A stretch of 64,000 nucleotides of DNA from Tunturibacter gelidoferens (GTDB lineage: Bacteria; Acidobacteriota; Terriglobia; Terriglobales; Acidobacteriaceae). Position 1 is the first letter of the stretch; every line of letters starts with the position of its first letter. Location: NCBI RefSeq assembly GCF_040358255.1, contig NZ_CP132938.1, positions 124,001 to 188,000 on the forward strand, given 5' to 3'. The notes under the pieces were generated by a model that was not told where the DNA came from, ran no database searches, and was given only the letters and a program-made list of their open reading frames with translations. A program made the translations under genes and the position numbers. Shown in pieces: positions 1 to 64,000 of this stretch.

Positions 1-325
1 CGCCCCACCGCACACAAGCCTCTCCTTCTAGGACGTAAACGACGGTGTCCTGTTCGCCGTGGTGGTGAATGCCGGTCTTAGCTGAAGGCTCGACCACGAA
101 TATGCCTGCCCATAGCGAGGAGACGATGCCATGCATCGCTGCAATGGCGGACATCCTCAGCGATCCCGGTGTCTGCTGAGTCTCGCTGCTCAATTCAGCG
201 GGATGCACAACGCTGATCGTTGAATTGGATCCCGGTTGAGACGTCGACCGAACGGCGACTCCACGCTGAATCGCAACCTGGTCAGCTATCGGGTCAATGA
301 ACGAATCATTAGGTTTGCTTCCCAT
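1..325 (-). CDS. Cupin-domain protein (3' part cut by window edge)
   Basis: The minus-strand frame is open from an ATG at 325 to the window edge and gives 108 residues. Residues about 92-106 read HHHGEQDTVVYVLEG, the first metal-binding motif of a small cupin barrel (two to three His plus Glu). A clean GGAGGT ribosome binding site at 331-336 fixes the start. The gene is divergent from the TetR regulator at 530, and a palindrome lies between them, so it is a likely target of that regulator. Small cupins of this type are often sensors, isomerases or dioxygenases; which one cannot be said because the C-terminal half is missing. Confidence 0.8.
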   Translation of the reverse strand, partial: MGSKPNDSFIDPIADQVAIQRGVAVRSTSQPGSNSTISVVHPAELSSETQQTPGSLRMSAIAAMHGIVSSLWAGIFVVEPSAKTGIHHHGEQDTVVYVLEGEACVRWG

Positions 326-360
326 ATGACCTCCAGATAGTTCATGATTGCCTTGCGTTC

Positions 361-384
361 GTAATGTACTGTACTGTACATTAC
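361..384. promoter_or_regulatory. Palindromic operator between cupin gene and tetR-type gene
   Basis: A near-perfect palindrome with 9-bp arms GTAATGTAC and GTACATTAC around a 6-bp centre. It lies in the divergent intergenic region, 35 bp upstream of the cupin start and 145 bp upstream of the TetR start. Size and position suit a TetR-family dimer controlling one or both genes. Confidence 0.6.
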
Positions 385-529
385 ACATTAGATGCGCTCG
401 ACGGCAAATTCGACGCACGAGTGTTCCAGAGGTGCTGAAGAAAAAGAGCACATAAAATGCTGTTATTACGGGAGAAGTGAAGCTGTGGATCTTATTGAAT
501 ATTTTTTACGCATTCAGGACGGAAGATGA

Positions 530-1150
530 ATGCCTGACAAGCGGTCGCGAGGAGACGTTCGAAACGGCAAACTTCAAAAAGTCGCAGCAGACTTGTTTCT
601 GAAGCGCGGCTATGAAGGTGTCACCATCGACAAGATCGTTGAGTTGGCTGGCGGTTCGAAAAGCACCGTCTACAGCGAATTCGGCGGGAAATGTGGGCTG
701 TTCATTAGCAGTATCGAGAACCTGTGCCGCGAGTCGAATGAGCCGCTCGCGAAGATCGACTACACAGGTTTGAACCTTGAAGAGAGCCTAAAGAAACTCT
801 CTTTTCACATTTTGAAGCTCATCAGCGCAAAACGGTCCGTGGAGCTTCATCGTCTCGCCATCGGGGAGGCAGCAAATTGTCCCGAAGTAGGCGAGGCGTG
901 GTACACGTACGGTCCCGCCAGAACGGCTTCCTTCATACGATTGGTATTGGAAAGCCATCGCGATGAGCTGCGAGGGACGACGGTCCCGATTGAACGGATA
1001 GCAGTGATGCTTCACGACTCATTGACGGGAGACATCCTATACCGTCTGTTGGCAGGAATCGGTGAGCATGAAAGTGATTCCGAACTCGAGCTATTGGCTT
1101 GCGCTGCCGTCGACGTCATTCTAGGGAATGTTTGTACCAATGTGCCTTAA
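530..1150 (+). CDS. TetR/AcrR family transcriptional regulator
   Basis: A protein of 206 residues, the usual length for TetR repressors. Residues about 12-58 form the N-terminal helix-turn-helix domain (AADLFLKRGYEGVTIDKIVE, then SKSTVYSEFGGK), with the typical Tyr and Phe of the recognition-helix region. The rest is the variable helical ligand-binding and dimerisation domain, so the effector cannot be read off. A purine-rich stretch around 517-525 serves as ribosome binding site; an ATG at 526 stops after three codons and is not used. Divergent from the cupin gene with a palindrome between, it probably represses the cupin gene and itself. Confidence 0.9.
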   Translation: MPDKRSRGDVRNGKLQKVAADLFLKRGYEGVTIDKIVELAGGSKSTVYSEFGGKCGLFISSIENLCRESNEPLAKIDYTGLNLEESLKKLSFHILKLISAKRSVELHRLAIGEAANCPEVGEAWYTYGPARTASFIRLVLESHRDELRGTTVPIERIAVMLHDSLTGDILYRLLAGIGEHESDSELELLACAAVDVILGNVCTNVP

Positions 1151-1552
1151 GAACGTTATCTCGCACACCATGGAGTATTTGCTGCTACTTACATGATAGC
1201 GGCTTAGTCAGCGTCCAAACGCAGAACGACAGAGTCGTTGTTGTGATTGACTGGACACCAGTGGTCTTTGCGCAATCAGAAATTGCAAGAAGCATTGGCG
1301 GAGAACTCTTGATGACAACGATATGCCTTTTTACGCGACGCATGTTTGAAGAACAGATATGACATGATGTTCCCGCAACGTGCGATGGCACAAATAGACT
1401 CTTACCCGGGCATTCCTGTTTGAACTGCACATTCAGCGACAAGAGCACTCAATAACCCGAGTTTCGCGAACTTGCAGGAACCGAACAAGAGTCGAATCAG
1501 GTTCACTGAATCGGAGGAAGCTTTGCATAGCTCATACAAACTACCACTAACC

Positions 1553-1599
1553 CCCCTTTCACGGCGATAACATGGGTTCGAATCCCACCGGGGACACCA
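1553..1599 (+). tRNA. 3' half of tRNA-Glu(UUC), remnant
   Basis: The anticodon loop CTTTCAC (anticodon TTC at 1558-1560), the variable region TAACA, a T arm with GGGTTCGAATCCC and a 3' acceptor strand with discriminator A and encoded CCA (1597-1599) match bacterial tRNA-Glu. The 5' half (acceptor 5' strand and D arm) is absent, and the anticodon stem is not complementary upstream of the loop. It is therefore not a functional tRNA. 3' tRNA halves are classic attachment-site duplications left by tRNA-targeting integrases; no intact integrase is seen in the window. Confidence 0.7.
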
Positions 1600-1717
1600 A
1601 TCAGTTCAACTGTTTCAGCATCTCGTCACATTGCGTTCATTTTTCGGTGACTCTGTGATGACTAAATGAAGCCCATCACCCGCAGTTTTGAATGATTGGC
1701 GACACGATGAGGCGTAG

Positions 1718-1775
1718 TTGCCGAAAAGCCGACTTTACGGGCATACAGGATACTTCCGGTTTGCCCGTCAACCGG
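1718..1775 (+). repeat. Dispersed inverted-repeat family, right half, extended form
   Basis: Starts TTGCCGAAAAGCCGACTTTA and continues through a GC-rich tail (GGTTTGCCCGTC) shared with the copy at 6407-6465. Only these two copies have the long tail. Confidence 0.6.
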
Positions 1776-1862
1776 GAGGAATTAGGTAGCACGAGGGCCG
1801 AACCGGGGATCACTTCCGCATGACTGTCGGTCCGGAATCAGCCTGACTCACATGGCAGGTGG

Positions 1863-1889
1863 TTGACTGTAGAGTTCTTGCTATACAAT
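1863..1889 (+). promoter_or_regulatory. Possible sigma-70 promoter for the sdh genes
   Basis: TTGACT at 1863-1868 and TACAAT at 1884-1889, 15 bp apart, which is shorter than the ideal 17. It is the best match upstream of the succinate dehydrogenase genes. Confidence 0.3.
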
Positions 1890-1950
1890 CCGATGCCATC
1901 GAGGCGGGAAGGGCGCAGTCTGCGAATGCCCATCCGCCGTGGAGGGACTT

Positions 1951-2736
1951 GTGTCAGCTCCCGACATAGTCTGGAAAGACGGTAAGTTTGGCCAAACGTC
2001 GCGGCGCGACGCCTGGTGGCTTTCTCCGACGGCAATCCTCTTGGGTTTTGGCGCGTTTCTCGTCTATGCCAACTGGGCGGCATTCCAGAACAGCCATTAC
2101 ACCTATGGTCCGTATATCTCGCCGTTTTATTCGCCCGAGCTTTTCGGCAGCTCCCCACACGCCTTGTTTGGCCCGAAACCGAGATGGTATCCGAACTTTC
2201 TGCCCTTTTCTCCAGCGCTGTTCATTCTCTGGATTCCAGGCTTGTTCCGTGTGACCTGCTACTACTACCGCGGCGCGTATTACAAATCGTTTTGGGCCGA
2301 TCCTCCGGCATGTGCGGTGAGTGAGCCCCGGAAAAGTTATTTGGGGGAAAGAACCTTTCCGCTCATTATGCAGAATTTTCATCGCTACTTTCTGAGGCTC
2401 TCGTACATTGTCTGGGGCTTTCTGGTCTACGACGCGTTGAGGTCTTTCTTTTTTCCTGAGGGATTTGGGATCGGGATTGGGAGTCTCGTTTTGGTCGTGA
2501 ATGTCGTGCTTCTGGCCGGATACGTATTCGGGTGTCATGCATTCCGACACCTGATCGGCGGAACATTTGACCAGATCTCGGATCACCCCGTTCGGCACAA
2601 GATCTACAACTTTGTGAGCCGACTGAACGCGGGGCATAAGAAGTGGGCATGGGCGAGCCTTCTTTGGGTTGCTTTTTCCGATATTTACATCCGTCTCTGT
2701 TCGATGGGCATCTGGCATGACTGGAGAATTCTCTAG
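1951..2736 (+). CDS. Succinate dehydrogenase membrane anchor, mycobacterial Sdh1-like
   Basis: A polytopic membrane protein of 261 residues with about five hydrophobic segments. It directly precedes the flavoprotein and iron-sulfur subunits, with the flavoprotein ATG abutting its TAG. Key features are an aromatic segment CYYYRGAYYKSFW followed by ADPPAC, then NFHRYF, and conserved His in GCHAFRHLIGG. These resemble the single large anchor of mycobacterial Sdh1, for which a membrane-embedded Rieske-type cluster has been described; the two Cys and nearby His here are candidate ligands (inference). The GTG at 1951 is preferred over the in-frame GTG at 1939 because GGAGGG at 1941-1946 is a well-spaced ribosome binding site. 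It passes electrons from SdhB to quinone. Confidence 0.8.
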   Translation: MSAPDIVWKDGKFGQTSRRDAWWLSPTAILLGFGAFLVYANWAAFQNSHYTYGPYISPFYSPELFGSSPHALFGPKPRWYPNFLPFSPALFILWIPGLFRVTCYYYRGAYYKSFWADPPACAVSEPRKSYLGERTFPLIMQNFHRYFLRLSYIVWGFLVYDALRSFFFPEGFGIGIGSLVLVVNVVLLAGYVFGCHAFRHLIGGTFDQISDHPVRHKIYNFVSRLNAGHKKWAWASLLWVAFSDIYIRLCSMGIWHDWRIL

Positions 2737-4551
2737 ATGCCGGAATTCCAGCGGTTCTCCTACGACGTACTCGTGATTGGAGCTGGCGGAGCAGGCCTGC
2801 GCGCCGCCATCGAAGCTGGAGCCGCGGGTGCGAAGGTCGGCGTGGTCTGCAAATCACTACTCGGCAAAGCGCATACCGTAATGGCCGAAGGAGGCATCGC
2901 GGCAGCGCTGGCCAATGTCGACGATCGCGATAACTGGCGGGTTCATTTCGCCGATACGATGCGTGGCGGTCAGTACCTGAACAACTGGCGCATGGCCGAA
3001 CTCCACGCTAAAGAAGCTCCGGAATGCGTCCGCGAACTCGAGGCATGGGGCGCGCTTTTCGATCGCACGACGGACGGCAAGATTCTTCAACGAAACTTCG
3101 GCGGACACCGATATCCCCGGCTGGCCCACGTCGGCGACCGCACCGGCCTGGAGATGATACGCACACTCCAGGACCACGGCATCCATACTGGGATGGAAGT
3201 CCACATGGAGTGCACGGTACTCAGCCTGCTGCTCGACGGAAATCGCATTGCAGGAGCTTGCGGATACGACCGCGAGAGGGGCCGCTTCCAGTTGTGGGAC
3301 GCGAAGGCAGTGGTGCTGGCCACCGGCGGAATCGGGCGTGCCTTCAAGGTGACCAGCAACAGTTGGGAATATACAGGCGACGGCCTTGCGTTGGCGTATC
3401 GCGCCGGAGCCGAACTCCAGGACATGGAATTCGTTCAGTTTCACCCCACCGGCATGGTCTGGCCGATCAGCGTGAGCGGGATTCTCGTAACCGAAGGTGT
3501 CCGCGGCGAAGGCGGCGTCTTGCGCAACAGCGAAGGCCGCCGATTCATGTTCGACGACATCCCTGACCTGTATAAGGAGCAGACTGCGGACTCTGAGGAA
3601 GAAGGCTGGCGGTATACGCAAGGCGATAAGAATGCGCGCCGTCCGCCTGAGCTGCTCACCAGGGACCATGTTGCGCGGTGCATCAATCGCGAAGTCAAGG
3701 CAGGTCGCGGCTCGCCGCATGGCGGTGTCTTCCTCGATATTTCCTGGATCAAGGAGCGCATGCCGAAATCAGAGGAGCATATCAAACGCAAGCTCCCCAG
3801 CATGTATCACCAATTCAAGCAGCTTGCCGATCTTGACATCACGAAAGAGCCGATGGAAGTTGGTCCAACGACTCACTACATGATGGGGGGAATTCGCGTC
3901 GATGGCGATTCGCAGATGTCCAGTGTGCCCGGGCTTTTCGCCGCGGGGGAGGCGGCAGCAGGATTGCATGGCGCGAATCGGCTGGGCGGAAATTCCCTTT
4001 CTGATCTCGTTGTATTCGGAAGGCGTGCGGGGCGCTTTGCCGCAGAATTCGCCAACGCCAACGGCCCAGTAACGATCGACGAGGAGGAGCTTCAGACCGC
4101 CGCAACAGCGGCCCTCGCTCCCTTTGACCGTGGCCCTGCCGGCGAGAACCCATACCAGATTCAATACGATCTGCAGGAAACCATGCAGGACCTCGTCGGG
4201 ATCGTGCGGGTCGAGAGTGAAATGCAACAGGCGCTCGACGCGATCGGGCAGTTAAGCACGCGAGCAGAGCGAACAGGCATAGCGGGCAATCGCGAGTACA
4301 ACAACGGCTGGCACACGACGATCGATATCGGCAACATGATGGTCGTGTCTGAAGCAATTACCCGTGCTGCGCTGCTGCGAAAAGAAAGCCGCGGCGCGCA
4401 GTTCCGCGAAGACTTCCCGAACAAGGATTCGGAGTGGGGAAAGTACAACATCGTCATCAGGCGAAGCGCAGACGGTGAGATGCAAGTCGAAAGGCGCGCA
4501 CTGACGCCGATGCCGGATGAGCTAAAGAAGGTGATTGAAGAGATGAAATAG
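2737..4551 (+). CDS. sdhA: Succinate dehydrogenase flavoprotein subunit
   Basis: A protein of 604 residues, normal for SdhA/FrdA. The FAD-binding Rossmann motif VIGAGGAGLRAA is near residue 14. His46 in KAHTVMAEGGIAAA is at the position of the covalent FAD-linking His. The substrate region has FHPTG, the capping region EGVRGEGG, and a C-terminal GANRLGGNSL FAD motif. It oxidises succinate to fumarate (or the reverse) at the membrane. The gene abuts the anchor gene and is followed 15 bp later by the iron-sulfur subunit, forming a three-gene operon in the order anchor-A-B. Dehydrogenase rather than fumarate reductase function is the default for an aerobe but is not proven. Confidence 0.95.
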   Translation: MPEFQRFSYDVLVIGAGGAGLRAAIEAGAAGAKVGVVCKSLLGKAHTVMAEGGIAAALANVDDRDNWRVHFADTMRGGQYLNNWRMAELHAKEAPECVRELEAWGALFDRTTDGKILQRNFGGHRYPRLAHVGDRTGLEMIRTLQDHGIHTGMEVHMECTVLSLLLDGNRIAGACGYDRERGRFQLWDAKAVVLATGGIGRAFKVTSNSWEYTGDGLALAYRAGAELQDMEFVQFHPTGMVWPISVSGILVTEGVRGEGGVLRNSEGRRFMFDDIPDLYKEQTADSEEEGWRYTQGDKNARRPPELLTRDHVARCINREVKAGRGSPHGGVFLDISWIKERMPKSEEHIKRKLPSMYHQFKQLADLDITKEPMEVGPTTHYMMGGIRVDGDSQMSSVPGLFAAGEAAAGLHGANRLGGNSLSDLVVFGRRAGRFAAEFANANGPVTIDEEELQTAATAALAPFDRGPAGENPYQIQYDLQETMQDLVGIVRVESEMQQALDAIGQLSTRAERTGIAGNREYNNGWHTTIDIGNMMVVSEAITRAALLRKESRGAQFREDFPNKDSEWGKYNIVIRRSADGEMQVERRALTPMPDELKKVIEEMK

Positions 4552-4566
4552 CGGGAGACGACAGAG

Positions 4567-5304
4567 ATGGCCACACCAGCGACATTTCGCATCTGGCGCG
4601 GAAACTCCGCAGGCGGCGCATTCCGGGATTACACAACAGCCGTGGAGGAGGGCATGGTTGTTCTGGACGCGGTGCACCGCATCCAGGCGCAGCAAGCGCC
4701 CGACCTGGCGGTGAGATGGAACTGCAAGGCCGGCAAGTGTGGGTCGTGCTCTGCCGAAATCAATGGCATGCCCAGCCTTATGTGTATGACCCGGCTAAGT
4801 GCCATCGACCTGAATATGCCAGTCATCGTGGAACCGATGCACGCGTTTCCGGTCATACGCGATCTGGTCACAGATGTTTCGTGGAATTTCCAGGCTAAGA
4901 AGACGATCAAGCAATTCAAGCCACGCCCACCCGACGCGGCCGATGGAACATGGCGAATCCAGCAGGCCGACGTCGAGCGCGTGCAGGAGTTTCGCAAATG
5001 CATCGAGTGTTTTCTCTGCCAGGACGTGTGCCACGTTCTGAGGGAACACCACAAGCACGACGAATTTATCGGTCCGCGTCTGCTCGTCTATTCAGCCGCA
5101 CTGGAAATGCATCCGCTTGACACCGAAGACCGGGTCAGCGATTTGAGGCACAAACACAACATCGGTTACTGCAACATCACGACTTGTTGCCGCCAGGTCT
5201 GCCCCGAGTCGATCACGATTACAGAGAACGCGATCATCCCGCTCAAAGAGCGCGTCGTGGACCGTTATTTCGATCCCCTGAAGCGGCTGTTCCGCATCCT
5301 CTAA
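4567..5304 (+). CDS. sdhB: Succinate dehydrogenase iron-sulfur subunit
   Basis: A protein of 245 residues. The N-terminal ferredoxin-like domain has the [2Fe-2S] ligands Cys53, 58, 61 and 73 (spacing x4, x2, x11). The C-terminal domain has CIECFLCQDVC (Cys145, 148, 151, 155) and a second Cys group TCCRQVCPE (Cys207, 208, 212) for the [4Fe-4S] and [3Fe-4S] clusters. It relays electrons from SdhA to the anchor. GGGAGA lies about 9 bp before the ATG. Last gene of the operon; it faces the minus-strand gene ending at 5340. Confidence 0.95.
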   Translation: MATPATFRIWRGNSAGGAFRDYTTAVEEGMVVLDAVHRIQAQQAPDLAVRWNCKAGKCGSCSAEINGMPSLMCMTRLSAIDLNMPVIVEPMHAFPVIRDLVTDVSWNFQAKKTIKQFKPRPPDAADGTWRIQQADVERVQEFRKCIECFLCQDVCHVLREHHKHDEFIGPRLLVYSAALEMHPLDTEDRVSDLRHKHNIGYCNITTCCRQVCPESITITENAIIPLKERVVDRYFDPLKRLFRIL

Positions 5305-5339
5305 CTGAAACTCACTTCTCCCAATACCGGGGAGATTTG

Positions 5340-5855
5340 CTATCTCGGCCGGGCGTCCTGGACATCAAAGGGAACCAATTCCTGTTCCAATTCTCCCCAT
5401 TCGTAGGCGGGATTTTGAAGCAGCCGCACGCAGCTATTCCAGCGAAGGATGGCATCGTCGTTCCCTGCCGGGCGGATTTTCTCAGCCTTTGCAAAATGGC
5501 GCAGAGCATGGTCGAAAAGCGCCACCAATGAGCGAGGCAGTTGCCCGGCGTTGAGCTGGGCTTTTGCGCGTCGCTCGTGCAGAATCCCAGCGTAGTAGAG
5601 GCGCTCGTACGAATCCCTGAGTTGCCGGAAGATCTCTTCGGTTTCCCGGTAGCGATCAGACTCACGGCCGGTGAATTGATCTGTAAGGGAGAGACCAAGC
5701 AAACGGAGTGCGGGCTGATGCTGCGGTTCGATGGTCAAGATATCGCGACAGATCGACTCTGCCTCTTCCGGTTCGTTGAGCGAGCGATAGAGTTCAGCTT
5801 TCGAGATGGCCACAGCAATCCCAGCTGTCGAAATGAGTTTAACCTTATATTCCAT
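5340..5855 (-). CDS. TPR-like hypothetical protein
   Basis: A protein of 171 residues with no signal peptide. Residues about 15-60 form tetratricopeptide-like helices (AELYRSLNEPEEAESICRDI then EPQHQPALRLLG), followed by a charged helical region, consistent with a soluble protein-interaction module. The start is well supported by GGAGGG 8 bp before the ATG. It converges with sdhB and shows no operon partner. Function is not known; the TPR assignment rests on the Leu/Ala/Pro spacing only. Confidence 0.7.
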   Translation of the reverse strand: MEYKVKLISTAGIAVAISKAELYRSLNEPEEAESICRDILTIEPQHQPALRLLGLSLTDQFTGRESDRYRETEEIFRQLRDSYERLYYAGILHERRAKAQLNAGQLPRSLVALFDHALRHFAKAEKIRPAGNDDAILRWNSCVRLLQNPAYEWGELEQELVPFDVQDARPR

Positions 5856-6371
5856 GGCTCTTTCCCTCCATGTTCAATTTTCTCTGGCGCCGCGAATGTT
5901 GCGAACCGAGCCCTATGTTCCGGTCCGGCAATTCGACCAACGGCCAGATTGGAAGTGAGCTGCGTCTGGATCCAACCCCCACATCAACGCAATAACGCTG
6001 TGCATTGGCGGTACACGATAGTCGGCTGCCGCTTCGTTTACTGCCTATCGTCCTGAAAACCCTCAGCGTCGCGTCTGCGAATGAGCCTTTGGCAGTGATC
6101 AGCATCCCTAATTGTTCCAATCCTCTGCGAAGAATTGGTTCAGATCGTCTGCAACTGAAGAACCCGAGTTTTCAACGGGGTCATCACGCCTGCCTTCTTG
6201 ACCACGACATTATGCTTCTTTCCCTAAGCGTAGTCCAGACTTGATTAGAGCCTCGTCGGCGGCCCTTGCAGCTCCACAGCTCGGAGATCAGTCCTGGTAA
6301 ACGCCATGCTCGTCACCTAACTCCCGGATGGTCTGCAATACGGAAGTAATCATTCTCCTTTTGTAGTGCAC

Positions 6372-6465
6372 GCAAAACGGGTTTTTCGACAATAACGGGA
6401 TCGAACTTGCCGATAACCGGACTTTACGGGCACAACGGGATACTCCGGGTTTGCCCGTCATCCGG
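6372..6465 (+). repeat. Dispersed inverted-repeat family, full copy, extended
   Basis: Left half AAAACGGGTTTTTCGACAA (6374-6392) and right half TTGCCGATAACCGGACTTTA (6407-6426). The GC-rich tail to 6465 matches the copy at 1718. Confidence 0.7.
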
Positions 6466-6561
6466 CCGCAACCCGGGAATCTGGAACCCCTCACGAGGCT
6501 CAATTAGTCCCTAGGTTTTCGTGATAGGCGAACTATACTCTTGAGACAATCGAGGGACTTC

Positions 6562-6613
6562 CTGTTGACATTCAACTGGAAAAGGGCGCAAAGTATCTGT
6601 TGAAAATCAACAG
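6562..6613 (+). promoter_or_regulatory. Tandem palindromic operators of the PadR gene
   Basis: Two related palindromes start 35 bp apart: CTGTTGA-CAT-TCAACTG (6562-6578) and CTGTTGA-AAA-TCAACAG (6597-6613). The second ends 8 bp before the PadR ATG. TTGACA at 6565-6570 inside the first is a perfect -35 hexamer; the -10 is poor (CAAAGT at 6589 or AAGTAT at 6591). The layout suits autorepression by the PadR dimer, blocking the promoter and the translation start region. Confidence 0.55.
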
Positions 6614-6621
6614 GGGAGCAA

Positions 6622-6960
6622 ATGGGCGAGAGCAAATCTGACGTTCTGCAAGGCACCCTCGATCTGATGGTGCTGAAGACACTGGAGTCCATGGGCCCAT
6701 TGCATGGCTATGGCATAGCACGTCGGATCGAGCAGGTAAGCGATGACACTCTCAACCTGAATCAGGGGACCATCTATCCGGCTCTTCTTCGCCTGCAGCA
6801 GAAGCGCTGGATTACTGCCGAATGGGGAACCTCAGAGAACAACCGCCGCGCCAAGTACTACTCCCTGAGCCGATCCGGCAGGAAGCAGATCGAAAAAGAG
6901 ACGGAAAGCTGGGAGCGGATCGCTGCCACGATGGCCCGCTTCCTCACCACGCCTCGTTAG
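6622..6960 (+). CDS. PadR family transcriptional regulator
   Basis: A protein of 112 residues, the short PadR form. It opens with GTLDLMVLKTLESMGPLHGYGIARRIEQ, split here as GTLDLMVLKTLE and GPLHGYGIARRI, the hallmark of PadR winged-helix proteins. It continues with NQGTIYPALLRLQQKRWI and the wing region RAKYYSLSRSGRKQIEKE. ATG follows GGGGAGCAA. It lies 10 bp upstream of the large permease, the fixed acidobacterial pairing, and presumably represses the pair in response to an unknown ligand. Tandem palindromes upstream are likely binding sites. Confidence 0.95.
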   Translation: MGESKSDVLQGTLDLMVLKTLESMGPLHGYGIARRIEQVSDDTLNLNQGTIYPALLRLQQKRWITAEWGTSENNRRAKYYSLSRSGRKQIEKETESWERIAATMARFLTTPR

Positions 6961-6970
6961 GAGTTCTTCT

Positions 6971-9691
6971 ATGGGCTGGCTGCAAACCTTGTGGAGCCGC
7001 TGCGTCGCCTTCTTCGGAGAGAGCAAGCTCGACGAGGAGCTCGACGAGGAGTTGCTTACGCACCTCGATCTCGCCGTGGAAGAGAACCTGCATCGCGGCA
7101 TGTCGCCACAGGGCGCAAGGCGCGCCGCACTCCTCAAATTTGGGGGCGTAGCCCAGACCAAGGAAAGCTACCGCCGGCAACGTGGGCTCCCATTCGTCGA
7201 TGCGCTGATTCAGGATGTGCGCTTTGGAACCCGTCAGATCAGGCACTCTCCCGGCTTCGCTCTGATTGCCATCCTTACGCTCTCTCTCGGAATCGGAGCC
7301 AACACTGCCGTCTTTACCTTGACCCATGCCCTCTTGCTGAAGACTCTGCCCGTCCGCGATCCCGGCGAGTTGGTGCGGTTGACCATCAGTATGAGCGCCG
7401 AAAGGAATGGCAGTAACGCGCCTCTCAACCTCCCGATCATCGAATTCATCGAGAGTCATTCGCGCTCCTTTCATGGCATCTTTGCCTGGTGTGTCTACGA
7501 CTTTCCCTTCAGGGACGGAGCCGTCAACAGCGGCATACACGGCGCAATCCTAAGCGGCAATGCCTTTCAGTCTCTGGGCGTAAACCCATCGCTGGGCCGT
7601 CTGCTTACTCCCGCCGACGACCAGCCGGGCGGCGGACCCGACGGCCTGGCCGCAGTCATCAGCCATCGCATCTGGGTCGAACGCTATCAAGCCAGCCCTT
7701 CCGTGCTCGGAAGGCACATCACCGTGACCGACCACAGTGCGACCATCGTCGGTGTTGCTCCCGCTGGATTCGAGGGAGTCATCGTCGCCGAACATCCCGA
7801 CATCTATCTGCCGCTCGAATTTCAGGCAATCCTCTATGGTCAGGACACCAAGCGCGACGGCGGCCGGCTGTGGCTCGATACATTTGCCCGTCTCAACCCA
7901 GGCGTCACCCGCGCGCAGGCCGAAGCAGAGATCAGCGCTCTCTTTCCCGCCATCCTCGACGCGACTCTGCCACCTGCTCTGCGGCATATGCCTCAGATTG
8001 AGAGAGCCCGTCTCGAAGTCAGGCCCGCGAGCACTGGCTGGAGCAGGCTTCGTTCACAGTACACGGAACCGCTGTTGCTCCTGCAACTGATGGTCGCCGC
8101 CGTTCTGCTCATCTGCTGTGCCAATCTCTCCGGCCTCTTTCTCGCCCGCGCCTCCGCCCGCCGGCAGGAGTTCGCGATTCGCGGAGCCTTGGGAGCAAGC
8201 CGGCTGCGCCTCATGCGGCAGCTCTTCGTCGAGTGCCTCATGCTGGCTCTCCCCGGCGCGCTCCTCGGCATCTGGCTCGCCACCCTCAGTGGCCCCTGGA
8301 TCCTCCACATGCTCGGCAACGCCGAGGCGGAGCAGGCAATCTCCATGCGGCCCAATCTCACCGTGCTCTCTGTCACCATCGCCTGTGCCGTCTTCTGTGC
8401 CTTCCTCTTCGGGATGGCTCCCGCCTGGACCGCAGGCCGCACCAGCGTAGACGCGGACCTCCGCAGCTCCCATCCGCGAATGCATCTCGGTGCCGCCGGG
8501 CTGGGCAGTTTTTTCGTCCCCTTTCAGTTGGCCCTTTCGCTCACCCTGGTTGTGGTCGCTGCGTTATTCGGCACCACCATAACCCATCTGCTCACCGAGG
8601 ACTCCGGCTATCGAACCGACAACGTACTCATCGTGCTGACCGACTTCCTTCGCATCCCCGAAAAAGGCGATGCCTTAGTCGCCCTCTACCGCCGCATGGC
8701 TGCGCGCATGGAGGAGCTTCCAGGCATCGAGCAGGCCAGTGTCGCCGCAATCTCACCCCTCATGGGAGATCGTTGGATGGACGAATTCGTCGCTGCAGAC
8801 AAATCCGGGCAAGCCCAGCCAACTGAAGTCATGGGGAATGTAATAGCGGCCCACTACTTTTCTGCCGTAGGCATACCCATCCTCGCCGGGCGCGACCTGG
8901 AAAATAAAGACTCCGACCGAAACTCCTGCGTCATAAGCCACGCCGCAGCTCGGCTCTACTTCCCCAACACCTCGGCCCTTGGCAAAACCCTGCGAAACAT
9001 CGTTCGTTACCAAAAAAACGCCAACTATCCCTTCCACGACTTCCAGATCGTCGGCATCGTTCAGGATACGAAGTACGACACCTTGCGCGAGTCGACCCCA
9101 CCCATCGTCTATCTTCCAATTACTACCGGCAATGCCGGCATGACTAACGCCGGAGCCAATCTCTTCTTCGTCATTCATGCCCGCAACGATGCCGCTGCGA
9201 GATCGGCATATCTCACTGCATTGCACGAGATGGCCCCGTCCAGTCCTGAGATCGCCCCGTTCGAATTCAAACAGACCTTTCTCGACTCAGTCTCACGCGA
9301 GCGGCTGTTATCCGCCATGTCAGGCTTCTTCGCATTCCTCGGTCTGTTGCTAAGCGGCATCGGTGTCTATGGTCTTGTGGCATGGAACGTGACCCGGAGA
9401 ACAACGGAGATCGGTCTCCGAATGGCACTCGGTGCGACTCGCATGGAAGTCTTCCACCTCGTCATGCGTCAGGTGATGCGCTTGCTCGCCGTAGGTCTCT
9501 TCGCCGGAGGACTAGGCGCATTCTTCGCCGCCCGCATGGTCCGCGACTTCCTCTTTGAGATCCAACCAGGTAATCCCGCCATCTTCCTGTCCTCTGCGAT
9601 GCTGCTTGTATCGATCGCCGTGCTGGCCGCTCTGTTGCCCGCACGGCGTGCCGTCTCCATCGATCCCATGCAGGCACTGAAGACCGAGTAG
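6971..9691 (+). CDS. ADOP-type duplicated ABC permease (FtsX/MacB-like)
   Basis: A protein of 906 residues. After an N-terminal cytoplasmic helix pair (residues 1-90) come a first transmembrane helix (ALIAILTLSLGIGANTAVFT), a MacB-type periplasmic core domain and an FtsX domain with three helices near residues 370-480. A second periplasmic core and FtsX domain end with IDPMQALKTE, the typical ADOP terminus. There is no ATPase nearby, as usual for these orphan permeases. AGGAG stands before the ATG. They are thought to act in export or envelope stress with a distant ATPase; substrate unknown. Co-transcribed with the PadR gene. Confidence 0.93.
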   Translation: MGWLQTLWSRCVAFFGESKLDEELDEELLTHLDLAVEENLHRGMSPQGARRAALLKFGGVAQTKESYRRQRGLPFVDALIQDVRFGTRQIRHSPGFALIAILTLSLGIGANTAVFTLTHALLLKTLPVRDPGELVRLTISMSAERNGSNAPLNLPIIEFIESHSRSFHGIFAWCVYDFPFRDGAVNSGIHGAILSGNAFQSLGVNPSLGRLLTPADDQPGGGPDGLAAVISHRIWVERYQASPSVLGRHITVTDHSATIVGVAPAGFEGVIVAEHPDIYLPLEFQAILYGQDTKRDGGRLWLDTFARLNPGVTRAQAEAEISALFPAILDATLPPALRHMPQIERARLEVRPASTGWSRLRSQYTEPLLLLQLMVAAVLLICCANLSGLFLARASARRQEFAIRGALGASRLRLMRQLFVECLMLALPGALLGIWLATLSGPWILHMLGNAEAEQAISMRPNLTVLSVTIACAVFCAFLFGMAPAWTAGRTSVDADLRSSHPRMHLGAAGLGSFFVPFQLALSLTLVVVAALFGTTITHLLTEDSGYRTDNVLIVLTDFLRIPEKGDALVALYRRMAARMEELPGIEQASVAAISPLMGDRWMDEFVAADKSGQAQPTEVMGNVIAAHYFSAVGIPILAGRDLENKDSDRNSCVISHAAARLYFPNTSALGKTLRNIVRYQKNANYPFHDFQIVGIVQDTKYDTLRESTPPIVYLPITTGNAGMTNAGANLFFVIHARNDAAARSAYLTALHEMAPSSPEIAPFEFKQTFLDSVSRERLLSAMSGFFAFLGLLLSGIGVYGLVAWNVTRRTTEIGLRMALGATRMEVFHLVMRQVMRLLAVGLFAGGLGAFFAARMVRDFLFEIQPGNPAIFLSSAMLLVSIAVLAALLPARRAVSIDPMQALKTE

Positions 9692-9700
9692 TCGCTCCCT

Positions 9701-10684
9701 TCAAAAGAGCGCAGCAATATCGATCGTCTGCATCGTCTGGCTGTTTGGCTCCCGGCTCAAATGAGCACGCCCCTGCTTAATCTCCCGCTCCACCTCGTGG
9801 GCAGCTCTTTGCTCATGCGTGTCTCGAAGAAAATGCGCGTACTGCGTCAGCACAGACAGATAAGTAGGATGCCATCCCAACGTCTTGCCCAGAATCTCCG
9901 ATCCACGCTGCATCAGGCTATTCGCCGATGCCGCATCACCGCTCTTCCAGTACGCATAGCCCAGCAGAAATGTATTCAGCCCGGTTGGCAGCTGCTCAGC
10001 CCCATAAAATTCGTTCGAAAGCTGTAGCCCGGACTGCAGGTAAGAGATGGCCTCAGGGTATCGATGCAACTGGCATAGAGAGCCGGACAGAACCAGCTGC
10101 GCGCCGATCTTGTCCTCCGGAGTGGCGTTCCTGTCCTTCGAGAACGCATCGAAGGCGCGCAGCGCAAACGATCGAGATCTCTCCGCCTGATGTTCCCGCA
10201 GATATAGCGCAGAAAGGTGATACCAGCTCTGCGGCAGCTCTGGCTCCAACCCAGCCGCCTCCCGCATCTTCATCGCCTTCGACTCCGCAGCTTCCGCACC
10301 CTTTAGATTACCCGTCTCCATGTAAAGGGTTCCCAGGCGATCAATGGTATCTGCGAGGTCTGGCGCAGAGACCGGCACAGCCGTCAGCAGCCTCATAGCG
10401 TGCTCATAGGCCGTCTCCGAGGGACCGTACCTGCCTGCATCCTGGTACAGAATGCCGAGACGTAACCATATACGCCCTGCCTCGACTGCCGGCATCTGCG
10501 GTGGCTCTGCACTACGCGACGCCGCTTCATACGCGGCTGTCTCTCTTTGCAGATCTTCCCGTGTCAGGATCTGCGCCTTCAGCCGCAAGCCGTTCGCACA
10601 GCATGCCGCGAGGCAAACAAGAAGAAGATACGATCTCTTCGACCGCACGACGAATCCGCTGGACAGCATAGAAAAGGCTTTCAT
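9701..10684 (-). CDS. Secreted tetratricopeptide-repeat protein
   Basis: A protein of 327 residues from an ATG with AGGAGG 9 bp upstream; the longer frame to 10711 lacks a site. The N-terminus (MKAFSMLSSGFVVRSKRSY then LLLVCLAACCANG) is a signal peptide or membrane anchor. From about residue 60 the protein is TPR-like helical repeats (WLRLGILYQDAGRYGPSETA; DRLGTLYMETGNLKGAEAAE; LSALYLREHQAERSRSFALR). It converges on the ADOP gene with a 9-bp gap. Likely a periplasmic or envelope protein scaffold; specific role unknown. Confidence 0.8.
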   Translation of the reverse strand: MKAFSMLSSGFVVRSKRSYLLLVCLAACCANGLRLKAQILTREDLQRETAAYEAASRSAEPPQMPAVEAGRIWLRLGILYQDAGRYGPSETAYEHAMRLLTAVPVSAPDLADTIDRLGTLYMETGNLKGAEAAESKAMKMREAAGLEPELPQSWYHLSALYLREHQAERSRSFALRAFDAFSKDRNATPEDKIGAQLVLSGSLCQLHRYPEAISYLQSGLQLSNEFYGAEQLPTGLNTFLLGYAYWKSGDAASANSLMQRGSEILGKTLGWHPTYLSVLTQYAHFLRDTHEQRAAHEVEREIKQGRAHLSREPNSQTMQTIDIAALF

Positions 10685-11047
10685 GAGTAAGGTCCTCCTA
10701 AATGACCGCATCCATCAAGAGCACTTAGGTTGCCATGTTGGATCTCTACATAAGCGCAGTTTTATGTTGAATGCCTACATGAGAAAAGATTGTTGTTGTG
10801 TCCATTTATGAGAATGACTTGTCCAGAAGCGGACGCTGCGACGGACTTCGACTTTCAGCTCGGCCAGACATCTCGGGTTTGCAGATACAGATCCCCCGTC
10901 CAATCTGGCATGCGGTTCGGGGCAAAGTAACAGGCGAACTGCCAACAGGGCCTCACCGAATCAATGTGATGTTCTCCCGAACAATGGGAACCATCGATGT
11001 CATCGGCGGAGAACTTTGACCGTCGAAGGATTGAAGGGTCTGGTGGA
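10685..11047. other. Intergenic stretch with possible gene fragment
   Basis: No complete gene. The plus-strand frame ending at 11019 reads GELPTGPHRINVMFSRTMGT, which has the feel of a carboxypeptidase-regulatory-like beta domain fragment, but it has no ribosome binding site and no N-terminus. Nothing else is seen. Confidence 0.35.
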
Positions 11048-11326
11048 CTAATGCTTTGTCATCCCAGTAAACGAAGGAATGCTGTCCAAAAGGAGTGCCC
11101 TCGTACATTCCTGAGAATCACCTAAGCTTATCGTTCCGGGCTTCCTTGTCTCACGAAACCGCTGCATAACTAGCTTTTTGTATTCTTGGCCTTTTCTCTG
11201 CATACGGACTATATCCAGTTTGGGACCTCGATGATTTACATGATGACTAAGCATCTGCATCACAGGCTCAAGGCGTCCTTCGGGAAATTGGTCGATAAGA
11301 AGTTTGAGTTCATCTCTGGTCGCCAT
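11048..11326 (-). CDS. Small conserved hypothetical protein
   Basis: A protein of 92 residues starting MATRDELKLLIDQFPEG. An amphipathic helical N-terminus is followed by a basic stretch EYKKLVMQRFRETRKPGTIS. From memory, similar short proteins with RDEL-LID-LPE and RFR-T-KPGTI blocks recur in acidobacterial genomes, often near mobile or toxin-antitoxin-like genes; this is recollection, not a search. A longer frame to 11404 runs into a repeat half-copy and is not favoured. No clear ribosome binding site, so expression is uncertain. Confidence 0.55.
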   Translation of the reverse strand: MATRDELKLLIDQFPEGRLEPVMQMLSHHVNHRGPKLDIVRMQRKGQEYKKLVMQRFRETRKPGTISLGDSQECTRALLLDSIPSFTGMTKH

Positions 11327-11383
11327 GATGGCGTCAGCATATCGCGGTACATACGACGCAGCAACAATCTCGCTTTCATCTGG

Positions 11384-11410
11384 GAATAACCGGAGTTTTC
11401 GCAAACTGAC
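11384..11410 (+). repeat. Dispersed inverted-repeat family, degenerate left half
   Basis: AACCGGAGTTTTCGCAAACT resembles the left half of the family consensus. Weak on its own. Confidence 0.35.
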
Positions 11411-11486
11411 CTCGTGCTTTCACGAGATACTGTAACCAAAGTCTGTTTCAGCCGATGCTGCGATCGTTTCTCCACTCCAGGACGCC

Positions 11487-12182
11487 ATGAACAACAGCCG
11501 GGAATTCTTGGACGCTACACCGAATGAAGCACCCGTTCGAGGGTTCGTGCACCGGCCGACCGGTTCGGGCGGCGACTGCCTTGTCCTAACGCACGGTGCG
11601 GGAGCGAACTGCGGATCTCAGCTTCTCGTGGCACTGGCGGTTGCGTTTTGCGACTCGGGGCTAACAGTCCTTCGTTGCGATCTTCCCTTCCGCCAGATGC
11701 GACCACATGGGCCCCCACCGCGCGGCAGTGCTGAGCGCGATCAACAGGGACTTCGAGCGGCAGTTGGATCCCTGCGCCGACAAACTTCGGGCCGAGTGTT
11801 CCTCGGCGGTCATTCGTACGGAGGGAGGCAAGCGTCGATGCTCGGCGCGACCGAACCCGGTCTCGTCGACGGACTCCTATTGCTCTCATACCCGCTTCAC
11901 CCACCACAACGACCCCATGAGTTACGAACGGAGCACTTCCCACGCCTCCGAACCCCGGCGATGTTCGTCCACGGCACACGGGATGGGTTCGGCTCCATCG
12001 ATGAGGTGGTGGCGGTGCTGAAGCTCATTCGGGCAAGGACCGTACTGCTTCCAGTTCCTGGCGCAGGGCACGAACTCGTGACGAAGCGGAATCACGAGGA
12101 GGTGCCCAAGCTAGTCGTGGAGGCATTCCGATTATTCGCTTCCGGTTCTATCTCGGTCACCGAGCCTGAACAAGCGCCATGA
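11487..12182 (+). CDS. Alpha/beta hydrolase, dienelactone-hydrolase/KANL3-Tex30 type
   Basis: A protein of 231 residues without signal peptide, so cytoplasmic. The nucleophile elbow is GGHSYGG (Ser110), the acid is Asp166 in HGTRDGFG, and the base is His195 in GAGHEL. The oxyanion-region motif LTHGAGAN is near residue 34. Order and spacing fit the compact alpha/beta hydrolases related to human Tex30 and dienelactone hydrolase, which hydrolyse small esters. Stand-alone gene flanked by repeat-rich DNA; substrate unknown. All catalytic residues are present, so the protein is probably active. Confidence 0.88.
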   Translation: MNNSREFLDATPNEAPVRGFVHRPTGSGGDCLVLTHGAGANCGSQLLVALAVAFCDSGLTVLRCDLPFRQMRPHGPPPRGSAERDQQGLRAAVGSLRRQTSGRVFLGGHSYGGRQASMLGATEPGLVDGLLLLSYPLHPPQRPHELRTEHFPRLRTPAMFVHGTRDGFGSIDEVVAVLKLIRARTVLLPVPGAGHELVTKRNHEEVPKLVVEAFRLFASGSISVTEPEQAP

Positions 12183-12292
12183 GAGCTTTTCTGAGACACT
12201 TCCCGAACGAGGACTTCTAGGGCGCTCAGTCGGTGCGAAAGCGATTTCGCACTCCCTGAAGCACGGTCTGTCCCCAGAAATTGACCTTAGTG

Positions 12293-12484
12293 CTACTCGA
12301 AGAGGGAGATGGCGACTCGGAGATCGTCGGCCAGGCGTCGGTATAGCTCCTGTACGGTGCGGAGCGCCAGGAGCTGGTCTGTGGTCTGTGGCGGCTCCGA
12401 GGCGATCATTTTTTCGATGGCCTCAATGTCGGTCGCGACAGATGCAAGCTTTTCGTTCAAGAGATCCACGGGGGCTTGTGGCAT
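12293..12484 (-). CDS. Small helical hypothetical protein
   Basis: A protein of 63 residues, rich in Leu, Ala and Glu, predicted all-helical (EKLASVATDIEAIEKMIASE; LLALRTVQELYRRLADDLRV). No membrane segment or signal. No strong ribosome binding site. Regular codon composition and absence of a competing gene support it modestly. Function unknown. Confidence 0.5.
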   Translation of the reverse strand: MPQAPVDLLNEKLASVATDIEAIEKMIASEPPQTTDQLLALRTVQELYRRLADDLRVAISLFE

Positions 12485-12612
12485 GGCAAACAGGCTACCA
12501 CTCGGAGGGCGTCGGTATCGATGAAGGAAAGACCCTTCGATTTATCGGTAAAGCCAGAAAAGATGCCGGTGGGGGGTGAGTTTAGTTGAGGTGGCGTACC
12601 GATCCGACGGGG

Positions 12613-12642
12613 TGAACTTGCCGATAACCCGACTTTGCGGGA
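12613..12642 (+). repeat. Dispersed inverted-repeat family, right half
   Basis: CTTGCCGATAACCCGACTTT followed by GCGGGAA, a right half without an obvious left half. Confidence 0.6.
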
Positions 12643-12651
12643 ATCTTCAAC

Positions 12652-13080
12652 TTACCTTGGGTTGAGACTTTTGATTGCTGCAGCGATCCGAGCAGTGATC
12701 GTGTTGGCTTTCTCTTCAGACCGTAGCTGGAGTCGTTGGGTCGCAAGCCCGGGAACATAGTTGCAGATGCGTTTTGTCTCTGTACCTAGCCATGGAGCAA
12801 GTCGCTCCTCGTTCGCCGCCCATCCAAGCCACTCTGCCACTTCGACCTTCAACAGCGTCTCCAGTACGCCGTCGTGGCGGGCAGCGGTCGAGACATCCTC
12901 CAAGAATGCACAGATTGGCAAAATCATTTCCAGATCTCCGTTCTCCATCGCAGCGGTCAGGGCAGGGATGAGGATCGAGCCGAAGACACTGTATTGACCG
13001 GGTTCTTCGTCTCCCATATATGCGAATTCTGTACGATAAACAGCTTCTAGCTTGGGAATTCGGATGAACAACTCAGGCAC
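12652..13080 (-). CDS. Hypothetical protein, small soluble
   Basis: A protein of 142 residues starting MPELFIRIPKLEAVYRTEF. Acidic helices dominate (AAMENGDLEMILPICAFLED) and a late motif VEVAEWLGWA is visible. No signal or membrane segment. The length, acidity and a clustered setting of small unknown genes recall immunity-type proteins, but no toxin gene is adjacent and this is only a guess. Flanked on both sides by repeat halves (12613 and 13128). Confidence 0.6.
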   Translation of the reverse strand: MPELFIRIPKLEAVYRTEFAYMGDEEPGQYSVFGSILIPALTAAMENGDLEMILPICAFLEDVSTAARHDGVLETLLKVEVAEWLGWAANEERLAPWLGTETKRICNYVPGLATQRLQLRSEEKANTITARIAAAIKSLNPR

Positions 13081-13127
13081 GACAGTCGCGTAGTTGATGG
13101 GTTGAGAATACGCGGGGTGAGACGTTC

Positions 13128-13157
13128 CCTCAAAACGGAGTTTTGGGAAACTTCGTC
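13128..13157 (+). repeat. Dispersed inverted-repeat family, left half
   Basis: CTCAAAACGGAGTTTTGGGA followed by AACTTCG, a left half only. Confidence 0.55.
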
Positions 13158-13301
13158 CAGCGGAGTTGGAAAGAATCAGCCTGGGTTAAACTTTCGGCAT
13201 GCATGTCCTGGACATCCTGACTGAGTTGAAGTTCTCTACAAGGATCAATTGGGTTACCCACATCCTCGCGGGCCTGGGTTGACTGAAGCCGACGTTCAAC
13301 G

Positions 13302-13596
13302 GTGGAGCGCTTGCTCGACGAACCCCGCTCTACTCTGTACGACGAAATAGCAATGAATTTAGCTCAGGGTTTCCACTCTTCTGCGATGACGTTCGCCTTC
13401 TGCGACGCAGTGGTGAACGGTCTTTTACGGTGTGATTACGTCAGCCGACGAACACCGCCCCGCCCTCTGGGATATATTCGTCGCTTTTGACGAAGGTGAG
13501 TATTACCACGGGAACAATCGAGACGAAGATCCCGTGGAGGTTTATACACGGCCCATGATTGCTCGCATTGTTGGCGCTGGCTCATCGACATCATAG
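13302..13596 (+). pseudogene. Frameshifted unknown gene
   Basis: The first frame (from about 13302) reads TLYDEIAMNLAQGFHSSAMT to VVNG near 13420. The following frame then continues naturally with YGVITSADEHRPALWDIFVA and FDEGEYYHGNNRDEDPVEVY up to a stop at 13594-13596. Both parts have strong protein-like composition and join at a one-base shift, so this is a single gene with a frameshift. A short upstream frame (13199-13282) may be more of its 5' end. Family not recognised. A sequencing error is an alternative to real decay. Confidence 0.6.
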
Positions 13597-13624
13597 GGCC
13601 TGAGTGTGTGTGACATCGAACCTC

Positions 13625-13687
13625 GCGAAAAACGGGGTTATGAGAAGCTTCGACCTTGAGCTTGCCGCAAAGCCGACTTTCAAGGAA
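13625..13687 (+). repeat. Dispersed inverted-repeat family, full copy
   Basis: Left half AAAAACGGGGTTATGAGAAG, spacer CTTCGACCTTGAG and right half CTTGCCGCAAAGCCGACTTT. One of the clearest full copies. Confidence 0.75.
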
Positions 13688-13717
13688 CTATCATGGTTCT
13701 AAACTCCTGAAGATCTA

Positions 13718-14060
13718 ATGAAGATCGCCACCCGCGCAGATTTTGAGATCGAAATAGATGCATCAGTCCTCGCAGGCTATAACTTTGACGGCATGTACTT
13801 GCACCGAGCGATATTTGAGGGAGCTGACCTCAAATATTCAACTTTTATTGAGGCGGACCTTCAAGGCGCTTACCTGATGGGTGCGGACGCTTCCCACGCA
13901 AATTTCACTGATGCCTCGCTTATAAACGGGATCCCTCAACGGAGCAAACCTTGGCGGGTGTGTTTTTGACAGGACTCGATTGATAGGTGCGACGTTTGAC
14001 TCTCTGACGATTTGGCCGGAGAATTTCGACCCCACCCTTCACGGCGCAATACGAGTCTAA
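13718..14060 (+). pseudogene. Frameshifted pentapeptide-repeat protein
   Basis: The gene starts at an ATG at 13718. The protein shows A(D/N)LXX-type pentapeptides: LHRAIFEGADLKYSTFIEAD, LQGAYLMGADASHANFTDAS. The original frame ends at 13969, but from about 13925 a neighbouring frame continues the same repeat (SLNGANLGGCVFDRTRLIGA) and ends with IWPENFDPTLHG at a stop at 14058-14060. A one-base indel near 13925-13935 therefore splits one gene of about 113 residues. Pentapeptide proteins form a right-handed quadrilateral beta helix; the role here is unknown. It is the second broken gene in 900 bp. Confidence 0.75.
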
Positions 14061-14094
14061 GATTCCCTGGCGTAACTGCACCATCCGTTCCTCA

Positions 14095-14168
14095 CGAAAA
14101 ACGGGGCTTTCGGCAACTTCCATGCAGGCAGCACCCGTAGTTTCCGAAAACGGGACTTTTCGGGAACG
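14095..14168 (+). repeat. Dispersed inverted-repeat family, full copy
   Basis: Left half GAAAAACGGGGCTTTCGGCA at 14096 and right half TTTCCGAAAACGGGACTTTT at 14141. The arms are complementary (CGAAAA...TTTTCG type). Confidence 0.7.
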
Positions 14169-14293
14169 CTAGCCGCCTATTGGTAAACACAAGCGCGTTT
14201 CTCGTTACTGATCGGCCTTTTGGCGCACAAATTATTCTCAATGAGCTCTACGTCCCTGAGGTCGTCTTCGGAGAATTCACCCTGCTTTGTCCC

Positions 14294-14322
14294 TTGACAG
14301 GCGATGGTCGAATGTCTACTAT
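14294..14322 (+). promoter_or_regulatory. Sigma-70 promoter of the second PadR gene
   Basis: TTGACA at 14294-14299 and TACTAT at 14317-14322 with a 17-bp spacer. It places the transcription start near 14329 and therefore supports the PadR start at 14353 rather than the in-frame upstream codon at 14287. Confidence 0.7.
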
Positions 14323-14352
14323 CACTGCCAGATCGACGGTAGAGTGTCTTCT

Positions 14353-14709
14353 ATGGCGAAGCGAGCACAGCAACGGGTCGGGCTGCTCCAGGGAACGCTT
14401 GACATGCTTATCCTGAGGACCCTTCTCCATGGGCCTGCTCACGGTCACCAGATCGGAAAGCATATTCAGAGGACCACGAATGAATTCCTGCAGATGCAGC
14501 ATGGCTCGCTCTATCCCGCGCTCCATCGCCTGGAAGAACGAGGATGGGTCGTCTCCAAATGGGAGACTGCGCCGGACCGAAATCGGGAGTTCAAATACTA
14601 CCGGTTGACTGACAAAGGCAGGAAGCAGTTGCTGGTCGAAGAGTCGCAGTGGAAGCAGATGGCCGAAGCCGTCGCGCGCGTGATGTGGCCGGTACCCGAG
14701 GAGGCCTGA
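14353..14709 (+). CDS. PadR family transcriptional regulator
   Basis: A protein of 118 residues. The N-terminal winged helix has LLQGTLDMLILRTLLHGPAH followed by GHQIGKHIQ. HGSLYPALHRLEERGWV and the wing FKYYRLTDKGRKQL come next, then a C-terminal dimerisation helix. A good promoter at 14294-14322 lies between the annotated start and the upstream alternative start. Its stop is 1 bp before the ADOP permease start, so the two are translationally linked. It probably autoregulates the pair; no palindrome as clear as that of the first PadR gene is visible. Confidence 0.93.
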   Translation: MAKRAQQRVGLLQGTLDMLILRTLLHGPAHGHQIGKHIQRTTNEFLQMQHGSLYPALHRLEERGWVVSKWETAPDRNREFKYYRLTDKGRKQLLVEESQWKQMAEAVARVMWPVPEEA

Positions 14710-14710
14710 C

Positions 14711-17320
14711 ATGAGATGGTGGCAGATCAAGAAGAGAGATGCCGACCTGGAGCGGGAGTTGCGCTCCGATCTTGAGTTGGAAGAAGAGGAGCAGCGGGAG
14801 GGTGGCGTTTCAGGAGAAGAGGCTCGCTACGCAGCCCTGCGCGCCTTTGGCAATCCGACTCTTATTCGTGACCAGACACACGCGGTGTGGTCCTGGAGTT
14901 GGATTGAATCCCTCGCCCGCGATCTGCGCTTTAGTCTGCGCACGCTTCGCCGCACGCCCGGCTTTACGATCATCGCCATTCTCGTGATGGCGTTGGGCAT
15001 TGGCGCCAACGTCGCGCTGTTCACGGTGGTGCGTGGCGTATTGCTCAAGCCCTTGCCGTTCCATGATCCGGATCGCCTTGTGATGCTCTACGAGGCGGGC
15101 GCTCTTGGGGACGACACGACCGATACCAACGTGGTCTCTGGCGGCATGTACGCCGAGTGGAAGAAGGAGAACCGCAGCTACAGCAGTCTCGCGCTCGCGC
15201 AGGATATTCGGGTTGGGCTCTCGGGTTCGAATGGGCAATTGCCAGAGAAGCTGAAGAGTGCGTTGTTTTCATGGGACATGCTCCGCACACTGGGCGTGCA
15301 GCCCGCGCTGGGCCGCGATTTTACGCAGGCCGATGACAGTCCCACAGCCAACGGCACAGTGTTGCTCAGCTGGGGTCTGTGGAAGCGACGCTTCGGCGGT
15401 GACCCTGCAATTCTGAACCAGACGATCGAGTTGGATGCTGCGCCGTACACCGTTATCGGCGTTATGCCGGCGTGGTTCGATTTTCCTGACCCGTCTACGC
15501 AGCTATGGACACCGGTTTACCACGACAAGCCCGAAGCCACGATGACCTCGTTGAACAATCACATGTTTCGCGTTGTGGGGCGGCTGAAGCCGGGAGTCAG
15601 CGCGGCGCAAGGCGTGGCCGATCTGAGTCTCATCTCCCAGCGCACCCACAATGCGCACCTCGACGACCCATTCGTATTCAGAGGCGCGAGCAGCCGGCCG
15701 TTGCTGGAGCACCTGGTAGGCGAAATCAAGAAGCCGCTCTACGTGCTGCTGGAGGCGACCTGCTGCCTGCTGCTGATTGCCTGCCTCAATGTGGCCAACC
15801 TGCTGGTGGCGCGTGCGGCGGCGCGGCGCAAAGAGTTGGCTATTCGCACCGCTCTGGGCGGAGGCTGGCTGCGTCTGATGAGCGAGCGGATGATGGAGTG
15901 CCTGATGCTTTCGGCAGCCGGCGGTGTTCTGGGACTTTTGCTCGCCTTCGCCACGCTTCATTGGCTGTCGCAGGCTCGCCACGACATGAGCCGTGTCGAC
16001 TCGATCCACATCGACGGCGTGGTGGCGGCGTTTACGGTCGGCGTTATCATGCTGTGCGCGCTGTTTTCCGGACTCATTGCTGCGTTCAGTAACAGCGACA
16101 GGCACATTCTCGGCGCGCTGCATGAGGCGTCGCGTTCGGTAGGTGGGGGCAATGCGCGGGCCACGTTGCGCAAGGTGCTGCTCATGCTCGAAGTCGGACT
16201 GACTGTGATCTTGCTCGTTGGCGCGGGGCTGCTGCTCAAAAGCTATGAACGATTGCGCTCCGCCGACATGGGCTGCATTACGCAAGGTGTGATCACCATG
16301 CATCTTGGCCTCCCTGATGCCCGCTATGCGACGCCAGCCCAGCGAGCCAACTTCTACGACACGCTGCTCGAACGTGTGCGCGCTTTGCCGGGAGTGGACG
16401 CGGCAGGCTTTGCAACACTTGTGCCCGGGCAGGGCTATGAGGTGGATTCAACTTTCAACATTGTGGAGCATCCCCCTTTGCCCCAAGGCAGAGGTCTGTA
16501 TGCTTTAAGCCGCTCGGCCGATCCGAAGTACTTCGGCGCGATGGGCATTCCGATTTTGCGCGGACGCACATTTGACGGGAAGCGATTGGCTACAGCCAAC
16601 GAAGTGATTATCAGCCAATCTTTCGCCAGCCAGTACTTTCCGGGTGAAGATTCGCTGGGCAAGCATCTGCACGTACACGGGCAGAATGCCGTTATTGTGG
16701 GGATTGTCGGGGATACCCGCTACGCAATCGGCGAGACGCCGAGGCCGGTGCAGTACTTTTCGCTGGATGCCGGCGTTGAGAACGTTGGGACGCTTGTGAT
16801 TCGCTCGAGTCATGACCCGGAGCAGTTCGCTCTCCCGGTACAGCGAATCGTCTCGGAGATGGACCGCGATCTGCCTGTCTCCGATGTGCTCACCATGAAC
16901 CAGTTGCTGGGGAAATCGACCCAGGACCAGAGCTTCAACACGACGCTGCTCGTCGCTTTTGGCTCGCTGTCGCTGGTTCTTGCGGCGGTTGGATTGTTTG
17001 GCGTGATGTCGTACATCGGAGCGCAGCGGACGACCGAGATCGGCATCCGCATCGCACTGGGAGCACAACGTGAACAGGTAATGCGGAAGATGTTGCTGGA
17101 TGGAATGCGGCCCGCGGTCTTCGGTCTTGTCGTGGGACTCACAGCAAGCCTGGCAGCCGGCCGGTTGATGCGCGACTTGCTTTATCAGATCAAGCCGCTC
17201 GATCCGGCGGTTTTTGCCGCGGTTGCCGCAACACTGCTTGCAGTGGCCGTTTTTGCATGTATCGTTCCCGCGTGGCGTGCATCGCGCCTTGATCCAATGA
17301 AAGCATTGAGAGCCGAATAG
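14711..17320 (+). CDS. ADOP-type duplicated ABC permease (FtsX/MacB-like)
   Basis: A protein of 869 residues with the same architecture as the protein at 6971. There is an N-terminal charged region, then TM1 FTIIAILVMALGIGANVALF. A MacB core domain and an FtsX domain follow (LLIACLNVANLLVARAAARR near residue 355-375), then a second core (ITMHLGLPDARYATPAQRAN region). A final FtsX domain ends LDPMKALRAE. The conserved RTTEIGIRIALGA motif precedes the last helices. No ATPase gene is adjacent. Export or envelope-maintenance role presumed from the family; substrate unknown. Confidence 0.93.
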   Translation: MRWWQIKKRDADLERELRSDLELEEEEQREGGVSGEEARYAALRAFGNPTLIRDQTHAVWSWSWIESLARDLRFSLRTLRRTPGFTIIAILVMALGIGANVALFTVVRGVLLKPLPFHDPDRLVMLYEAGALGDDTTDTNVVSGGMYAEWKKENRSYSSLALAQDIRVGLSGSNGQLPEKLKSALFSWDMLRTLGVQPALGRDFTQADDSPTANGTVLLSWGLWKRRFGGDPAILNQTIELDAAPYTVIGVMPAWFDFPDPSTQLWTPVYHDKPEATMTSLNNHMFRVVGRLKPGVSAAQGVADLSLISQRTHNAHLDDPFVFRGASSRPLLEHLVGEIKKPLYVLLEATCCLLLIACLNVANLLVARAAARRKELAIRTALGGGWLRLMSERMMECLMLSAAGGVLGLLLAFATLHWLSQARHDMSRVDSIHIDGVVAAFTVGVIMLCALFSGLIAAFSNSDRHILGALHEASRSVGGGNARATLRKVLLMLEVGLTVILLVGAGLLLKSYERLRSADMGCITQGVITMHLGLPDARYATPAQRANFYDTLLERVRALPGVDAAGFATLVPGQGYEVDSTFNIVEHPPLPQGRGLYALSRSADPKYFGAMGIPILRGRTFDGKRLATANEVIISQSFASQYFPGEDSLGKHLHVHGQNAVIVGIVGDTRYAIGETPRPVQYFSLDAGVENVGTLVIRSSHDPEQFALPVQRIVSEMDRDLPVSDVLTMNQLLGKSTQDQSFNTTLLVAFGSLSLVLAAVGLFGVMSYIGAQRTTEIGIRIALGAQREQVMRKMLLDGMRPAVFGLVVGLTASLAAGRLMRDLLYQIKPLDPAVFAAVAATLLAVAVFACIVPAWRASRLDPMKALRAE

Positions 17321-17636
17321 TCGATATTCCGCCAATCTTCCAGAGGCACTCAATTGGTACGTCATCGTCTAAGCGCTCATCAAGGCTGGATTAGTAACGA
17401 GAAGTCGGCTTCTCAGTAGTAATCCTCGACTACGCAACAGTCATTCCATGAAAACGGCATTTCGGCAACTTCGTGACGAACTTGCCGAAATGCCGACTTT
17501 ACGGGAATTCAAAGTTCTATCCTCATTGAAGGAAAGATGCGGTGTTGGCGGTGTTGGCGGCGTGATGCGGCGGGTAGACGCCTCGCATGGAGCGATGCAC
17601 TTAATTCATCTCCGGAACCTGCACGCTGGCCGCCGC
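17321..17636. other. Intergenic stretch with one repeat copy
   Basis: Contains the repeat copy with the best hairpin (17446-17507) and otherwise nothing recognised. An open frame starting inside the repeat at 17448 is not considered a gene. Confidence 0.6.
17446..17507 (+). repeat. Dispersed inverted-repeat family, full copy with perfect 14-bp arms
   Basis: Arms CGGCATTTCGGCAA (17455-17468) and TTGCCGAAATGCCG (17482-17495) are perfectly complementary around a 13-base loop. GAAAA outside the left arm and ACTTTACGGG outside the right arm complete the copy. It shows most clearly that the family is an inverted repeat able to fold as a hairpin. Confidence 0.85.
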
Positions 17637-18521
17637 CTACGGCACATACCCCGCCGCCTTCATCCGCGAGATCGTCAGAGCAAAGGGCGATTCCTTCATC
17701 GCCTCAGCCACATTTTTCCGGTTACGAACCTGAGAGAGCTCGTCTGAGGTGATCGAGGGCGGGAAATCTTTGAACTCCCGAGTTGTGTTTTCGAGCGCGA
17801 CACCCTCCAACCAATGCTTGGTTAGCGCGATCTGCGTCAGAGTGGTAATCTCGGCGATCTGCGCGGGGCTTAGGTGCGAAAGCCGGTTATCCGTCAATTC
17901 GTACCGTGAGGCGTCATTCATCCCGTCATACGCAAGCGACCGCGCGTCATCGATCCTCTTAAGCTTGTTGTAGGTGTCTTCATACTGCTCTACCTCTTCG
18001 CGGTGCATCAGGCTGGTGACGCCGCTGTTCTTGGCCGCATCCCAGGCCGCCTGGGTGTTAGGAGCGGAAGCATGGAACCAGACGAGGCTGCCGGGCAGCT
18101 TTTCATCCGGCGTGCCCGGATGCTTCTGAAGATAGGCCAATACCATCAGGTTATTTTCGAGTTCCGCCGTCTCCCAACGCCAGTTGGTCGTCTCACTCCT
18201 GAAGGAGTCCTTGTTAGCTTCGCGCTCGCCCCGCAGTTCCTCCCGCACCTCTGCGACCTCCCGGCGATGGTGGGAGTGCTCTACCGCCTGCTCCAGACCG
18301 ACCGCAATCAGCAACCCGAGCACAATCGTCGCGATATGGATGAAGAATTCCTTCCAGCTACTGGCCGCATGATGCGCCGGGTGTACATCAAGCATGGTTT
18401 CGTGCTCCTTCGCAGTCTCTGGAACGTGTGTTGTCTCCGCACTCTCTGCCGTCTCGCCTTCGCTCAGCGGTGGCGTCGCCTCAGCGGGCACAGCCGCCGA
18501 GATGTCCGGTGTCTCAGGCAT
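17637..18521 (-). CDS. Conserved membrane-anchored hypothetical protein
   Basis: A protein of 294 residues. An acidic, Pro/Thr-rich N-terminal region of about 55 residues is followed by a single transmembrane helix (FFIHIATIVLGLLIAVGLEQ, about residues 59-78), then HSHHRREVAEVREELRGERE and a long helical, probably periplasmic domain. I recall similar W(R/K)-FFIH-ATI--GLLIA--LEQ-VE--HHR proteins as common in Acidobacteria, without assigned function (recollection, not a search). A single anchor plus coiled-coil-like segment suggests a scaffolding or envelope role. Confidence 0.75.
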   Translation of the reverse strand: MPETPDISAAVPAEATPPLSEGETAESAETTHVPETAKEHETMLDVHPAHHAASSWKEFFIHIATIVLGLLIAVGLEQAVEHSHHRREVAEVREELRGEREANKDSFRSETTNWRWETAELENNLMVLAYLQKHPGTPDEKLPGSLVWFHASAPNTQAAWDAAKNSGVTSLMHREEVEQYEDTYNKLKRIDDARSLAYDGMNDASRYELTDNRLSHLSPAQIAEITTLTQIALTKHWLEGVALENTTREFKDFPPSITSDELSQVRNRKNVAEAMKESPFALTISRMKAAGYVP

Positions 18522-18596
18522 AAGTTTCCTTGGGGACCGTGGTGACGCCAGAGTATCAGCGAGAAGCGGGCGCGCCTAGAACCTTGGCGTCGAACT

Positions 18597-18767
18597 TCCT
18601 TGAAAACGGGGTTATCGGCAACTTCGCCTGACGAGCGGGGTCGCTGGTCAGGCGACGATAGCGACAGCCCTCCGGTCGCACTTAGGCGAACTTGGCGCGA
18701 ATACGGGCACGCGGCCCGCACCCGGCGGAACTTTCGGCAAGTTGCCAATGACCCGACCTTTCAGGAG
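18597..18767 (+). repeat. Dispersed inverted-repeat family, two halves spread apart
   Basis: Left half TGAAAACGGGGTTATCGGCA at 18601-18620. A right half TTGCCAATGACCCGACCTTT lies at 18742-18761. About 120 bp of other sequence separate them, unlike the usual 10-20 bp. Confidence 0.5.
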
Positions 18768-18838
18768 GTAGACTGGCATCGCATATGGAAGGGTGAATTC
18801 GGAATGCCGACGACGAAGGTAAAGAAGAGAAAAAGCAA

Positions 18839-19714
18839 ATGACTCCAATTGAACCATTCCTGAACAGATTGATAGATTACGCGGGGCTCTTTCCTCCCGC
18901 AGGCCTCGATATGCTAACGTCGACCCGGAACTATGCCAGTTACCGCTCTGGTAAATATGCACGGGCTCTGGGACGCTTGATCGTCCCAGTTGCGAGGCTG
19001 ACAGAATTCAGCGCGGCATTGATGGAGGTGGGCAGCGACGAGCAGCTGACACCATGGCTCCTGGGCGCACTCGGCACGGGCAATGCGCAGCAGGATGCTC
19101 GCCTGATATCTGGACTCGATAGGAGGGTCGCAGTTGTTGACGTCCTCGAGTCCAAGGCTGCAAATCTGGCTGAGGTGCATGAGCTGCTCTCAGCCGCACC
19201 CCCAAAGACAACTCTCTACGTCGAATTTCCACTGAAGAATTGCAGGCAAATGATTCCTGCACTGAAGGAAGGGAACGCGCGCGCAAAGATTAGGACCGGA
19301 GGCGTTACTGCCGATGCCATCCCCAGCGTCGAGCAGGTCGCGGAATTTCTCGCGGCCTGCGCCGAAGCAAAGGTTCCCTTCAAGGCAACGGCTGGACTGC
19401 ATCATCCTTTGCGTTCCGTTCAACGGCTCACGTATGAACCGGGGAGCGCATCCGCTCTGATGAACGGTTTCATCAATGTCTTCGTCGCGGCAATCATCGC
19501 CTATTACGGAGCAACAGAAGAGAAGGTTTTAGCAGTGTTGAATGAACACGATCCTACCGCCTTTCGCTGGAGCAGGCACGCTCTTGCATGGTGTGATCAG
19601 GAACTATCCGCGGAACAAATCAGAGAAGCGCGAGAGAACTTCGCTATTGGCTTCGGCTCCTGTTCGTTTACTGAACCTATCGCCGACCTTTTGGATCTCG
19701 GATGGCTCTCATGA
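18839..19714 (+). CDS. Conserved hypothetical protein, TIM-barrel-like pattern
   Basis: A protein of 291 residues, cytoplasmic. The N-terminus FLNRLIDYAGLFPPAGLDM and a central block GNARAKIRTGGVTADAIPS followed by FKATAGLHHPLR are distinctive. The alternation of strands and helices with late conserved Lys/Arg, His and Gly resembles TIM-barrel enzymes, but no catalytic family is recognised. Its ATG overlaps the stop of a short upstream frame (ATGA). That frame has no clear start, and only its end, MPTTKVKKRKSK, looks protein-like. I would call it a conserved unknown enzyme-like protein. Confidence 0.75.
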   Translation: MTPIEPFLNRLIDYAGLFPPAGLDMLTSTRNYASYRSGKYARALGRLIVPVARLTEFSAALMEVGSDEQLTPWLLGALGTGNAQQDARLISGLDRRVAVVDVLESKAANLAEVHELLSAAPPKTTLYVEFPLKNCRQMIPALKEGNARAKIRTGGVTADAIPSVEQVAEFLAACAEAKVPFKATAGLHHPLRSVQRLTYEPGSASALMNGFINVFVAAIIAYYGATEEKVLAVLNEHDPTAFRWSRHALAWCDQELSAEQIREARENFAIGFGSCSFTEPIADLLDLGWLS

Positions 19715-20019
19715 AACAAAATGAGCTGGGTTGAATCAGCTAACAACCGCGTTATCTGCTTGGCCATATGTCAGTTCAGACAACGGAGCGTTACCCAGGG
19801 TGCAAGCAGCGGATTCATAATGCCGTGAATGATCGAATTGGCGCCTCGAGCAATCGAAGTCTGTGTTCTGAATAGCCGACCTCTCCAAGTTCCCAGCGAA
19901 CCTATGATCATGCGATGACCGGTCAATCTGTTTGGTCATTCACTTCCGGGTCGTCGGCAAACCGGAACTTCTCCATTTGGCCGTATAGTCGGCTTCTCGG
20001 ACAAGTGGTTCCTGTAGTT

Positions 20020-20082
20020 CCTTGAAACAGGGTTATGAGAAACTTCGACCTTGAACTTGCCGCAAAGGTGACTTTTCGGGCA
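20020..20082 (+). repeat. Dispersed inverted-repeat family, full copy
   Basis: TTGAAACAGGGTTATGAGAA then CTTCGACC and TTGCCGCAAAGGTGACTTTT. Very close to the copies at 13625 and 61704. Confidence 0.75.
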
Positions 20083-20203
20083 GAACGACAATCGCGCTAT
20101 TCCGGAGTAATGAAGGAACGACTATGTTGATCGTAGATCTGTGGCCTTCTGACCAGGCCGTTCAGGTAATCTTCCTCTCCGTGAACGTCTGCTTGACTTT
20201 CGA

Positions 20204-20491
20204 TCAGCAGCATAACCGGAGAGCGCCTACTGGGCCGCCAAGGGTGAAGTGGATCAACGGCCTGATTGTTCCGACAACTCTCCCAGTGAAGGTGGCAAAG
20301 TAAGTATGCCCGTACAGACTGTTAGGTCTGATGAAGTTAGCAGGTAAAAAATGACAGGTTCCAGACTCTACCCCAAGGAACTGGTATCCATCGAGCCTTG
20401 TCCCATTCAAAGTAACCGTAACAGGCCAGATTTGAGCTCGAACCTGCACCAGCTCCCCTTTGAACTCCACAGGATTGCCGTGGATGGACAT
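20204..20491 (-). pseudogene. Possible remnant of a small beta-rich protein
   Basis: A frame of 95 residues containing VEFKGELVQVRAQIWPVTVT and later FTGRVVGTI. The pattern (F-G-LV-VRA-I near the N-terminus) resembles small secreted beta-barrel-like proteins seen in Acidobacteria. The neighbouring minus frame just upstream reads MTPDKHFIIDVH, which would extend the protein, suggesting a frameshift and loss of the signal peptide. Low certainty. Confidence 0.35.
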
Positions 20492-20743
20492 CGATTATGA
20501 AATGCTTATCGGGTGTCATTGTGTACATGCAGGTGGCGGCGTGAGAAACCTCTCCATTTTGCGAGGATTCGGAATCGGATTGCGGACCTGATTGCCGCTA
20601 TATCCCGCGAGTGGATGCTCCGGTCGATCGTGGATGGGCAATCCTCGTCGCCGGAGTGAATGGCTATCCGTCGCTCATCGCGGACGATATTTTGAAGCTC
20701 TCGTATAATACTCGCCTGATCCTTTTTTATTATTGGAGCGCCC

Positions 20744-22177
20744 TTGCTATCCAATGCAGGTGCACAAGAGTCCACCGACGGGCTGAAGTTGCTATTTGCC
20801 ACCAGCGATAACGACGCTCTGCCCGAGATCGGCCAGGAGCTCGCGCCCGCCTTCTTCATCCGTCTTGCCGCAGACTCCGAAACTCTCTTCCAGAGTCTCG
20901 CCGAACACAAACCCGAGATCCTCGTCATCGACCTGGACACTATCGTCTCGCCCGGCACCGACGTCTTCTGCTACATCGAATCCATCCGCGCCGCCGCGCC
21001 ACACATCTATCTGACCGTCATCTCCCGGACGCATCTCAAAAACGCCCGCATTCGCACAAAGAAATCCGGAGCCGACGAGTTCCTCTTAGCCCCCATCGGC
21101 TTCCCCGAACTCCGCGATCATCTCCTCGAAGCCGGCCAGCAACACCGCAGGCACCTCGAAGCCGTGCACCTCCGCGGCGAGCTAGCCCGGCGTAACTCCC
21201 TCTGCGACATGATTGGCGGCAGCGAGCCGATGCAGCGCCTCTACGAAACCCTCCGCCGGGTCGCCTCTAGCCACAGCACCGTTCTCCTCCGCGGAGAAAG
21301 CGGCACCGGCAAAGAACTCGCCGCACGTGCCATCGTCGACCTCGGCCCGCGCCGCGGCCAGCCCTTCATCAGCGTCAACTGCGCTGCCCTCCCCGAAACC
21401 CTTATGGAGTCCGAGCTCTTCGGCCACGAAAAAGGTGCATTCACCGGAGCCCACGCCACCCAACTCGGACAAATTGAACTCGCCGACAGCGGCACCCTCT
21501 TCCTCGACGAGATCGGCTCGCTCCCTCTCCTCCTCCAAAGCAAGCTGCTCCGCGTCCTCCAGGAAAAAACCGTTCAGCGTATCGGCGCCAAGAGTCCGCG
21601 CAAGATCGACTTCCGCCTCATCGCCGCCACCAACGACAACCTTGAGCAGATGGTTCGGCAGGGCCAGTTCCGCGAAGACCTCTTCTACCGCATCTGCGTC
21701 ATCCCCGTAGCGCTCCCTCCACTCCGCGACCGCGAAGGCGACATTCCCCTCCTGCTCGACCACTACCTCACCAAGTACTGCACCGCCGGCAATCTGCGGC
21801 ACAAACGCTTCTCCCCCGAAGCGCTCCAGGTGCTCGAAACCGGCGCATGGCCCGGCAATGTACGCGAACTCGAAAACCTCGTTCAGCGCCTCGCCCTCAT
21901 GGTCGACGGCGACACCATCTCCATGCAGCATCTCCCCGAAAAGGTCCTCTACGAGAGCACCGCCAGCTACGACGAGATCCTTGTCCCCCCCGAAGGCCTC
22001 GACCTCGAAGATGAGCTCACACGTATCGAGGTCGCCTATCTACTCGCCGCCCTGCGCCGCGCCGGCGGCAAGACGGCCGCTGCCGCCCTCCTCCACATCC
22101 CAGTCGAAAAGATGAAGTATCTCTGCCGCAAACACCGTATCCACGAAGACCAGATCAAACTCAACGGCAAAAGGTAG
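20744..22177 (+). CDS. Sigma-54-dependent activator with degenerate receiver domain
   Basis: A protein of 477 residues starting at TTG, with GGAG 5 bp upstream. Residues 12-130 form a receiver-like domain: Asp63 in ILVIDLD is the likely acceptor position, but the conserved Lys of strand 5 is missing (EFLLAPI instead of the usual K-P). Residues 155-390 are an AAA+ domain with Walker A GESGTGKE (184-191), the sigma-54-contact motif GAFTGA (231-236) and Walker B LFLDE (252-256). A Fis-type helix-turn-helix follows near the C-terminus (GKTAAAALLHIPVEKMKYLC). No histidine kinase is adjacent. It sits directly upstream of palindromes and a consensus sigma-54 promoter driving the repeat protein at 22393, its obvious target. 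Confidence 0.92.
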   Translation: MLSNAGAQESTDGLKLLFATSDNDALPEIGQELAPAFFIRLAADSETLFQSLAEHKPEILVIDLDTIVSPGTDVFCYIESIRAAAPHIYLTVISRTHLKNARIRTKKSGADEFLLAPIGFPELRDHLLEAGQQHRRHLEAVHLRGELARRNSLCDMIGGSEPMQRLYETLRRVASSHSTVLLRGESGTGKELAARAIVDLGPRRGQPFISVNCAALPETLMESELFGHEKGAFTGAHATQLGQIELADSGTLFLDEIGSLPLLLQSKLLRVLQEKTVQRIGAKSPRKIDFRLIAATNDNLEQMVRQGQFREDLFYRICVIPVALPPLRDREGDIPLLLDHYLTKYCTAGNLRHKRFSPEALQVLETGAWPGNVRELENLVQRLALMVDGDTISMQHLPEKVLYESTASYDEILVPPEGLDLEDELTRIEVAYLLAALRRAGGKTAAAALLHIPVEKMKYLCRKHRIHEDQIKLNGKR

Positions 22178-22181
22178 TCCG

Positions 22182-22217
22182 GGGTTAAAAATTAACCCGG
22201 CGAGGTGAAAATTTACC
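22182..22217 (+). promoter_or_regulatory. Tandem palindromes, likely activator binding sites (UAS)
   Basis: GGGTTAA-AAA-TTAACCC at 22182-22198 and the related GGTGAAAATTTACC at 22204-22217. Their centres are about 20.5 bp apart, two helical turns, so both face the same side. They lie 90-120 bp upstream of the -24 box, the usual distance for sigma-54 enhancer sites. Confidence 0.6.
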
Positions 22218-22269
22218 CCCCCACGGAGACCCTCCATCGTACGCATCCACCTGCCCCATGCCGAAAATC

Positions 22270-22291
22270 GCCAAAATCCCTGTATTTTGGC
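22270..22291 (+). promoter_or_regulatory. Palindrome just upstream of the sigma-54 promoter
   Basis: GCCAAAAT-6 bp-ATTTTGGC, perfect 8-bp arms, 13 bp before the -24 region. It could bind a second regulator or be a further activator site. Confidence 0.45.
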
Positions 22292-22303
22292 AATTCCCAC
22301 CTT

Positions 22304-22319
22304 TGGCACGCTGCTTGCA
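22304..22319 (+). promoter_or_regulatory. Sigma-54 promoter
   Basis: TTGGCACGCTGCTTGCA matches the -24/-12 consensus (TGGCACG, four bases, TTGCA) exactly. Transcription should begin near 22331, leaving a leader of about 60 bases before the repeat-protein ATG at 22393. Confidence 0.85.
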
Positions 22320-22392
22320 ATAAGACATAGCACAGTCCCAGCAAAGAGAACCTCAAGCTGATCTGAAGACATTTCAAGGAGAAGAAACTATC

Positions 22393-22605
22393 ATGGCTAT
22401 CCAAAAGAAATCCCTCACCAGCAACCTGAGCCCCGAGAAGAAGTCCGCCTCCACCACGAAGTCTTCACCCAAGTCAGCCGCCGCAGCTGCTCCTGTTGCG
22501 CTGTCGAAAACCGTCGCCAGCCGAGCCGTCCTCTCCAAGACCATCGCCAGCCGCGCGGTCCTCTCGAAGAAGATCGCCAGCCGAGCCATGAACCCCTCGC
22601 TCTAA
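22393..22605 (+). CDS. Small repeat protein under sigma-54 control, candidate exported peptide precursor
   Basis: A protein of 70 residues. The basic, Ser/Lys-rich N-terminal part (about 1-35) ends in an Ala run. Three tandem 10-residue units follow: LSKTVASRAV, LSKTIASRAV and LSKKIASRAM, then NPSL. At DNA level the 30-base units differ mostly at third codon positions, so the repeat is kept at protein level. AAGGAG lies 11 bp before the ATG. It has no Cys, no signal peptide and no membrane helix. It is preceded by a consensus sigma-54 promoter and the activator gene, and faces a PqqD/M50/HlyD operon. A precursor with leader and repeated core is a reasonable reading (inference). A DNA- or RNA-binding Lys/Ala-rich protein is the alternative. 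Confidence 0.75.
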   Translation: MAIQKKSLTSNLSPEKKSASTTKSSPKSAAAAAPVALSKTVASRAVLSKTIASRAVLSKKIASRAMNPSL

Positions 22606-22712
22606 CCGTAGATACTCCGGACAACCTCAGGATCTGTATACGTAACTCTGTCCTGTGTTGGTCCTTTGCTTTAATTCCGCTTAGGTTCTCTGCAGCAACT
22701 CGAAGTGCATCA

Positions 22713-22743
22713 GGGTGGAGGCTTCTGCCTCCGCCCGTCTTTT
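22713..22743 (+). terminator. Rho-independent terminator of the repeat-protein transcript
   Basis: A 10-bp stem GGGTGGAGGC / GCCTCCGCCC (one G-T pair) with a TTCT loop, followed by a T-rich run. It lies between the convergent repeat-protein gene and the M50 operon and terminates plus-strand transcription. Confidence 0.8.
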
Positions 22744-22751
22744 CTTTCTCC

Positions 22752-24902
22752 CTACCAAAGCTTCCGCTGCACAAACTCCCGCACCTCGCGAGCCGCTACC
22801 CCCGCCAGGCTGCGCCGCCGCACTGCGATCTTCGCAGTCCCCGTCATCCCATCGCGCAGCGTGCCATCGTTCGCGATCATCGCATCGACGACAAAGTACG
22901 TCAGCGTCCCCGCCCCTCGAATCTTCTCATCCGTATCCAGTGCCGCATCCAGTGCCTCCGGCGCTCTCTCCAGGCTCTGCACCCGCGATCGCAGCACACC
23001 GAACCGTCCATCTTCTAGTAGATCCACACGCGCTCCCTCCCGCACTCGCGGCAGGGCATACTCCAGCACAAAGATCCGCGCCCGCATCTGCTCCGTATCG
23101 CCGATCTCCGCCACCATCGCCCCTGCATCCAGGTAACTTCCCGCCAGGTTCTTCAAGCCTGCATTCATCACCACACCGGAGATCGGTGCCCGCGGCCGCA
23201 GCTGCTGCTCCACTTCTTCCGCAATCGTCCGCTCCACGTCCGCGCGCGCATGCTCCGGAATCGCCTCGCTCTCATCGCCATGCTCCAGCTGCGCCTCCAC
23301 GCGCTTCATCCCCGTCAAGGCAAACTCGCTTCCCGCACCCGCACGCATCGAGCGCACCTCGCGGCTCTCCATCTCGATCAGCGGCGTGCCCGCCGTCACC
23401 CTCTCGCCCTCACGGGTCATCACCGACACCACCCTGCCGGGAACCGTAGTCCGCACCACCGCCCGCTCGCCCGGCTCCAGCACAAATCGCGCCGTCACCG
23501 TCTCGTGCCACACTGGAGCAAACACAATCACCAGTGCAACCCCCGACGCCAACGCCACCCGCGCTCCCGTCCACCACGCCCGCACCCTATCCTTCTTGTC
23601 CAGGTACACCGTCCGCGCAAATTGCAGCAGCGTTCGAAGACGCCCGCGGAAGATCACCAGCGCAAAGACTCCAGCAGGCAGAAAACCCCACTGCGGACTG
23701 TAGCTCACGGCCACGTTGTAGCTGAAACGGACCACCGTCAATAGCAGTCCATAGCTGTAGATTCCCGACAGCAGCGCATACGCCACGTACCCCGGCCGCC
23801 GCCGCTGCACCACATACTCCATCTCCACCGGCAGCCGAAAGATTGCGCCCCGCACCAGCCCCGACAGATACGCCGTCGACTTCTCCTTGATATCCGAAAA
23901 CCCGATGATCTCCGAGAACGCATAGTATCCATCCAGCTTGATCAGCGGATTCATATTCACCACTACCACCGCCGCTCCCGTCAGCAGCATGATTTTGTAA
24001 GCAAAGTTGTGAGCTCCGCTTCCCGGCGGCGTCCCCCACCACACTATCGTCGCCATCGCGCAGAAGATCATTTCGACCCATATCCCCGCGATGATCGTCA
24101 CTAGCCTCTGCCACCGCGTCGCATACACCCACGCCTCGCTCACATCCACAAAGAACGCAGGCGTCAGATAAACCAGGTGAAACCCCATCCCATGCACCTC
24201 CGCGCCATAGTGCTTGCACGTCAGCCCATGCGCCGACTCGTGAAAGAACCCAAGGAACAGAAAAATCAGCCAGAACTGGGCCAGCTCCGACGCGCTCTTG
24301 TGCGTGAACGTATAGAACTGCACCGTGTCCAGGCGGATCTGCTGCCAGTTCGCCGCCGAAAGCAACAGCATGCACGCAAACAACGCCACCGTCAGCGTCG
24401 TAAACCATCCGCTGTACACCCACCGGGTGTACGGATAGATCCGATTGAAATACTGATCCGGATCCCACGCCGAAAACTGCATATGCGCAATGTCGCCCCA
24501 CTTCGACTTTCTGTGCGTGTGCTGGTGACGTCCGCTCTCTAGCTTTTCACGCAGCGCCACACTCCTCTCAAGCGGCGTTCGATACCAGAACTCCGCATCA
24601 TCCAGCCCTGCCGCAAACTCCCGCAGATCGTCCGCCCCGTACGCCACACCGTAGCGCTCCGCATGCAACGCCTCAATCTCTTCATACGTCCGCACGCCAT
24701 CGAACAGCTCGATGATCCGCCACTGCACCGGGTTGAAGCGAAACATCTTGTCCGTGCTCCGGTTCAACACCACCATCACCGGCTCTCCGTCCTCCACGTT
24801 CTCCTTCACCACCGCCGCCGGATCCATCTTAGGAAAACCCGTGCGTACCCGCCGCGCCGGCAGATCCGGCAACGCCGCATTAAGCGCCTCGGCCAGGTTC
24901 AT
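22752..24902 (-). CDS. PqqD domain - M50 peptidase - HlyD fusion, peptide-processing membrane protein
   Basis: A protein of 716 residues. Residues about 40-110 resemble PqqD (FRFNPVQWRIIELFDGVRTY), the peptide chaperone domain of RiPP systems. Several membrane helices follow with the site-2-protease motif HESAH (221-225) and the distal Asp in NMNPLIKLDGYYA (Asp324). The part from about 470 on is a periplasmic HlyD-like lipoyl/beta-barrel region (VVRTTVPGRVVSVMTREGER). Related proteins are called putative peptide zinc metalloproteases (YydH-like). Its ATG overlaps the stop of the HlyD lipoprotein gene by 4 bp. Likely role: bind, cut and pass a peptide across the inner membrane. The best local substrate is the repeat protein at 22393. 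Confidence 0.88.
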   Translation of the reverse strand: MNLAEALNAALPDLPARRVRTGFPKMDPAAVVKENVEDGEPVMVVLNRSTDKMFRFNPVQWRIIELFDGVRTYEEIEALHAERYGVAYGADDLREFAAGLDDAEFWYRTPLERSVALREKLESGRHQHTHRKSKWGDIAHMQFSAWDPDQYFNRIYPYTRWVYSGWFTTLTVALFACMLLLSAANWQQIRLDTVQFYTFTHKSASELAQFWLIFLFLGFFHESAHGLTCKHYGAEVHGMGFHLVYLTPAFFVDVSEAWVYATRWQRLVTIIAGIWVEMIFCAMATIVWWGTPPGSGAHNFAYKIMLLTGAAVVVVNMNPLIKLDGYYAFSEIIGFSDIKEKSTAYLSGLVRGAIFRLPVEMEYVVQRRRPGYVAYALLSGIYSYGLLLTVVRFSYNVAVSYSPQWGFLPAGVFALVIFRGRLRTLLQFARTVYLDKKDRVRAWWTGARVALASGVALVIVFAPVWHETVTARFVLEPGERAVVRTTVPGRVVSVMTREGERVTAGTPLIEMESREVRSMRAGAGSEFALTGMKRVEAQLEHGDESEAIPEHARADVERTIAEEVEQQLRPRAPISGVVMNAGLKNLAGSYLDAGAMVAEIGDTEQMRARIFVLEYALPRVREGARVDLLEDGRFGVLRSRVQSLERAPEALDAALDTDEKIRGAGTLTYFVVDAMIANDGTLRDGMTGTAKIAVRRRSLAGVAAREVREFVQRKLW

Positions 24903-25786
24903 CGCGTGCCCGCTATCCTTATCGAAGCCATCGTCCCCGGAATCAGCCCCCGCAGCCGGTCCTTCACCACCGCTACCACTTCAATCGTGCCGCTTCCCGG
25001 GTCCACCACCGGACTCAAATGCGTCACGGTCGCCGCCGTGCTCTCCTTGAAGTCTGTAGTCGCTGACACCGTCACTACATCGCCACGCCGCAGCAGCTGC
25101 GCCTCCGTCGCAGGCAGTGTAAATCGCACCTCAAGCGACGACCGCCCGATCACCCGAAACAACTTCTCCCCTACCGTTACATACTGTCCCTGCCGCACAT
25201 ACCGCTGCGACACCACACCGCGAAACGGTGCCACAATTCGCGTCTTCTCCAGCTCAAGATCGATCGACCGCACACTATCCTTTGCGCTCAACTCGTCTCC
25301 GCGCTGCCGCTCCACCTCGTACTTACTCGCCGTCACCTCGTAGAGGCTATGGTCGTATGCCTCCTGCGTACTGATCCCTTCCTTGTGCATCGCCTCGGCC
25401 CGGCGCAGGTCGGCCTCCTTCACCTGCAGCTCCGACTCCCAGTTCTTCAGATCGGCATCCACACTCTCCGCCTTGTGCTCCGACGTCGCGCGATCCGCCT
25501 CCAGCTGCCGCGCATCCAGCCGCGCCATCGCCTGACCCTTCTCTACCTCCGAGTTCACATCCACCTGCATCGCAACAATCACCCCCGCCCGCAGCGCCAC
25601 TACGTCCAGCTGTTCCTCCACCGTCACCGGACCCGACACCACAATCTCCCGCGGCCCGCTCGCACTCGAAGTAGAAGCCACAACCGGTCGCACCCTCTCC
25701 GCCGAAGCCGCCGCCACCGGAGGTGGGTCTGACGTGCATCCCGACATCCCGAACATCACCAAAGCAGCCGCAACCAGACGAACCAT
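24899..25786 (-). CDS. HlyD-type periplasmic adaptor lipoprotein
   Basis: A protein of 295 residues from an ATG with AAGGAG 4 bp upstream; the longer frame overlaps the previous gene and lacks a site. The signal peptide MVRLVAAALVMFGMSGC ends in a lipobox with Cys17. It shows the membrane-fusion-protein order: lipoyl half (VIVAMQVDVNSEVEKGQAMA), coiled-coil hairpin (residues about 95-175), second lipoyl half (IVAPFRGVVSQRYVRQGQYV), beta-barrel domain. It should bridge inner and outer membrane components of an export system. It is the middle gene of the operon, 8 bp after the GAF-HlyD gene and overlapping the M50 gene. No RND or ABC pump gene is adjacent. Confidence 0.9.
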   Translation of the reverse strand: MVRLVAAALVMFGMSGCTSDPPPVAAASAERVRPVVASTSSASGPREIVVSGPVTVEEQLDVVALRAGVIVAMQVDVNSEVEKGQAMARLDARQLEADRATSEHKAESVDADLKNWESELQVKEADLRRAEAMHKEGISTQEAYDHSLYEVTASKYEVERQRGDELSAKDSVRSIDLELEKTRIVAPFRGVVSQRYVRQGQYVTVGEKLFRVIGRSSLEVRFTLPATEAQLLRRGDVVTVSATTDFKESTAATVTHLSPVVDPGSGTIEVVAVVKDRLRGLIPGTMASIRIAGTR

Positions 25787-25794
25787 AGCGCTCC

Positions 25795-28155
25795 TTACCA
25801 GGCGAACCAGTTCCACAGCGTAGACCAAACCCACAAAGCGGGATCGTGAAATAGCACATACCCCAGCGGCCGTAAACCCACTCGAACCTTCCCCGTGCCC
25901 TGCATTCCTGGCCGCAGCCGTCCATCTGCATTCGGCAGCTCCACCCGCGCAAAGAACAGGTGCTTATCTCCCACCGTCGTCCCCGAAGGACTCACAACAT
26001 CCACCCGTCCGCGAAACGTCGCCGTCGGAAACGACTCCAGCTTCACCACTGCCTCCGCTCCCGGCCTCACCAGTGCAACATCCCGCTCCAACACCGCCAC
26101 ATCCACCACCACACTCGCCGTGCTCACTAACTCCACCACCGGATCCCCGTTCGAAAGCTTCTTCCCTACCAGGTCCTCCACATGCGGAGTCGCCACCACA
26201 CCCGCAATCTCCGACCGCAAGGTCGTCCGCTCCAGTCTGTCGTTCAGCCGCGTCACCTCGCCCCGCGCATACTCCACCTCTACCTCGTGCTGCCCCGCCG
26301 CCGTTGCATCATTGTCCGTCAGCGAACGATTCCTCTGCGCCATCGCCGTCTCGTACTTCGCCTGCGCACCCGCCAGCGTCGCCCTCTGCCCCCAGTCCGC
26401 CATCTGGAACAGCGGAGTCCCCGGCTCCACGCGATCGCCCTCGTGCACAAACGCACGCTGTACCACGCTGTCCTCCTCCGCATGCACATACTGCATCTGC
26501 GATGGATTCACCTCTGCCTGCCCCGAGACCCGCATTGGTAGCGGAACCAGCACCATCGCCAACGCCACCATCGCAACCGAACCCAACAGGAGCCCCCGTC
26601 TCCGTCGCTCAATCGCCATGAACCGCCGCCGCTTCTCAATCAACGGCTCCAATATCCCGATGAACGGAACCTCCTTGTATAGCGAGGCGTTTCTCAGCGC
26701 CAGCGTCGCCTGGCTCGACAAAATCTTGATGATCTCCAGGTGAAGCGCTCCCAGAAACTCCGCATCCGAGCTCTCGAACGATAGAATCCCCAGCCGCCCC
26801 TCATCATCCGTCAGCGGCAGCGCATAAAAGCTCCGCATACCCGAGGTCTCAAAGTACCGCCGGAACTTCTCCCGCGTCTCCGGCCTCGCGTCGCTGATCG
26901 CCTCCCCACGCTGCGTGACATACACCTCCGTTCCCAAGCCCGCCACCCAGCTCAACACCCCATTCAGCTCCTGCACCTCCGCCGTCGACGCATTCAGCTT
27001 CGTCACCCCCGAGATTGCCTGCACCGCGATCCGGCCCCTGTTCTCCAGCGCAATCGCCGCCCGCTCATACGGAATCACCAGCTGCGGCTGATTCACAATC
27101 GCCTCGAGCACACGCTGGAGATTCAGCGTCGACGTAATCTCCTGCCCCACCCCCACCAGCGTCCGCAGCACCTCGATCTTCCGCTCCGCCTGCAGCAGCG
27201 AAGAGTTATGCAGCGCCTGCGCAGCCGACCCCGCCACCTGCGTCAGCGTGAACAGATGATCCTCTGTGAACCGCCGTTGCGCGCCGAACCGCACCACTTC
27301 CAGCACTCCCGTCAGCGCCTCTGCATGCAGCAGCGGAGCTGCTATCACCGACCGCTCGTCCTCCTGCACCAGCGCCTCTTCGCCCGTCTCTCCCACTCCA
27401 CCCACGACCCCTTCGCCATCTGCTCGACGCTCCCCCAACGCCGTCCCTTCCTCCCCCACCTGCTCCGTCAATAGCAGATCACTCTGATCCACCAACCACA
27501 GATTCACCGCATCCGCCCCCATCAGATCTTGCACCTTCGAGCAGATGATCGGAAGCAGCTCCCGCATCTCCAGCGTAGAGTTGAACACCCGCTCAATGTC
27601 GTAGAGCTGCGTCAGCCGCAGCACCGAAGCCAGCCCTGCGCCCCGCTCCGCCTCATACCGCTGCGCCGCGTCCAGCGCGACCGCCGCATGCTCCGCCATC
27701 TCCGCCGCTTCGTCCAGCGCCTCTTCCGTCGCGGCCTCGCCAAAGCTCACAATCTCTATGCAACCCAGCAGCCGATCGTTCAACAGAATTGGCACATAGC
27801 TCAGCGCACTGAAACTCCGCCGCAGATCTAGGTGCGCAAACTCCTCCCGCGCCAGATCCCCCGCGGCAAACTGCATCACCGCGTGCTCCTCCAACACCGC
27901 GCCCAGGCTGCCCGCCGCATCATACGCTATCGCACCACGGCTGATCGTCAGTCCACCCACAGTCGCCTTCACCTGCCACGCCTGCGCCGCTTCATCCGCC
28001 ATGTAAACCACCACTGCCGAATCCGCAAACAGCGCCTCCACCTCGGTCGCCAGCACGCGTGCCCGGGCCGCGCTCTCCAACTGCTTCAGCAACAAGCCAC
28101 AGAGACGAACAAGACGCGATGCCGTCACCCGATCACTCACCCCAGGAATCTCCAT
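25795..28155 (-). CDS. GAF-domain protein fused to HlyD-type adaptor
   Basis: A protein of 786 residues. The cytoplasmic N-terminal two thirds hold up to three GAF-like domains (for example AVVVYMADEAAQAWQVKATV, then RVFNSTLEMRELLPIICSKV, then EITSTLNLQRVLEAIVNQPQ). A single transmembrane helix follows (GLLLGSVAMVALAMVLVPLP, near residue 530). The periplasmic HlyD part has lipoyl halves (VVQRAFVHEGDRVEPGTPLF; RSEIAGVVATPHVEDL) and a beta-barrel. It thus couples small-molecule sensing inside to an adaptor outside. The start at 28155 is chosen because a sigma-70 promoter ends just upstream; a GTG at 28275 would lie upstream of that promoter. First gene of the operon. Confidence 0.85.
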   Translation of the reverse strand: MEIPGVSDRVTASRLVRLCGLLLKQLESAARARVLATEVEALFADSAVVVYMADEAAQAWQVKATVGGLTISRGAIAYDAAGSLGAVLEEHAVMQFAAGDLAREEFAHLDLRRSFSALSYVPILLNDRLLGCIEIVSFGEAATEEALDEAAEMAEHAAVALDAAQRYEAERGAGLASVLRLTQLYDIERVFNSTLEMRELLPIICSKVQDLMGADAVNLWLVDQSDLLLTEQVGEEGTALGERRADGEGVVGGVGETGEEALVQEDERSVIAAPLLHAEALTGVLEVVRFGAQRRFTEDHLFTLTQVAGSAAQALHNSSLLQAERKIEVLRTLVGVGQEITSTLNLQRVLEAIVNQPQLVIPYERAAIALENRGRIAVQAISGVTKLNASTAEVQELNGVLSWVAGLGTEVYVTQRGEAISDARPETREKFRRYFETSGMRSFYALPLTDDEGRLGILSFESSDAEFLGALHLEIIKILSSQATLALRNASLYKEVPFIGILEPLIEKRRRFMAIERRRRGLLLGSVAMVALAMVLVPLPMRVSGQAEVNPSQMQYVHAEEDSVVQRAFVHEGDRVEPGTPLFQMADWGQRATLAGAQAKYETAMAQRNRSLTDNDATAAGQHEVEVEYARGEVTRLNDRLERTTLRSEIAGVVATPHVEDLVGKKLSNGDPVVELVSTASVVVDVAVLERDVALVRPGAEAVVKLESFPTATFRGRVDVVSPSGTTVGDKHLFFARVELPNADGRLRPGMQGTGKVRVGLRPLGYVLFHDPALWVWSTLWNWFAW

Positions 28156-28182
28156 CCGCCATCCATTTGATCGATGGCTAGA

Positions 28183-28211
28183 ATAGTATCCTGCCTCACT
28201 CTTCCCGTGAA
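28183..28211 (-). promoter_or_regulatory. Sigma-70 promoter of the GAF-HlyD/M50 operon
   Basis: On the minus strand TTCACG (28206-28211) and TACTAT (28183-28188) with a 17-bp spacer. The predicted start near 28176 leaves a short leader to the ATG at 28155. Confidence 0.6.
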
Positions 28212-28984
28212 GCTTTCCTTCGTCGCTGACACCGCACGAACTCATATCCGGCACATCCATCGGAAGCTTATTCACTTTGCGCCCAGCGTCAGGCCGCCTT
28301 CACGTATCCGCTTAGAGTCATGCATGGCAGTCCCGGAAACGTCCCACAATAGTCTCTTTGCCGAGGTACTTACAAAGCACTGGCGTATAAATGAACCGGC
28401 GCTTCGAACTCTTCTCGGTGTAAGCCGGGCAACTTGGCGCGTGGGACCGCTCTATTGGCTCTCACAAGCTGAATCGATGAGAGCGGCGGAACTCTTTCAG
28501 CAGTCGACATTACTCTTTGCTTTGGGCCGTTCCTTAAAGAGCGAACATTTTTCGATTTCGGTTCCCAAGATGTCGCGACTGACGGCGGGAGTCTTGTAGT
28601 TGTGGACGGCGGATACGTATGGTGCCTGACGCGCAACCTCCGAGGCTTTCACCCTGATGTTGCTGATCCGGACTTCGCAGCCCGTAGATCGCACACAGCG
28701 ACATGATCGCAGCAGCTCGTAGATCAGCGGGCTTGCTGAGTGGGAAGGTAGTGACTTCCGATGGGTCAGACCTATACACCGACCCACGCGTCGAAGTTCC
28801 GGACGTACCGTCCCGGTTCTTTACCAACCCATAGCTCTACTAAGCGCGTTTTAGGAAGTTTGGGTAGACCACGAATCAAGGCAGGTGTGGTGCCTTGCGA
28901 TTGTGTTTCGTCTGCAACTCGGAAGGGTGGGTCTCATCGACTAGTAAATTGAAGCAAAATCGCCGAGTCATGGAGATGGATTAG
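28212..28984. other. Gene-poor stretch with decayed fragments
   Basis: Contains a DUF2924 fragment on the minus strand (28772-28912). A plus-strand frame at 28324-28599 lacks recognisable features. The following frame, around 28570-28640, reads GGSLVVVDGGYVWCL, which could be the tail of a short-chain dehydrogenase, but no such gene precedes it. Confidence 0.4.
28772..28912 (-). pseudogene. DUF2924 N-terminal fragment
   Basis: On the minus strand DETQSQGTTPALIRGLPKLP then KTRLVELWVGKEPGRYVRN. This is the start of a DUF2924 protein (phage/recombinase-associated), and its DNA is clearly similar to 37100-37226 on the plus strand. The protein then leaves homology and stops at 28772, so only the first third is present. 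Inverted relative to the second copy 8.3 kb away. Confidence 0.7.
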
Positions 28985-30550
28985 TTAACGGGAATTCAGA
29001 TTGTGTTGACCAATCCGATCACTACCGAGATGCACGCATTGATGAAGACTTCGTTCGACAGAGACGTTTCCAGGCTTTCCTTCTGGCGTGGTCTGGATAT
29101 TTAGTCCGGGGACGGCCGAAACGGGCAAAGGAGACAGAGGGAGTTCGAGCCTGACTCGCGTCCCTCTGCCTTCTACACTTTCTATCGACATGGTTCCACC
29201 GTGAGCCTTCGAGATCGCTTTCGCGATCGAGAGTCCCAGACCAGTACCGCCCGACTCTCTGGTCCGTGCCTTGTCTGAACGGTAGAAGCGTTCGAAGACA
29301 TGCGGCAGCGATCGAGCCGGAATGCCTATGCCGGTATCGCTGACCTCCAGAATCGCAAGCTGGGTTGCGCCGATTGCTGATACCGAGACGGCCACCTCGC
29401 CTCCATTTGGTGTGTACTTGATGGCGTTGTCCAACAGATTCACCAGCACCTGCTTGATTCTGCCAGCGTCAGCCATAATTGCCACCGGCTCAACCCGCGA
29501 GCATCGCAGCGCGATATTCTTCTCCTCCGCCATGAGGTGCATCTGGTCGACGGTCCATTGTGCGAGGCAGTTCAGGTCTACTTGCTTCAGGTCCATACCG
29601 TCAGTGCCGGAATCCAGTCGGGAGATGGTCAGCAGGCTTTCCACTATCTGTGCCATGCGGTCGATCTCTTCGAGTGCACTGCCCAGGGAATCACGCTGCG
29701 TCATCGGCATTCTGGAGGTGTGGAGCAACTGTTCCAACTCGCCGCGAAGTATCGTGAGCGGCGTACGCAGCTCATGAGACACATCTGCAGAGAAGCGCCG
29801 ATTGTAGGCAAGCGCGTCTTCAAGGCGACTAATCATACGGTTCAGCGAGAGCGACAGCCTCTCCATCTCGTCGCCGGTCGCTATGACGGGCAGGCGCTCG
29901 CCAAATTGATGAGTGCCGATCCGTTCTGCTTGCTCGCTCAAGATTTCCAGGGGCCGCAGCGGCAATTTCATCAAGAAGTGTCCACCGAGTGCCGCTGCAA
30001 AAAGAATGCACGGCGTTATAAGGAACAGAATCTTCAACAGGCTTGCCAGCACACGTGAGATCGGGGCAAGGGAAGCGCCCATTTCAACGACGTATCTGGT
30101 TCCCGAGGGCGATACATATGGCTGTGAATAGATCAGCAGATTGTGCGTTCCGCCGGCACTTTCGTGTCGAAAAAAATCCTTCGACTCACTCAATTGAGGT
30201 TGCGAAACAATCGAGGAATCGATATGAGGATCTCGCGTGTCGCCGCCCTGGTACAGCACGGTGCCATCCTGCCGGCTAACGCGAATAAACCGTCCGCTGT
30301 TCTCCGGGGCATATGCCTCAGCGATTTCACCCTGCATCCATGATTGTCCCTTGCTCTCCTCCTGCGAGAGAAAAGTGAGGACGATCCCCTTTGCTTCACC
30401 AATCAGCGATTCCTCCAACGAGCTTCGCAGATAGCCCTGCACGCCAAAGTAGAGAGCCGCGCCGAAGACAAGCAACGCAGCCGCCATCAGGCCGACATAC
30501 CATGTTGTGACCCGTGTCCGCAGTGTCGTCAAATGGATGGCCGGAATCAA
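28985..30550 (-). CDS. Sensor histidine kinase (HAMP, HisKA, HATPase)
   Basis: A protein of 521 residues. TM1 is near residues 15-35 and TM2 near 172-192, with a periplasmic sensor domain of about 135 residues between. A HAMP segment leads to the H box SADVSHELRTPLTILRGELE, the N box NLLDNAIKYTPNGG, and the G boxes DTGIGIP and GGTGLGLSIAKAI. A C-terminal tail of about 50 residues beyond the ATPase domain is unusual. The start is a TTG overlapping the regulator stop codon, so the two are translationally coupled. The architecture is that of CusS/heavy-metal-type kinases, but the signal is not known. It phosphorylates the adjacent OmpR-type regulator. Confidence 0.92.
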   Translation of the reverse strand: MIPAIHLTTLRTRVTTWYVGLMAAALLVFGAALYFGVQGYLRSSLEESLIGEAKGIVLTFLSQEESKGQSWMQGEIAEAYAPENSGRFIRVSRQDGTVLYQGGDTRDPHIDSSIVSQPQLSESKDFFRHESAGGTHNLLIYSQPYVSPSGTRYVVEMGASLAPISRVLASLLKILFLITPCILFAAALGGHFLMKLPLRPLEILSEQAERIGTHQFGERLPVIATGDEMERLSLSLNRMISRLEDALAYNRRFSADVSHELRTPLTILRGELEQLLHTSRMPMTQRDSLGSALEEIDRMAQIVESLLTISRLDSGTDGMDLKQVDLNCLAQWTVDQMHLMAEEKNIALRCSRVEPVAIMADAGRIKQVLVNLLDNAIKYTPNGGEVAVSVSAIGATQLAILEVSDTGIGIPARSLPHVFERFYRSDKARTRESGGTGLGLSIAKAISKAHGGTMSIESVEGRGTRVRLELPLSPLPVSAVPGLNIQTTPEGKPGNVSVERSLHQCVHLGSDRIGQHNLNSR

Positions 30551-31227
30551 GCCTCACCACCTGCACGAATCATGTATCCGGCTCCGCGCACTGTGCGAAT
30601 CAGCTTACTCTCCTGTCCGTCGTCTACCTTCGAACGCAGATGCCGCACATACACGTCGACGATGTTTGTCACTCCGTCGAAGCTCTGGTCCCACACATGC
30701 TCGATGATCATATTGCGTGAGAGCACCCGCTCTGCATTCTGCATCAGGTACTCCAGCAGGGAGTACTCCTTCGCTGTCAGTTCGATGCGTCTGCCACCGC
30801 GCTTAATCTGTTGGGTCAGGCGATCCAGCTCCAGGTCTCCCACCATCAGCGTGCTCGATCGATTTACCGGTCCGCGCCTCAACAAGGCTTTCGCCCGAAC
30901 CAGCAGCTCAGCAAATGCAAAGGGCTTGGTCAGGTAATCGTCCGCACCGCTCTCGAAGAGGCGTACCTTGTCTTCTATGGAGTCCCGCGCCGTCAGCACT
31001 AGAACGGGGACGCATGCATCCTTATGGCGAAGCCGCTGCAGCACTTCGCGGCCATCCAGCCGGGGCAGCATTAGATCCAGGATAATCAGGTCGTAAGGAT
31101 AGGTCTGTGCCATCTCCAGACCGTCGCGGCCATCCGCCGAGACATCCACTGCGTACCGCTCGGCGGCGAGTCCACGCTCTACGAAGCCCGAGACCTTAGG
31201 CTCATCTTCCACAAGCAATATCCGCAT
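30547..31227 (-). CDS. OmpR/PhoB-family response regulator
   Basis: A protein of 226 residues from the ATG at 31227, with GAGGTG upstream. The receiver has the acidic pair in LLVEDEP, the phospho-acceptor Asp in YDLIILDLMLPRLDG, Thr/Ser in VLTAR and Lys in LTKPF. The C-terminal winged helix contains RRIELTAKEYSLLEYLMQNA and the wing GAGYMIR. All key residues are intact. It lies upstream of and overlaps the histidine kinase gene. Target genes may include the beta-propeller gene and the TonB receptor next door (inference from position only). Confidence 0.95.
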   Translation of the reverse strand: MRILLVEDEPKVSGFVERGLAAERYAVDVSADGRDGLEMAQTYPYDLIILDLMLPRLDGREVLQRLRHKDACVPVLVLTARDSIEDKVRLFESGADDYLTKPFAFAELLVRAKALLRRGPVNRSSTLMVGDLELDRLTQQIKRGGRRIELTAKEYSLLEYLMQNAERVLSRNMIIEHVWDQSFDGVTNIVDVYVRHLRSKVDDGQESKLIRTVRGAGYMIRAGGEA

Positions 31228-31341
31228 TGCGTACACCTCGCACTATTACAGTCTTGAGCAGTAAAGCAGAGATGAAGCATAGATGAAAACCCCCTCACTT
31301 GCGATTGACTGCTACAACGGGAGTGTCGTGGCGAGAAGTTG

Positions 31342-32397
31342 CTATGGGATGCTGAAGTACATCACCTTGGCAACGGCCTTGGTTTCACCCGGTGAAGCCG
31401 CCAACACCAAGTTCTTGCCCGGCAACAGAATCCCCGTCTTGGCCCCTGGGGCGGTCGATACCTTCGCCACGGATTTTAGATTATTGGCATCGGAAGTGTC
31501 ATAAATCTCGGTATATCCCTGCCCCCCAGGCACATACAGTCGATGCATCACGATGTCGTAGATCACCTGGTCGACTCTTGTCGGAGCATCCTGCGTGCTC
31601 ACGACTTTGCCGTCATCCGAATTCATCACCACTACCTTTCCCGCCGGAGCACCGCTAAGGTCTGCACGACATACCACATACAACCTGTGCTGCGCCTCAT
31701 CCAGAGCCACCATCGCATTTTGTTGCGCCGGCGGAACCGGCCACTCGGCAATTTCCTTCATGGTCTTTCTGTCCACCACAGCCATCTTGTTTGTTTGGGT
31801 CAGATTCACAAAGATGCGGTTCCCATTCTTCTCCAGCGCAATTGCCTCGACATGGTTGTCTTTGAACGTAACCCCGCCCAGCCGCTGCCCCGTATCCGGG
31901 TTCACCGCTTCCACATTGGCCGTCTTCATGTCGACATCTTTGCCGCCGGTCACGATGTAGTAGATATTCGTCTCCGGGTCATATGCCGCTGAATCCGCGC
32001 CCTCCGTCAACTTGATCGTGCCCTTGATCGCGTACGTCTCCGCGTCGAGTACCTTCGTCATCGTCTTGCCACTATCCGTTACGATGATCGTCGAAGCGGC
32101 AGGCCGCACCAGAATGCTGTGCGGCGCGTCAAAGCCCTTCACTGTCTTCAGGTGTCGACCCGTTTTCAGGTCAAAGACCTCCAGCGTCGCATGGTCTTCT
32201 GCGGCCAGTAGCAGCCGTCCGCGCTGTTCATCCACAGCGAAGTGATCGAAGTCGCCTGTATAGCCCGGCAGCTCTATTGTTTGCACCAACTTCATAGCGG
32301 GTGCCTGCGCGCGGGCACCCGTCACTCCCGCAACGGTATAGATCGCTGCAGAGGAACTCAAGACAAGCAGTCCGGCTAATCTCTTCTGAATCTTCAT
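31342..32397 (-). CDS. Secreted YncE-like beta-propeller protein
   Basis: A protein of 351 residues from an ATG with GAGGAGAGG upstream. The signal peptide is at about 1-30 (LVLSSSAAIYTVAGVTGARA). The rest is a run of blades: FDHFAVDEQRGRLLLAAEDH, HSILVRPAASTIIVTDSGKT, DSAAYDPETNIYYIVTGGKD, VEAIALEKNGNRIFVNLTQT and others, the pattern of YncE/cytochrome-D1-like seven-bladed propellers. No heme motif is visible. The protein is periplasmic and its ligand unknown. It lies 114 bp upstream of the response regulator on the same strand and diverges from the TonB receptor. Confidence 0.85.
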   Translation of the reverse strand: MKIQKRLAGLLVLSSSAAIYTVAGVTGARAQAPAMKLVQTIELPGYTGDFDHFAVDEQRGRLLLAAEDHATLEVFDLKTGRHLKTVKGFDAPHSILVRPAASTIIVTDSGKTMTKVLDAETYAIKGTIKLTEGADSAAYDPETNIYYIVTGGKDVDMKTANVEAVNPDTGQRLGGVTFKDNHVEAIALEKNGNRIFVNLTQTNKMAVVDRKTMKEIAEWPVPPAQQNAMVALDEAQHRLYVVCRADLSGAPAGKVVVMNSDDGKVVSTQDAPTRVDQVIYDIVMHRLYVPGGQGYTEIYDTSDANNLKSVAKVSTAPGAKTGILLPGKNLVLAASPGETKAVAKVMYFSIP

Positions 32398-32761
32398 CCG
32401 ATACCTCTCCTCGATGGCCGCATACCTCTTGTCGCCCGAATCGAGCCACTCCATCTACGCGGACTTCACAGTAAGCCTCATGCACCATCATGAGGCTGTG
32501 TTGAAAGCAAAATGAAATTGCATTCATCCACTCTCCGCCGCTATGCTTGCTCGTCGCTGCGTTCAGAAACAACTCAACAGCCATCTCTAAACAAACTTTT
32601 ATGTAACCTTCAGCGACTCTTCATTCGCAAAGAACTAAATGGCAGAGGTCCAATAGTCATGCATTGTCGCCGTGATGAATTGGGTCACCGCCGCGTGAGC
32701 ATCACTCTGGCATTACGTTACAGCGATTGCATTGCAGTCAGCCAGTATTGAGAGGCACTAC
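32398..32761. other. Divergent regulatory region
   Basis: Separates the propeller gene and the TonB receptor. It is relatively AT-rich and should carry both promoters. I see no clear operator. Confidence 0.4.
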
Positions 32762-35700
32762 ATGAGAGTACGATTTTCAAAGCAAGCACTTTACCTAGCT
32801 ACCCTTCTTCTTTGCGCAGCTCCAGCTCTGCGCCCACAGGTCTCGACCGGAACCATTGCAGGAACCATCACCGATCCCGCCGGCGCACTCGTTCCAAATG
32901 CTCCCGTTGTAATTACAAATACCGACACGGGGATTGTCACCCAGTCCACGGCCAGTTCCTCCGGCTTTTATTCTGTTCCCAATCTCCAAACGGGTACTTA
33001 CACCATCTCCATTACCGTATCCGGCTTTGTGCCACAGGAGATCAAGGATATTGCCCTCAATGTTGGTGCGCAGCAGGAGATCAACATTCAGCTTCAAATA
33101 GGTTCGGCCCGAGAGAAAATCGTAGTGACCACCGCGCCGCCCGCAATCGATATGGTTACCTCCACCACCATGCCGATCGTCGACGAGCGCACAATCGTGG
33201 CCCTCCCGCTCAACGGACGTGACTGGACTCAACTCGCCAATCTGCAGCCCGGCGTCGCCGCAGTGCGCACCCAGCCTGCCATCGCCGTCACCAATCAACG
33301 AGCCAACCGTGGCATCGGGAATCAACTCACCGTCGGCGGCGCGCGCCCGCAGCAGAACAATTATCGGGTCGACGGCATCAGCATCAATGACTACTCCAAT
33401 GGCGGCCCCGGCGGCGTCATCGGGTCAAACCTCGGCGTGGACGCCATCCAGGAGTTTTCTGTCGTCACATCCAACGCCTCTGCTGATTACGGCAAGGCTG
33501 CTGGCGGCATCATCAACGCGGTCACTCGCGCCGGGACGAATCGTCTTCACGGCTCCGCCTATGAGTTCTTCCGCAACTCCGCGCTCGACGCGCGCAATGA
33601 GTTTGATACTCCGGGGCAGATCGCCGAGTTCCGTCGCAACCAATTCGGCGCATCCGCTGGTGGTCCCGTTATCAAAGAACGCACCTTTCTCTTCGGTGAC
33701 TATGAGGGTCTCCGCCAATACCAGGGCGCAAATACCTCCAGCATCGTACCCTCCGCCGCGGCCCGCACCGGTAGCCTCTGTGTCGCCTCCGGTAGCAACC
33801 CCTGCGCCAGCCACATGCAGGTGCCCGTCAGTCCGGTAGTCAGTCCCTACTTTGCTCTGTATCCGCTCCCCACCGTCGATCCCGGTCCTAACGCCGACAC
33901 TGGCAGCTTCCTCTTCAACGATCCCTTTGTCAGCCACGAAGATTACTTCACCATTCGCGCCGACCATCGCATCTCCGACAAGGATTCGCTCACAGGAACC
34001 TACTTCTACGACAACGGAAAACTCACCTCACCCGATCCCTTCAACGTTCGTATCACCGGTAATCTGGCCAAACGTCAGCTGGCGACAATTGGCGAATCGC
34101 ACGTCTTCTCCGCCGCGCTGCTCAACTCCTTTAAATTTGGTTATAGCCGCGTCTTCTCCGATGCGCCCACCACCCTCGCTGCCATCAACCCAGCTGCGAG
34201 TGATCCTGCTCTGGGTTTCGTTCCGGGGCTTCCTGTTGGACTGATTAATATCGGAGGACTCTCCAACTTTCAGGGCGGCCTCAAGGCGACCGGCGAGTTT
34301 GTCTTCCACCTCAACTCATACCAGCTTTACGACGATCTTTATTTGACCAAAGGAAAACACGCCCTCAAATTTGGTTTTGCCTTCGAGCGACTGCAGAACA
34401 ATCAACTTGGCACTTCCAATCCCAATGGCCAATTCATCTTCTCCAGCCTGCAGAGCTTCCTCACCAATCACCCCACAAGCTTCAACGCGCCGCTCGCCCA
34501 GGGTGTCAGCCCACGCGATCTTCGCCAGTCGGTCTTCGGCGGCTACCTCGAAGACAACTACCGCATCTCCAACAATCTCACTCTTAATCTCGGTGTCCGT
34601 TACGAGCCAGTTACTGTCCCCACCGAGACGGCCAACCGTCTTGCCAACCTCCGCAATCTCACGGACACGACCCCCCATCTCGGCAGTCCATATTTTCAAA
34701 ATGCCAGCTTCAAGAACATAGCTCCACGCGTCGGTTTTGCCTGGGATCCATTTGGCAAGGACATGACGAGCGTTCACGCCGGTTACGGCATCTACGACGC
34801 GCAACAGCTCAACTACCTCTACGAGGGGCTATCCATCTTCACCGCCCCCTATCTTGAACTCGGCAACAACGCCGCTCCAGGTATCGGCTCCTTCCCGACG
34901 GGTGCTTATCTCGCGCTCTCTGCAGCAAATCTGCGTTATGCCTACGCCCCCAATCACTCCTCCCGCAGCTACGTCCAGCAGTATTCGATGAACGTCCAGC
35001 AGCAGTTGCCCTACGACATGATCCTTCAGGTAGGCTATGCAGGATCTCGTGGCACTCACCTTCCTTACCGCGTGGACGATGTCAACACCGTACAACCCAT
35101 CGTCACTAATGGGAGTTACCTCTTCTATGGCCCCAACGGAAAAAACTCGCCGAGCGCCGCTGCTCTTAATGCTGCCAAGCTGAACCCCAACATTGGCCAG
35201 ATTAGTGCCGTATTCATGACCGGCTATTCCCATTACAACTCGCTACAGGCCAGCCTCAACAAGCGCTTCAATCACCATACGCAGTTTCAAATTTCTTATA
35301 CGTGGTCCAAATCCATAGATGACGGCTCCTCCTCCACCTTTGGCGACACCTTTGCCAACTCGGTCTCCAGTCTGCCGTTGTGGGCGCCCAATCGCCGCCG
35401 CGCCATCTCCGATTTCGACATCGGACAGAACCTCGTCCTCAACTACATCGTCGAGCTTCCCAACGTCCGCAAGGACATCCCGGTAGCTCACATACTTCTG
35501 AATGGCTGGCAGTGGGGAGGGATCTTCCAGACCAGCTCAGGCGAGCCCTTCACGCCTCTCATCTCCGGCGATTCTCTCAACCTGCATAGCGCCGATCCGT
35601 TCGCCTTTCCAGACCGTCTCACCGGTCCGGGGTGCACAGGCAATCCAGTCAAAAGCGTCTCTTCGCTCAATCGTCATTACGTCAACCTCAACTGCTTCGC

Positions 35701-36025
35701 CTTCCCCTCCTTCGACCCGACGTCCGGGCTCACGCATCTCGGAAACGCAGGTCGCAACTCCATCATCGGCCCCCGCCTCAATGATCTCGATACCTCGCTT
35801 GTGAAGAACACGTATATTCCACGCATCTCGGAGACGTTCAATCTCCAGTTCCGCGCGGAACTCTTCAACGTCCTGAATCAAGTGAACTACGCCACACCCC
35901 CCAAAACCGGCACTCAGCTGTTCAACGCGAGCGGTGCCGTCCTCACCTCCACCGGCGGAGTGCTCGTAGGCCCCACTGCCGGAAGCAGTCGTCAAACCCA
36001 GTTCGCTCTCAAGGTGATCTTCTAA
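32762..36025 (+). CDS. Oar-like TonB-dependent outer-membrane receptor
   Basis: A protein of 1087 residues from an ATG with GAGAGG upstream. A signal peptide of about 25 residues precedes a carboxypeptidase-regulatory-like domain (GTIAGTITDPAGALVPNAPV), then a plug region (PLNGRDWTQLANLQPGV; GGARPQQNNYRVDGISINDY; DAIQEFSVVTSNASADYGKA). A long beta-barrel follows and ends in FALKVIF, with the C-terminal aromatic residue required for outer-membrane insertion. Acidobacteria carry dozens of such receptors, presumed to take up large or complexed substrates with TonB energy. The substrate here is unknown; no SusD gene is present. Confidence 0.9.
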   Translation: MRVRFSKQALYLATLLLCAAPALRPQVSTGTIAGTITDPAGALVPNAPVVITNTDTGIVTQSTASSSGFYSVPNLQTGTYTISITVSGFVPQEIKDIALNVGAQQEINIQLQIGSAREKIVVTTAPPAIDMVTSTTMPIVDERTIVALPLNGRDWTQLANLQPGVAAVRTQPAIAVTNQRANRGIGNQLTVGGARPQQNNYRVDGISINDYSNGGPGGVIGSNLGVDAIQEFSVVTSNASADYGKAAGGIINAVTRAGTNRLHGSAYEFFRNSALDARNEFDTPGQIAEFRRNQFGASAGGPVIKERTFLFGDYEGLRQYQGANTSSIVPSAAARTGSLCVASGSNPCASHMQVPVSPVVSPYFALYPLPTVDPGPNADTGSFLFNDPFVSHEDYFTIRADHRISDKDSLTGTYFYDNGKLTSPDPFNVRITGNLAKRQLATIGESHVFSAALLNSFKFGYSRVFSDAPTTLAAINPAASDPALGFVPGLPVGLINIGGLSNFQGGLKATGEFVFHLNSYQLYDDLYLTKGKHALKFGFAFERLQNNQLGTSNPNGQFIFSSLQSFLTNHPTSFNAPLAQGVSPRDLRQSVFGGYLEDNYRISNNLTLNLGVRYEPVTVPTETANRLANLRNLTDTTPHLGSPYFQNASFKNIAPRVGFAWDPFGKDMTSVHAGYGIYDAQQLNYLYEGLSIFTAPYLELGNNAAPGIGSFPTGAYLALSAANLRYAYAPNHSSRSYVQQYSMNVQQQLPYDMILQVGYAGSRGTHLPYRVDDVNTVQPIVTNGSYLFYGPNGKNSPSAAALNAAKLNPNIGQISAVFMTGYSHYNSLQASLNKRFNHHTQFQISYTWSKSIDDGSSSTFGDTFANSVSSLPLWAPNRRRAISDFDIGQNLVLNYIVELPNVRKDIPVAHILLNGWQWGGIFQTSSGEPFTPLISGDSLNLHSADPFAFPDRLTGPGCTGNPVKSVSSLNRHYVNLNCFAFPSFDPTSGLTHLGNAGRNSIIGPRLNDLDTSLVKNTYIPRISETFNLQFRAELFNVLNQVNYATPPKTGTQLFNASGAVLTSTGGVLVGPTAGSSRQTQFALKVIF

Positions 36026-36186
36026 CCTGCTATCTAGCCAGTCTCTCTGAATGAATGCAATTTCATATCTGGTTAAGTCGCGGCTCATCTCGGAGAGGCA
36101 TCGTTGTTACTGTTGAATACCGGTAAACCTGCTTCAACAGCGTCACACAGAAGACCGGAGTAATTGCCGGATTAAGTCTAGGAGAC

Positions 36187-36714
36187 ATGATGAAAACAGC
36201 ACTTCGAATCCTATGGATCGCAAGCTTTGCGACACTTCTCGGCGTAGCATACGCGCAGCAAACACGGGAGCAGGCTATCGCAGGCATGAGAAAAGTTGAT
36301 GCCAAAGAGATGGACCCCACCTACACTAGTGCCGCCCCCGGCGCGCAGAAGTTGGTCGACGAAGCACTCGCCAAACACCCTGAAGTCATCCTCCTTGCGA
36401 TACACGCAACGCCTCCCGGCCACAAAAACCTCATCGTAGCTTCCAACTTCGGACGCATTGGCAAGATCGGCGACGAGGATGACACGCGCTGCATTCGCAC
36501 CGGCAAAAGCAACCTGGAGGTCAACGGCAATCACTTCGAGGACGAAGTTGCCATGAAAGATCAAAGCGGCAAAACGGTAGGTGCTGTGGGCGTGGTCTTC
36601 AACTACAAGCCAGGCGACGATAAGGCTGCACTGGCTAAAATCGCAGAGCAGATCCGCGATGAGATGCAGGCCGGGACGCCAAACGCCGCGGCTCTGTTCG
36701 GACCCCCCGCATAA
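36187..36714 (+). CDS. Small secreted hypothetical protein
   Basis: A protein of 175 residues. The signal peptide MMKTALRILWIASFATLLG ends at VAYAQ, and the mature part is soluble and polar. Motifs seen are HPEVILLAIHATPPGHKNLI, GRIGKIGDEDD and a C-terminal helical stretch. A second ATG at 36190 is equally likely as start; AGGAG precedes both. It follows the TonB receptor by 160 bp and could be its periplasmic partner, although nothing in the sequence proves it. The family is not named; the fold may be a heme- or ligand-binding alpha/beta domain. Confidence 0.75.
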   Translation: MMKTALRILWIASFATLLGVAYAQQTREQAIAGMRKVDAKEMDPTYTSAAPGAQKLVDEALAKHPEVILLAIHATPPGHKNLIVASNFGRIGKIGDEDDTRCIRTGKSNLEVNGNHFEDEVAMKDQSGKTVGAVGVVFNYKPGDDKAALAKIAEQIRDEMQAGTPNAAALFGPPA

Positions 36715-36764
36715 AAACGGTGTGGCTGCAATATTGCGATCCAGAAAGACAGCCACGCAGATTT

Positions 36765-36902
36765 CCTTCAAAGTTGCCCGAGGCAGCCTGGCAAAGCGTT
36801 CTGGAGGGGATGGGTATGCCAGCCGACCGCACCGCGCTCTACATCGAGATGGTGAAGAGTCTTAACTCAGGCTGGATCCATTTCGATACTTCGGAAACCT
36901 AA
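36765..36902 (+). pseudogene. C-terminal remnant of an NmrA-like NAD(P)-binding protein
   Basis: The frame reads PEAAWQSVLEGMGMPADRTA then LYIEMVKSLNSGWIHFD and stops at 36902. The pattern W--(V/L)L---G-P---A-LY-EM---(I/L)NSG is the C-terminal signature of NmrA-family short-chain reductases. The N-terminal Rossmann domain is missing upstream, where the secreted-protein gene lies. A decayed gene tail. Confidence 0.55.
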
Positions 36903-37096
36903 ACTTTCCATGGCGATCACGGCGTTCGCACAAGGATTAGTGAAACAAAGAGAGTAGTCGCAAGGCCGAATTTTGTTGCCGGAAGACTCCTAATGATGCT
37001 CGGCCCTTTATAGCCTCAGACTAGGTGGAGATGGTTTCAACTTGACTGTTCGCCTCATTGGAGCGGAAATGGGACTGCCGCAGAGAGGGCGGACTC

Positions 37097-37549
37097 ATGG
37101 AGGAAACACAACCGCAAGGTGTCACATCTGCCTTCATTCGTAGCCTGCCCAAACTTCCTAAAAGCGCGCCTAGTAGAGCTATGGAAGGATAACTTTGGTA
37201 AAAGCCGGGACGGGTACGTCCGGAACTCATGCTGCCCATTCTTGCGTACAGGATCCAGGAAAAAGCCTATGGCGGCCTTTCCCCTAAGGCTATTGCGAGG
37301 TCGCAATCACTTGCGACCTCGCTGAGACCGCAGAGCCGTTCGAGGGATGAAGCGCGTCAGCGCTTCAAGGCCGGGACAAAACTCATAAGGGAATGGAGGG
37401 GAAAGGCCCACGAGGTCACACTCAACGATGAAGGTTATCACTACATCGGAAAGACCTACAAGAGTCTCTCTCCAATCGCATGTGAGATCACTGGGACGCG
37501 GTGGTCTGGCCCGGCGTTTTTCGGTACGAAGAAGGTGAAAGCTTCGTGA
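37097..37549 (+). pseudogene. DUF2924 protein gene with two compensating frameshifts
   Basis: From the ATG at 37097 one frame gives GVTSAFIRSLPKLPKSA. A second frame gives RLVELWKDNFGKSRDGYVR, and the first frame resumes near 37220 with LMLPILAYRIQEKAYGGLS and then [40 protein letters not shown] and [11 protein letters not shown]. Read together this is a whole DUF2924 protein of about 150 residues. Two opposite one-base shifts (near 37165 and 37222) break it. DUF2924 genes normally precede a large serine recombinase in prophage-like elements, as here. The stop overlaps the recombinase GTG. Confidence 0.75.
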
Positions 37550-37863
37550 CTTTGACAAAGAGTCAGATTCGTTGTGCCATCTACACCCGAAAGTCTTCCG
37601 AGGAGGGACTCGAACAGTCTTTCAACTCTCTCCATGCCCAGCGAGAGGCCTGCGAAGCTTATGTCCTGAGCCAACGACACGAGGGATGGCAGCTTCTGTC
37701 AACCCAATATGACGACGGCGGATTCTCTGGTGGCAACACGGAGCGACCCGGACTGAAGAAACTGATCGCCGACATCGCCGCGGGTAAGATCGACACGGTA
37801 GTCATATATAAAGTAGATCGCCTCACTCGCGCACCGTCCGACTTCGTAGAGCCGAAACATTAA
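37546..37863 (+). pseudogene. Truncated large serine recombinase
   Basis: From a GTG at 37546 that overlaps the DUF2924 stop, the frame gives 105 residues. [20 protein letters not shown] holds the catalytic Ser of the resolvase domain, followed by [16 protein letters not shown] and [18 protein letters not shown]. The match ends there and a stop follows three codons later. Family members run to 500 residues or more, so the recombinase and zinc-ribbon domains are lost. It belongs to a decayed mobile element together with the DUF2924 gene. Confidence 0.85.
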
Positions 37864-38479
37864 ACATGTTCGGTGCCCAAAAATCCAATAAGCTGATTGA
37901 GATTTGAAGAAGCAGTTATGCCATTTGAAGAAGCGCAAGAGCGGTCGCGGCTGTCTATCTTGGAATTCGAGGTCGAGCGGCGCGACTGTGATCGGTGCGT
38001 CGGAATACATAAATGCCATCAGCAACGAAATCTTACTGCATTGAGCGCTTTTGGGCGGATACGCGAATAGTATTCCCAAAACGGGAAACTCTCAAAATAA
38101 ATCCAGAATTCGTGGCGCATTTTTCGAGCCCCACAAAGTGACTGCTTAAACGCCACGTTTACCACGCATAACACCACAACTTCACCACCAAAACACCACG
38201 TCTTGGCACCCGTTTTTGCCAAAACCCCCAGCAAAAACGGGCATCCACCACGCCAAAAAAATTACTGCAACAAACTTCCTTGTCCAAGCTGTCTCTTGCC
38301 CTCTTCCGGCGGACTGACGACGGCGGCGACCCCATTCCGGCTGTCGACGTAGAGCAACCCGCCTAGTCTGTTCCAAGGAATTTCTCCAACCGCCAACCCG
38401 AGAGAGATTAGTCAACGCCAGCCAGAAGATTCAACCCATGTGTTTTCTCGCCAAAGAGGCAGAGTCAGGCGTGTTCGAA
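37864..38479. other. AT-richer decayed stretch after the recombinase
   Basis: No gene supported. It contains many CACCAC-type runs and one strong hairpin (38209-38241). It is probably residue of the mobile element. Confidence 0.5.
38209..38241. repeat. Perfect 11-bp inverted repeat
   Basis: CCCGTTTTTGC and GCAAAAACGGG around an 11-base loop. It has no T tract, so it is not a normal terminator. It resembles the AAAACGGG core of the dispersed repeat and may be a relative. Confidence 0.5.
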
Positions 38480-40009
38480 TCAGGAGGTCCGAAGCAATCG
38501 GCTGAGATGGTGGATGTCTGTGAGTTGTTCGAGCTGGAGGACTGCGGAGATAAACAGCTTCGAGGAGGCAGCGCCGAGGACGGGCTCGATGAGATCGCGG
38601 GATTTGGCGATGACTTCTTCACGGCTCATAGGATTCTCCGCGGTTCCGCGGACAGCGTCGACGTGCTGAGTGAGTACGGTTCCGTCGTTGAGGAGGATCT
38701 CGACGGTGGCCTCACGGGCGGGGAGACGCTTCTCGAGTTCTTCATCTCCGAGCAGGGTGACCTTGGCGCGTTGTCGCAGGATGGCGGGGTCCTTCATCAA
38801 AGCGGTGTCATGGGCGGAGCGGAAGGTGAGGGTTCGCTCGACGAGCATGACGGCGACGAGGTGCTGGAGGCAGATGTCGGGGAGTGGGCGGTTGTCGACG
38901 ATAGAGGCCTCGCGGGTGGCGACTCTTACGGTGACGTGACGGAGCTGGTCGGGGGTGAAGGAGTGCTGGTTGAGTAGGAGCTGAACGGCGTCGAGCGGCG
39001 CTTGAATCGGAGAACCTACACACCATTTTTTTATATTAGTACGCGTGATCTCGTAACATTCTCCAAGGCCATCGACGAGGCCCTTAGCATTGGCGTGGGG
39101 GGCGTAGGCGGCGAAGAAGCTTTCAGGGCCGGAGAAGACGTCGTCGACTCCGCTCCAGCCGGCCTGAACGAGCAGCGCAGAAGCGACTCCATTGCGCGCT
39201 GGCATGCCGGCGAATACGAACGCTTTTTCGAAATGAAGGGTGTCCCGCTGCCACGCCGTGAAGCCCGAGGACTGCTGCGCGGCATAGTCGAGGAGGAAGC
39301 GCATCTGGCGGGCATCGAGAGCGGCGGCGCAGCCTGCGGCCGCTGCGGCTCCGAAGCCTTCGGAGGTAGCGTGCGGATCGCGATGCGTCTCGGTCTGGTA
39401 GTCAACTCCTCCGAGGGTAACGCCGAAGCGCGGGCCGATGTCGTACCCAAGGGTGACGGCGCGAAGAAAATGGTGGCCGGAGATGCTGAACTGTTCGCCC
39501 GCGGCGAGGGCGGCGGGAATTACAGCACAGCCGGGGTGGGACTGTGAAGGGGAGTGGGAGTCATCGGTCTCGTCGGAGTGGGCTAGGACTCCGTTCGCTA
39601 GCGCTGCTTCCAGCGGACCGCAAAGGATATTGGACGTGGCGACGGAGGCGACTGGTTTGCCGCTATAGGATTCTGCGAAGGCGATGGCGGCGCGGCCGGG
39701 GGGAAGCTGGGAGCCGGAGATCATGGCGGCGAAGGTATCGAGGATGTGATCTTTCGCCTGCTCGATGATGGCGGGAGGCAGGGGACGGGTGGCGGCTGAG
39801 GCCATGTAGGTGCTGAGGCTCTGCATGACGGGGCCGATGGGAGTGGAGACGGAGGGTGTTTGCTGCGGCTCTGAGAATAGGTAGGAAGGAAGATGCAGAG
39901 CAGTGCCGGCCAGTACCCAGGTGCCCTTTGCGAGTAGATTCCGACGGGTGAGCTCGGGGCCGGAGTTCGGGACCGCCATTGGTACGAACGATCTGTGCGG
40001 TGCGTCCAT
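38480..40009 (-). CDS. MmgE/PrpD family protein with twin-arginine leader
   Basis: A protein of 509 residues from an ATG with AGGAGA upstream. The N-terminus holds LTRRNLLAKGTWVLAGTALH, an RR motif with hydrophobic stretch, so Tat export is likely. The mature part matches MmgE/PrpD proteins (ANGVLAHSDETDDSHSPSQS; HPGCAVIPAALAAGEQ; IKKWCVGSPIQAPLDAVQLL). The family includes 2-methylcitrate dehydratase and cis-aconitate decarboxylase; a secreted member is unusual. Last gene of a six-gene operon that encodes a second copy of the family, a bicupin and DctA. Substrate probably a tricarboxylic acid (inference). Confidence 0.88.
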   Translation of the reverse strand: MDAPHRSFVPMAVPNSGPELTRRNLLAKGTWVLAGTALHLPSYLFSEPQQTPSVSTPIGPVMQSLSTYMASAATRPLPPAIIEQAKDHILDTFAAMISGSQLPPGRAAIAFAESYSGKPVASVATSNILCGPLEAALANGVLAHSDETDDSHSPSQSHPGCAVIPAALAAGEQFSISGHHFLRAVTLGYDIGPRFGVTLGGVDYQTETHRDPHATSEGFGAAAAAGCAAALDARQMRFLLDYAAQQSSGFTAWQRDTLHFEKAFVFAGMPARNGVASALLVQAGWSGVDDVFSGPESFFAAYAPHANAKGLVDGLGECYEITRTNIKKWCVGSPIQAPLDAVQLLLNQHSFTPDQLRHVTVRVATREASIVDNRPLPDICLQHLVAVMLVERTLTFRSAHDTALMKDPAILRQRAKVTLLGDEELEKRLPAREATVEILLNDGTVLTQHVDAVRGTAENPMSREEVIAKSRDLIEPVLGAASSKLFISAVLQLEQLTDIHHLSRLLRTS

Positions 40010-40092
40010 AGAGTCTCCTGAATTCGGCGAATCGCGGTGCGAGTGGGGAAGCGCAACAGTGAGGATCCCTCGGATCCAATCGTGATATGCGA

Positions 40093-41346
40093 TTAAAGGA
40101 TGGCCAGCTTCTCGGCGGGGATGCGGGTTATCGAAGAGGCGTCAAGGTTGAGGTGAGCTGAGACCATCTCTGGAGGGAGGCGACGTATCCAGTTATTGAG
40201 AGAGAACTCGAGGAATTGATCGAGCTTGAACATCTCAAGAAAGATGAGGTCGGAGGATCCGGTGTTTTCGATGTAATGACCAGCAGCAGTGGGGACGAAG
40301 CCAACGTCGTTGGCGTTGAAGTCCATGGTGCGAGCGCGGCCGCCTGGGGCTATGACACTCATTCGGCCGGAACCCGCGATGTAGAACTGCCACTCGGCAG
40401 CGGTGGGGTGCCAATGGAGCTCGCGCAGGCCCCCGGGTTTGAGGGTTACGATACCGGCCGCGACGGACTTCGAGGCGGGAAAGTTACGCGAGTCGACGAT
40501 GCGAACTTCGCCTTGGGGTGAAGACTTGGTGGGCGGCATGGAGCCGGCGCGGAAGATGTATTGGATGGACGATTCGGCAGAGGGACCGCCTGCGGATTGG
40601 CGGTCTCGCTCGAGGGATTGCGGGAGAGCGGCGGGGAAGATGAAGAGTTCGCGTGTGGGCAGCTTCGAGAGCTCGCTGCGGCTAAGGCGGAAGTTCTTCT
40701 CGAGGACCTCTGGAGGGGTGTGAGCGACCCACTCGGAGATGGAAAACGTGTTCTCCTCGGAGAAGAATCCTTCGTCGAAGACCAGAAGGAACTCGCACCC
40801 GTCTGAGGCGAGGCCCTGGATGGAGTGCGGGAAGCCGGCGGGGAAGAACCAGAGGTCGCCCTTGGAAACATCTTCGATCTGGATGGTCCCATCTAGGTTG
40901 AGGACAGTTACGCGAGCGGAGCCGTAGATCATGTAGGCCCACTCGTCTGCGGTGTGCCAGTGGAGCTCGCGAAAGCTTCCGGCGGTGAGGCGCATGTTGA
41001 CTCCGGCGAGATCCTTGGATGGAGGAAGTTCGCGCTGAGTGACCTGGTGTGTCCAGCCACCGTTCTCCAGGCGCTTGTGGTTAAGGTCGAAGGAATACCA
41101 GATCGGGCCAACGTCTCCGTGGTCGGTGCGGGGAGGAGTGTTGGAGCTGGGGTTTTCTTTGAGGAGCGGAAGATTCTCTTGACCGGGATTAGAGCCGGAT
41201 GCGTTAGGTGAGGCGGCGGGTGGCTGTTGGGCGGAGAGGCTGGCGCCTCCCAAAGCTGCTGCAGCCAAGGCCGCGGAACCGGCCTCCAGGAAGGAGCGGC
41301 GTGATAGAGCGTCGACGGAAGGCCTTTCGTCGTTCTGTTTCAGCAT
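40093..41346 (-). CDS. Secreted oxalate-decarboxylase-like bicupin
   Basis: A protein of 417 residues. The Tat-type leader is SRRSFLEAGSAALAAAALGG. The first cupin has RELHWHTADEWAYMIYG (His129, His131, Glu135) and a later His174; the second has RELHWHPTAAEWQFYIAG and GHYIENTG. A loop FFSEENTFS (195-202) is at the place of the active-site lid with catalytic Glu in oxalate decarboxylase. Mn-dependent conversion of oxalate to formate and CO2 is therefore likely, in the periplasm. GAGGAA precedes the ATG. It is flanked 34 bp and 83 bp by the two MmgE/PrpD genes. Confidence 0.88.
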   Translation of the reverse strand: MLKQNDERPSVDALSRRSFLEAGSAALAAAALGGASLSAQQPPAASPNASGSNPGQENLPLLKENPSSNTPPRTDHGDVGPIWYSFDLNHKRLENGGWTHQVTQRELPPSKDLAGVNMRLTAGSFRELHWHTADEWAYMIYGSARVTVLNLDGTIQIEDVSKGDLWFFPAGFPHSIQGLASDGCEFLLVFDEGFFSEENTFSISEWVAHTPPEVLEKNFRLSRSELSKLPTRELFIFPAALPQSLERDRQSAGGPSAESSIQYIFRAGSMPPTKSSPQGEVRIVDSRNFPASKSVAAGIVTLKPGGLRELHWHPTAAEWQFYIAGSGRMSVIAPGGRARTMDFNANDVGFVPTAAGHYIENTGSSDLIFLEMFKLDQFLEFSLNNWIRRLPPEMVSAHLNLDASSITRIPAEKLAIL

Positions 41347-41380
41347 GGATTCCTCGCTAAGGTAGTGGATGGAACGTTTG

Positions 41381-42868
41381 TCATGCGAGGGCTCCGAGGC
41401 GCGGCAAGTCGCCGGCGTTGTGTTGCGCAGGGAGATTCCAGGCGGAGGTGAGGAGCTTTTCGATCTGGGCGGAGGGAAGGATACCAGAGGCTAGTTGGGT
41501 GAACTTGAAGGAGAGGTCTTTGTCGGTGAGGGGGTTCTTCAGGCTGCCCACGGCGTGCTCTATGTGCTTGGTGAAAGTTTGGCCGCCGGTGGTGGTGATG
41601 GTGACGTAAGCCTCGTCCGTTCGGATTGCAGGGTCAACGGAGACGGAGACGCGCTCGCGCAGAGCAATAACTTGGGGATCGCGTGCGGCCTCATCGGTGT
41701 ACTCCTTCTCTCCTGCGAAGCCGCGGACGAGAACGACTGCGGCGGAGTGGAAGACGCTGAACTTTGCTTCGAGGCCAGTGGCAGGCGTCTTCTTGCCGGT
41801 GAGCTCGAGGACGAGTGGGTTGGCGCGAATGGAGATTGAGCGGATATCGGTGGCTTTGAGGTTGTGCTCGTTGCGGAGCTGGATGACGCCGTCGATGATG
41901 GGATGGATGACGATGCCGCAGGCGAATGGCTTGTAGGTGTTGAGGGCGATCTCGTAGTGTTGGCCGAGACCGTCGACGAGAGGGGCGTAGTCGTGCTGGC
42001 GGGAGGCGGCGAAGATGTAGCCTTCGTGACCTTCTATGCTCTCGTCGGAGCTGGTGAAGTTGTTTGCAGCGAGAAGGGCGGCGAGAAGACCGTTCTCGGC
42101 GGCACGTCCGATGTTGAGGCTCTTGCACATGCTTCCGAACATGATCTTGAGGCCAGCGGCTTCGGTGGCGGCGACGCCGAGAGCCCACCGCATCTGCTGG
42201 GCGTTGAGTCCGAGGATGCGCCCGCAGGCGGCGGCGGCACCGAAGACTCCGCAGGTTCCTGTGATGTGCCAGCCCATATCGTAGTGGGAAGGGTAGATGG
42301 CTTTGCCGAGGCGGCACTCGATCTCGGTGCCGAGTATGAAGGCGTGGAGGAGATCGGCTCCGCTTACGAGGCGGCTCTGGGCGAGCGAGAAGAGGGCGCT
42401 GGCGACGGGGCCTGCTGGATGGATGATGGTTTCGAGATGAGTGTCATCGTAGTCGAGCACATGGGAGCTGATGCCGGTGATGAGGGCGGCGCGGAGCGGG
42501 TCGAGGGCCTCGGAGCGTCCGAAGAGATGGGCCGTGGAACTGCGAGTGTAGGGCTGAAGGGTGCTGAGGGCTCGGAGGACGGCCTGCTGGCCAGAGCCTC
42601 CGACGGTGACTCCCACCCAGTTCACGATAGAGCGCACGGCTTCCTTGCGCACGCTATCGGGTACGTCGGATGGCGGGCAGGCGACCAGCCAATCGGCGAG
42701 GATGTGGGTCACGGGGGTAGTGGAATGTTGGACGTCGCTGGTTGCTTGCTGCGCGGGTGGCTGCGGAGACGGGCCGGGAGAGACGAGAGGAAGCGCGTTT
42801 GCGGAGGCACCAGCCAAGGCTCCCTGAACGAGGAAGTCACGGCGGGAGAGCAGATTAAAGAGACTCAT
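41381..42868 (-). CDS. MmgE/PrpD family protein with twin-arginine leader
   Basis: A protein of 495 residues. The leader LLSRRDFLVQGALAGASANA is of Tat type. MmgE/PrpD features include VNWVGVTVGGSGQQA, SHVLDYDDTHLETIIHPAGP (the family His/Asp cluster), GWHITGTCGVFGAAAACGRI and YKPFACGIVIHPIIDGVIQL. Both helical and lid domains are complete. It differs from the protein at 38480, so the two are paralogues rather than recent duplicates. The leader suggests periplasmic action on a polycarboxylic acid (inference). No strong ribosome binding site, but the leader fixes the start. Confidence 0.87.
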   Translation of the reverse strand: MSLFNLLSRRDFLVQGALAGASANALPLVSPGPSPQPPAQQATSDVQHSTTPVTHILADWLVACPPSDVPDSVRKEAVRSIVNWVGVTVGGSGQQAVLRALSTLQPYTRSSTAHLFGRSEALDPLRAALITGISSHVLDYDDTHLETIIHPAGPVASALFSLAQSRLVSGADLLHAFILGTEIECRLGKAIYPSHYDMGWHITGTCGVFGAAAACGRILGLNAQQMRWALGVAATEAAGLKIMFGSMCKSLNIGRAAENGLLAALLAANNFTSSDESIEGHEGYIFAASRQHDYAPLVDGLGQHYEIALNTYKPFACGIVIHPIIDGVIQLRNEHNLKATDIRSISIRANPLVLELTGKKTPATGLEAKFSVFHSAAVVLVRGFAGEKEYTDEAARDPQVIALRERVSVSVDPAIRTDEAYVTITTTGGQTFTKHIEHAVGSLKNPLTDKDLSFKFTQLASGILPSAQIEKLLTSAWNLPAQHNAGDLPRLGALA

Positions 42869-42946
42869 AGGAAAAGAGTGTGCTCGCTTTCCGAAAGTTC
42901 ACGCAAAGTACTGATGCGGACTGCCCTTAGAAGCTAAAGAACAAAG

Positions 42947-44047
42947 TTATAAACCGGACGTGGGTGGCGCAGGTCTCTGGTCGAGACGCGGAGGCATATC
43001 GAGAAACGCTCGCATGGTATGCCAAAGCTGACTTCGGTTCGTACCGAGGGCGACGGAATGAGCGGCCCCGGGGAGGATGATGAACTCACGGTCGGGGACC
43101 GGAAGGCTGCGAAAGAAGTTCAGCAGATCTTCCTCGGTGGCAATGCCATCGTACTCGCCACGAACGATGAGGACTGGAGCGCGGAGTTTCGTGGGGTCGA
43201 CCAGCGGAAGGTTGGCGGACATATCGAGATAGGTTCCGGTAGGGGCGGAGTCACCAAATTTGAGCTCAGCGTCGGCCATGGCCTCGGCGACAGCGGGGTC
43301 GGAGGTACCGGGCTTGTCGCGCGTGAAGATGCTGCGGATGGCGTCTCTGTCGCGGGGTCTGAGGTTGTGGGTGCGGTAGGAGTCGAGAGACTCGGCGCGC
43401 TTGGTGAGGGTGGAAGAGCCTTTGCCGGTCCAGGTGAATGCGGCGAGGACGAGGCGACGGACGCTGGCGGGCTGGGCGACGGCGAAGGCTCCGGCGCGGA
43501 GTGCACCTCCGGATTCTCCATAGAGATGAAAGCTGCGCTGGCCGGTCTCGAGTTCCACGACCAGGCTGGCTGCTTTTAAATCTTCCACGCCGTCTGCGAC
43601 GTTCGAGTTGCCAGCGGAGGGTGAAGATCTTCCGTAGCCCTCGAAGTCCATCGTCCAGACATCGAAGCCGAATTCGACGAACTTGTCCATGAGGGAGTAT
43701 TCGCCGTGGCCGGGGACGGTGAGATCAAAGGTGGGGCGGGAGGAGACGGAGGAGCCGTGACAGAGGAAGAGGATGGGACGGGTTGAGTGACCTGAAGAGG
43801 CGGAGCCGGCGTTCTTACGGAAGAGGTAAAGTTTGATGTCGCCCCTGCGTGCCCAGTACTCGCGGCTCCAGATGGCCGGTTGCGAAGGCTGCTGGGCAGA
43901 GGCGCGGGCGCTGTGTAAAGAGGACTCTTCTAATATTGCCAGGCCGCTCGCGAGGATGGCGGGTGAGCTGAGCAGAAAACTTCGGCGGGAAGGCGTGACC
44001 TCAGCCGTGGCGAAACTTGTGAGTAGAGGTTCATCAGATGCGTTCAC
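42947..44047 (-). CDS. Secreted alpha/beta hydrolase
   Basis: A protein of 366 residues. The GTG at 44047 has GGAGGG 8 bp upstream and overlaps the dctA end by 14 bp; a longer frame to 44149 would overlap more. The leader [20 protein letters not shown] is Tat-like. The fold shows the oxyanion motif [19 protein letters not shown], the nucleophile elbow [12 protein letters not shown], the acid in [15 protein letters not shown] and the His in [10 protein letters not shown]. All three catalytic residues are present. A periplasmic esterase that could free an organic acid for the other enzymes of this operon (inference). Confidence 0.87.
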
Positions 44048-45386
44048 GTTCTTCACCCTCCGCGATCTGTTGGTCCATAATCTGTCGGTCAATGGTACGG
44101 TTCTCACGCGTGGCGAGAGCGTGGGTGAGTACGGAGCCTTCGATCTCATTCTCCCATGAGGCTACGACGATGGTGCCGACACCGTTTCCGATCATGTTGA
44201 CCAGAGCGCGAAAGGTACTGAGGAAGCGATCGATGCCGAGGATAAGCGCCATGCCTGCGACGGGAATAGCGGGCACGACAATGAGGGTTCCGACGAGCGC
44301 GACGAAGCCTGCGCCCTGTACGCCGCTGGCGCCCTTGGAGGTCAAGATCGCAACAGCAAAAAGGCTGAGTTGCTGGGCAAAGGTTAGGTGGGTGTTCGTC
44401 GCCTGAGCTACGAAGAGCGCGGCCATCGTGATGTAGAGGCTGCTGCCATCAGTGTTGAAGGTGTAGCCGGTGGGGACGACGAGGCCTACGAGAGCCTTGG
44501 AGCAGCCGAGGTTCTCCAGCTTCTCCATAAGGCTGGGGAGAGCAGACTCTGAGGAACTGGTGCCGAGTACGAGAAGAATCTCTTCCTTTATATAACGCAG
44601 GAAGCGGAGGATGTTGAAGCCGGCGAGCCAGGAGACTGCACCGAGGATGATGAAGACGAAAAAGGCGCAGGTGAGATAAAAGGTGACAATGAGTTTGAGC
44701 AGAGGCCCGAGGGACGTAACACCATAGCGGCCTACGGTGAAGGCCATGGCTCCGAACGCGCCGATGGGCGCGAGGCGCATAAAGAGATTGACGATGGTGA
44801 AGATGGCTCCTGTTAGCACCTCGAGCAGGCGGATGAGAGGCTCGGCGCGGCCGCGCATCATGGCGAGCGCGATACCCAGGAGGACAGAGATGAAGACGAC
44901 CTGCAGAATGTCTCCGCGGGCAAAGGCATCGACCATGGTATTGGGAATGATGTGCAGGAGGAATTGCGTGGTGTTTTGTGCCTTGGCGGCGCCGGCGTAC
45001 TCGGCTACAGCCTTTACGTCGAGGGTGGCGGGATTGACGTTCAAGCCTCTGCCAGGGTGGACAAGATTTCCCGCAACCAGGCCGATGAAAAGCGCAAGAG
45101 TAGAGACGATCTCGAAGTAGAGCAGGGCCTTGCCTCCAACCCTGCCGACCTTCTTCATGTCCTGCATGCCTGCGATGCCCGTGACGACGGTGCAGAAGAT
45201 CACCACGGTGATGACCATGGCGATGAGCTTGATGAAGCCGTCTCCGAGAGGCTTCATGGCGATGGCTGTCTGCGGGGCAAAGCGGCCGAGGGCGACACCG
45301 AGAAGGATCGCGACGGTTACCTGTATTGAGAGGCTTTGATAAAAGGGTGTACGTACCTCAACGGCTGGAGCGATCTCTGTTCTCAT
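44034..45386 (-). CDS. dctA: C4-dicarboxylate transporter of the DctA family
   Basis: A protein of 450 residues from an ATG with GGAAG 5 bp upstream. It has about eight transmembrane helices and two hairpins of the dicarboxylate/amino acid:cation symporter family. The serine-rich hairpin is [20 protein letters not shown] and the unwound helix motif is [20 protein letters not shown], both typical of DctA. N-terminal [19 protein letters not shown] is also standard. It would import succinate, fumarate, malate or similar with protons or sodium. Second gene of the operon after the TonB receptor, overlapping the hydrolase gene. Preference for another dianion cannot be excluded. Confidence 0.92.
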
Positions 45387-45461
45387 GGTCACTTCCTTGG
45401 GCCATGCTTCCAGGGCCTGTGTGCTGCTCGCGATGCAGGTACTGGTGGGGGGTTCGACAGA

Positions 45462-48400
45462 TCAGAAGGTCAGCTTGACTGCTAACTGGATTTGCCTTGA
45501 GGTGAAGGTGGTCTGGTCGATCTGACCGGCGGCAGGAACGGCGTTTCCTGACCCATCGTAGATTTGGAAGTGGTCTGTGGGTGCAGCGAAGTCGGCGTGG
45601 TTCATCAAGTTGAAGATCTCTGCCCGAAGTTGCAGGTTGGCGTCTTTGCCGAGCCGCTCAATCGGCGTGTTCTTGTAGATAGAGAAGTCGAAGTTTATGC
45701 TTCTCGGACCTGTGAGCTCATTTCTTCCGGCGTTACCCATGCGATTGACAGGATTTGGGAAGGCAAAGCATTTGAGATTGATATCGCCGTTCGGATCTCC
45801 GGTGGTGAGCTTGCCGCAGCCCTTGAGCCGGTCGGGAAAGTCGAAGGGTATCGCGGCGTTGGTTCCAAGGGGATCTCCGCCGATGGTGACGCTGAACGGA
45901 GCTCCACTGGCCGCCGTAAAGATGCCACCGGTCTGCCAACCATTAGTGGCCCATCCAGCGATGCCATGCCGGGACTGGTCTCCGGGAATGTTGTAGATCG
46001 AGTTGATGGTGAGGTTCTGGCCGATGTTTGTGTCGCAGGGGCCGCGATGGGTTTGGGGTGCGGTGTAGAGGTCGACATTAAGCGAGTTCCTGTACTGATC
46101 AGAAGCTGCCGAGCCGGAACTAGTATCGATGCAACGAGACCAGGTGTAGGAGAGCTGACCCTGAAGGCCATGCCAGGGAGACTGGGTGATTTGGGTCTCC
46201 AGGCCGTGGAAGTAGGAGTTACCGTTCCAGCGTGCGTCGAGGGTTTGGCCAACGAGAGGATCGACGACGGTTCCGCTGCCGATGGGAGTAGGCCAGTAAT
46301 AGCTCTTTCCATCCGGCGTGGTCGGGAGGACGATATTTCCATCGTCCGTCTGGTACCAGTTGTGGACACCGCGAGAGCCGACGTAGCCGACGAGCAAGGT
46401 GGTGTCCTTGGCGATGGCACGCTGGACGTTGAGATTCCACATCATGATGTAGTTTCGTGGAGGATCGTACTGGAGGACGTAGAAGTTGCGGCTAGCTGGA
46501 TTGTTCGCGACGATGTCATAGGCGGTGGTTGGAAAGGCTCCTGCAGGGAGGACTCCTGTGCTGGCATCCTGGGCGAAGGGGTAGGCCGCGTCAACGCCGC
46601 TGCCCATCTCGACGATGTAAGGGAGCACGTCGTAGATTCCGAAGGCTCCGCGGACCGAGGTGTTTCCATCGCGGAAGGGATCCCAGGCGAAGCCGACCTT
46701 CGGCTGGAAGTTCTTAAAGGTTGGGTTCTTGATATAGGGATTGCCCAGGTAGGGAGTATCGCCCTGGAGAACGCGGAGGTTGGAGAGCTTGCCATTGATC
46801 TCGTAGGGGACAGAGGCGGTCTCATACCGGAGGCCCAGGTTGAGGGTAAGGTATGGGGTCAGACGGAGGTCGTCCTGGACGTAGGCTCCGAAGATGGTTT
46901 GCCGCAGATTGCGCGGGGTGAGGGTGGAGGGCAGGGTGGTGATGAAAGACTGTGGCTGGTTGGTGATGAAGGCGTCAAGAGATGGGAAGGAGAAGTTGCC
47001 GCCGGGGGCATCGGAGCTCTCCTGGTTGTCCTGGATGCGTTCGAGGCTGATGCCGAAGGTGAAGTTATTCTTACCGGCCGTGTGAGACACGTCGTCGTAT
47101 CCCTGGAAGGAGTTCCATCGAAAGAGAAGCGGGCTCGCAGCGCTCACGCCTCCGGTGAAGGTAGTGAGGCCGGGAACCTGGACGATTCCGGCGCTGTCAC
47201 CAGGCTGAAAGCCGTACTGCGGGTCGGCGGCAGCTGGCTTGATGGCGGAGGCGGCGTAGGGGGAGCCAGCGTTGTCGCGGCTGAAGCCGATGTGGGCGGT
47301 ATTGACTGTGGCTGAGGAGAACAGGTGCGTCTCGAGGATCGAGACTGCCTGGCGAACTGTTTTGCTGAGAGTAAGGACGTTGTTGAAGGCATCCGGCTGC
47401 TGGCTGGGTGAGTTGTCGTACATGTAGACGACGGCAACGCTGTCCTTTGCTGAAAAGGTGCGGTCAACCTTGATCGTGAAGTAGTTCTCACTGGTCACCT
47501 GATAGGCAGGAAAGGTGAAGGTCCCGGTGTCGCCCTGGGTGTTTCCAGTGTTCGGTAGAGGAATGAAGGCGTTCAAGAAGGTAACGATGGCGGGGTCGGG
47601 GGTCACGTGAGTAGTGGAGGCGCAGGGGTTAGAGCCGTCGGCTGAGGGAACGCAGAGGGTTCCGGCGCGAGCGGCTGGGGACGGGACCGTATCGATGTAA
47701 GAGACTCCAAGATTTTGACGGACGCCTTCATAGTCGCCGAAGATGAAGGTCTTTTCCTTCTGAATGGGGCCGCCAAAGGAGGCTCCGAACTGATTGCGGC
47801 TGAAGTCCGGCTTCTGGGCGGGATCAAAGTAGTTGCGGGCGTCGAGGGCGGCGTTGCGGGCAAACTCGTAGACGCTTCCATGGAAGACGTTGGTTCCCGA
47901 GCGAGTTACGGCGCTTATGACTCCAGCTGCGGTGCGGCCGTACTGGGCGGTGGGGTTGGTGGTGACGACTGTGAACTCCTGCAATGCGTCCACACCGATG
48001 TTCCCTCCGAGGACACTTCCAGGGCCTGCGTTCGAGTAGTCATTGATGTTGATTCCGTCGAGGAGATAGCTGTTCTGCTGGGGACGTCCTCCGGCGATGC
48101 TGAGCTGACCGCCGAGACCCCGCTTCATGCGGTCGGGCGCGCTAACTGGCGGCTGGGTCTGGATGACGGTAACGCCCGGGGAGAGGGCTGCGAGATCGGT
48201 CCAGGAGCGGCCATTGAGGGGAAGCTCACGCATCTCGTGGCCGCTCACGGAGTCGCTAAGTTGAGAGCTGGTGACGTCGACCGACGAGGGGCTCTCTGTG
48301 ACGACGACCTCCTGGGAGATGCTGCCAAGCTTTAGCGTGAAGTTGATGAGTGAGGCCTCTCCGACGGTTAGCACAACACCCTTGCGCGTTTCGCCGGCGA

Positions 48401-48803
48401 ACCCAGGTGCGGAGACCTTAACGACGTAGTTGCCTGGGACGAGGGCGGACGCGTTGTAGTTGCCGTCATCGTTTGCAACCATGGTCCGACTTATTCGGGT
48501 GTCGACGTTGGTGATGAGGACCTGAGCCTTGGGAATCTTGGCTCCGGTGATGTCCTCAACGGTTCCGGAGAGGTTTGCGCGGTTAGTCTGTGCGCGGGAT
48601 ACCGAAATGCCGCCGACGAGCGCGAGAAGCAGCGCCAACAGAGAGGACACTCCGGATCGCATTGCGACGTTATGCCTTATAGACTTCTTTGGAAAGCGTA
48701 GAAGTTGTGCGTGAGACGGCTCAGGGGCTCCGATAGTGGGTGGGACTTGGGTAGAGGAGCTGATCTTGACGGAATCTTTCGGGCCATGGGCTGTGTCATG
48801 CAT
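45462..48803 (-). CDS. Oar-like TonB-dependent outer-membrane receptor
   Basis: A protein of 1113 residues from the ATG at 48803 with AGAGGA upstream; the open frame continues to 48974 without a better site. An N-terminal segment of about 45 residues precedes the hydrophobic signal region SGVSSLLALLLALVGG. A carboxypeptidase-regulatory domain (RANLSGTVEDITGAKIPKAQ) and plug (PLNGRSWTDLAALSPGV; GGRPQQNSYLLDGININDYS) follow, then a barrel ending QLAVKLTF. First gene of the organic-acid operon, 75 bp before dctA. It probably brings the operon substrate across the outer membrane. Divergent from the CadC/TPR regulator at 48964. Confidence 0.9.
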   Translation of the reverse strand: MHDTAHGPKDSVKISSSTQVPPTIGAPEPSHAQLLRFPKKSIRHNVAMRSGVSSLLALLLALVGGISVSRAQTNRANLSGTVEDITGAKIPKAQVLITNVDTRISRTMVANDDGNYNASALVPGNYVVKVSAPGFAGETRKGVVLTVGEASLINFTLKLGSISQEVVVTESPSSVDVTSSQLSDSVSGHEMRELPLNGRSWTDLAALSPGVTVIQTQPPVSAPDRMKRGLGGQLSIAGGRPQQNSYLLDGININDYSNAGPGSVLGGNIGVDALQEFTVVTTNPTAQYGRTAAGVISAVTRSGTNVFHGSVYEFARNAALDARNYFDPAQKPDFSRNQFGASFGGPIQKEKTFIFGDYEGVRQNLGVSYIDTVPSPAARAGTLCVPSADGSNPCASTTHVTPDPAIVTFLNAFIPLPNTGNTQGDTGTFTFPAYQVTSENYFTIKVDRTFSAKDSVAVVYMYDNSPSQQPDAFNNVLTLSKTVRQAVSILETHLFSSATVNTAHIGFSRDNAGSPYAASAIKPAAADPQYGFQPGDSAGIVQVPGLTTFTGGVSAASPLLFRWNSFQGYDDVSHTAGKNNFTFGISLERIQDNQESSDAPGGNFSFPSLDAFITNQPQSFITTLPSTLTPRNLRQTIFGAYVQDDLRLTPYLTLNLGLRYETASVPYEINGKLSNLRVLQGDTPYLGNPYIKNPTFKNFQPKVGFAWDPFRDGNTSVRGAFGIYDVLPYIVEMGSGVDAAYPFAQDASTGVLPAGAFPTTAYDIVANNPASRNFYVLQYDPPRNYIMMWNLNVQRAIAKDTTLLVGYVGSRGVHNWYQTDDGNIVLPTTPDGKSYYWPTPIGSGTVVDPLVGQTLDARWNGNSYFHGLETQITQSPWHGLQGQLSYTWSRCIDTSSGSAASDQYRNSLNVDLYTAPQTHRGPCDTNIGQNLTINSIYNIPGDQSRHGIAGWATNGWQTGGIFTAASGAPFSVTIGGDPLGTNAAIPFDFPDRLKGCGKLTTGDPNGDINLKCFAFPNPVNRMGNAGRNELTGPRSINFDFSIYKNTPIERLGKDANLQLRAEIFNLMNHADFAAPTDHFQIYDGSGNAVPAAGQIDQTTFTSRQIQLAVKLTF

Positions 48804-48963
48804 GGGGGGTCCTCTTTTACGTCTCGACTTGCATAGTTCGCTGTGCCTATAATCTCGGGCCTGTGAGGAACTCTCGGTGATCAGGCAGCTATCACCGTAG
48901 ACTGAGCGTCCAAGAAAGTCTTTTGAGAATTGCAAAAAAAAGATAAAGGAATTATTAAGCTCC

Positions 48964-50871
48964 ATGTCACACACGGTCAGCCACTTATACGAGTTTGGAA
49001 ACTTCAGTCTGGACCCCGTTCAGAGGCTTCTTCTTCGCCATGGAAGACCTGTCTCAGTAACTCCGAAGGCGTTCGACCTGCTGGTGGTGATGGTAGAAAA
49101 CAACGGTCAGCTGCTGTTGAAAGAAAAGCTCATGGACGCTCTCTGGCCGAAAGTGTCGGTCGAGGAGGGTAATCTGGCGGTGACGGTCTCGCATCTGAGG
49201 AAGATCCTAGGGGACGATCGCGAGAAGCATGTCTATATTGAGACGGTATCGAAGCAGGGGTACCGGTTTGTGGCACAGGTATTAGAAGGGCCGGAGGTTC
49301 CGCTCGAATCCAGTGAACTGCACGCAGAGCTGGAGGAGCACGTCGCGATGGCGCCAGTAGATTATGCGCTTATGCCCAGGGTGGTGATGGTGCGGAAGTG
49401 GATGGCTGGCCCGGCCATTGCGCTCGCCGGGCTGCTCGCTATGGCAGGGTGGCTGGTTAGCAGGCATATTGATACGGCTTCGGCAAACGGCCGTTCGATA
49501 GGATCACTGGCTGTACTGCCTTTTGCGACCATAGGTGGCAAGAATTCCGATGAGTATCTTGGCCTGGGAACGGCCGACGCGCTGATCACGAGACTCTCGA
49601 ATACTGGCAAAGTTTTGGTCCGGCCGACCAGCGCAATCGAGAAGTATAGGAACAGCTCAATCAGCGTAGAGAGCGCCGGCAAGGAGCAGCAGGTAGACGC
49701 GATCATTGACGGGAGGATCCAGCGCGAGGGGAATCGCGTGCGGATGACGGTCCAGATGGTGAGGGTGGGGGACGGAGCGCAATTGTGGGCGCAGACGTTT
49801 GATGAGGAATTTACGAATATCTTCAGCCTGGAAGATGAGGTCTCGGAGCGTGTCGCACATTCCATTCGTCTACAGCTGAACAATAAGGAAGAGAAGAGGT
49901 TTACTAAAAGGCCCACGGAGAATCAGGAGGCTTACAGCGCGTTCGTCAAGGGCAGGTACTACTGGAACAAGCGGACGAACGAAGGGATGATGAAAGGGCT
50001 GGAGTATTTCCGCGAGGCGATACGGATGGATCCGAACTTCGCTGAGGCGTATGAAGGGGTGGCGGATTCCTATGCCGCGCTGGGACTTTACGCTGCGATT
50101 CCTCCGGAGGAGGCGTTCCCGGCGGCACGGGATGCGGCACACAAGGCTCTCCAGATGAACGAAGACCTGGCCGATGCGCATGCGACTCTGGGATTGATTG
50201 ACTTCTACTATGACTGGAATGGCCCCGCAGCGCAGAACGAGTTTCAGCGTGCCTTCGATGTAAACCCCAATTATGCGATGGCGCATTCGTGGAACGCCGA
50301 AAACCTGGCGGCAATGGGGCGCTTTCCGGAGGCGCTGGTGGAGGCGCGACGGGCGGTGGAGGAGGATCCTCTGTCGCTGATTGTGAACAGTAACGCTGGA
50401 TGGACCTTCTGCCTGGCTGGTCAGTATGAAGAGGCTATCCAGACCCTTAGCAGGGCAATCGACATAGACCCGAGCTTTCCGCGTACTCACTTTCGCCTCG
50501 GTAATGTGTATGAAACGAGGGGTCTGTACGACAAGGCAATCACGGAGTTCACGCAGGCCGTGCAGCTCTCGGGAGGTGACGTCTACTACACGGCGGGCCT
50601 GGGGCATGCGTACGCAATGGCGGGCAGGACTAGCGATGCACGGCAGGTCCTCATTTCGCTGCTGGATAAATCCGCTCACCAATACGTGCCCGCGTTTGCG
50701 GTGGCGATGGTATACGCCGGACTGAAGGATAATGGGCAGGCTCTCTATTGGCTAGAAAAAACCTCTGCCGACCACTCCACGTCCATGGCATATCTGAAGG
50801 TTGACCCTTTCCTGAGCGGGCTGCGTTCCGATCCGAGATTTGCCAAACTTTTGCAGCGGATGAAGTTTTAG
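48964..50871 (+). CDS. CadC-type membrane regulator with TPR domain
   Basis: A protein of 635 residues. Residues 5-105 form an OmpR-like winged helix (LYEFGNFSLDPVQRLLLRHG; AFDLLVVMVENNGQLL; YIETVSKQGYRFVAQV). One transmembrane helix near 143-163 (AGPAIALAGLLAMAGWL) follows. A periplasmic beta/alpha segment then carries SIGSLAVLPFATIGGKNSDE, and about seven TPR units fill residues 315-630 (AYSAFVKGRYYWNKRTNEGM and so on). No receiver domain, so it senses directly through its outer part. It is divergent from the TonB/DctA/PrpD operon with a 160-bp region between and is the likely regulator of that operon. Confidence 0.88.
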   Translation: MSHTVSHLYEFGNFSLDPVQRLLLRHGRPVSVTPKAFDLLVVMVENNGQLLLKEKLMDALWPKVSVEEGNLAVTVSHLRKILGDDREKHVYIETVSKQGYRFVAQVLEGPEVPLESSELHAELEEHVAMAPVDYALMPRVVMVRKWMAGPAIALAGLLAMAGWLVSRHIDTASANGRSIGSLAVLPFATIGGKNSDEYLGLGTADALITRLSNTGKVLVRPTSAIEKYRNSSISVESAGKEQQVDAIIDGRIQREGNRVRMTVQMVRVGDGAQLWAQTFDEEFTNIFSLEDEVSERVAHSIRLQLNNKEEKRFTKRPTENQEAYSAFVKGRYYWNKRTNEGMMKGLEYFREAIRMDPNFAEAYEGVADSYAALGLYAAIPPEEAFPAARDAAHKALQMNEDLADAHATLGLIDFYYDWNGPAAQNEFQRAFDVNPNYAMAHSWNAENLAAMGRFPEALVEARRAVEEDPLSLIVNSNAGWTFCLAGQYEEAIQTLSRAIDIDPSFPRTHFRLGNVYETRGLYDKAITEFTQAVQLSGGDVYYTAGLGHAYAMAGRTSDARQVLISLLDKSAHQYVPAFAVAMVYAGLKDNGQALYWLEKTSADHSTSMAYLKVDPFLSGLRSDPRFAKLLQRMKF

Positions 50872-51305
50872 ATTTTCACAGTTACCGTATTACGCGCCTG
50901 TATTCCTGTCAAGATTCCAAGGCCGGCCGCGATGAAGCAGACTCCGGTTACACAACCCCAGAAAACTTGCCCCGACGGCAGCCATTTTGGGACCAGCGGG
51001 GCGGTGAGGTTCATATAAATAAAATGAGCTCCGCCCCATATCATGGAACAAACGCCGAACGCCATCCGGCCCAGCCATGTGAGGCGCACGGTCAGTGCTC
51101 TGCCAATCTGGGAGATGGTGGCATAAACGATCAGAGCGCTCGCGGCGATGTTTTCGTAGGTGCCGTATACGGCGTAACCGCTGACCAGCAAACGGCCGTT
51201 CATTAGCAGGAGGACAAAGACGGCGTAGTAGCCGGTAAGCGGCGCGGCACCCCAGGCCGCGGTTCGGCGCCATTCGATGGCCGCCGCCGTGACAACCATA
51301 AACAC
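50868..51305 (-). CDS. Small membrane protein, four helices
   Basis: A protein of 145 residues with four hydrophobic segments (APLTGYYAVFVLLLMNGRLL; NIAASALIVYATI; MAFGVCSMIWGGAHFIYMNL; VFWGCVTGVCFIAAGLGIL). The layout recalls DoxX-like proteins. The in-frame start has no ribosome binding site, while the neighbouring frame upstream encodes a signal-peptide-like start (MTTIYASVALAFVCCATVSY). A frameshift near 51320 may therefore have cut off the true N-terminus. Convergent with the CadC/TPR gene. Function unknown. Confidence 0.6.
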   Translation of the reverse strand: MFMVVTAAAIEWRRTAAWGAAPLTGYYAVFVLLLMNGRLLVSGYAVYGTYENIAASALIVYATISQIGRALTVRLTWLGRMAFGVCSMIWGGAHFIYMNLTAPLVPKWLPSGQVFWGCVTGVCFIAAGLGILTGIQARNTVTVKI

Positions 51306-51548
51306 GCCTGCGGAATAGGTAAGAGTTCGACCACTACCGGCACTCCCGTTGGTGTCTGTGCAGCGCAGACATGTTCATAGCTAACGGTCGCGCAACAGAC
51401 GAACGCTAATGCAACAGACGCATATATGGTTGTCAAAGCTACACCTTGCTATCCCCACCTATTGATAATTCGCACTCACATCCTATTCGAAACGTTCCTA
51501 GGCTTACAGATGAATAACCTCCATGCAAAATCCACTTCAAATATAAGA

Positions 51549-51592
51549 CCGGCGGCAAAGAAGTGTGTCGCCACCGCCGGCTTCTGGATCGG
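51549..51592 (-). terminator. Possible terminator after the third TonB receptor
   Basis: CCGGCGG and CCGCCGG (51549-51555, 51574-51580) pair around an 18-base loop. On the minus strand a short T-rich stretch follows. It lies 20 bp beyond the receptor stop. Moderate only because the loop is long. Confidence 0.4.
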
Positions 51593-51599
51593 TTGAAAT

Positions 51600-54500
51600 T
51601 TAGAACAGCACCTTGAGTGCAAACTGATACTGCCGAGGAATGTAATTCGGATCGGTGGCCGAAATCTGTCCGAAGGCCGAGTTCCCAAACGCGTCGCCTG
51701 AGTTGCCGTTTGGCATGTAGAAGTTCGGCGTGTTTGAGATGTTGTAGGACTCCGCCCGGAACTGGACACCCAGACGTTCTGTGATGGGAAAGGTTTTAAA
51801 GATGGACAGGTCCACATGGCGGAAGTCTGGTCCGAACAGCGAGTTGCGCTGAGTATTACCAACTGTGCCGAGTGGTTGAGGGGCAAATGCTGCCGTGTTG
51901 AAGAAGTGCGAATTGGTCTTGTGACTGAGCCGAGCGTCCATGATCTGGTTGGGACGATCCTGCCCTCCACTGTTTTGCGGGGTCGCACGATTGTTGAAGC
52001 CGTGTGCTATGCCGTCGCTCTCGATAGGATTGTCGGCACCGGCGCCGGTTTCGATGATGGTAAAAGGCTTACCACTCTGCCAGACCACGATCGTGTTAGC
52101 TTGCCATCCGGAGAGAAAGGCTTTCTTGACGCCGGTGAAGTCTTTCCCATACTGCAGTTCGTAGTTCAGACTGAGGGCGAAACGGTTTTGAATGTCGGTC
52201 TCCGCATTGGCGTACTCGATCTGACGGATGCGGGTCGGATCTGCGTCGCTCCAGCCCTGGTTGCTACCTTGCTGAGAGAAGCCGGTGATGTCGCTCAGCG
52301 CCTTGCTCCAAGTGTAGTTCGCATCGAATGCCAGCCCTTTGGTAAAGCGCCGCTGGAAAGACGTCTGCAGACCGTTGTAGTTCGATATACCCTCGCTCGC
52401 GATATAGCTAACAGTACCGACATTGGGAAGCTGAGCTTGGAGTTGATGTGCTCCTCCCATAGGATTAGACAGACTGCCTACAGGAGCCAAGGGGTTGAAT
52501 GGTGCGGGTTGGTTGATGTTGTTAATTGATTCAGGCAGATGCTGGCCGATGTTACCGACATAGCCGATAGTGAAGACGTTGGCGCCGAACTGCTGCTGAA
52601 CCTGCAGATTAAACTGCTGGATCATCGCCGATTTGAACTTCGGAGCTTCGGCTACGAACGCCAGACCAGTAATGCCGACCAGGTCGGCTATGTTGGGTGG
52701 AACAGGAGTTGGCAGTCCCTCGTTGATGACTCCTGGTGCGCCTATCGTCGCGCAGTCCGGGTTTTGGCCTGCAAGAGCACCCTGACTCGCTTCAATCTGA
52801 ACCGCAATAGTGGACTGGCAGTTGGGGCTGAAGATTGAGGTGAACGGAGGGTTCTTCAGGTCGGCGTTGGAGGTGTAGTTGCCAGGGAAGTAGCTTAGTC
52901 CATAGCCACCACGCACGACGGTGCCCGGCGTCAATTCTGCTGAAAAACCGAGGCGCGGGGCGACGTTGGAGTAGTCGGTCGGAATGTTTACCTGTGAGTT
53001 GACACCGTTAACATTGGCTATCTTCAATGCGTTTTGTATGTTTGCAGGGGATAAGGCGACAGCCTCCGGGAAATCGAAGTTCGAAATGCGGTTATGTGCT
53101 TCGGTGAATGGGGTGAAGACGTCGTAACGAATGCCCGCGAGCACCGTCAACTTCGGGCTAACCTTCCAACTATCCTGGACGAAGCCACTGGGCTCCCAGC
53201 TGCGGTAGTCGGGAGGAAACAGATTGAAGTTGCGGGTTTCTGCTGCGTAGGCTCCGACCAAGGTCGATGCGAGTTGGTTGTTCTGGGTCTGTAACTGGGT
53301 AGAGGCGCTATCGCTCGGCAGATTGAATTGATAGGCACCGACTGCGGAGGCGCTTTGAACGTTACGAGCCTGCCTACGAATGAGAGCGAGACCTGCTTTG
53401 ATGCTGTGGTTGCCCTTGGTCCAGCTCACTACACCGGAGTAGAGGAAAGTATTGTCGATGTCCTGAAGAGGAACATAGGCGCCGTCGCCAATGTCGCCGA
53501 AGGGGCCAACTGAAACCGGCGTCAGGGAGTTGGCGAAAGGACTGAAGGAGGTCATGCTCGCGTCAAATCCAACAGCCTGATCAGCGTTCAATCCGTAGTT
53601 GAGGGGAAGTGAAAGATTGTTGATCCGAGTGAACGCCGCTCTGAGATCAAGCAGGAGGGCTGAGTTGAAGATGTGAGTATAACCAAGGACATATTGCTGG
53701 GCCACATCGCTTGCGGGACCGTCGAAGTTGAATCTGCCGCCGCTGATCTCTAGGCCATTCACGATTCCAAAGTTCGGCGGGGTAAAGGTGTTGACGGTGT
53801 TATAGGTAAAACGTCCAAAGACGAGGTTGCTGTCGTTGAACTTGTAGTCGACTCGTGCGTCGTAGGTGTTGTAGTTTTGTGTTTTGTTTGGGCTGATCGT
53901 GAAATTTGGCGAACCAGCCGCGGCACCAGGGTTCGTCGGCGCCGGAAAAAGTTTCAAATAAGCTAAGGTGAGCGGATTGATGCCATTGACTAGATTCGGG
54001 CCCGTGAGATAGCCACCCGAGGGAGTCAATGTGCCGTTACTGGTCGACAACAGCGCCTGGGGCGATCCGCCGTTGAGGCTGTTAATGTCGTCGTACTCAG
54101 CGAGAGTTGGTACCGTGCCTGTATCTGTGACACCGCTAACCTGCCGGAACCCTTCATAGTCAAAATAGAAAAACATCTTATCTCTGAATACCGGTCCGCC
54201 GATGCCACCGCCAAATTGGTTCTGGCGCAGTTCGGGCTGGTTTCCGGTGGTTTGAAGCACGTTACGGGCGTCGAAAATGTTGTTGCGGAAGAACTCGTAC
54301 ACGCTACCGTGGAAAGTGTTTGTCCCAGAGCGCGTGACTACATTGACGACACCGCCGGCAGTGCGCCCCACTTCCGCTGCGTAGTTGTTGGTCTGGACCG
54401 TGATCTCTTGGATGCCTTCGACGTTCGGCTTGACTCCGATCGTTCCGATAATACGTTCGTTATCGTCGACTCCATCTACTACCCAGTTGTTGAGCGTATC

Positions 54501-55136
54501 GTCCTGACCGTTGACGGACAGGCCGGCGGCGTTGGAGCGGCGATCATCTGGACGCATACCGCTGCTAAGTCCGTTACCGGCACCCTCGTTGGCGCCCGGA
54601 ACGAGATCAACGAGCTGAACGAAGTTGCGGCCGTTCAAGGGAAGGTCCTGCACTGCCCTTGCAGTCACGGTAGAGCTGACTGTTGCGTTATCCGCCTGGA
54701 GAAGAGGCGTGCTTGCCGTGACTTCGATGGTGGTTGACTCTGAACCAAGCTGAAGGCGGATGTCGTTACGCGCGCGGTCACCTGCCTCCACCGCGATGTC
54801 TTTGGTGGATGACACCTTGAAGCCTCCGGCTTTGACGGTAACGGAGTAGTGTCCGACAGGGAGGAGCGTGAAATTGTATTCACCAGAGCTGTTGGACTGA
54901 GTGGTGCGCTTTTCGTTGGTTCCCAGGTTGTTCAGGGTCACAGTGGCGTTTGGGACGACCGCTCCGGTGACATCTTGCACTGTGCCTAGTATGTCGGCGG
55001 TGTTCAGTTGGCCGAGGGCCGTTGCGGTGAAGAGGATCGAGAGCGCCAAAAGAAAGACTGCGCTTTTCCATCCCTGGAACATTGTGCGTCCGCACTGGCC
55101 TATGCGGTCAATCGTATTGATCAAGTTGCGTTTCAT
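51600..55136 (-). CDS. Oar-like TonB-dependent outer-membrane receptor
   Basis: A protein of 1178 residues from an ATG with GGGAGAAG upstream. Signal peptide SAVFLLALSILFTATALGQL near residues 25-44, regulatory-like domain ILGTVQDVTGAVVPNATVTL, plug motifs PLNGRNFVQLVDLVPGANE and LSVNGQDDTLNNWVVDGVDD, VQTNNYAAEVGRTAGGVVNV, and a barrel ending YQFALKVLF. It stands alone, with no transporter or enzyme gene beside it, so its substrate cannot be guessed. It is more divergent in the plug from the other two receptors in the window. Confidence 0.9.
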   Translation of the reverse strand: MKRNLINTIDRIGQCGRTMFQGWKSAVFLLALSILFTATALGQLNTADILGTVQDVTGAVVPNATVTLNNLGTNEKRTTQSNSSGEYNFTLLPVGHYSVTVKAGGFKVSSTKDIAVEAGDRARNDIRLQLGSESTTIEVTASTPLLQADNATVSSTVTARAVQDLPLNGRNFVQLVDLVPGANEGAGNGLSSGMRPDDRRSNAAGLSVNGQDDTLNNWVVDGVDDNERIIGTIGVKPNVEGIQEITVQTNNYAAEVGRTAGGVVNVVTRSGTNTFHGSVYEFFRNNIFDARNVLQTTGNQPELRQNQFGGGIGGPVFRDKMFFYFDYEGFRQVSGVTDTGTVPTLAEYDDINSLNGGSPQALLSTSNGTLTPSGGYLTGPNLVNGINPLTLAYLKLFPAPTNPGAAAGSPNFTISPNKTQNYNTYDARVDYKFNDSNLVFGRFTYNTVNTFTPPNFGIVNGLEISGGRFNFDGPASDVAQQYVLGYTHIFNSALLLDLRAAFTRINNLSLPLNYGLNADQAVGFDASMTSFSPFANSLTPVSVGPFGDIGDGAYVPLQDIDNTFLYSGVVSWTKGNHSIKAGLALIRRQARNVQSASAVGAYQFNLPSDSASTQLQTQNNQLASTLVGAYAAETRNFNLFPPDYRSWEPSGFVQDSWKVSPKLTVLAGIRYDVFTPFTEAHNRISNFDFPEAVALSPANIQNALKIANVNGVNSQVNIPTDYSNVAPRLGFSAELTPGTVVRGGYGLSYFPGNYTSNADLKNPPFTSIFSPNCQSTIAVQIEASQGALAGQNPDCATIGAPGVINEGLPTPVPPNIADLVGITGLAFVAEAPKFKSAMIQQFNLQVQQQFGANVFTIGYVGNIGQHLPESINNINQPAPFNPLAPVGSLSNPMGGAHQLQAQLPNVGTVSYIASEGISNYNGLQTSFQRRFTKGLAFDANYTWSKALSDITGFSQQGSNQGWSDADPTRIRQIEYANAETDIQNRFALSLNYELQYGKDFTGVKKAFLSGWQANTIVVWQSGKPFTIIETGAGADNPIESDGIAHGFNNRATPQNSGGQDRPNQIMDARLSHKTNSHFFNTAAFAPQPLGTVGNTQRNSLFGPDFRHVDLSIFKTFPITERLGVQFRAESYNISNTPNFYMPNGNSGDAFGNSAFGQISATDPNYIPRQYQFALKVLF

Positions 55137-55921
55137 GGTTTGCTTCTCCCATATGTTTTTGGTTTGAACACGTACGGGATCAACCTTAGGATCGGGCCAC
55201 TTGAAATCACAGAGCCAGTTCGAAATACTTTCGTATATCCACAGCCGCGAGCTTCGCGATCTTTTATGGCGTCGCCTTTGGTGGCCAACACAGAGCGCGA
55301 CAGATTGAGCCAGGCCAAATAAAGTGCCCGCTAATGCACAATCCTACTTAGAACGGATCATGACAGGACCACCATGAATGGCCCGTTTCGCATTGGTTAC
55401 CGCGAGAACTGTAACGGGCGTTCGATCCGGGACCTACGCAAACTCAAATCCTTTGAACAGGCGTGCTCCAAGTACAGCGCCTTCGATTCCCTCTCCGATT
55501 CAGGGGACAATTTTTTGGTCGGCTATCGGATTAAGCGGGAACTGACGGCGATGCCTCGGTTGCGATTCGACGCAGATGCGGCAAGGTCAATCTGATTGTC
55601 CATAGACCCTGGCTAGCTCCCTACGGATCAGGTCAAACACCACTGTCTCCACACGAAGTAATGAGGTTTGACTGAACTCCGGCGCCCGGGCTGATCATAA
55701 ATCGTCGTGCTGCGTAAGTGCGCTGAAAGCCGCGCCAAACAAGGAGATTCTCATGAACACTGAAGAGAAAGATCGGACTGGGCGACAAGCGAGTTAGCTA
55801 ACTCGGCGCCGAAAAGGAGGGTTTAATTAAGTGCCTATGCTACTTTGCTTCAGGGGCAAAGGTGAAAAAATGCAATCGTCGATAACGCCATTAGAAGTTA
55901 CATATCTCCGTACTACATCCC
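55137..55921. other. Gene-poor stretch with palindrome and tiny frame
   Basis: A short frame starting at 55753 has a good AAGGAG site but stops after 14 residues. A perfect 16-bp palindrome CGAGTTAGCTAACTCG (55790-55805) includes that stop. No other feature is seen; it may be the 5' wreck of the element containing the ParB-methyltransferase remnant. Confidence 0.45.
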
Positions 55922-56520
55922 TTGAAGCCTGACCCGCGAAACCCCAGAGTTCATAGCGACAGACAAGTTCGCCAGATCTCTCAAAGCATCGAGTCGTTTG
56001 GATTCAACGTCCCGCTTCTGATCGATGACCAGCAGATGGTGATAGCGGGCCATGGCCGACTCCAAGCGCGCGCAGGCTGGGGTGGGAGACCGTGCCAGCC
56101 ATTCGACTGAGTCATCTCACCGAGTGGCAACGCACAGCGTTTCTGATTGCCGACAACCGCTTGACCGATAACTCTTCTTGGGATGAGCGGATGCTCGGCG
56201 AGCAGCTCAAGATCCTCTCCGAACTGGAACTCGACTTTGATCTAGTGGCGATTGGTTTCGAGGTTCCTGAGATCGATCTCCTTATCGATGGTCTCAACAC
56301 AGTGCCCGAGGCCGATCCTGATGATCATTCACCAGAGATCGCGGAGTCTCCAATCACCGTTGCAGGTGATCTATGGCAGTTGGGCAAGCATCGTGTCCGA
56401 TCCGCCCTACAATGTGGCCATTACGGGCATGTTACCGGACTCGGCAAAGTTCGTCATCGAGAGTTCGGTATGGCATCGGGCGAGATGAACACCGCCGAAT
56501 TTACCGACTTCCTTCTCTAA
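55922..56520 (+). pseudogene. Broken ParB-domain DNA methyltransferase
   Basis: Frame 1 (55922-56110) gives PDPRNPRVHSDRQVRQISQS and VPLLIDDQQMVIAGHGRLQA, a ParB/sulfiredoxin-type domain. A shift near 56090 leads into HLTEWQRTAFLIADNRLTDN and then GDLWQLGKHRV in the frame ending at 56520. A third frame there holds SDPPYNVAITG, the catalytic DPPY motif, and the second frame resumes with GLGKVRHREFGMASGEM before stopping. The stretch between HRV and DPPYN is shorter than in family members. The parts align in order to phage-type N4/N6 adenine or cytosine methyltransferases with a ParB N-terminus; only the first half remains, with several indels. Confidence 0.75.
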
Positions 56521-56750
56521 GGCCATGACCACAGCGCCACCGGCTCTCTTGCCTCGGTCTCCGGCTGTAGTTCCTCTCCCGCAAAGCCGAACCCACCCAC
56601 CCCAATCTCAACTCCCGGCACCCCGTCTGGCCTCCAGTCCGTCACCGTCACAGCAAGCCGATACAGCGGGAGGCCATCCCACTCCACCAACATCCAGTTC
56701 ACAATCCACCCTCTGGCTCTTTCCGGAGCGGTCCTTCCCCCTTGCCGCAT
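56517..56750 (-). CDS. Hypothetical protein, possibly truncated
   Basis: A frame of 77 residues: GWIVNWMLVEWDGLPLYRLA, VTVTDWRPDGVPGVEIGVGG and FGFAGEEL. Strong strand-like alternation and Val/Glu/Gly composition look more protein-like than the Pro/Ser-rich plus-strand frame over the same bases. No ribosome binding site at the start, so the N-terminus may be lost. It overlaps the end of the methyltransferase remnant by 4 bp. Family not recognised. Confidence 0.4.
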   Translation of the reverse strand: MRQGGRTAPERARGWIVNWMLVEWDGLPLYRLAVTVTDWRPDGVPGVEIGVGGFGFAGEELQPETEAREPVALWSWP

Positions 56751-57371
56751 CCACAGGGTAGCTCAGCGTCTAGAGAGTGCTCCCTGTTCGCGACAAGCGA
56801 GGTTATGGGAACTACGAGTACACGAAAGCGAAAGGGGCGTTTTCTCTTTCGAGATCTCGCCCCCTGCTTTCCGATTTTCGAAGACCCGGTTCGGGATCCG
56901 GATCACAACTGATTGCCACTTCAGAATTATTTGGTGACCGCGAGCGGAGCCCGCGCTCCCCAAACATTACTGTCATCACATTCGTTGTAAGAGCTTTCTC
57001 GTTCCATCCATAAGCATCCAGTTTCCTGAGTGCTCCGCGAGTCCCGTCGCCGGTTCTCCAGATGGACTTTGTCGACCCTCTCCTACTGGAAGATTTCTCC
57101 TCCGTTGATTCGTAAGATACTCGTGATCCGCTCGAAAAGCATCGAATGCCACGTCTATTTTTTTGTGCAAATAATGCCCGTATTGTGGAAATTGGATCGG
57201 GAATGCGTGAAGTGGATCGACTGACTGCAGGTATTGGCGTCGGGTCTGAATTTCGGTTATTCAATGTCCAGTCAATCAGCTCCGCCGACATTTTCTTCAG
57301 GTTCTTATCAACTTGCCGCAAAGCCGAAATTTCAGGGAGCTTCGCCGCGCTCTCTCAAATCTGGGCGATCG
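56751..57371. other. Gene-poor stretch
   Basis: No gene supported. One right-half repeat copy lies at 57309-57337. The 169-residue minus-strand frame here has Arg/Ser-rich, non-protein-like composition. Confidence 0.5.
57309..57337 (+). repeat. Dispersed inverted-repeat family, right half
   Basis: AACTTGCCGCAAAGCCGAAA followed by TTTCAGGGA. Confidence 0.6.
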
Positions 57372-58880
57372 TCAGAAGTAGCCCGGCGTCTCAAACGCGG
57401 GTTCGGTAAACAAAACCTCCCAGGACGCATCGAGATACAACCACCTCTGCTCGCTAAACCAGCTCGTAGCCATCTCGGGAACATGCAATAAGCCGTGACC
57501 GCTGACGCAGATCAGCTCCGTTCCATTCCAGGCCAAAAAGCTTCTGGAGGGTTGGCCCACCCGAGCGGGATTGCTCAACTTCCCAAGGCATACCGGACAC
57601 CGTTGCCGCTGGTCACGTAGACTCCAGCGTAGTCCGAAGAGACACACTGAAAACGCAGACATCAGCTGAATGTACTCTGACGTAACCGGATCCATCCCGC
57701 TGCGTATATGAGCGAGATCCAACGACACGAAGTAAACGATCGGGAGCAGCAGCGCCAGTTTGCAACCAAGAAAACTCCAACGGCGAACTCTGGTGAACCA
57801 GGAAACCCGTCGCGAACTGGCGCGGTACTCCCCAAGGGGTAGTGACGTTGTCGCCGGTAGCGCTAGGCAAGCCAGCAGCACAGCGAAAAGAAAGACATCT
57901 CCCGGCCCTCTGGTTCTCTCAGTAAGCGACTGACAGAAGAAGTCATCCGCAGTTCCCGCGGGTGTAGGCGCGGACATGTGCCAGCCCTCTCCCCATTCCG
58001 CATGCGACCTTTGAAGATGTGCCACCACAAAGCCGAGATCCTTGGAGAAGCCCATATCCTGCGGGAGCAGCAACCAGGCATCCACCTGTCCTGGCAGCCT
58101 CCACGCGCCTGTACTCACCACTCCACTCACCATAGCGGGGTTCGACCCAACCTTAACAACGCGCCCAAAGATGTGGGGATCGCCGCGAAATCGCCTCTTC
58201 CACATCCGCTCGCTGAGGATCAATCGCGGAAGCGAGCCGGGAGCCTCTCGCGAGAAGCGCACGCGCAAACCGAGCAGACTAAAGAGGTTTGAACTCGTGG
58301 AAGCAATCGATCCAACGAGGGGAGTAACAGATACGCTGTTCTCAAGTACCATCGGCTGCTGAGCGATCTGATAATAAGCAAAACCGCTAAACAGCTCCTG
58401 TCGTCGCCCCTTCCAGACCTGGTACTGCGGGGCCGTAATCGTCGGCACAGAATCGTCAGAAGAGTGCTCGTCGCGAAGCAGCATCAGGTTTCGCGTATCG
58501 CGATAAGCCGAGAAGTGCAGGATTGCCAGAACATCCGGCAATAGCATCGCAACACCATAGCTAATCGCGATCAAGCCAAAGAGCACCTGAACACACTGCG
58601 TCGCAGATCCCATCGTCGTAGCCAAAAGTATGCGTCGTTGTTTGAACTGCTCTCGAAAGCAAAGCGCATCCGGAAAGGCTCCAAGGCAAAACGCCGCAGC
58701 CTCTCGCTCCGCCATCCACCAGAGACCATACTCCGCAGCATACGCTCGGCGTACATGCCAAAGCTCCGCTCGCCACTCTCTCCACCACGCCTCTCGCTGC
58801 CGCCCAGGCACCAGCCACGAAGCGCCACGTAGAAGTGCGAGACACAACAACTCGCATAGAGCCGAAGGACGTAGCGTCAT
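57372..58880 (-). CDS. MacB-core permease-like protein with zinc-ribbon-like tail
   Basis: A protein of 502 residues from an ATG with AGGAGGAG upstream. The N-terminal cytoplasmic part has WWREWRAELWHV, and TM1 follows near residues 97-117. A periplasmic domain resembles the MacB core of ADOP permeases (PQYQVWKGRRQELFSGFAYY; RLILSERMWKRRFRGDPHIF; VDAWLLLPQDM). There are then two or three further helices instead of a full FtsX domain. A soluble tail has CPVCLGKLSNPARVGQPS and ELICVSGHGLLHVPEM, with Cys and His spaced as a possible zinc site. It is preceded by a PadR gene tail with overlapping stop/start, so it was a PadR-permease pair. Likely a specialised, shortened ADOP relative. Confidence 0.75.
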   Translation of the reverse strand: MTLRPSALCELLCLALLRGASWLVPGRQREAWWREWRAELWHVRRAYAAEYGLWWMAEREAAAFCLGAFPDALCFREQFKQRRILLATTMGSATQCVQVLFGLIAISYGVAMLLPDVLAILHFSAYRDTRNLMLLRDEHSSDDSVPTITAPQYQVWKGRRQELFSGFAYYQIAQQPMVLENSVSVTPLVGSIASTSSNLFSLLGLRVRFSREAPGSLPRLILSERMWKRRFRGDPHIFGRVVKVGSNPAMVSGVVSTGAWRLPGQVDAWLLLPQDMGFSKDLGFVVAHLQRSHAEWGEGWHMSAPTPAGTADDFFCQSLTERTRGPGDVFLFAVLLACLALPATTSLPLGEYRASSRRVSWFTRVRRWSFLGCKLALLLPIVYFVSLDLAHIRSGMDPVTSEYIQLMSAFSVCLFGLRWSLRDQRQRCPVCLGKLSNPARVGQPSRSFLAWNGTELICVSGHGLLHVPEMATSWFSEQRWLYLDASWEVLFTEPAFETPGYF

Positions 58881-58999
58881 ACCTGCTCCTCCTGCTCCGA
58901 AGGAATTAACTTCGCAAGCAGTGGATAGCGCCTCCGCGAAGCCTCGAGCGTCGCCTTACCCGACCTGGTGAGTTTGTAATACTTTCTCGGCGGTCGGGG
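58877..58999 (-). pseudogene. PadR regulator, C-terminal remnant
   Basis: The minus-strand frame reads PPRKYYKLTRSGKATLEASR then RRYPLLAKLIPSEQEEQV and stops at 58877, overlapping the permease start (ATGA). KYYKLT-SGK is the PadR wing. Everything upstream of the wing is missing and is replaced by a copy of the dispersed repeat, whose left half begins at about 58993. The helix-turn-helix is gone, so the permease gene has lost its usual regulator. Confidence 0.75.
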
Positions 59000-59067
59000 T
59001 TTTCACCAAGTTCGACGCACCGAACCTTCTGGCCAGGTGAACTTGCTCAAAACGTGACTTTTCGGGA
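58993..59067 (+). repeat. Dispersed inverted-repeat family, full copy at a gene break
   Basis: Left half GGTCGGGGTTTTCACCAAGT and right half GAACTTGCTCAAAACGTGAC then TTTTCGGGA. It abuts the truncated PadR frame. Confidence 0.6.
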
Positions 59068-59295
59068 GATTCGTAAATCCTGTTACCGTAAATAGTAGAA
59101 AATTCATTGGAATGAAAAAGCTCTCCTGGGTGAGCAGCGGATCTCTCCCGCCTGCTTCATACTCTGGAGTGTCGCCACCGTGATGGAACTTGCCGTCATG
59201 GCGCATTTCAGCAGAAACGTAAACCAATGATGCTGGTTCCGCTGAGCGCCCTCGGTGAAACATAGGTCATCGCTAAGTCGTCTAACTTAGACACG

Positions 59296-60270
59296 ATGCA
59301 GTTAAAGCTCCGCAAAATCGTTGCTTTCGTTGGAGTTTGGAGTTGCGCTGCGTTTGCACAGACGACGCTGCATACGACGACGACGCTCGTGTTTGTGCCG
59401 ACGCTTGTGCAGACTCCAGACAAAGATCTGGTGTTCTCACTTCGAGCGGAGGATTTTGTGCTAACGGACAATGGGGTTCAGCAAAGGGTGACGCTAGAGG
59501 AGCAGGCGAAGCGGCCGCTGTCGCTAGTAGTGCTGATGCAGACGGGTGGTGATGCGCGTGGGCAGTTCCCAAGTTATGCACATCTCGACACAATGATTGC
59601 TGAGCTGCTGGGCGAGGCTCCGAACGAGGTGTCGATTGTGAACTTCGACAGCCAGCCGGAGGCGGCCTCTCCTTTTACAACGAACGTCGCGGAATGGGGC
59701 GATGCGATTGATCATCCTGAGGCGGGGGATCGAGGAGCCGCTACCTTCGACAGCCTGGAGTACGGACTTGATCTGCTTCGGAAGCGTCCCGCGGGTAATC
59801 GTCATGCGATTTTGTTGTTGAGCCAGGAGCATGATGTGGGGAGCAAGATGCCGCTGAAGGAGGTTCTGCGGGAACTGGGTGAGACGAATACTGCGATTTA
59901 CAGCGTAACGTTTTCGGCGGAGAAGACGGCGGCGCGGCAGGCCTTCAAGGATCCGGGGTCTTTGAATAAGCCGCTGCATGTCGGCGAAGGAGACTACCAG
60001 GCTTACTTCAACCTAAGCGAGCCTCTGCGTTTGATCCTCGGTGCGATGAGCAAGAACACATCGGCTGAGGTTGCGACGTTATCCGGGGGCGAGTGGAGCA
60101 GCTTCGATAATGCGCAAGAGTTGGCGCAGGATCTCGGTGGTTTGACGAATCATCTTCACAATAGCTATGTCTTGAGTTTTACGCCGACCTCTTCGGAGCC
60201 GGGGTTGCATACGATCAAGGTACGGTTGGCTCATCATCCGGAGTTGCTGGTGTCGGCGCGGAGCAACTGA
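59296..60270 (+). CDS. Secreted VWFA-related acidobacterial protein
   Basis: A protein of 324 residues. Signal peptide at about 1-22 (KIVAFVGVWSCAAFAQ). A short beta region (LVFSLRAEDFVLTDNGVQQR) precedes the von Willebrand A domain: strand 1 LSLVVLMQTGGDARGQ is where the metal site should be, but the DxSxS motif is replaced. Later blocks are VSIVNFDSQPE, AATFDSLEYGLDLLRKRPAG and RHAILLLSQEHD. The C-terminus SYVLSFTPTSSEPGLHTIKV is typical of the VWFA-related acidobacterial family. Periplasmic or surface protein of unknown role. No clear ribosome binding site. Confidence 0.88.
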   Translation: MQLKLRKIVAFVGVWSCAAFAQTTLHTTTTLVFVPTLVQTPDKDLVFSLRAEDFVLTDNGVQQRVTLEEQAKRPLSLVVLMQTGGDARGQFPSYAHLDTMIAELLGEAPNEVSIVNFDSQPEAASPFTTNVAEWGDAIDHPEAGDRGAATFDSLEYGLDLLRKRPAGNRHAILLLSQEHDVGSKMPLKEVLRELGETNTAIYSVTFSAEKTAARQAFKDPGSLNKPLHVGEGDYQAYFNLSEPLRLILGAMSKNTSAEVATLSGGEWSSFDNAQELAQDLGGLTNHLHNSYVLSFTPTSSEPGLHTIKVRLAHHPELLVSARSN

Positions 60271-60926
60271 CAAATAAGTCTATAAGCGGAGTGCAGGTGA
60301 GGTATCGGTATGGCCTGCTGATAGGATAGTGGGATACGCGGCGGCAGGCATCTTGTTTACTTGGTCTAAAGATGAGGTCTTCATGTCCACGGGCGGATCA
60401 ATAAGCGCCTTCACTGGTTGCAGGCCAGTGTACTTCTCTACTATTATTGCGCGCAGGTCATGGGTAAGGAGCGGTCTGGTCCACACGATCGCGATTGACC
60501 AAATCCGATAGACGGGCGACTTCACGGCCCACCATCAAGCAGGTTTGCCGCGCGACAGCATCGCAGGCTGGCACGGCCCTCGCGAAAGTGCCGTTCGTCC
60601 GTCAACTTCACTCTCCATTGACGGACTCGAAACACAATCAACTGTCTTGGGGGCGGGGCCCTCAACAAACGATCTACAACCGGAGGGTTGCTACTTCCGA
60701 GTTCATCGTGCAGGATTCTACGTCCCGACTCGGCGAGTAGGTGGCTTCCGCGCTCGTGGATTCTGTAGTCCCTGAAAACGGAGTTTTGAGCAACATCAAC
60801 CTTGAAGACGCCGCAAAGAGGACTTTGCAGCAACATGGCGAACTAATCTGAGTGTCCGAATTCCAGATATGGTTTAGAAACAGACTCAATCACGTCTTCA
60901 GGACTTTCTCCGAATGAGTTCGGCGT
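60271..60926. other. Gene-poor stretch with one repeat copy
   Basis: No complete gene. The minus frame ending at 60280 includes RAIIVEKYTGLQPVKALIDP, which looks protein-like and could be a gene fragment. One repeat copy is at 60771-60832. Confidence 0.4.
60771..60832 (+). repeat. Dispersed inverted-repeat family, full copy
   Basis: CTGAAAACGGAGTTTTGAGC, a spacer ending AACCTTGAAG, and ACGCCGCAAAGAGGACTTTG. Confidence 0.65.
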
Positions 60927-61604
60927 TCAGGCTGCGGCTTTAAATCGAACGTCCACTTTGATGTACTGGCAGTCGAGAAATACATAAGTTCTCTGCAAGC
61001 GGGTCGATAGGCCACCTTCGGTGGTAAGGACACGATCAAGATCTTTTCTCGTCATCCCTGGATGAATACTGTTGAGTCTGTCTAGAACCTTTGCAATCCA
61101 ATCGGTCCGTTCCTGTTTGTACGTAGGACCCTCCGGGACGGATTCGTCCCGCAGTTGCGATTGGCTCTTCGCCCACTGAGGCAGTCCACTCGGCTCTGAG
61201 ATGCCAGAGATCCTTTCGACCTGTTTTCCCGATGCCGTGTCATACAGGACGAAGTTGCCGCTGGGTCCCTGTGCCCCGAAATGAACGGCAAGCTGTTTGC
61301 CGTTTCTCCAAAAATGCCACTCCTGGATCGGCTCTCCCGTCTCAATGGTTTGCGGCTGCTCGCCTTTCCGATAGATCTGTATCTGGCGTGGTTCAGAGAA
61401 GTACTCGGGTCGGCGATCCCATACCAAGCAGACGAGGGTTGTATTGTCAGCGTTACCTCTAATCTCGGAACAGTGTCTCTCCTTCACGCCCGGAAGAATC
61501 GAAGTCTGGGCACCGCCTAAGGAGCAGGCAAGCACCATGAAAAGGATCGGCCCCCATAGGAGGGAAGCCAGAAAAAGAAAGCGAATGGTTCTCGATGCCG
61601 GCAT
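60927..61604 (-). CDS. Secreted hypothetical protein
   Basis: A protein of 225 residues from the ATG at 61604. The N-terminus RTIRFLFLASLLWGPILFMV then LACSLGGAQ is a signal peptide or anchor; Cys in LACS could be a lipobox. The mature part has beta-rich blocks (NADNTTLVCLVWDRRPEYF; IQEWHFWRNGKQLAVHFGAQ; GNFVLYDTASGKQVERI), suggestive of a small propeller-like fold. A C-terminal helix-strand module IHPGMTRKDLDRVLTTEGG resembles SmpA/BamE-like openings. A longer frame to 61661 lacks support. Function unknown. Confidence 0.65.
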   Translation of the reverse strand: MPASRTIRFLFLASLLWGPILFMVLACSLGGAQTSILPGVKERHCSEIRGNADNTTLVCLVWDRRPEYFSEPRQIQIYRKGEQPQTIETGEPIQEWHFWRNGKQLAVHFGAQGPSGNFVLYDTASGKQVERISGISEPSGLPQWAKSQSQLRDESVPEGPTYKQERTDWIAKVLDRLNSIHPGMTRKDLDRVLTTEGGLSTRLQRTYVFLDCQYIKVDVRFKAAA

Positions 61605-61703
61605 CAGTTCCACGGGATCACCCTTTGTACAACGTTGTGCGTCAGTAGGATATGCCCTCAAGGATAGGAACGAATTTCACAGTGGTAATAAGCTAACCGC
61701 GTT

Positions 61704-61762
61704 CCCGGAAACGGCATTATGAGAAACTTCGACCTTGAACTTGCCGCAGAGGTGACTTCCCA
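61704..61762 (+). repeat. Dispersed inverted-repeat family, full copy
   Basis: GGAAACGGCATTATGAGAAA, CTTCGACC and TTGCCGCAGAGGTGACTTCC. Nearly the same as 20020-20082. Confidence 0.7.
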
Positions 61763-61833
61763 GTACTAACATCGGTGAAGACTCCTTGCGCTGGCCTGCG
61801 ACGTACAATAGGCACTGACGCGGAGAGGCTCTC

Positions 61834-62885
61834 ATGCGTGCTTTGAAGTGGATCCCGGCGGCAGCATCCCTCTTACTAATAGGAGCTAGCTCTGGACAGG
61901 ATATAGCGCGAACTGATGCGCGAAGCGATGGGTTCAATGGGCCGCTGAAATCGGTTCTTTCAACAACCGTCCGTCATAACATTGGGTGGCGCCAGCCAGA
62001 CGGGATGGCCCTTATCTGGCCGATCGGCTGTCAGGAATGCTACTACGACCCCGATGGTGCAAGAGTCAGATCGGGCCAACGATCTGCCGACGGGTTCCAG
62101 GGCAACAACATTCTCCTCAGTCGTGACGCGCAAGGCCACGTCTTCGACCGCCGCATACTCGACGCCTCAAGCGGTGCCCTCAAGGTACACGACGTCCTTG
62201 GCCCGTTCGGCCTGACGGAACAGACCTACTACGAGCGGGGCAAGGTCACTTCCTCGCGAACAATTCGCTACGATCCGTTTGGGTACATCAGCGAAACGGC
62301 TTCATTCGCAGGCAGTGGTCAACAAACTGAACATTCTCACAGTACCTACACCGAGGAAGGGGTTCTTACCGAGGATTCCGCTTGGGGCAGGAACGGTCAG
62401 CTGAAGTGGCAACAACTCATCGACCCGGAGAAGCACACAGAAAGCTTCAACACTTTCGATGATGCTGGCATGCTGAAGCTCGCCTGGACGCGGACAGACG
62501 ACAAGATGGCCTCTTTCTGGGAACGCTCAGACGAGGGTAACCAATATGGAGATTGCCGGGAGACGACGAGGACAAGAACGGAACGAGAGAAACCCATTGC
62601 TTCGCCAACGGAAATCGCGAGCGGGCGGTGATTCGTGAGCAGTTCGTGGAACCCAAATCACACGACCTCAAGAGCGCCGAGTGGCGCGACGGCGACGGCA
62701 AGCTCCTCTACGCCGCCTACTACGATTACGAGGTAGACAGCCGTCGCAACTGGACTCGCCGCAGCATATGGGTCATATCCCCTGAGCTTCCCGAACGCAA
62801 GCTCTACGAGGAAAGACACCCGCATCCTCGTCTACTGGTAAACGTCGCTCCTTCCAAACCCAAGCTATGGCCACCAATGCTGTGA
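61834..62885 (+). pseudogene. Secreted unknown protein split by a frameshift
   Basis: The ATG at 61834 has GGAGAGG upstream. The signal peptide WIPAAASLLLIGASSGQ is followed by YD-repeat-like blocks (YYDPDGARVRSGQRSADGFQ; TYYERGKVTSSRTIRYDPFG). The first frame stops at 62631, but from about 62550 the next frame reads DEDKNGTRETHCFANGNRER, EWRDGDGKLLYAAYYDYEVD and NWTRRSIWVIS up to 62885, which clearly continues the same protein. A one-base indel near 62550 divides a protein of about 350 residues. Function unknown; sequencing error is possible. Confidence 0.7.
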
Positions 62886-63212
62886 AGAGAGTGGCACATC
62901 AGTCGGACACTAGGATCTGATACGCCCTGTCGGTAATGAGAAACGCGCTTGCGTTTACTAACCAACCGAACGCCAGGGGCCGAGTCCCAATTTAGGCGCG
63001 AGCCGAAGTTCCCGAAAAACGGGGTTGTCGGCAACTTCGACCCCAATCCCCATCTGGGAACTTGGGGTTTTCTGTGTTCTATTCTGATCGAGGCTCAAAC
63101 GAAACAGGGAATTAAATCATAGGGATCAGGGAATTGAATTTTGACTATCTGGGTTAAATCCAGTCTCCAGGTGGCGTTGTTCCCTCGGTGCAAAGCGATT
63201 CACATTATGTCT
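62886..63212. other. Intergenic stretch with one repeat half
   Basis: Only the repeat left half at 63010-63042 is recognised. Confidence 0.5.
63010..63042 (+). repeat. Dispersed inverted-repeat family, left half
   Basis: CCCGAAAAACGGGGTTGTCG followed by GCAACTTCGACC. Confidence 0.6.
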
Positions 63213-64000
63213 CTAAAAGGCGAAGCCGGCGCAAGTGTCCGCTTCCCTTCCTAGCTTCGCTCTCCACTGGCTCGGAGTTACCCCCGCCCATCGCACAAAC
63301 CCACGCGTGAGTATGCTCGGGTCGGCGTAGCCAACTATGGTGGCGATATTAGCGATTGTCATCCGGGTGCACTCAAGCAATTGCTGAGCATACTCGCACC
63401 GCGTCTCGTCCAACACCTCCTGAAAATTCACCCCTGAAGCATTTAGCCGACGGTCGAGCGTGCGACGGCTCATACCTAGCTGTTCCGCAATCGTAGTAGC
63501 AGAGAAGTTACCCCTTATGAGCGCAACCCGCAGTTCGCGCCGAAGCTGGGTGACTAGATCGATATCGCCAGCGTGCCATAGGGTCTGAATTCGCTTCTCG
63601 ATGACGATCCGACGCCGAACGTCGGCACCCGCAATCGGCTGATCAAGCATTCTTCGCGGAAAAACTACAGCGGTTTGATCGGCGTTGAAGGCAAGCTTGA
63701 CCCCAAACGAATGCCGATAGTGAGATACATCTCTGGGCTCTGATCGGGCTAATAGAACCTCCAGAGCGGACGCCTGGCCTGTACCGGCAAGCTCGCTAAA
63801 GATGGTGAATGCCCCCATGGCAGCGCCGTCGCAGATTAGATACTGACCGGGTACGTTTGGCTGGTAAACAGCGTACCCGAAGAACGCGTGCATCTTATCT
63901 TCCAGCAGATATGTGACACCTCCGTGAGCGTTTCGATGCTGATTGATCGCAAAATCCTGCAATGCAACGCGGAGCGTCGGCGAATTTCGCATCAGTTCGC
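63213..64000 (-). CDS. AraC family regulator (5' end cut by window edge)
   Basis: The minus frame is open to the window edge. The visible part begins within an arabinose-binding-like sensor domain (VALQDFAINQHRNAHGGVTY; RSEPRDVSHYRHSFGVKLAF). The C-terminal AraC DNA-binding domain has two helix-turn-helix units: SATTIAEQLGMSRRTLDRRL with FQEVLDETRCEYAQQLL, and IANIATIVGYADPSILTRGF with TPSQWR. This is the OruR-like class of about 340 residues, so roughly 80 residues lie outside. A transcription activator for an unknown nearby gene. Confidence 0.9.
   Translation of the reverse strand, partial: ELMRNSPTLRVALQDFAINQHRNAHGGVTYLLEDKMHAFFGYAVYQPNVPGQYLICDGAAMGAFTIFSELAGTGQASALEVLLARSEPRDVSHYRHSFGVKLAFNADQTAVVFPRRMLDQPIAGADVRRRIVIEKRIQTLWHAGDIDLVTQLRRELRVALIRGNFSATTIAEQLGMSRRTLDRRLNASGVNFQEVLDETRCEYAQQLLECTRMTIANIATIVGYADPSILTRGFVRWAGVTPSQWRAKLGREADTCAGFAF

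Follow-up and report, generated by a model that had tools for sequence, protein, structure and literature searches.

Why does the 64-kb window (the whole stretch of Tunturibacter gelidoferens DNA analysed here) carry a small gene for a basic peptide whose core is three near copies of one ten-residue unit, and what could such a peptide be for? We think it probable that the gene belongs to a dedicated, stimulus-induced peptide-export module, in which the leader of a leader-repeat precursor would be bound and probably removed, and the core exported. The gene is laid out as follows:

22376..22384, + strand: ribosome-binding site, sequence AAGGAGAAG
22393..22605, + strand: leader-repeat precursor peptide, 70 aa, 13 K/R and 1 D/E, transmembrane segment absent
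22393..22500, + strand: leader region (aa 1-36), made up of a conserved MAIQKKSL motif and, after it, a spacer rich in Ala and Ser
22501..22590, + strand: repeat array of three 10-aa units (aa 37-66)
22501-22530, + strand: unit 1, LSKTVASRAV
22531-22560, + strand: unit 2, LSKTIASRAV
22561-22590, + strand: unit 3, LSKKIASRAM
22713..22736, + strand: putative intrinsic terminator between convergent genes (10-bp stem with 8 GC pairs, T tail; a consensus match only)

The precursor thus reads MAIQKKSLTSNLSPEKKSASTTKSSPKSAAAAAPVA LSKTVASRAV LSKTIASRAV LSKKIASRAM NPSL (70 aa). The three LSKxxASRxx units reported by the first-pass annotation are exactly there, as is the open reading frame: the peptide matches itself at a lag of 10 over 24 residues, a value reached by 0 of 20,000 shuffled peptides, and TRF finds the same array as a 30-bp repeat (22510-22587, 83% matches), in agreement with the peptide units. 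The further claim that the units vary mainly at third codon positions stands for units 1 and 2, which differ by 1, 0 and 5 bases at the three positions (five synonymous changes, one non-synonymous), and is less clear for units 1 and 3 (2, 1, 4) and units 2 and 3 (1, 1, 5), unit 3 being the more diverged in this codon comparison. Neither Pfam nor NCBIfam holds a curated family for the window peptide, and the Pentapeptide family does not match it.

Close relatives tell us how the peptide evolves over short distances. Against the sister locus of X5P2 (L018), omega is 0.07 for the leader and 0.13 for the repeats, and against that of G395 (L080) it is 0.07 for both; these estimates rest on small counts, but they agree with each other, and they are similar to the 0.075 obtained for the adjoining activator gene. 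The repeat peptide is, judged from these ratios, under purifying selection, as had been proposed. The same proposal set selection against duplication, and this was a false choice. Units 2 and 3 of G395 are one synonymous base apart, so that units are also gained by duplication of DNA, and L056, with its stretches of almost identical KLAPN codons, is a further case of it. Unit number does vary between relatives, with 3 in the window species, 3 in X5P2 and 4 in G395; the idea that the unit sequence is meanwhile kept fails over longer distances, where it is replaced.

What controls the gene can be read from the DNA immediately upstream:

20744..22177, + strand: sigma-54 activator (bEBP) with a receiver-like N-terminus, an AAA+ sigma-54 interaction domain and a Fis-type C-terminus
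22182..22198, no strand assigned: predicted upstream activator site 1, GGGTTAAAAATTAACCC (EM motif)
22203..22219, no strand assigned: predicted upstream activator site 2, AGGTGAAAATTTACCCC (EM motif), 21 bp after site 1
22304..22319, + strand: sigma-54 -24/-12 promoter TGGCACGCTGCTTGCA, GG and GC spaced by 10

The sigma-54 box is perfect and lies 73 bp upstream of the peptide start codon. TGGCACGCTGCTTGCA is matched nowhere else in the window (expected number 0.13), and the strict form TTGGCAC-N5-TTGCW occurs three times in the whole genome, the peptide promoter being one of these; the remaining two are at G000:C2:1838643-1838659 and G000:C2:2722855-2722871. Homologous loci have the same box about 45-90 nt upstream of the peptide ATG. 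The peptide gene adjoins the activator gene on its 3' side, and an activator orthologue stands beside the peptide in nearly all loci of the window's leader class (class 1, see below) for which there is enough sequence. The activator matches Pfam Sigma54_activat at E 4e-69, its receiver domain reaches just 20.7 bits (cut-off 30.2), and a YLCRK motif in its C-terminus is kept across the aligned orthologues.

Two 17-bp palindromes of the type GGGTTAAAATTTAACCC sit between the activator stop codon and the promoter. The motif was obtained by EM over 30 homologous upstream regions, with a log-likelihood of 267 against 28-30 for three shuffled sets (palindromic symmetry was imposed on the model, for the shuffled sets too), and most of the 30 loci have two sites about 22 bp apart at the listed scores. 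Since a degenerate pattern of the stronger site, site 1, matches only once in the genome (5.58 Mb), the activator probably serves this promoter alone, and we consider it likely to be the dedicated regulator of the peptide gene. With rpoN also encoded in the genome (Sigma54_DBD, 198 bits), everything expected of a sigma-54-controlled gene is found: the -24/-12 box, an activator with distal sites, and the sigma factor itself. The first-pass annotation had missed the promoter, the activator sites and the pairing of the peptide with the activator and with a protease/exporter operon, and it is these that make the locus a system.

That operon faces the peptide gene, its three genes touching or overlapping at their ends and running convergently with it:

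22752..24902, - strand: RRE/PqqD-like - M50 site-2-type protease - HlyD adaptor fusion, 716 aa
24899..25834, - strand: HlyD/RND-type periplasmic adaptor, a probable lipoprotein (MSGC lipobox), 311 aa, RND_mfp
25795..28275, - strand: GAF-GAF-TM-HlyD fusion, cytoplasmic sensor-type domains on a periplasmic adaptor, 826 aa

In the 716-aa fusion, Pfam recognises HlyD (E 7e-12), Peptidase_M50 (E 7e-6, just below the cut-off) and PqqD (E 3e-4, also below the Pfam cut-off). Peptidase_M50 is found at E<=0.01 in 25 of 26 family members, whereas PqqD is found in 4 of the 26, and this match is weak taken alone. The HExxH and NPxxKxDG motifs are present, with H221, E222, H225, N318, P319, D324 and G325 invariant (n=26), as is N316 beside N318-P319-D324. 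A structure model of the fusion shows three strands followed by three helices at residues 31-102 (pLDDT about 80-89), which is the strand-strand-strand-helix-helix-helix unit expected of an RRE, so far as a model can tell, and its C-terminus has a MacA-like adaptor fold (Z 18 in a structure search whose lists were filled by the adaptor domain, so that its matches bear on the adaptor part only). With a mean pLDDT of 79 and a pTM of 0.47, the modelled domains are more reliable than their arrangement. The 311-aa adaptor passes the RND_mfp cut-off (138.9 vs 94.9 bits), and the 826-aa protein has a transmembrane segment at about 561-579.

Two side observations concern these genes. The GAF region of the GAF-HlyD protein (25795-28275) weakly matches Autoind_bind (E 3e-4), and the M50-HlyD frame of X5P2 is split near its 3' end (L018:11689-13835, two tblastn pieces and a 640-aa ORF), which suggests a frameshift or a sequencing error. 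A histidine kinase/OmpR-type pair at 28985-31236 was considered as part of the module and rejected, as it is absent from the shared core.

The closest parallel among known systems is that of the daptides, in which an RRE fused to a site-2 protease (MpaP) is the proposed leader remover (PMC10036551). Daptide precursors, too, are short, have a conserved N-terminal motif and are encoded next to a membrane metalloprotease whose N-terminus resembles an RRE; the NCBIfam model daptide_HExxH aligns to residues 25-417 of our fusion (E 2e-44) and to all 26 members. The window protein is nevertheless not a daptide protease by that model (152.2 bits against a cut-off of 300). Moreover, the module protease is fused to HlyD, its control is by sigma-54, its core is made of tandem repeats, and the module has neither genes for oxidative decarboxylation, transamination or methylation nor the invariant C-terminal Thr. 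The YydF/epipeptide systems resemble it in a related M50 protease (YydH/LiaK, E 8e-10) beside a small peptide gene, but the module has repeats, lacks a radical-SAM epimerase and an ABC transporter, and scores far under the family cut-off (38.7 vs 225 bits). Type I secretion and tripartite adaptors (HlyD, MacA, RND) resemble the C-terminus of the M50 protein and the two further adaptors of the operon; in the module, by contrast, one adaptor is joined to a protease and another to GAF domains, and the pump is absent. The precursor is of the RiPP kind (short, with a conserved leader and a variable core), but we do not file the module as a RiPP system because no modification enzyme was found among the genes shared in 16 loci.

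How the parts might work together can be outlined as follows. The adjacent activator would bind its two palindromic sites and turn on the single sigma-54 promoter, whose output would be a small basic precursor with a conserved leader and a short-repeat core. The PqqD/RRE-like N-terminus of the M50-HlyD fusion would bind the leader M[AS][IV]xKKS[LI]I, the M50 metalloprotease domain would probably cut it off, and the repeat core would exit by way of three HlyD-type adaptors assembled in the envelope, one of which carries GAF sensor domains. Leader recognition, cleavage and export are what we infer, and the proposal is supported by the kinship of the M50 domain, along its length, with the leader protease of daptides. 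Several points count against it. The substrates of site-2 proteases are usually membrane-spanning, and the window peptide has no such segment; the module encodes no ATPase, outer-membrane channel or ABC/RND/MFS pump, so that it shows no source of energy for export; PqqD is below its cut-off and limited to 4 of the 26 members; some homologues lack a significant repeat; and the M50-HlyD frame of X5P2 seems broken. When profiles of the peptide and the protease were compared, they showed no similarity, a result that has no bearing on binding.

Are the export genes perhaps only chance neighbours of the peptide? It could then be an intracellular, histone-H1-like basic peptide binding nucleic acid, and two homologues (L056 and L101) do give weak, low-complexity matches to H1-like families (E 0.002-0.03). 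We consider this very improbable, for the linkage is strict. The GAF-HlyD exporter protein is found in 12 of the 62 genomes of the genus, and a profile of the 28-residue leader matches at E<=1e-4 in 11 of these 12, each time at the exporter locus and nowhere else in the 62; in the twelfth pair (G396), where the exporter match is truncated, a weak leader match (MAIAKKSIV..., E 0.22) lies within the exporter locus. The other 50 genomes of the genus give nothing better than E 0.01 with the leader profile. In addition, the convergent arrangement is constant in many loci, and several homologues have acidic or neutral repeats.

Beyond the genus, the M50-HlyD protein occurs in 35 of 346 genomes of the phylum at E<=1e-40. 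A scan of named genomes, in which the nearest relatives of the window genome are Edaphobacter lichenicola and Granulicella strains, yielded 80 loci, about 56 of them having, where one would be expected, a short basic candidate peptide (selection was on a leader-like sequence together with a ribosome-binding site and a sigma-54-like box, followed by reading by eye). The five-element layout with the peptide recurs at many loci in several Acidobacteriota families, and the module in dozens of Acidobacteriota. When neighbouring genes were clustered over 16 loci, only the activator and the exporter/adaptor genes were common to nearly all, the other sizeable groups being a small gene in 7 loci and an antisense ORF in 4.

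Some further loci deserve mention. The small gene shared by 7 of the 16 loci, 112-197 aa long, flanks the module (L091:14411-14749, L093:14449-14787, L112:6157-6594 and others), and in L095 a small ORF near the activator reads like a STAS-domain anti-anti-sigma factor. M50-HlyD relatives are also present in Planctomycetota, Oligoflexia and Gemmatimonadota (L147, L149, L157, L160 and similar), with neither a related activator nor a recognisable peptide in the fetched stretch. The weak matches L007-L017 were rejected: those inspected lacked the promoter and peptide, and most were low-scoring and in other frames.

Three leader classes can be distinguished among the module loci, in which the activator usually adjoins the peptide. 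Class 1, that of the window, has the leader M[AS][IV]xKKS[LI]I, with M1, K5, K6 and S7 invariant in 29 sequences; since this leader is kept in about 29 homologues and the rest of the peptide is not, the separate basic N-terminal leader suspected earlier is supported. Class 2 consists of short MAKxKxVKKGKKLGxVKPL peptides and of relatives with LQRGT/LQRAS/LQRTA repeats, and class 3 of peptides in which a MxxVRIKLTDxQKAKIKxATG leader is followed by repeats. We observed in passing that in six class-2 loci (L122, L125, L126, L127, L138, L139) the peptides are located between the M50 3' end and the activator, have 24-35 aa and no repeats, and are often encoded by two genes per locus, each with its own sigma-54-like box; and that class 3 (L140, L143, L148, L151, L158), with repeats such as ANPLQIGGTETDR or VAAPR, belongs to more distant Acidobacteriota.

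The repeat unit has 4-13 aa in 2-20 copies and is different in nearly every species (KLAPN, SPLSN, SKLAE, LAKSTN and RLDSAK are examples); no significant repeat is present in the homologues L106, L108, L112 and L113. Mean pairwise identity is 0.56 for the leader, 0.44 for the exporter and 0.21 for the core, the last value overestimating relatedness, since low-complexity sequences align by chance. L090 and L091 are 0.91 identical over their first 22 residues and 66% in the exporter, against 0.09 in the core; within a single genus, L058 and L059 have leaders 0.95 and exporters 62% identical, with units SPLSN vs SKLAE. On these alignments, leaders and exporters evolve slowly and in step, and cores do not.

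Such wide unit differences would be expected if the exact sequence were unimportant, that is, if the peptide were exported to build a surface coat, a biofilm matrix or a beta-solenoid-like fibre, structures in which only the bulk character of the repeat matters. Most repeats are built of 5- or 6-residue units in which a single residue is aliphatic, a periodicity like that of the pentapeptide/hexapeptide beta-helices; L059 matches Pentapeptide_4 at E 7e-6 (26.5 vs 38 bits, the best homologue but under the cut-off) and L137 and L058 do so weakly; and copy number is variable with homogenised units. We find this reading somewhat unlikely. Unit residues are kept between sister species (the omega values above), periods of 4, 7, 8, 9, 10, 12 and 13 also occur, so that no one solenoid geometry suits all, and no curated solenoid family is matched above its cut-off. 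Compared with pentapeptide- and hexapeptide-repeat proteins, the module also differs in its leader and dedicated exporter and in the 10-mer units of the window peptide. Some homologues match models for LpxD, histone H1-like proteins, extensin or DUF963 (S. pombe), and we set these matches aside as low-complexity; that of L103 to DUF963 passes (23.5 bits, cut-off 21), but the model describes a yeast repeat.

The peptide could also string together several identical short pheromones as a polyprotein and be cleaved at each unit's basic residue, in which case copy number would determine the dose and unit sequence would confer the specificity. A single K or R is present in almost all units, the units of a given peptide hardly differ from one another but give way to others from species to species, and the regulator is dedicated. 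The SPLSN repeats of L058 have no basic residue, however, and neither a second protease nor a receptor gene is conserved in the 16 loci, which makes us regard this idea as unlikely. More doubtful still, in our opinion, is a cationic antimicrobial or toxin-like core directed against competitors. The 13 K/R against 1 D/E of the window peptide and the kinship of the protease domain with ribosomal-peptide pathways speak for such a role; the charge varies among repeats (SPLSN, RLDSAK, ANPLQIGGTETDR), a conserved immunity gene is absent from the 16 loci, and no membrane-active segment is obvious in the window peptide.

Coming back to the export module as we propose it, the role of the core outside the cell is its least certain part. 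Our preference is for a species-specific signal or recognition factor, since unit residues hold constant between sister species (with omega near 0.1), whereas whole units are exchanged between genera. This combination of short-term conservation and long-term replacement points to a specific partner differing from species to species, although a repeat free of other constraints could show much the same pattern if it evolved in concert.

We found no description of this module in the open-access literature (subscription journals lay mostly outside the search), and the sigma-54 survey PMC3162934 does not mention it under the terms searched; a prior description elsewhere is possible. The protease relation and the leader-core logic are known already; the repeat cargo, the sigma-54 switch and the protease-adaptor fusion are new to us. 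Tentatively, and with rather less than even confidence, we suggest that these peptides are an undescribed class of secreted peptides of Acidobacteriota: leader-repeat precursors, each switched by a single sigma-54 promoter, released by an RRE-protease-adaptor protein with neither a dedicated pump nor modification enzymes, their unit being rewritten from one species to the next.

Soils are rich in Acidobacteriota, and little is known of peptide communication and secretion in this phylum. With one regulator, one promoter, one precursor and three export genes, the module is compact and open to experimental test. It is also a natural experiment in how a leader and an exporter accommodate entirely different cargo, shows a short repeat in fast concerted evolution, and may be a general device for exporting peptides without an obvious pump. 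If our suggestion is true, the rewriting of the unit while leader, promoter and exporter are kept would fit self/non-self recognition or species-specific communication in these bacteria.
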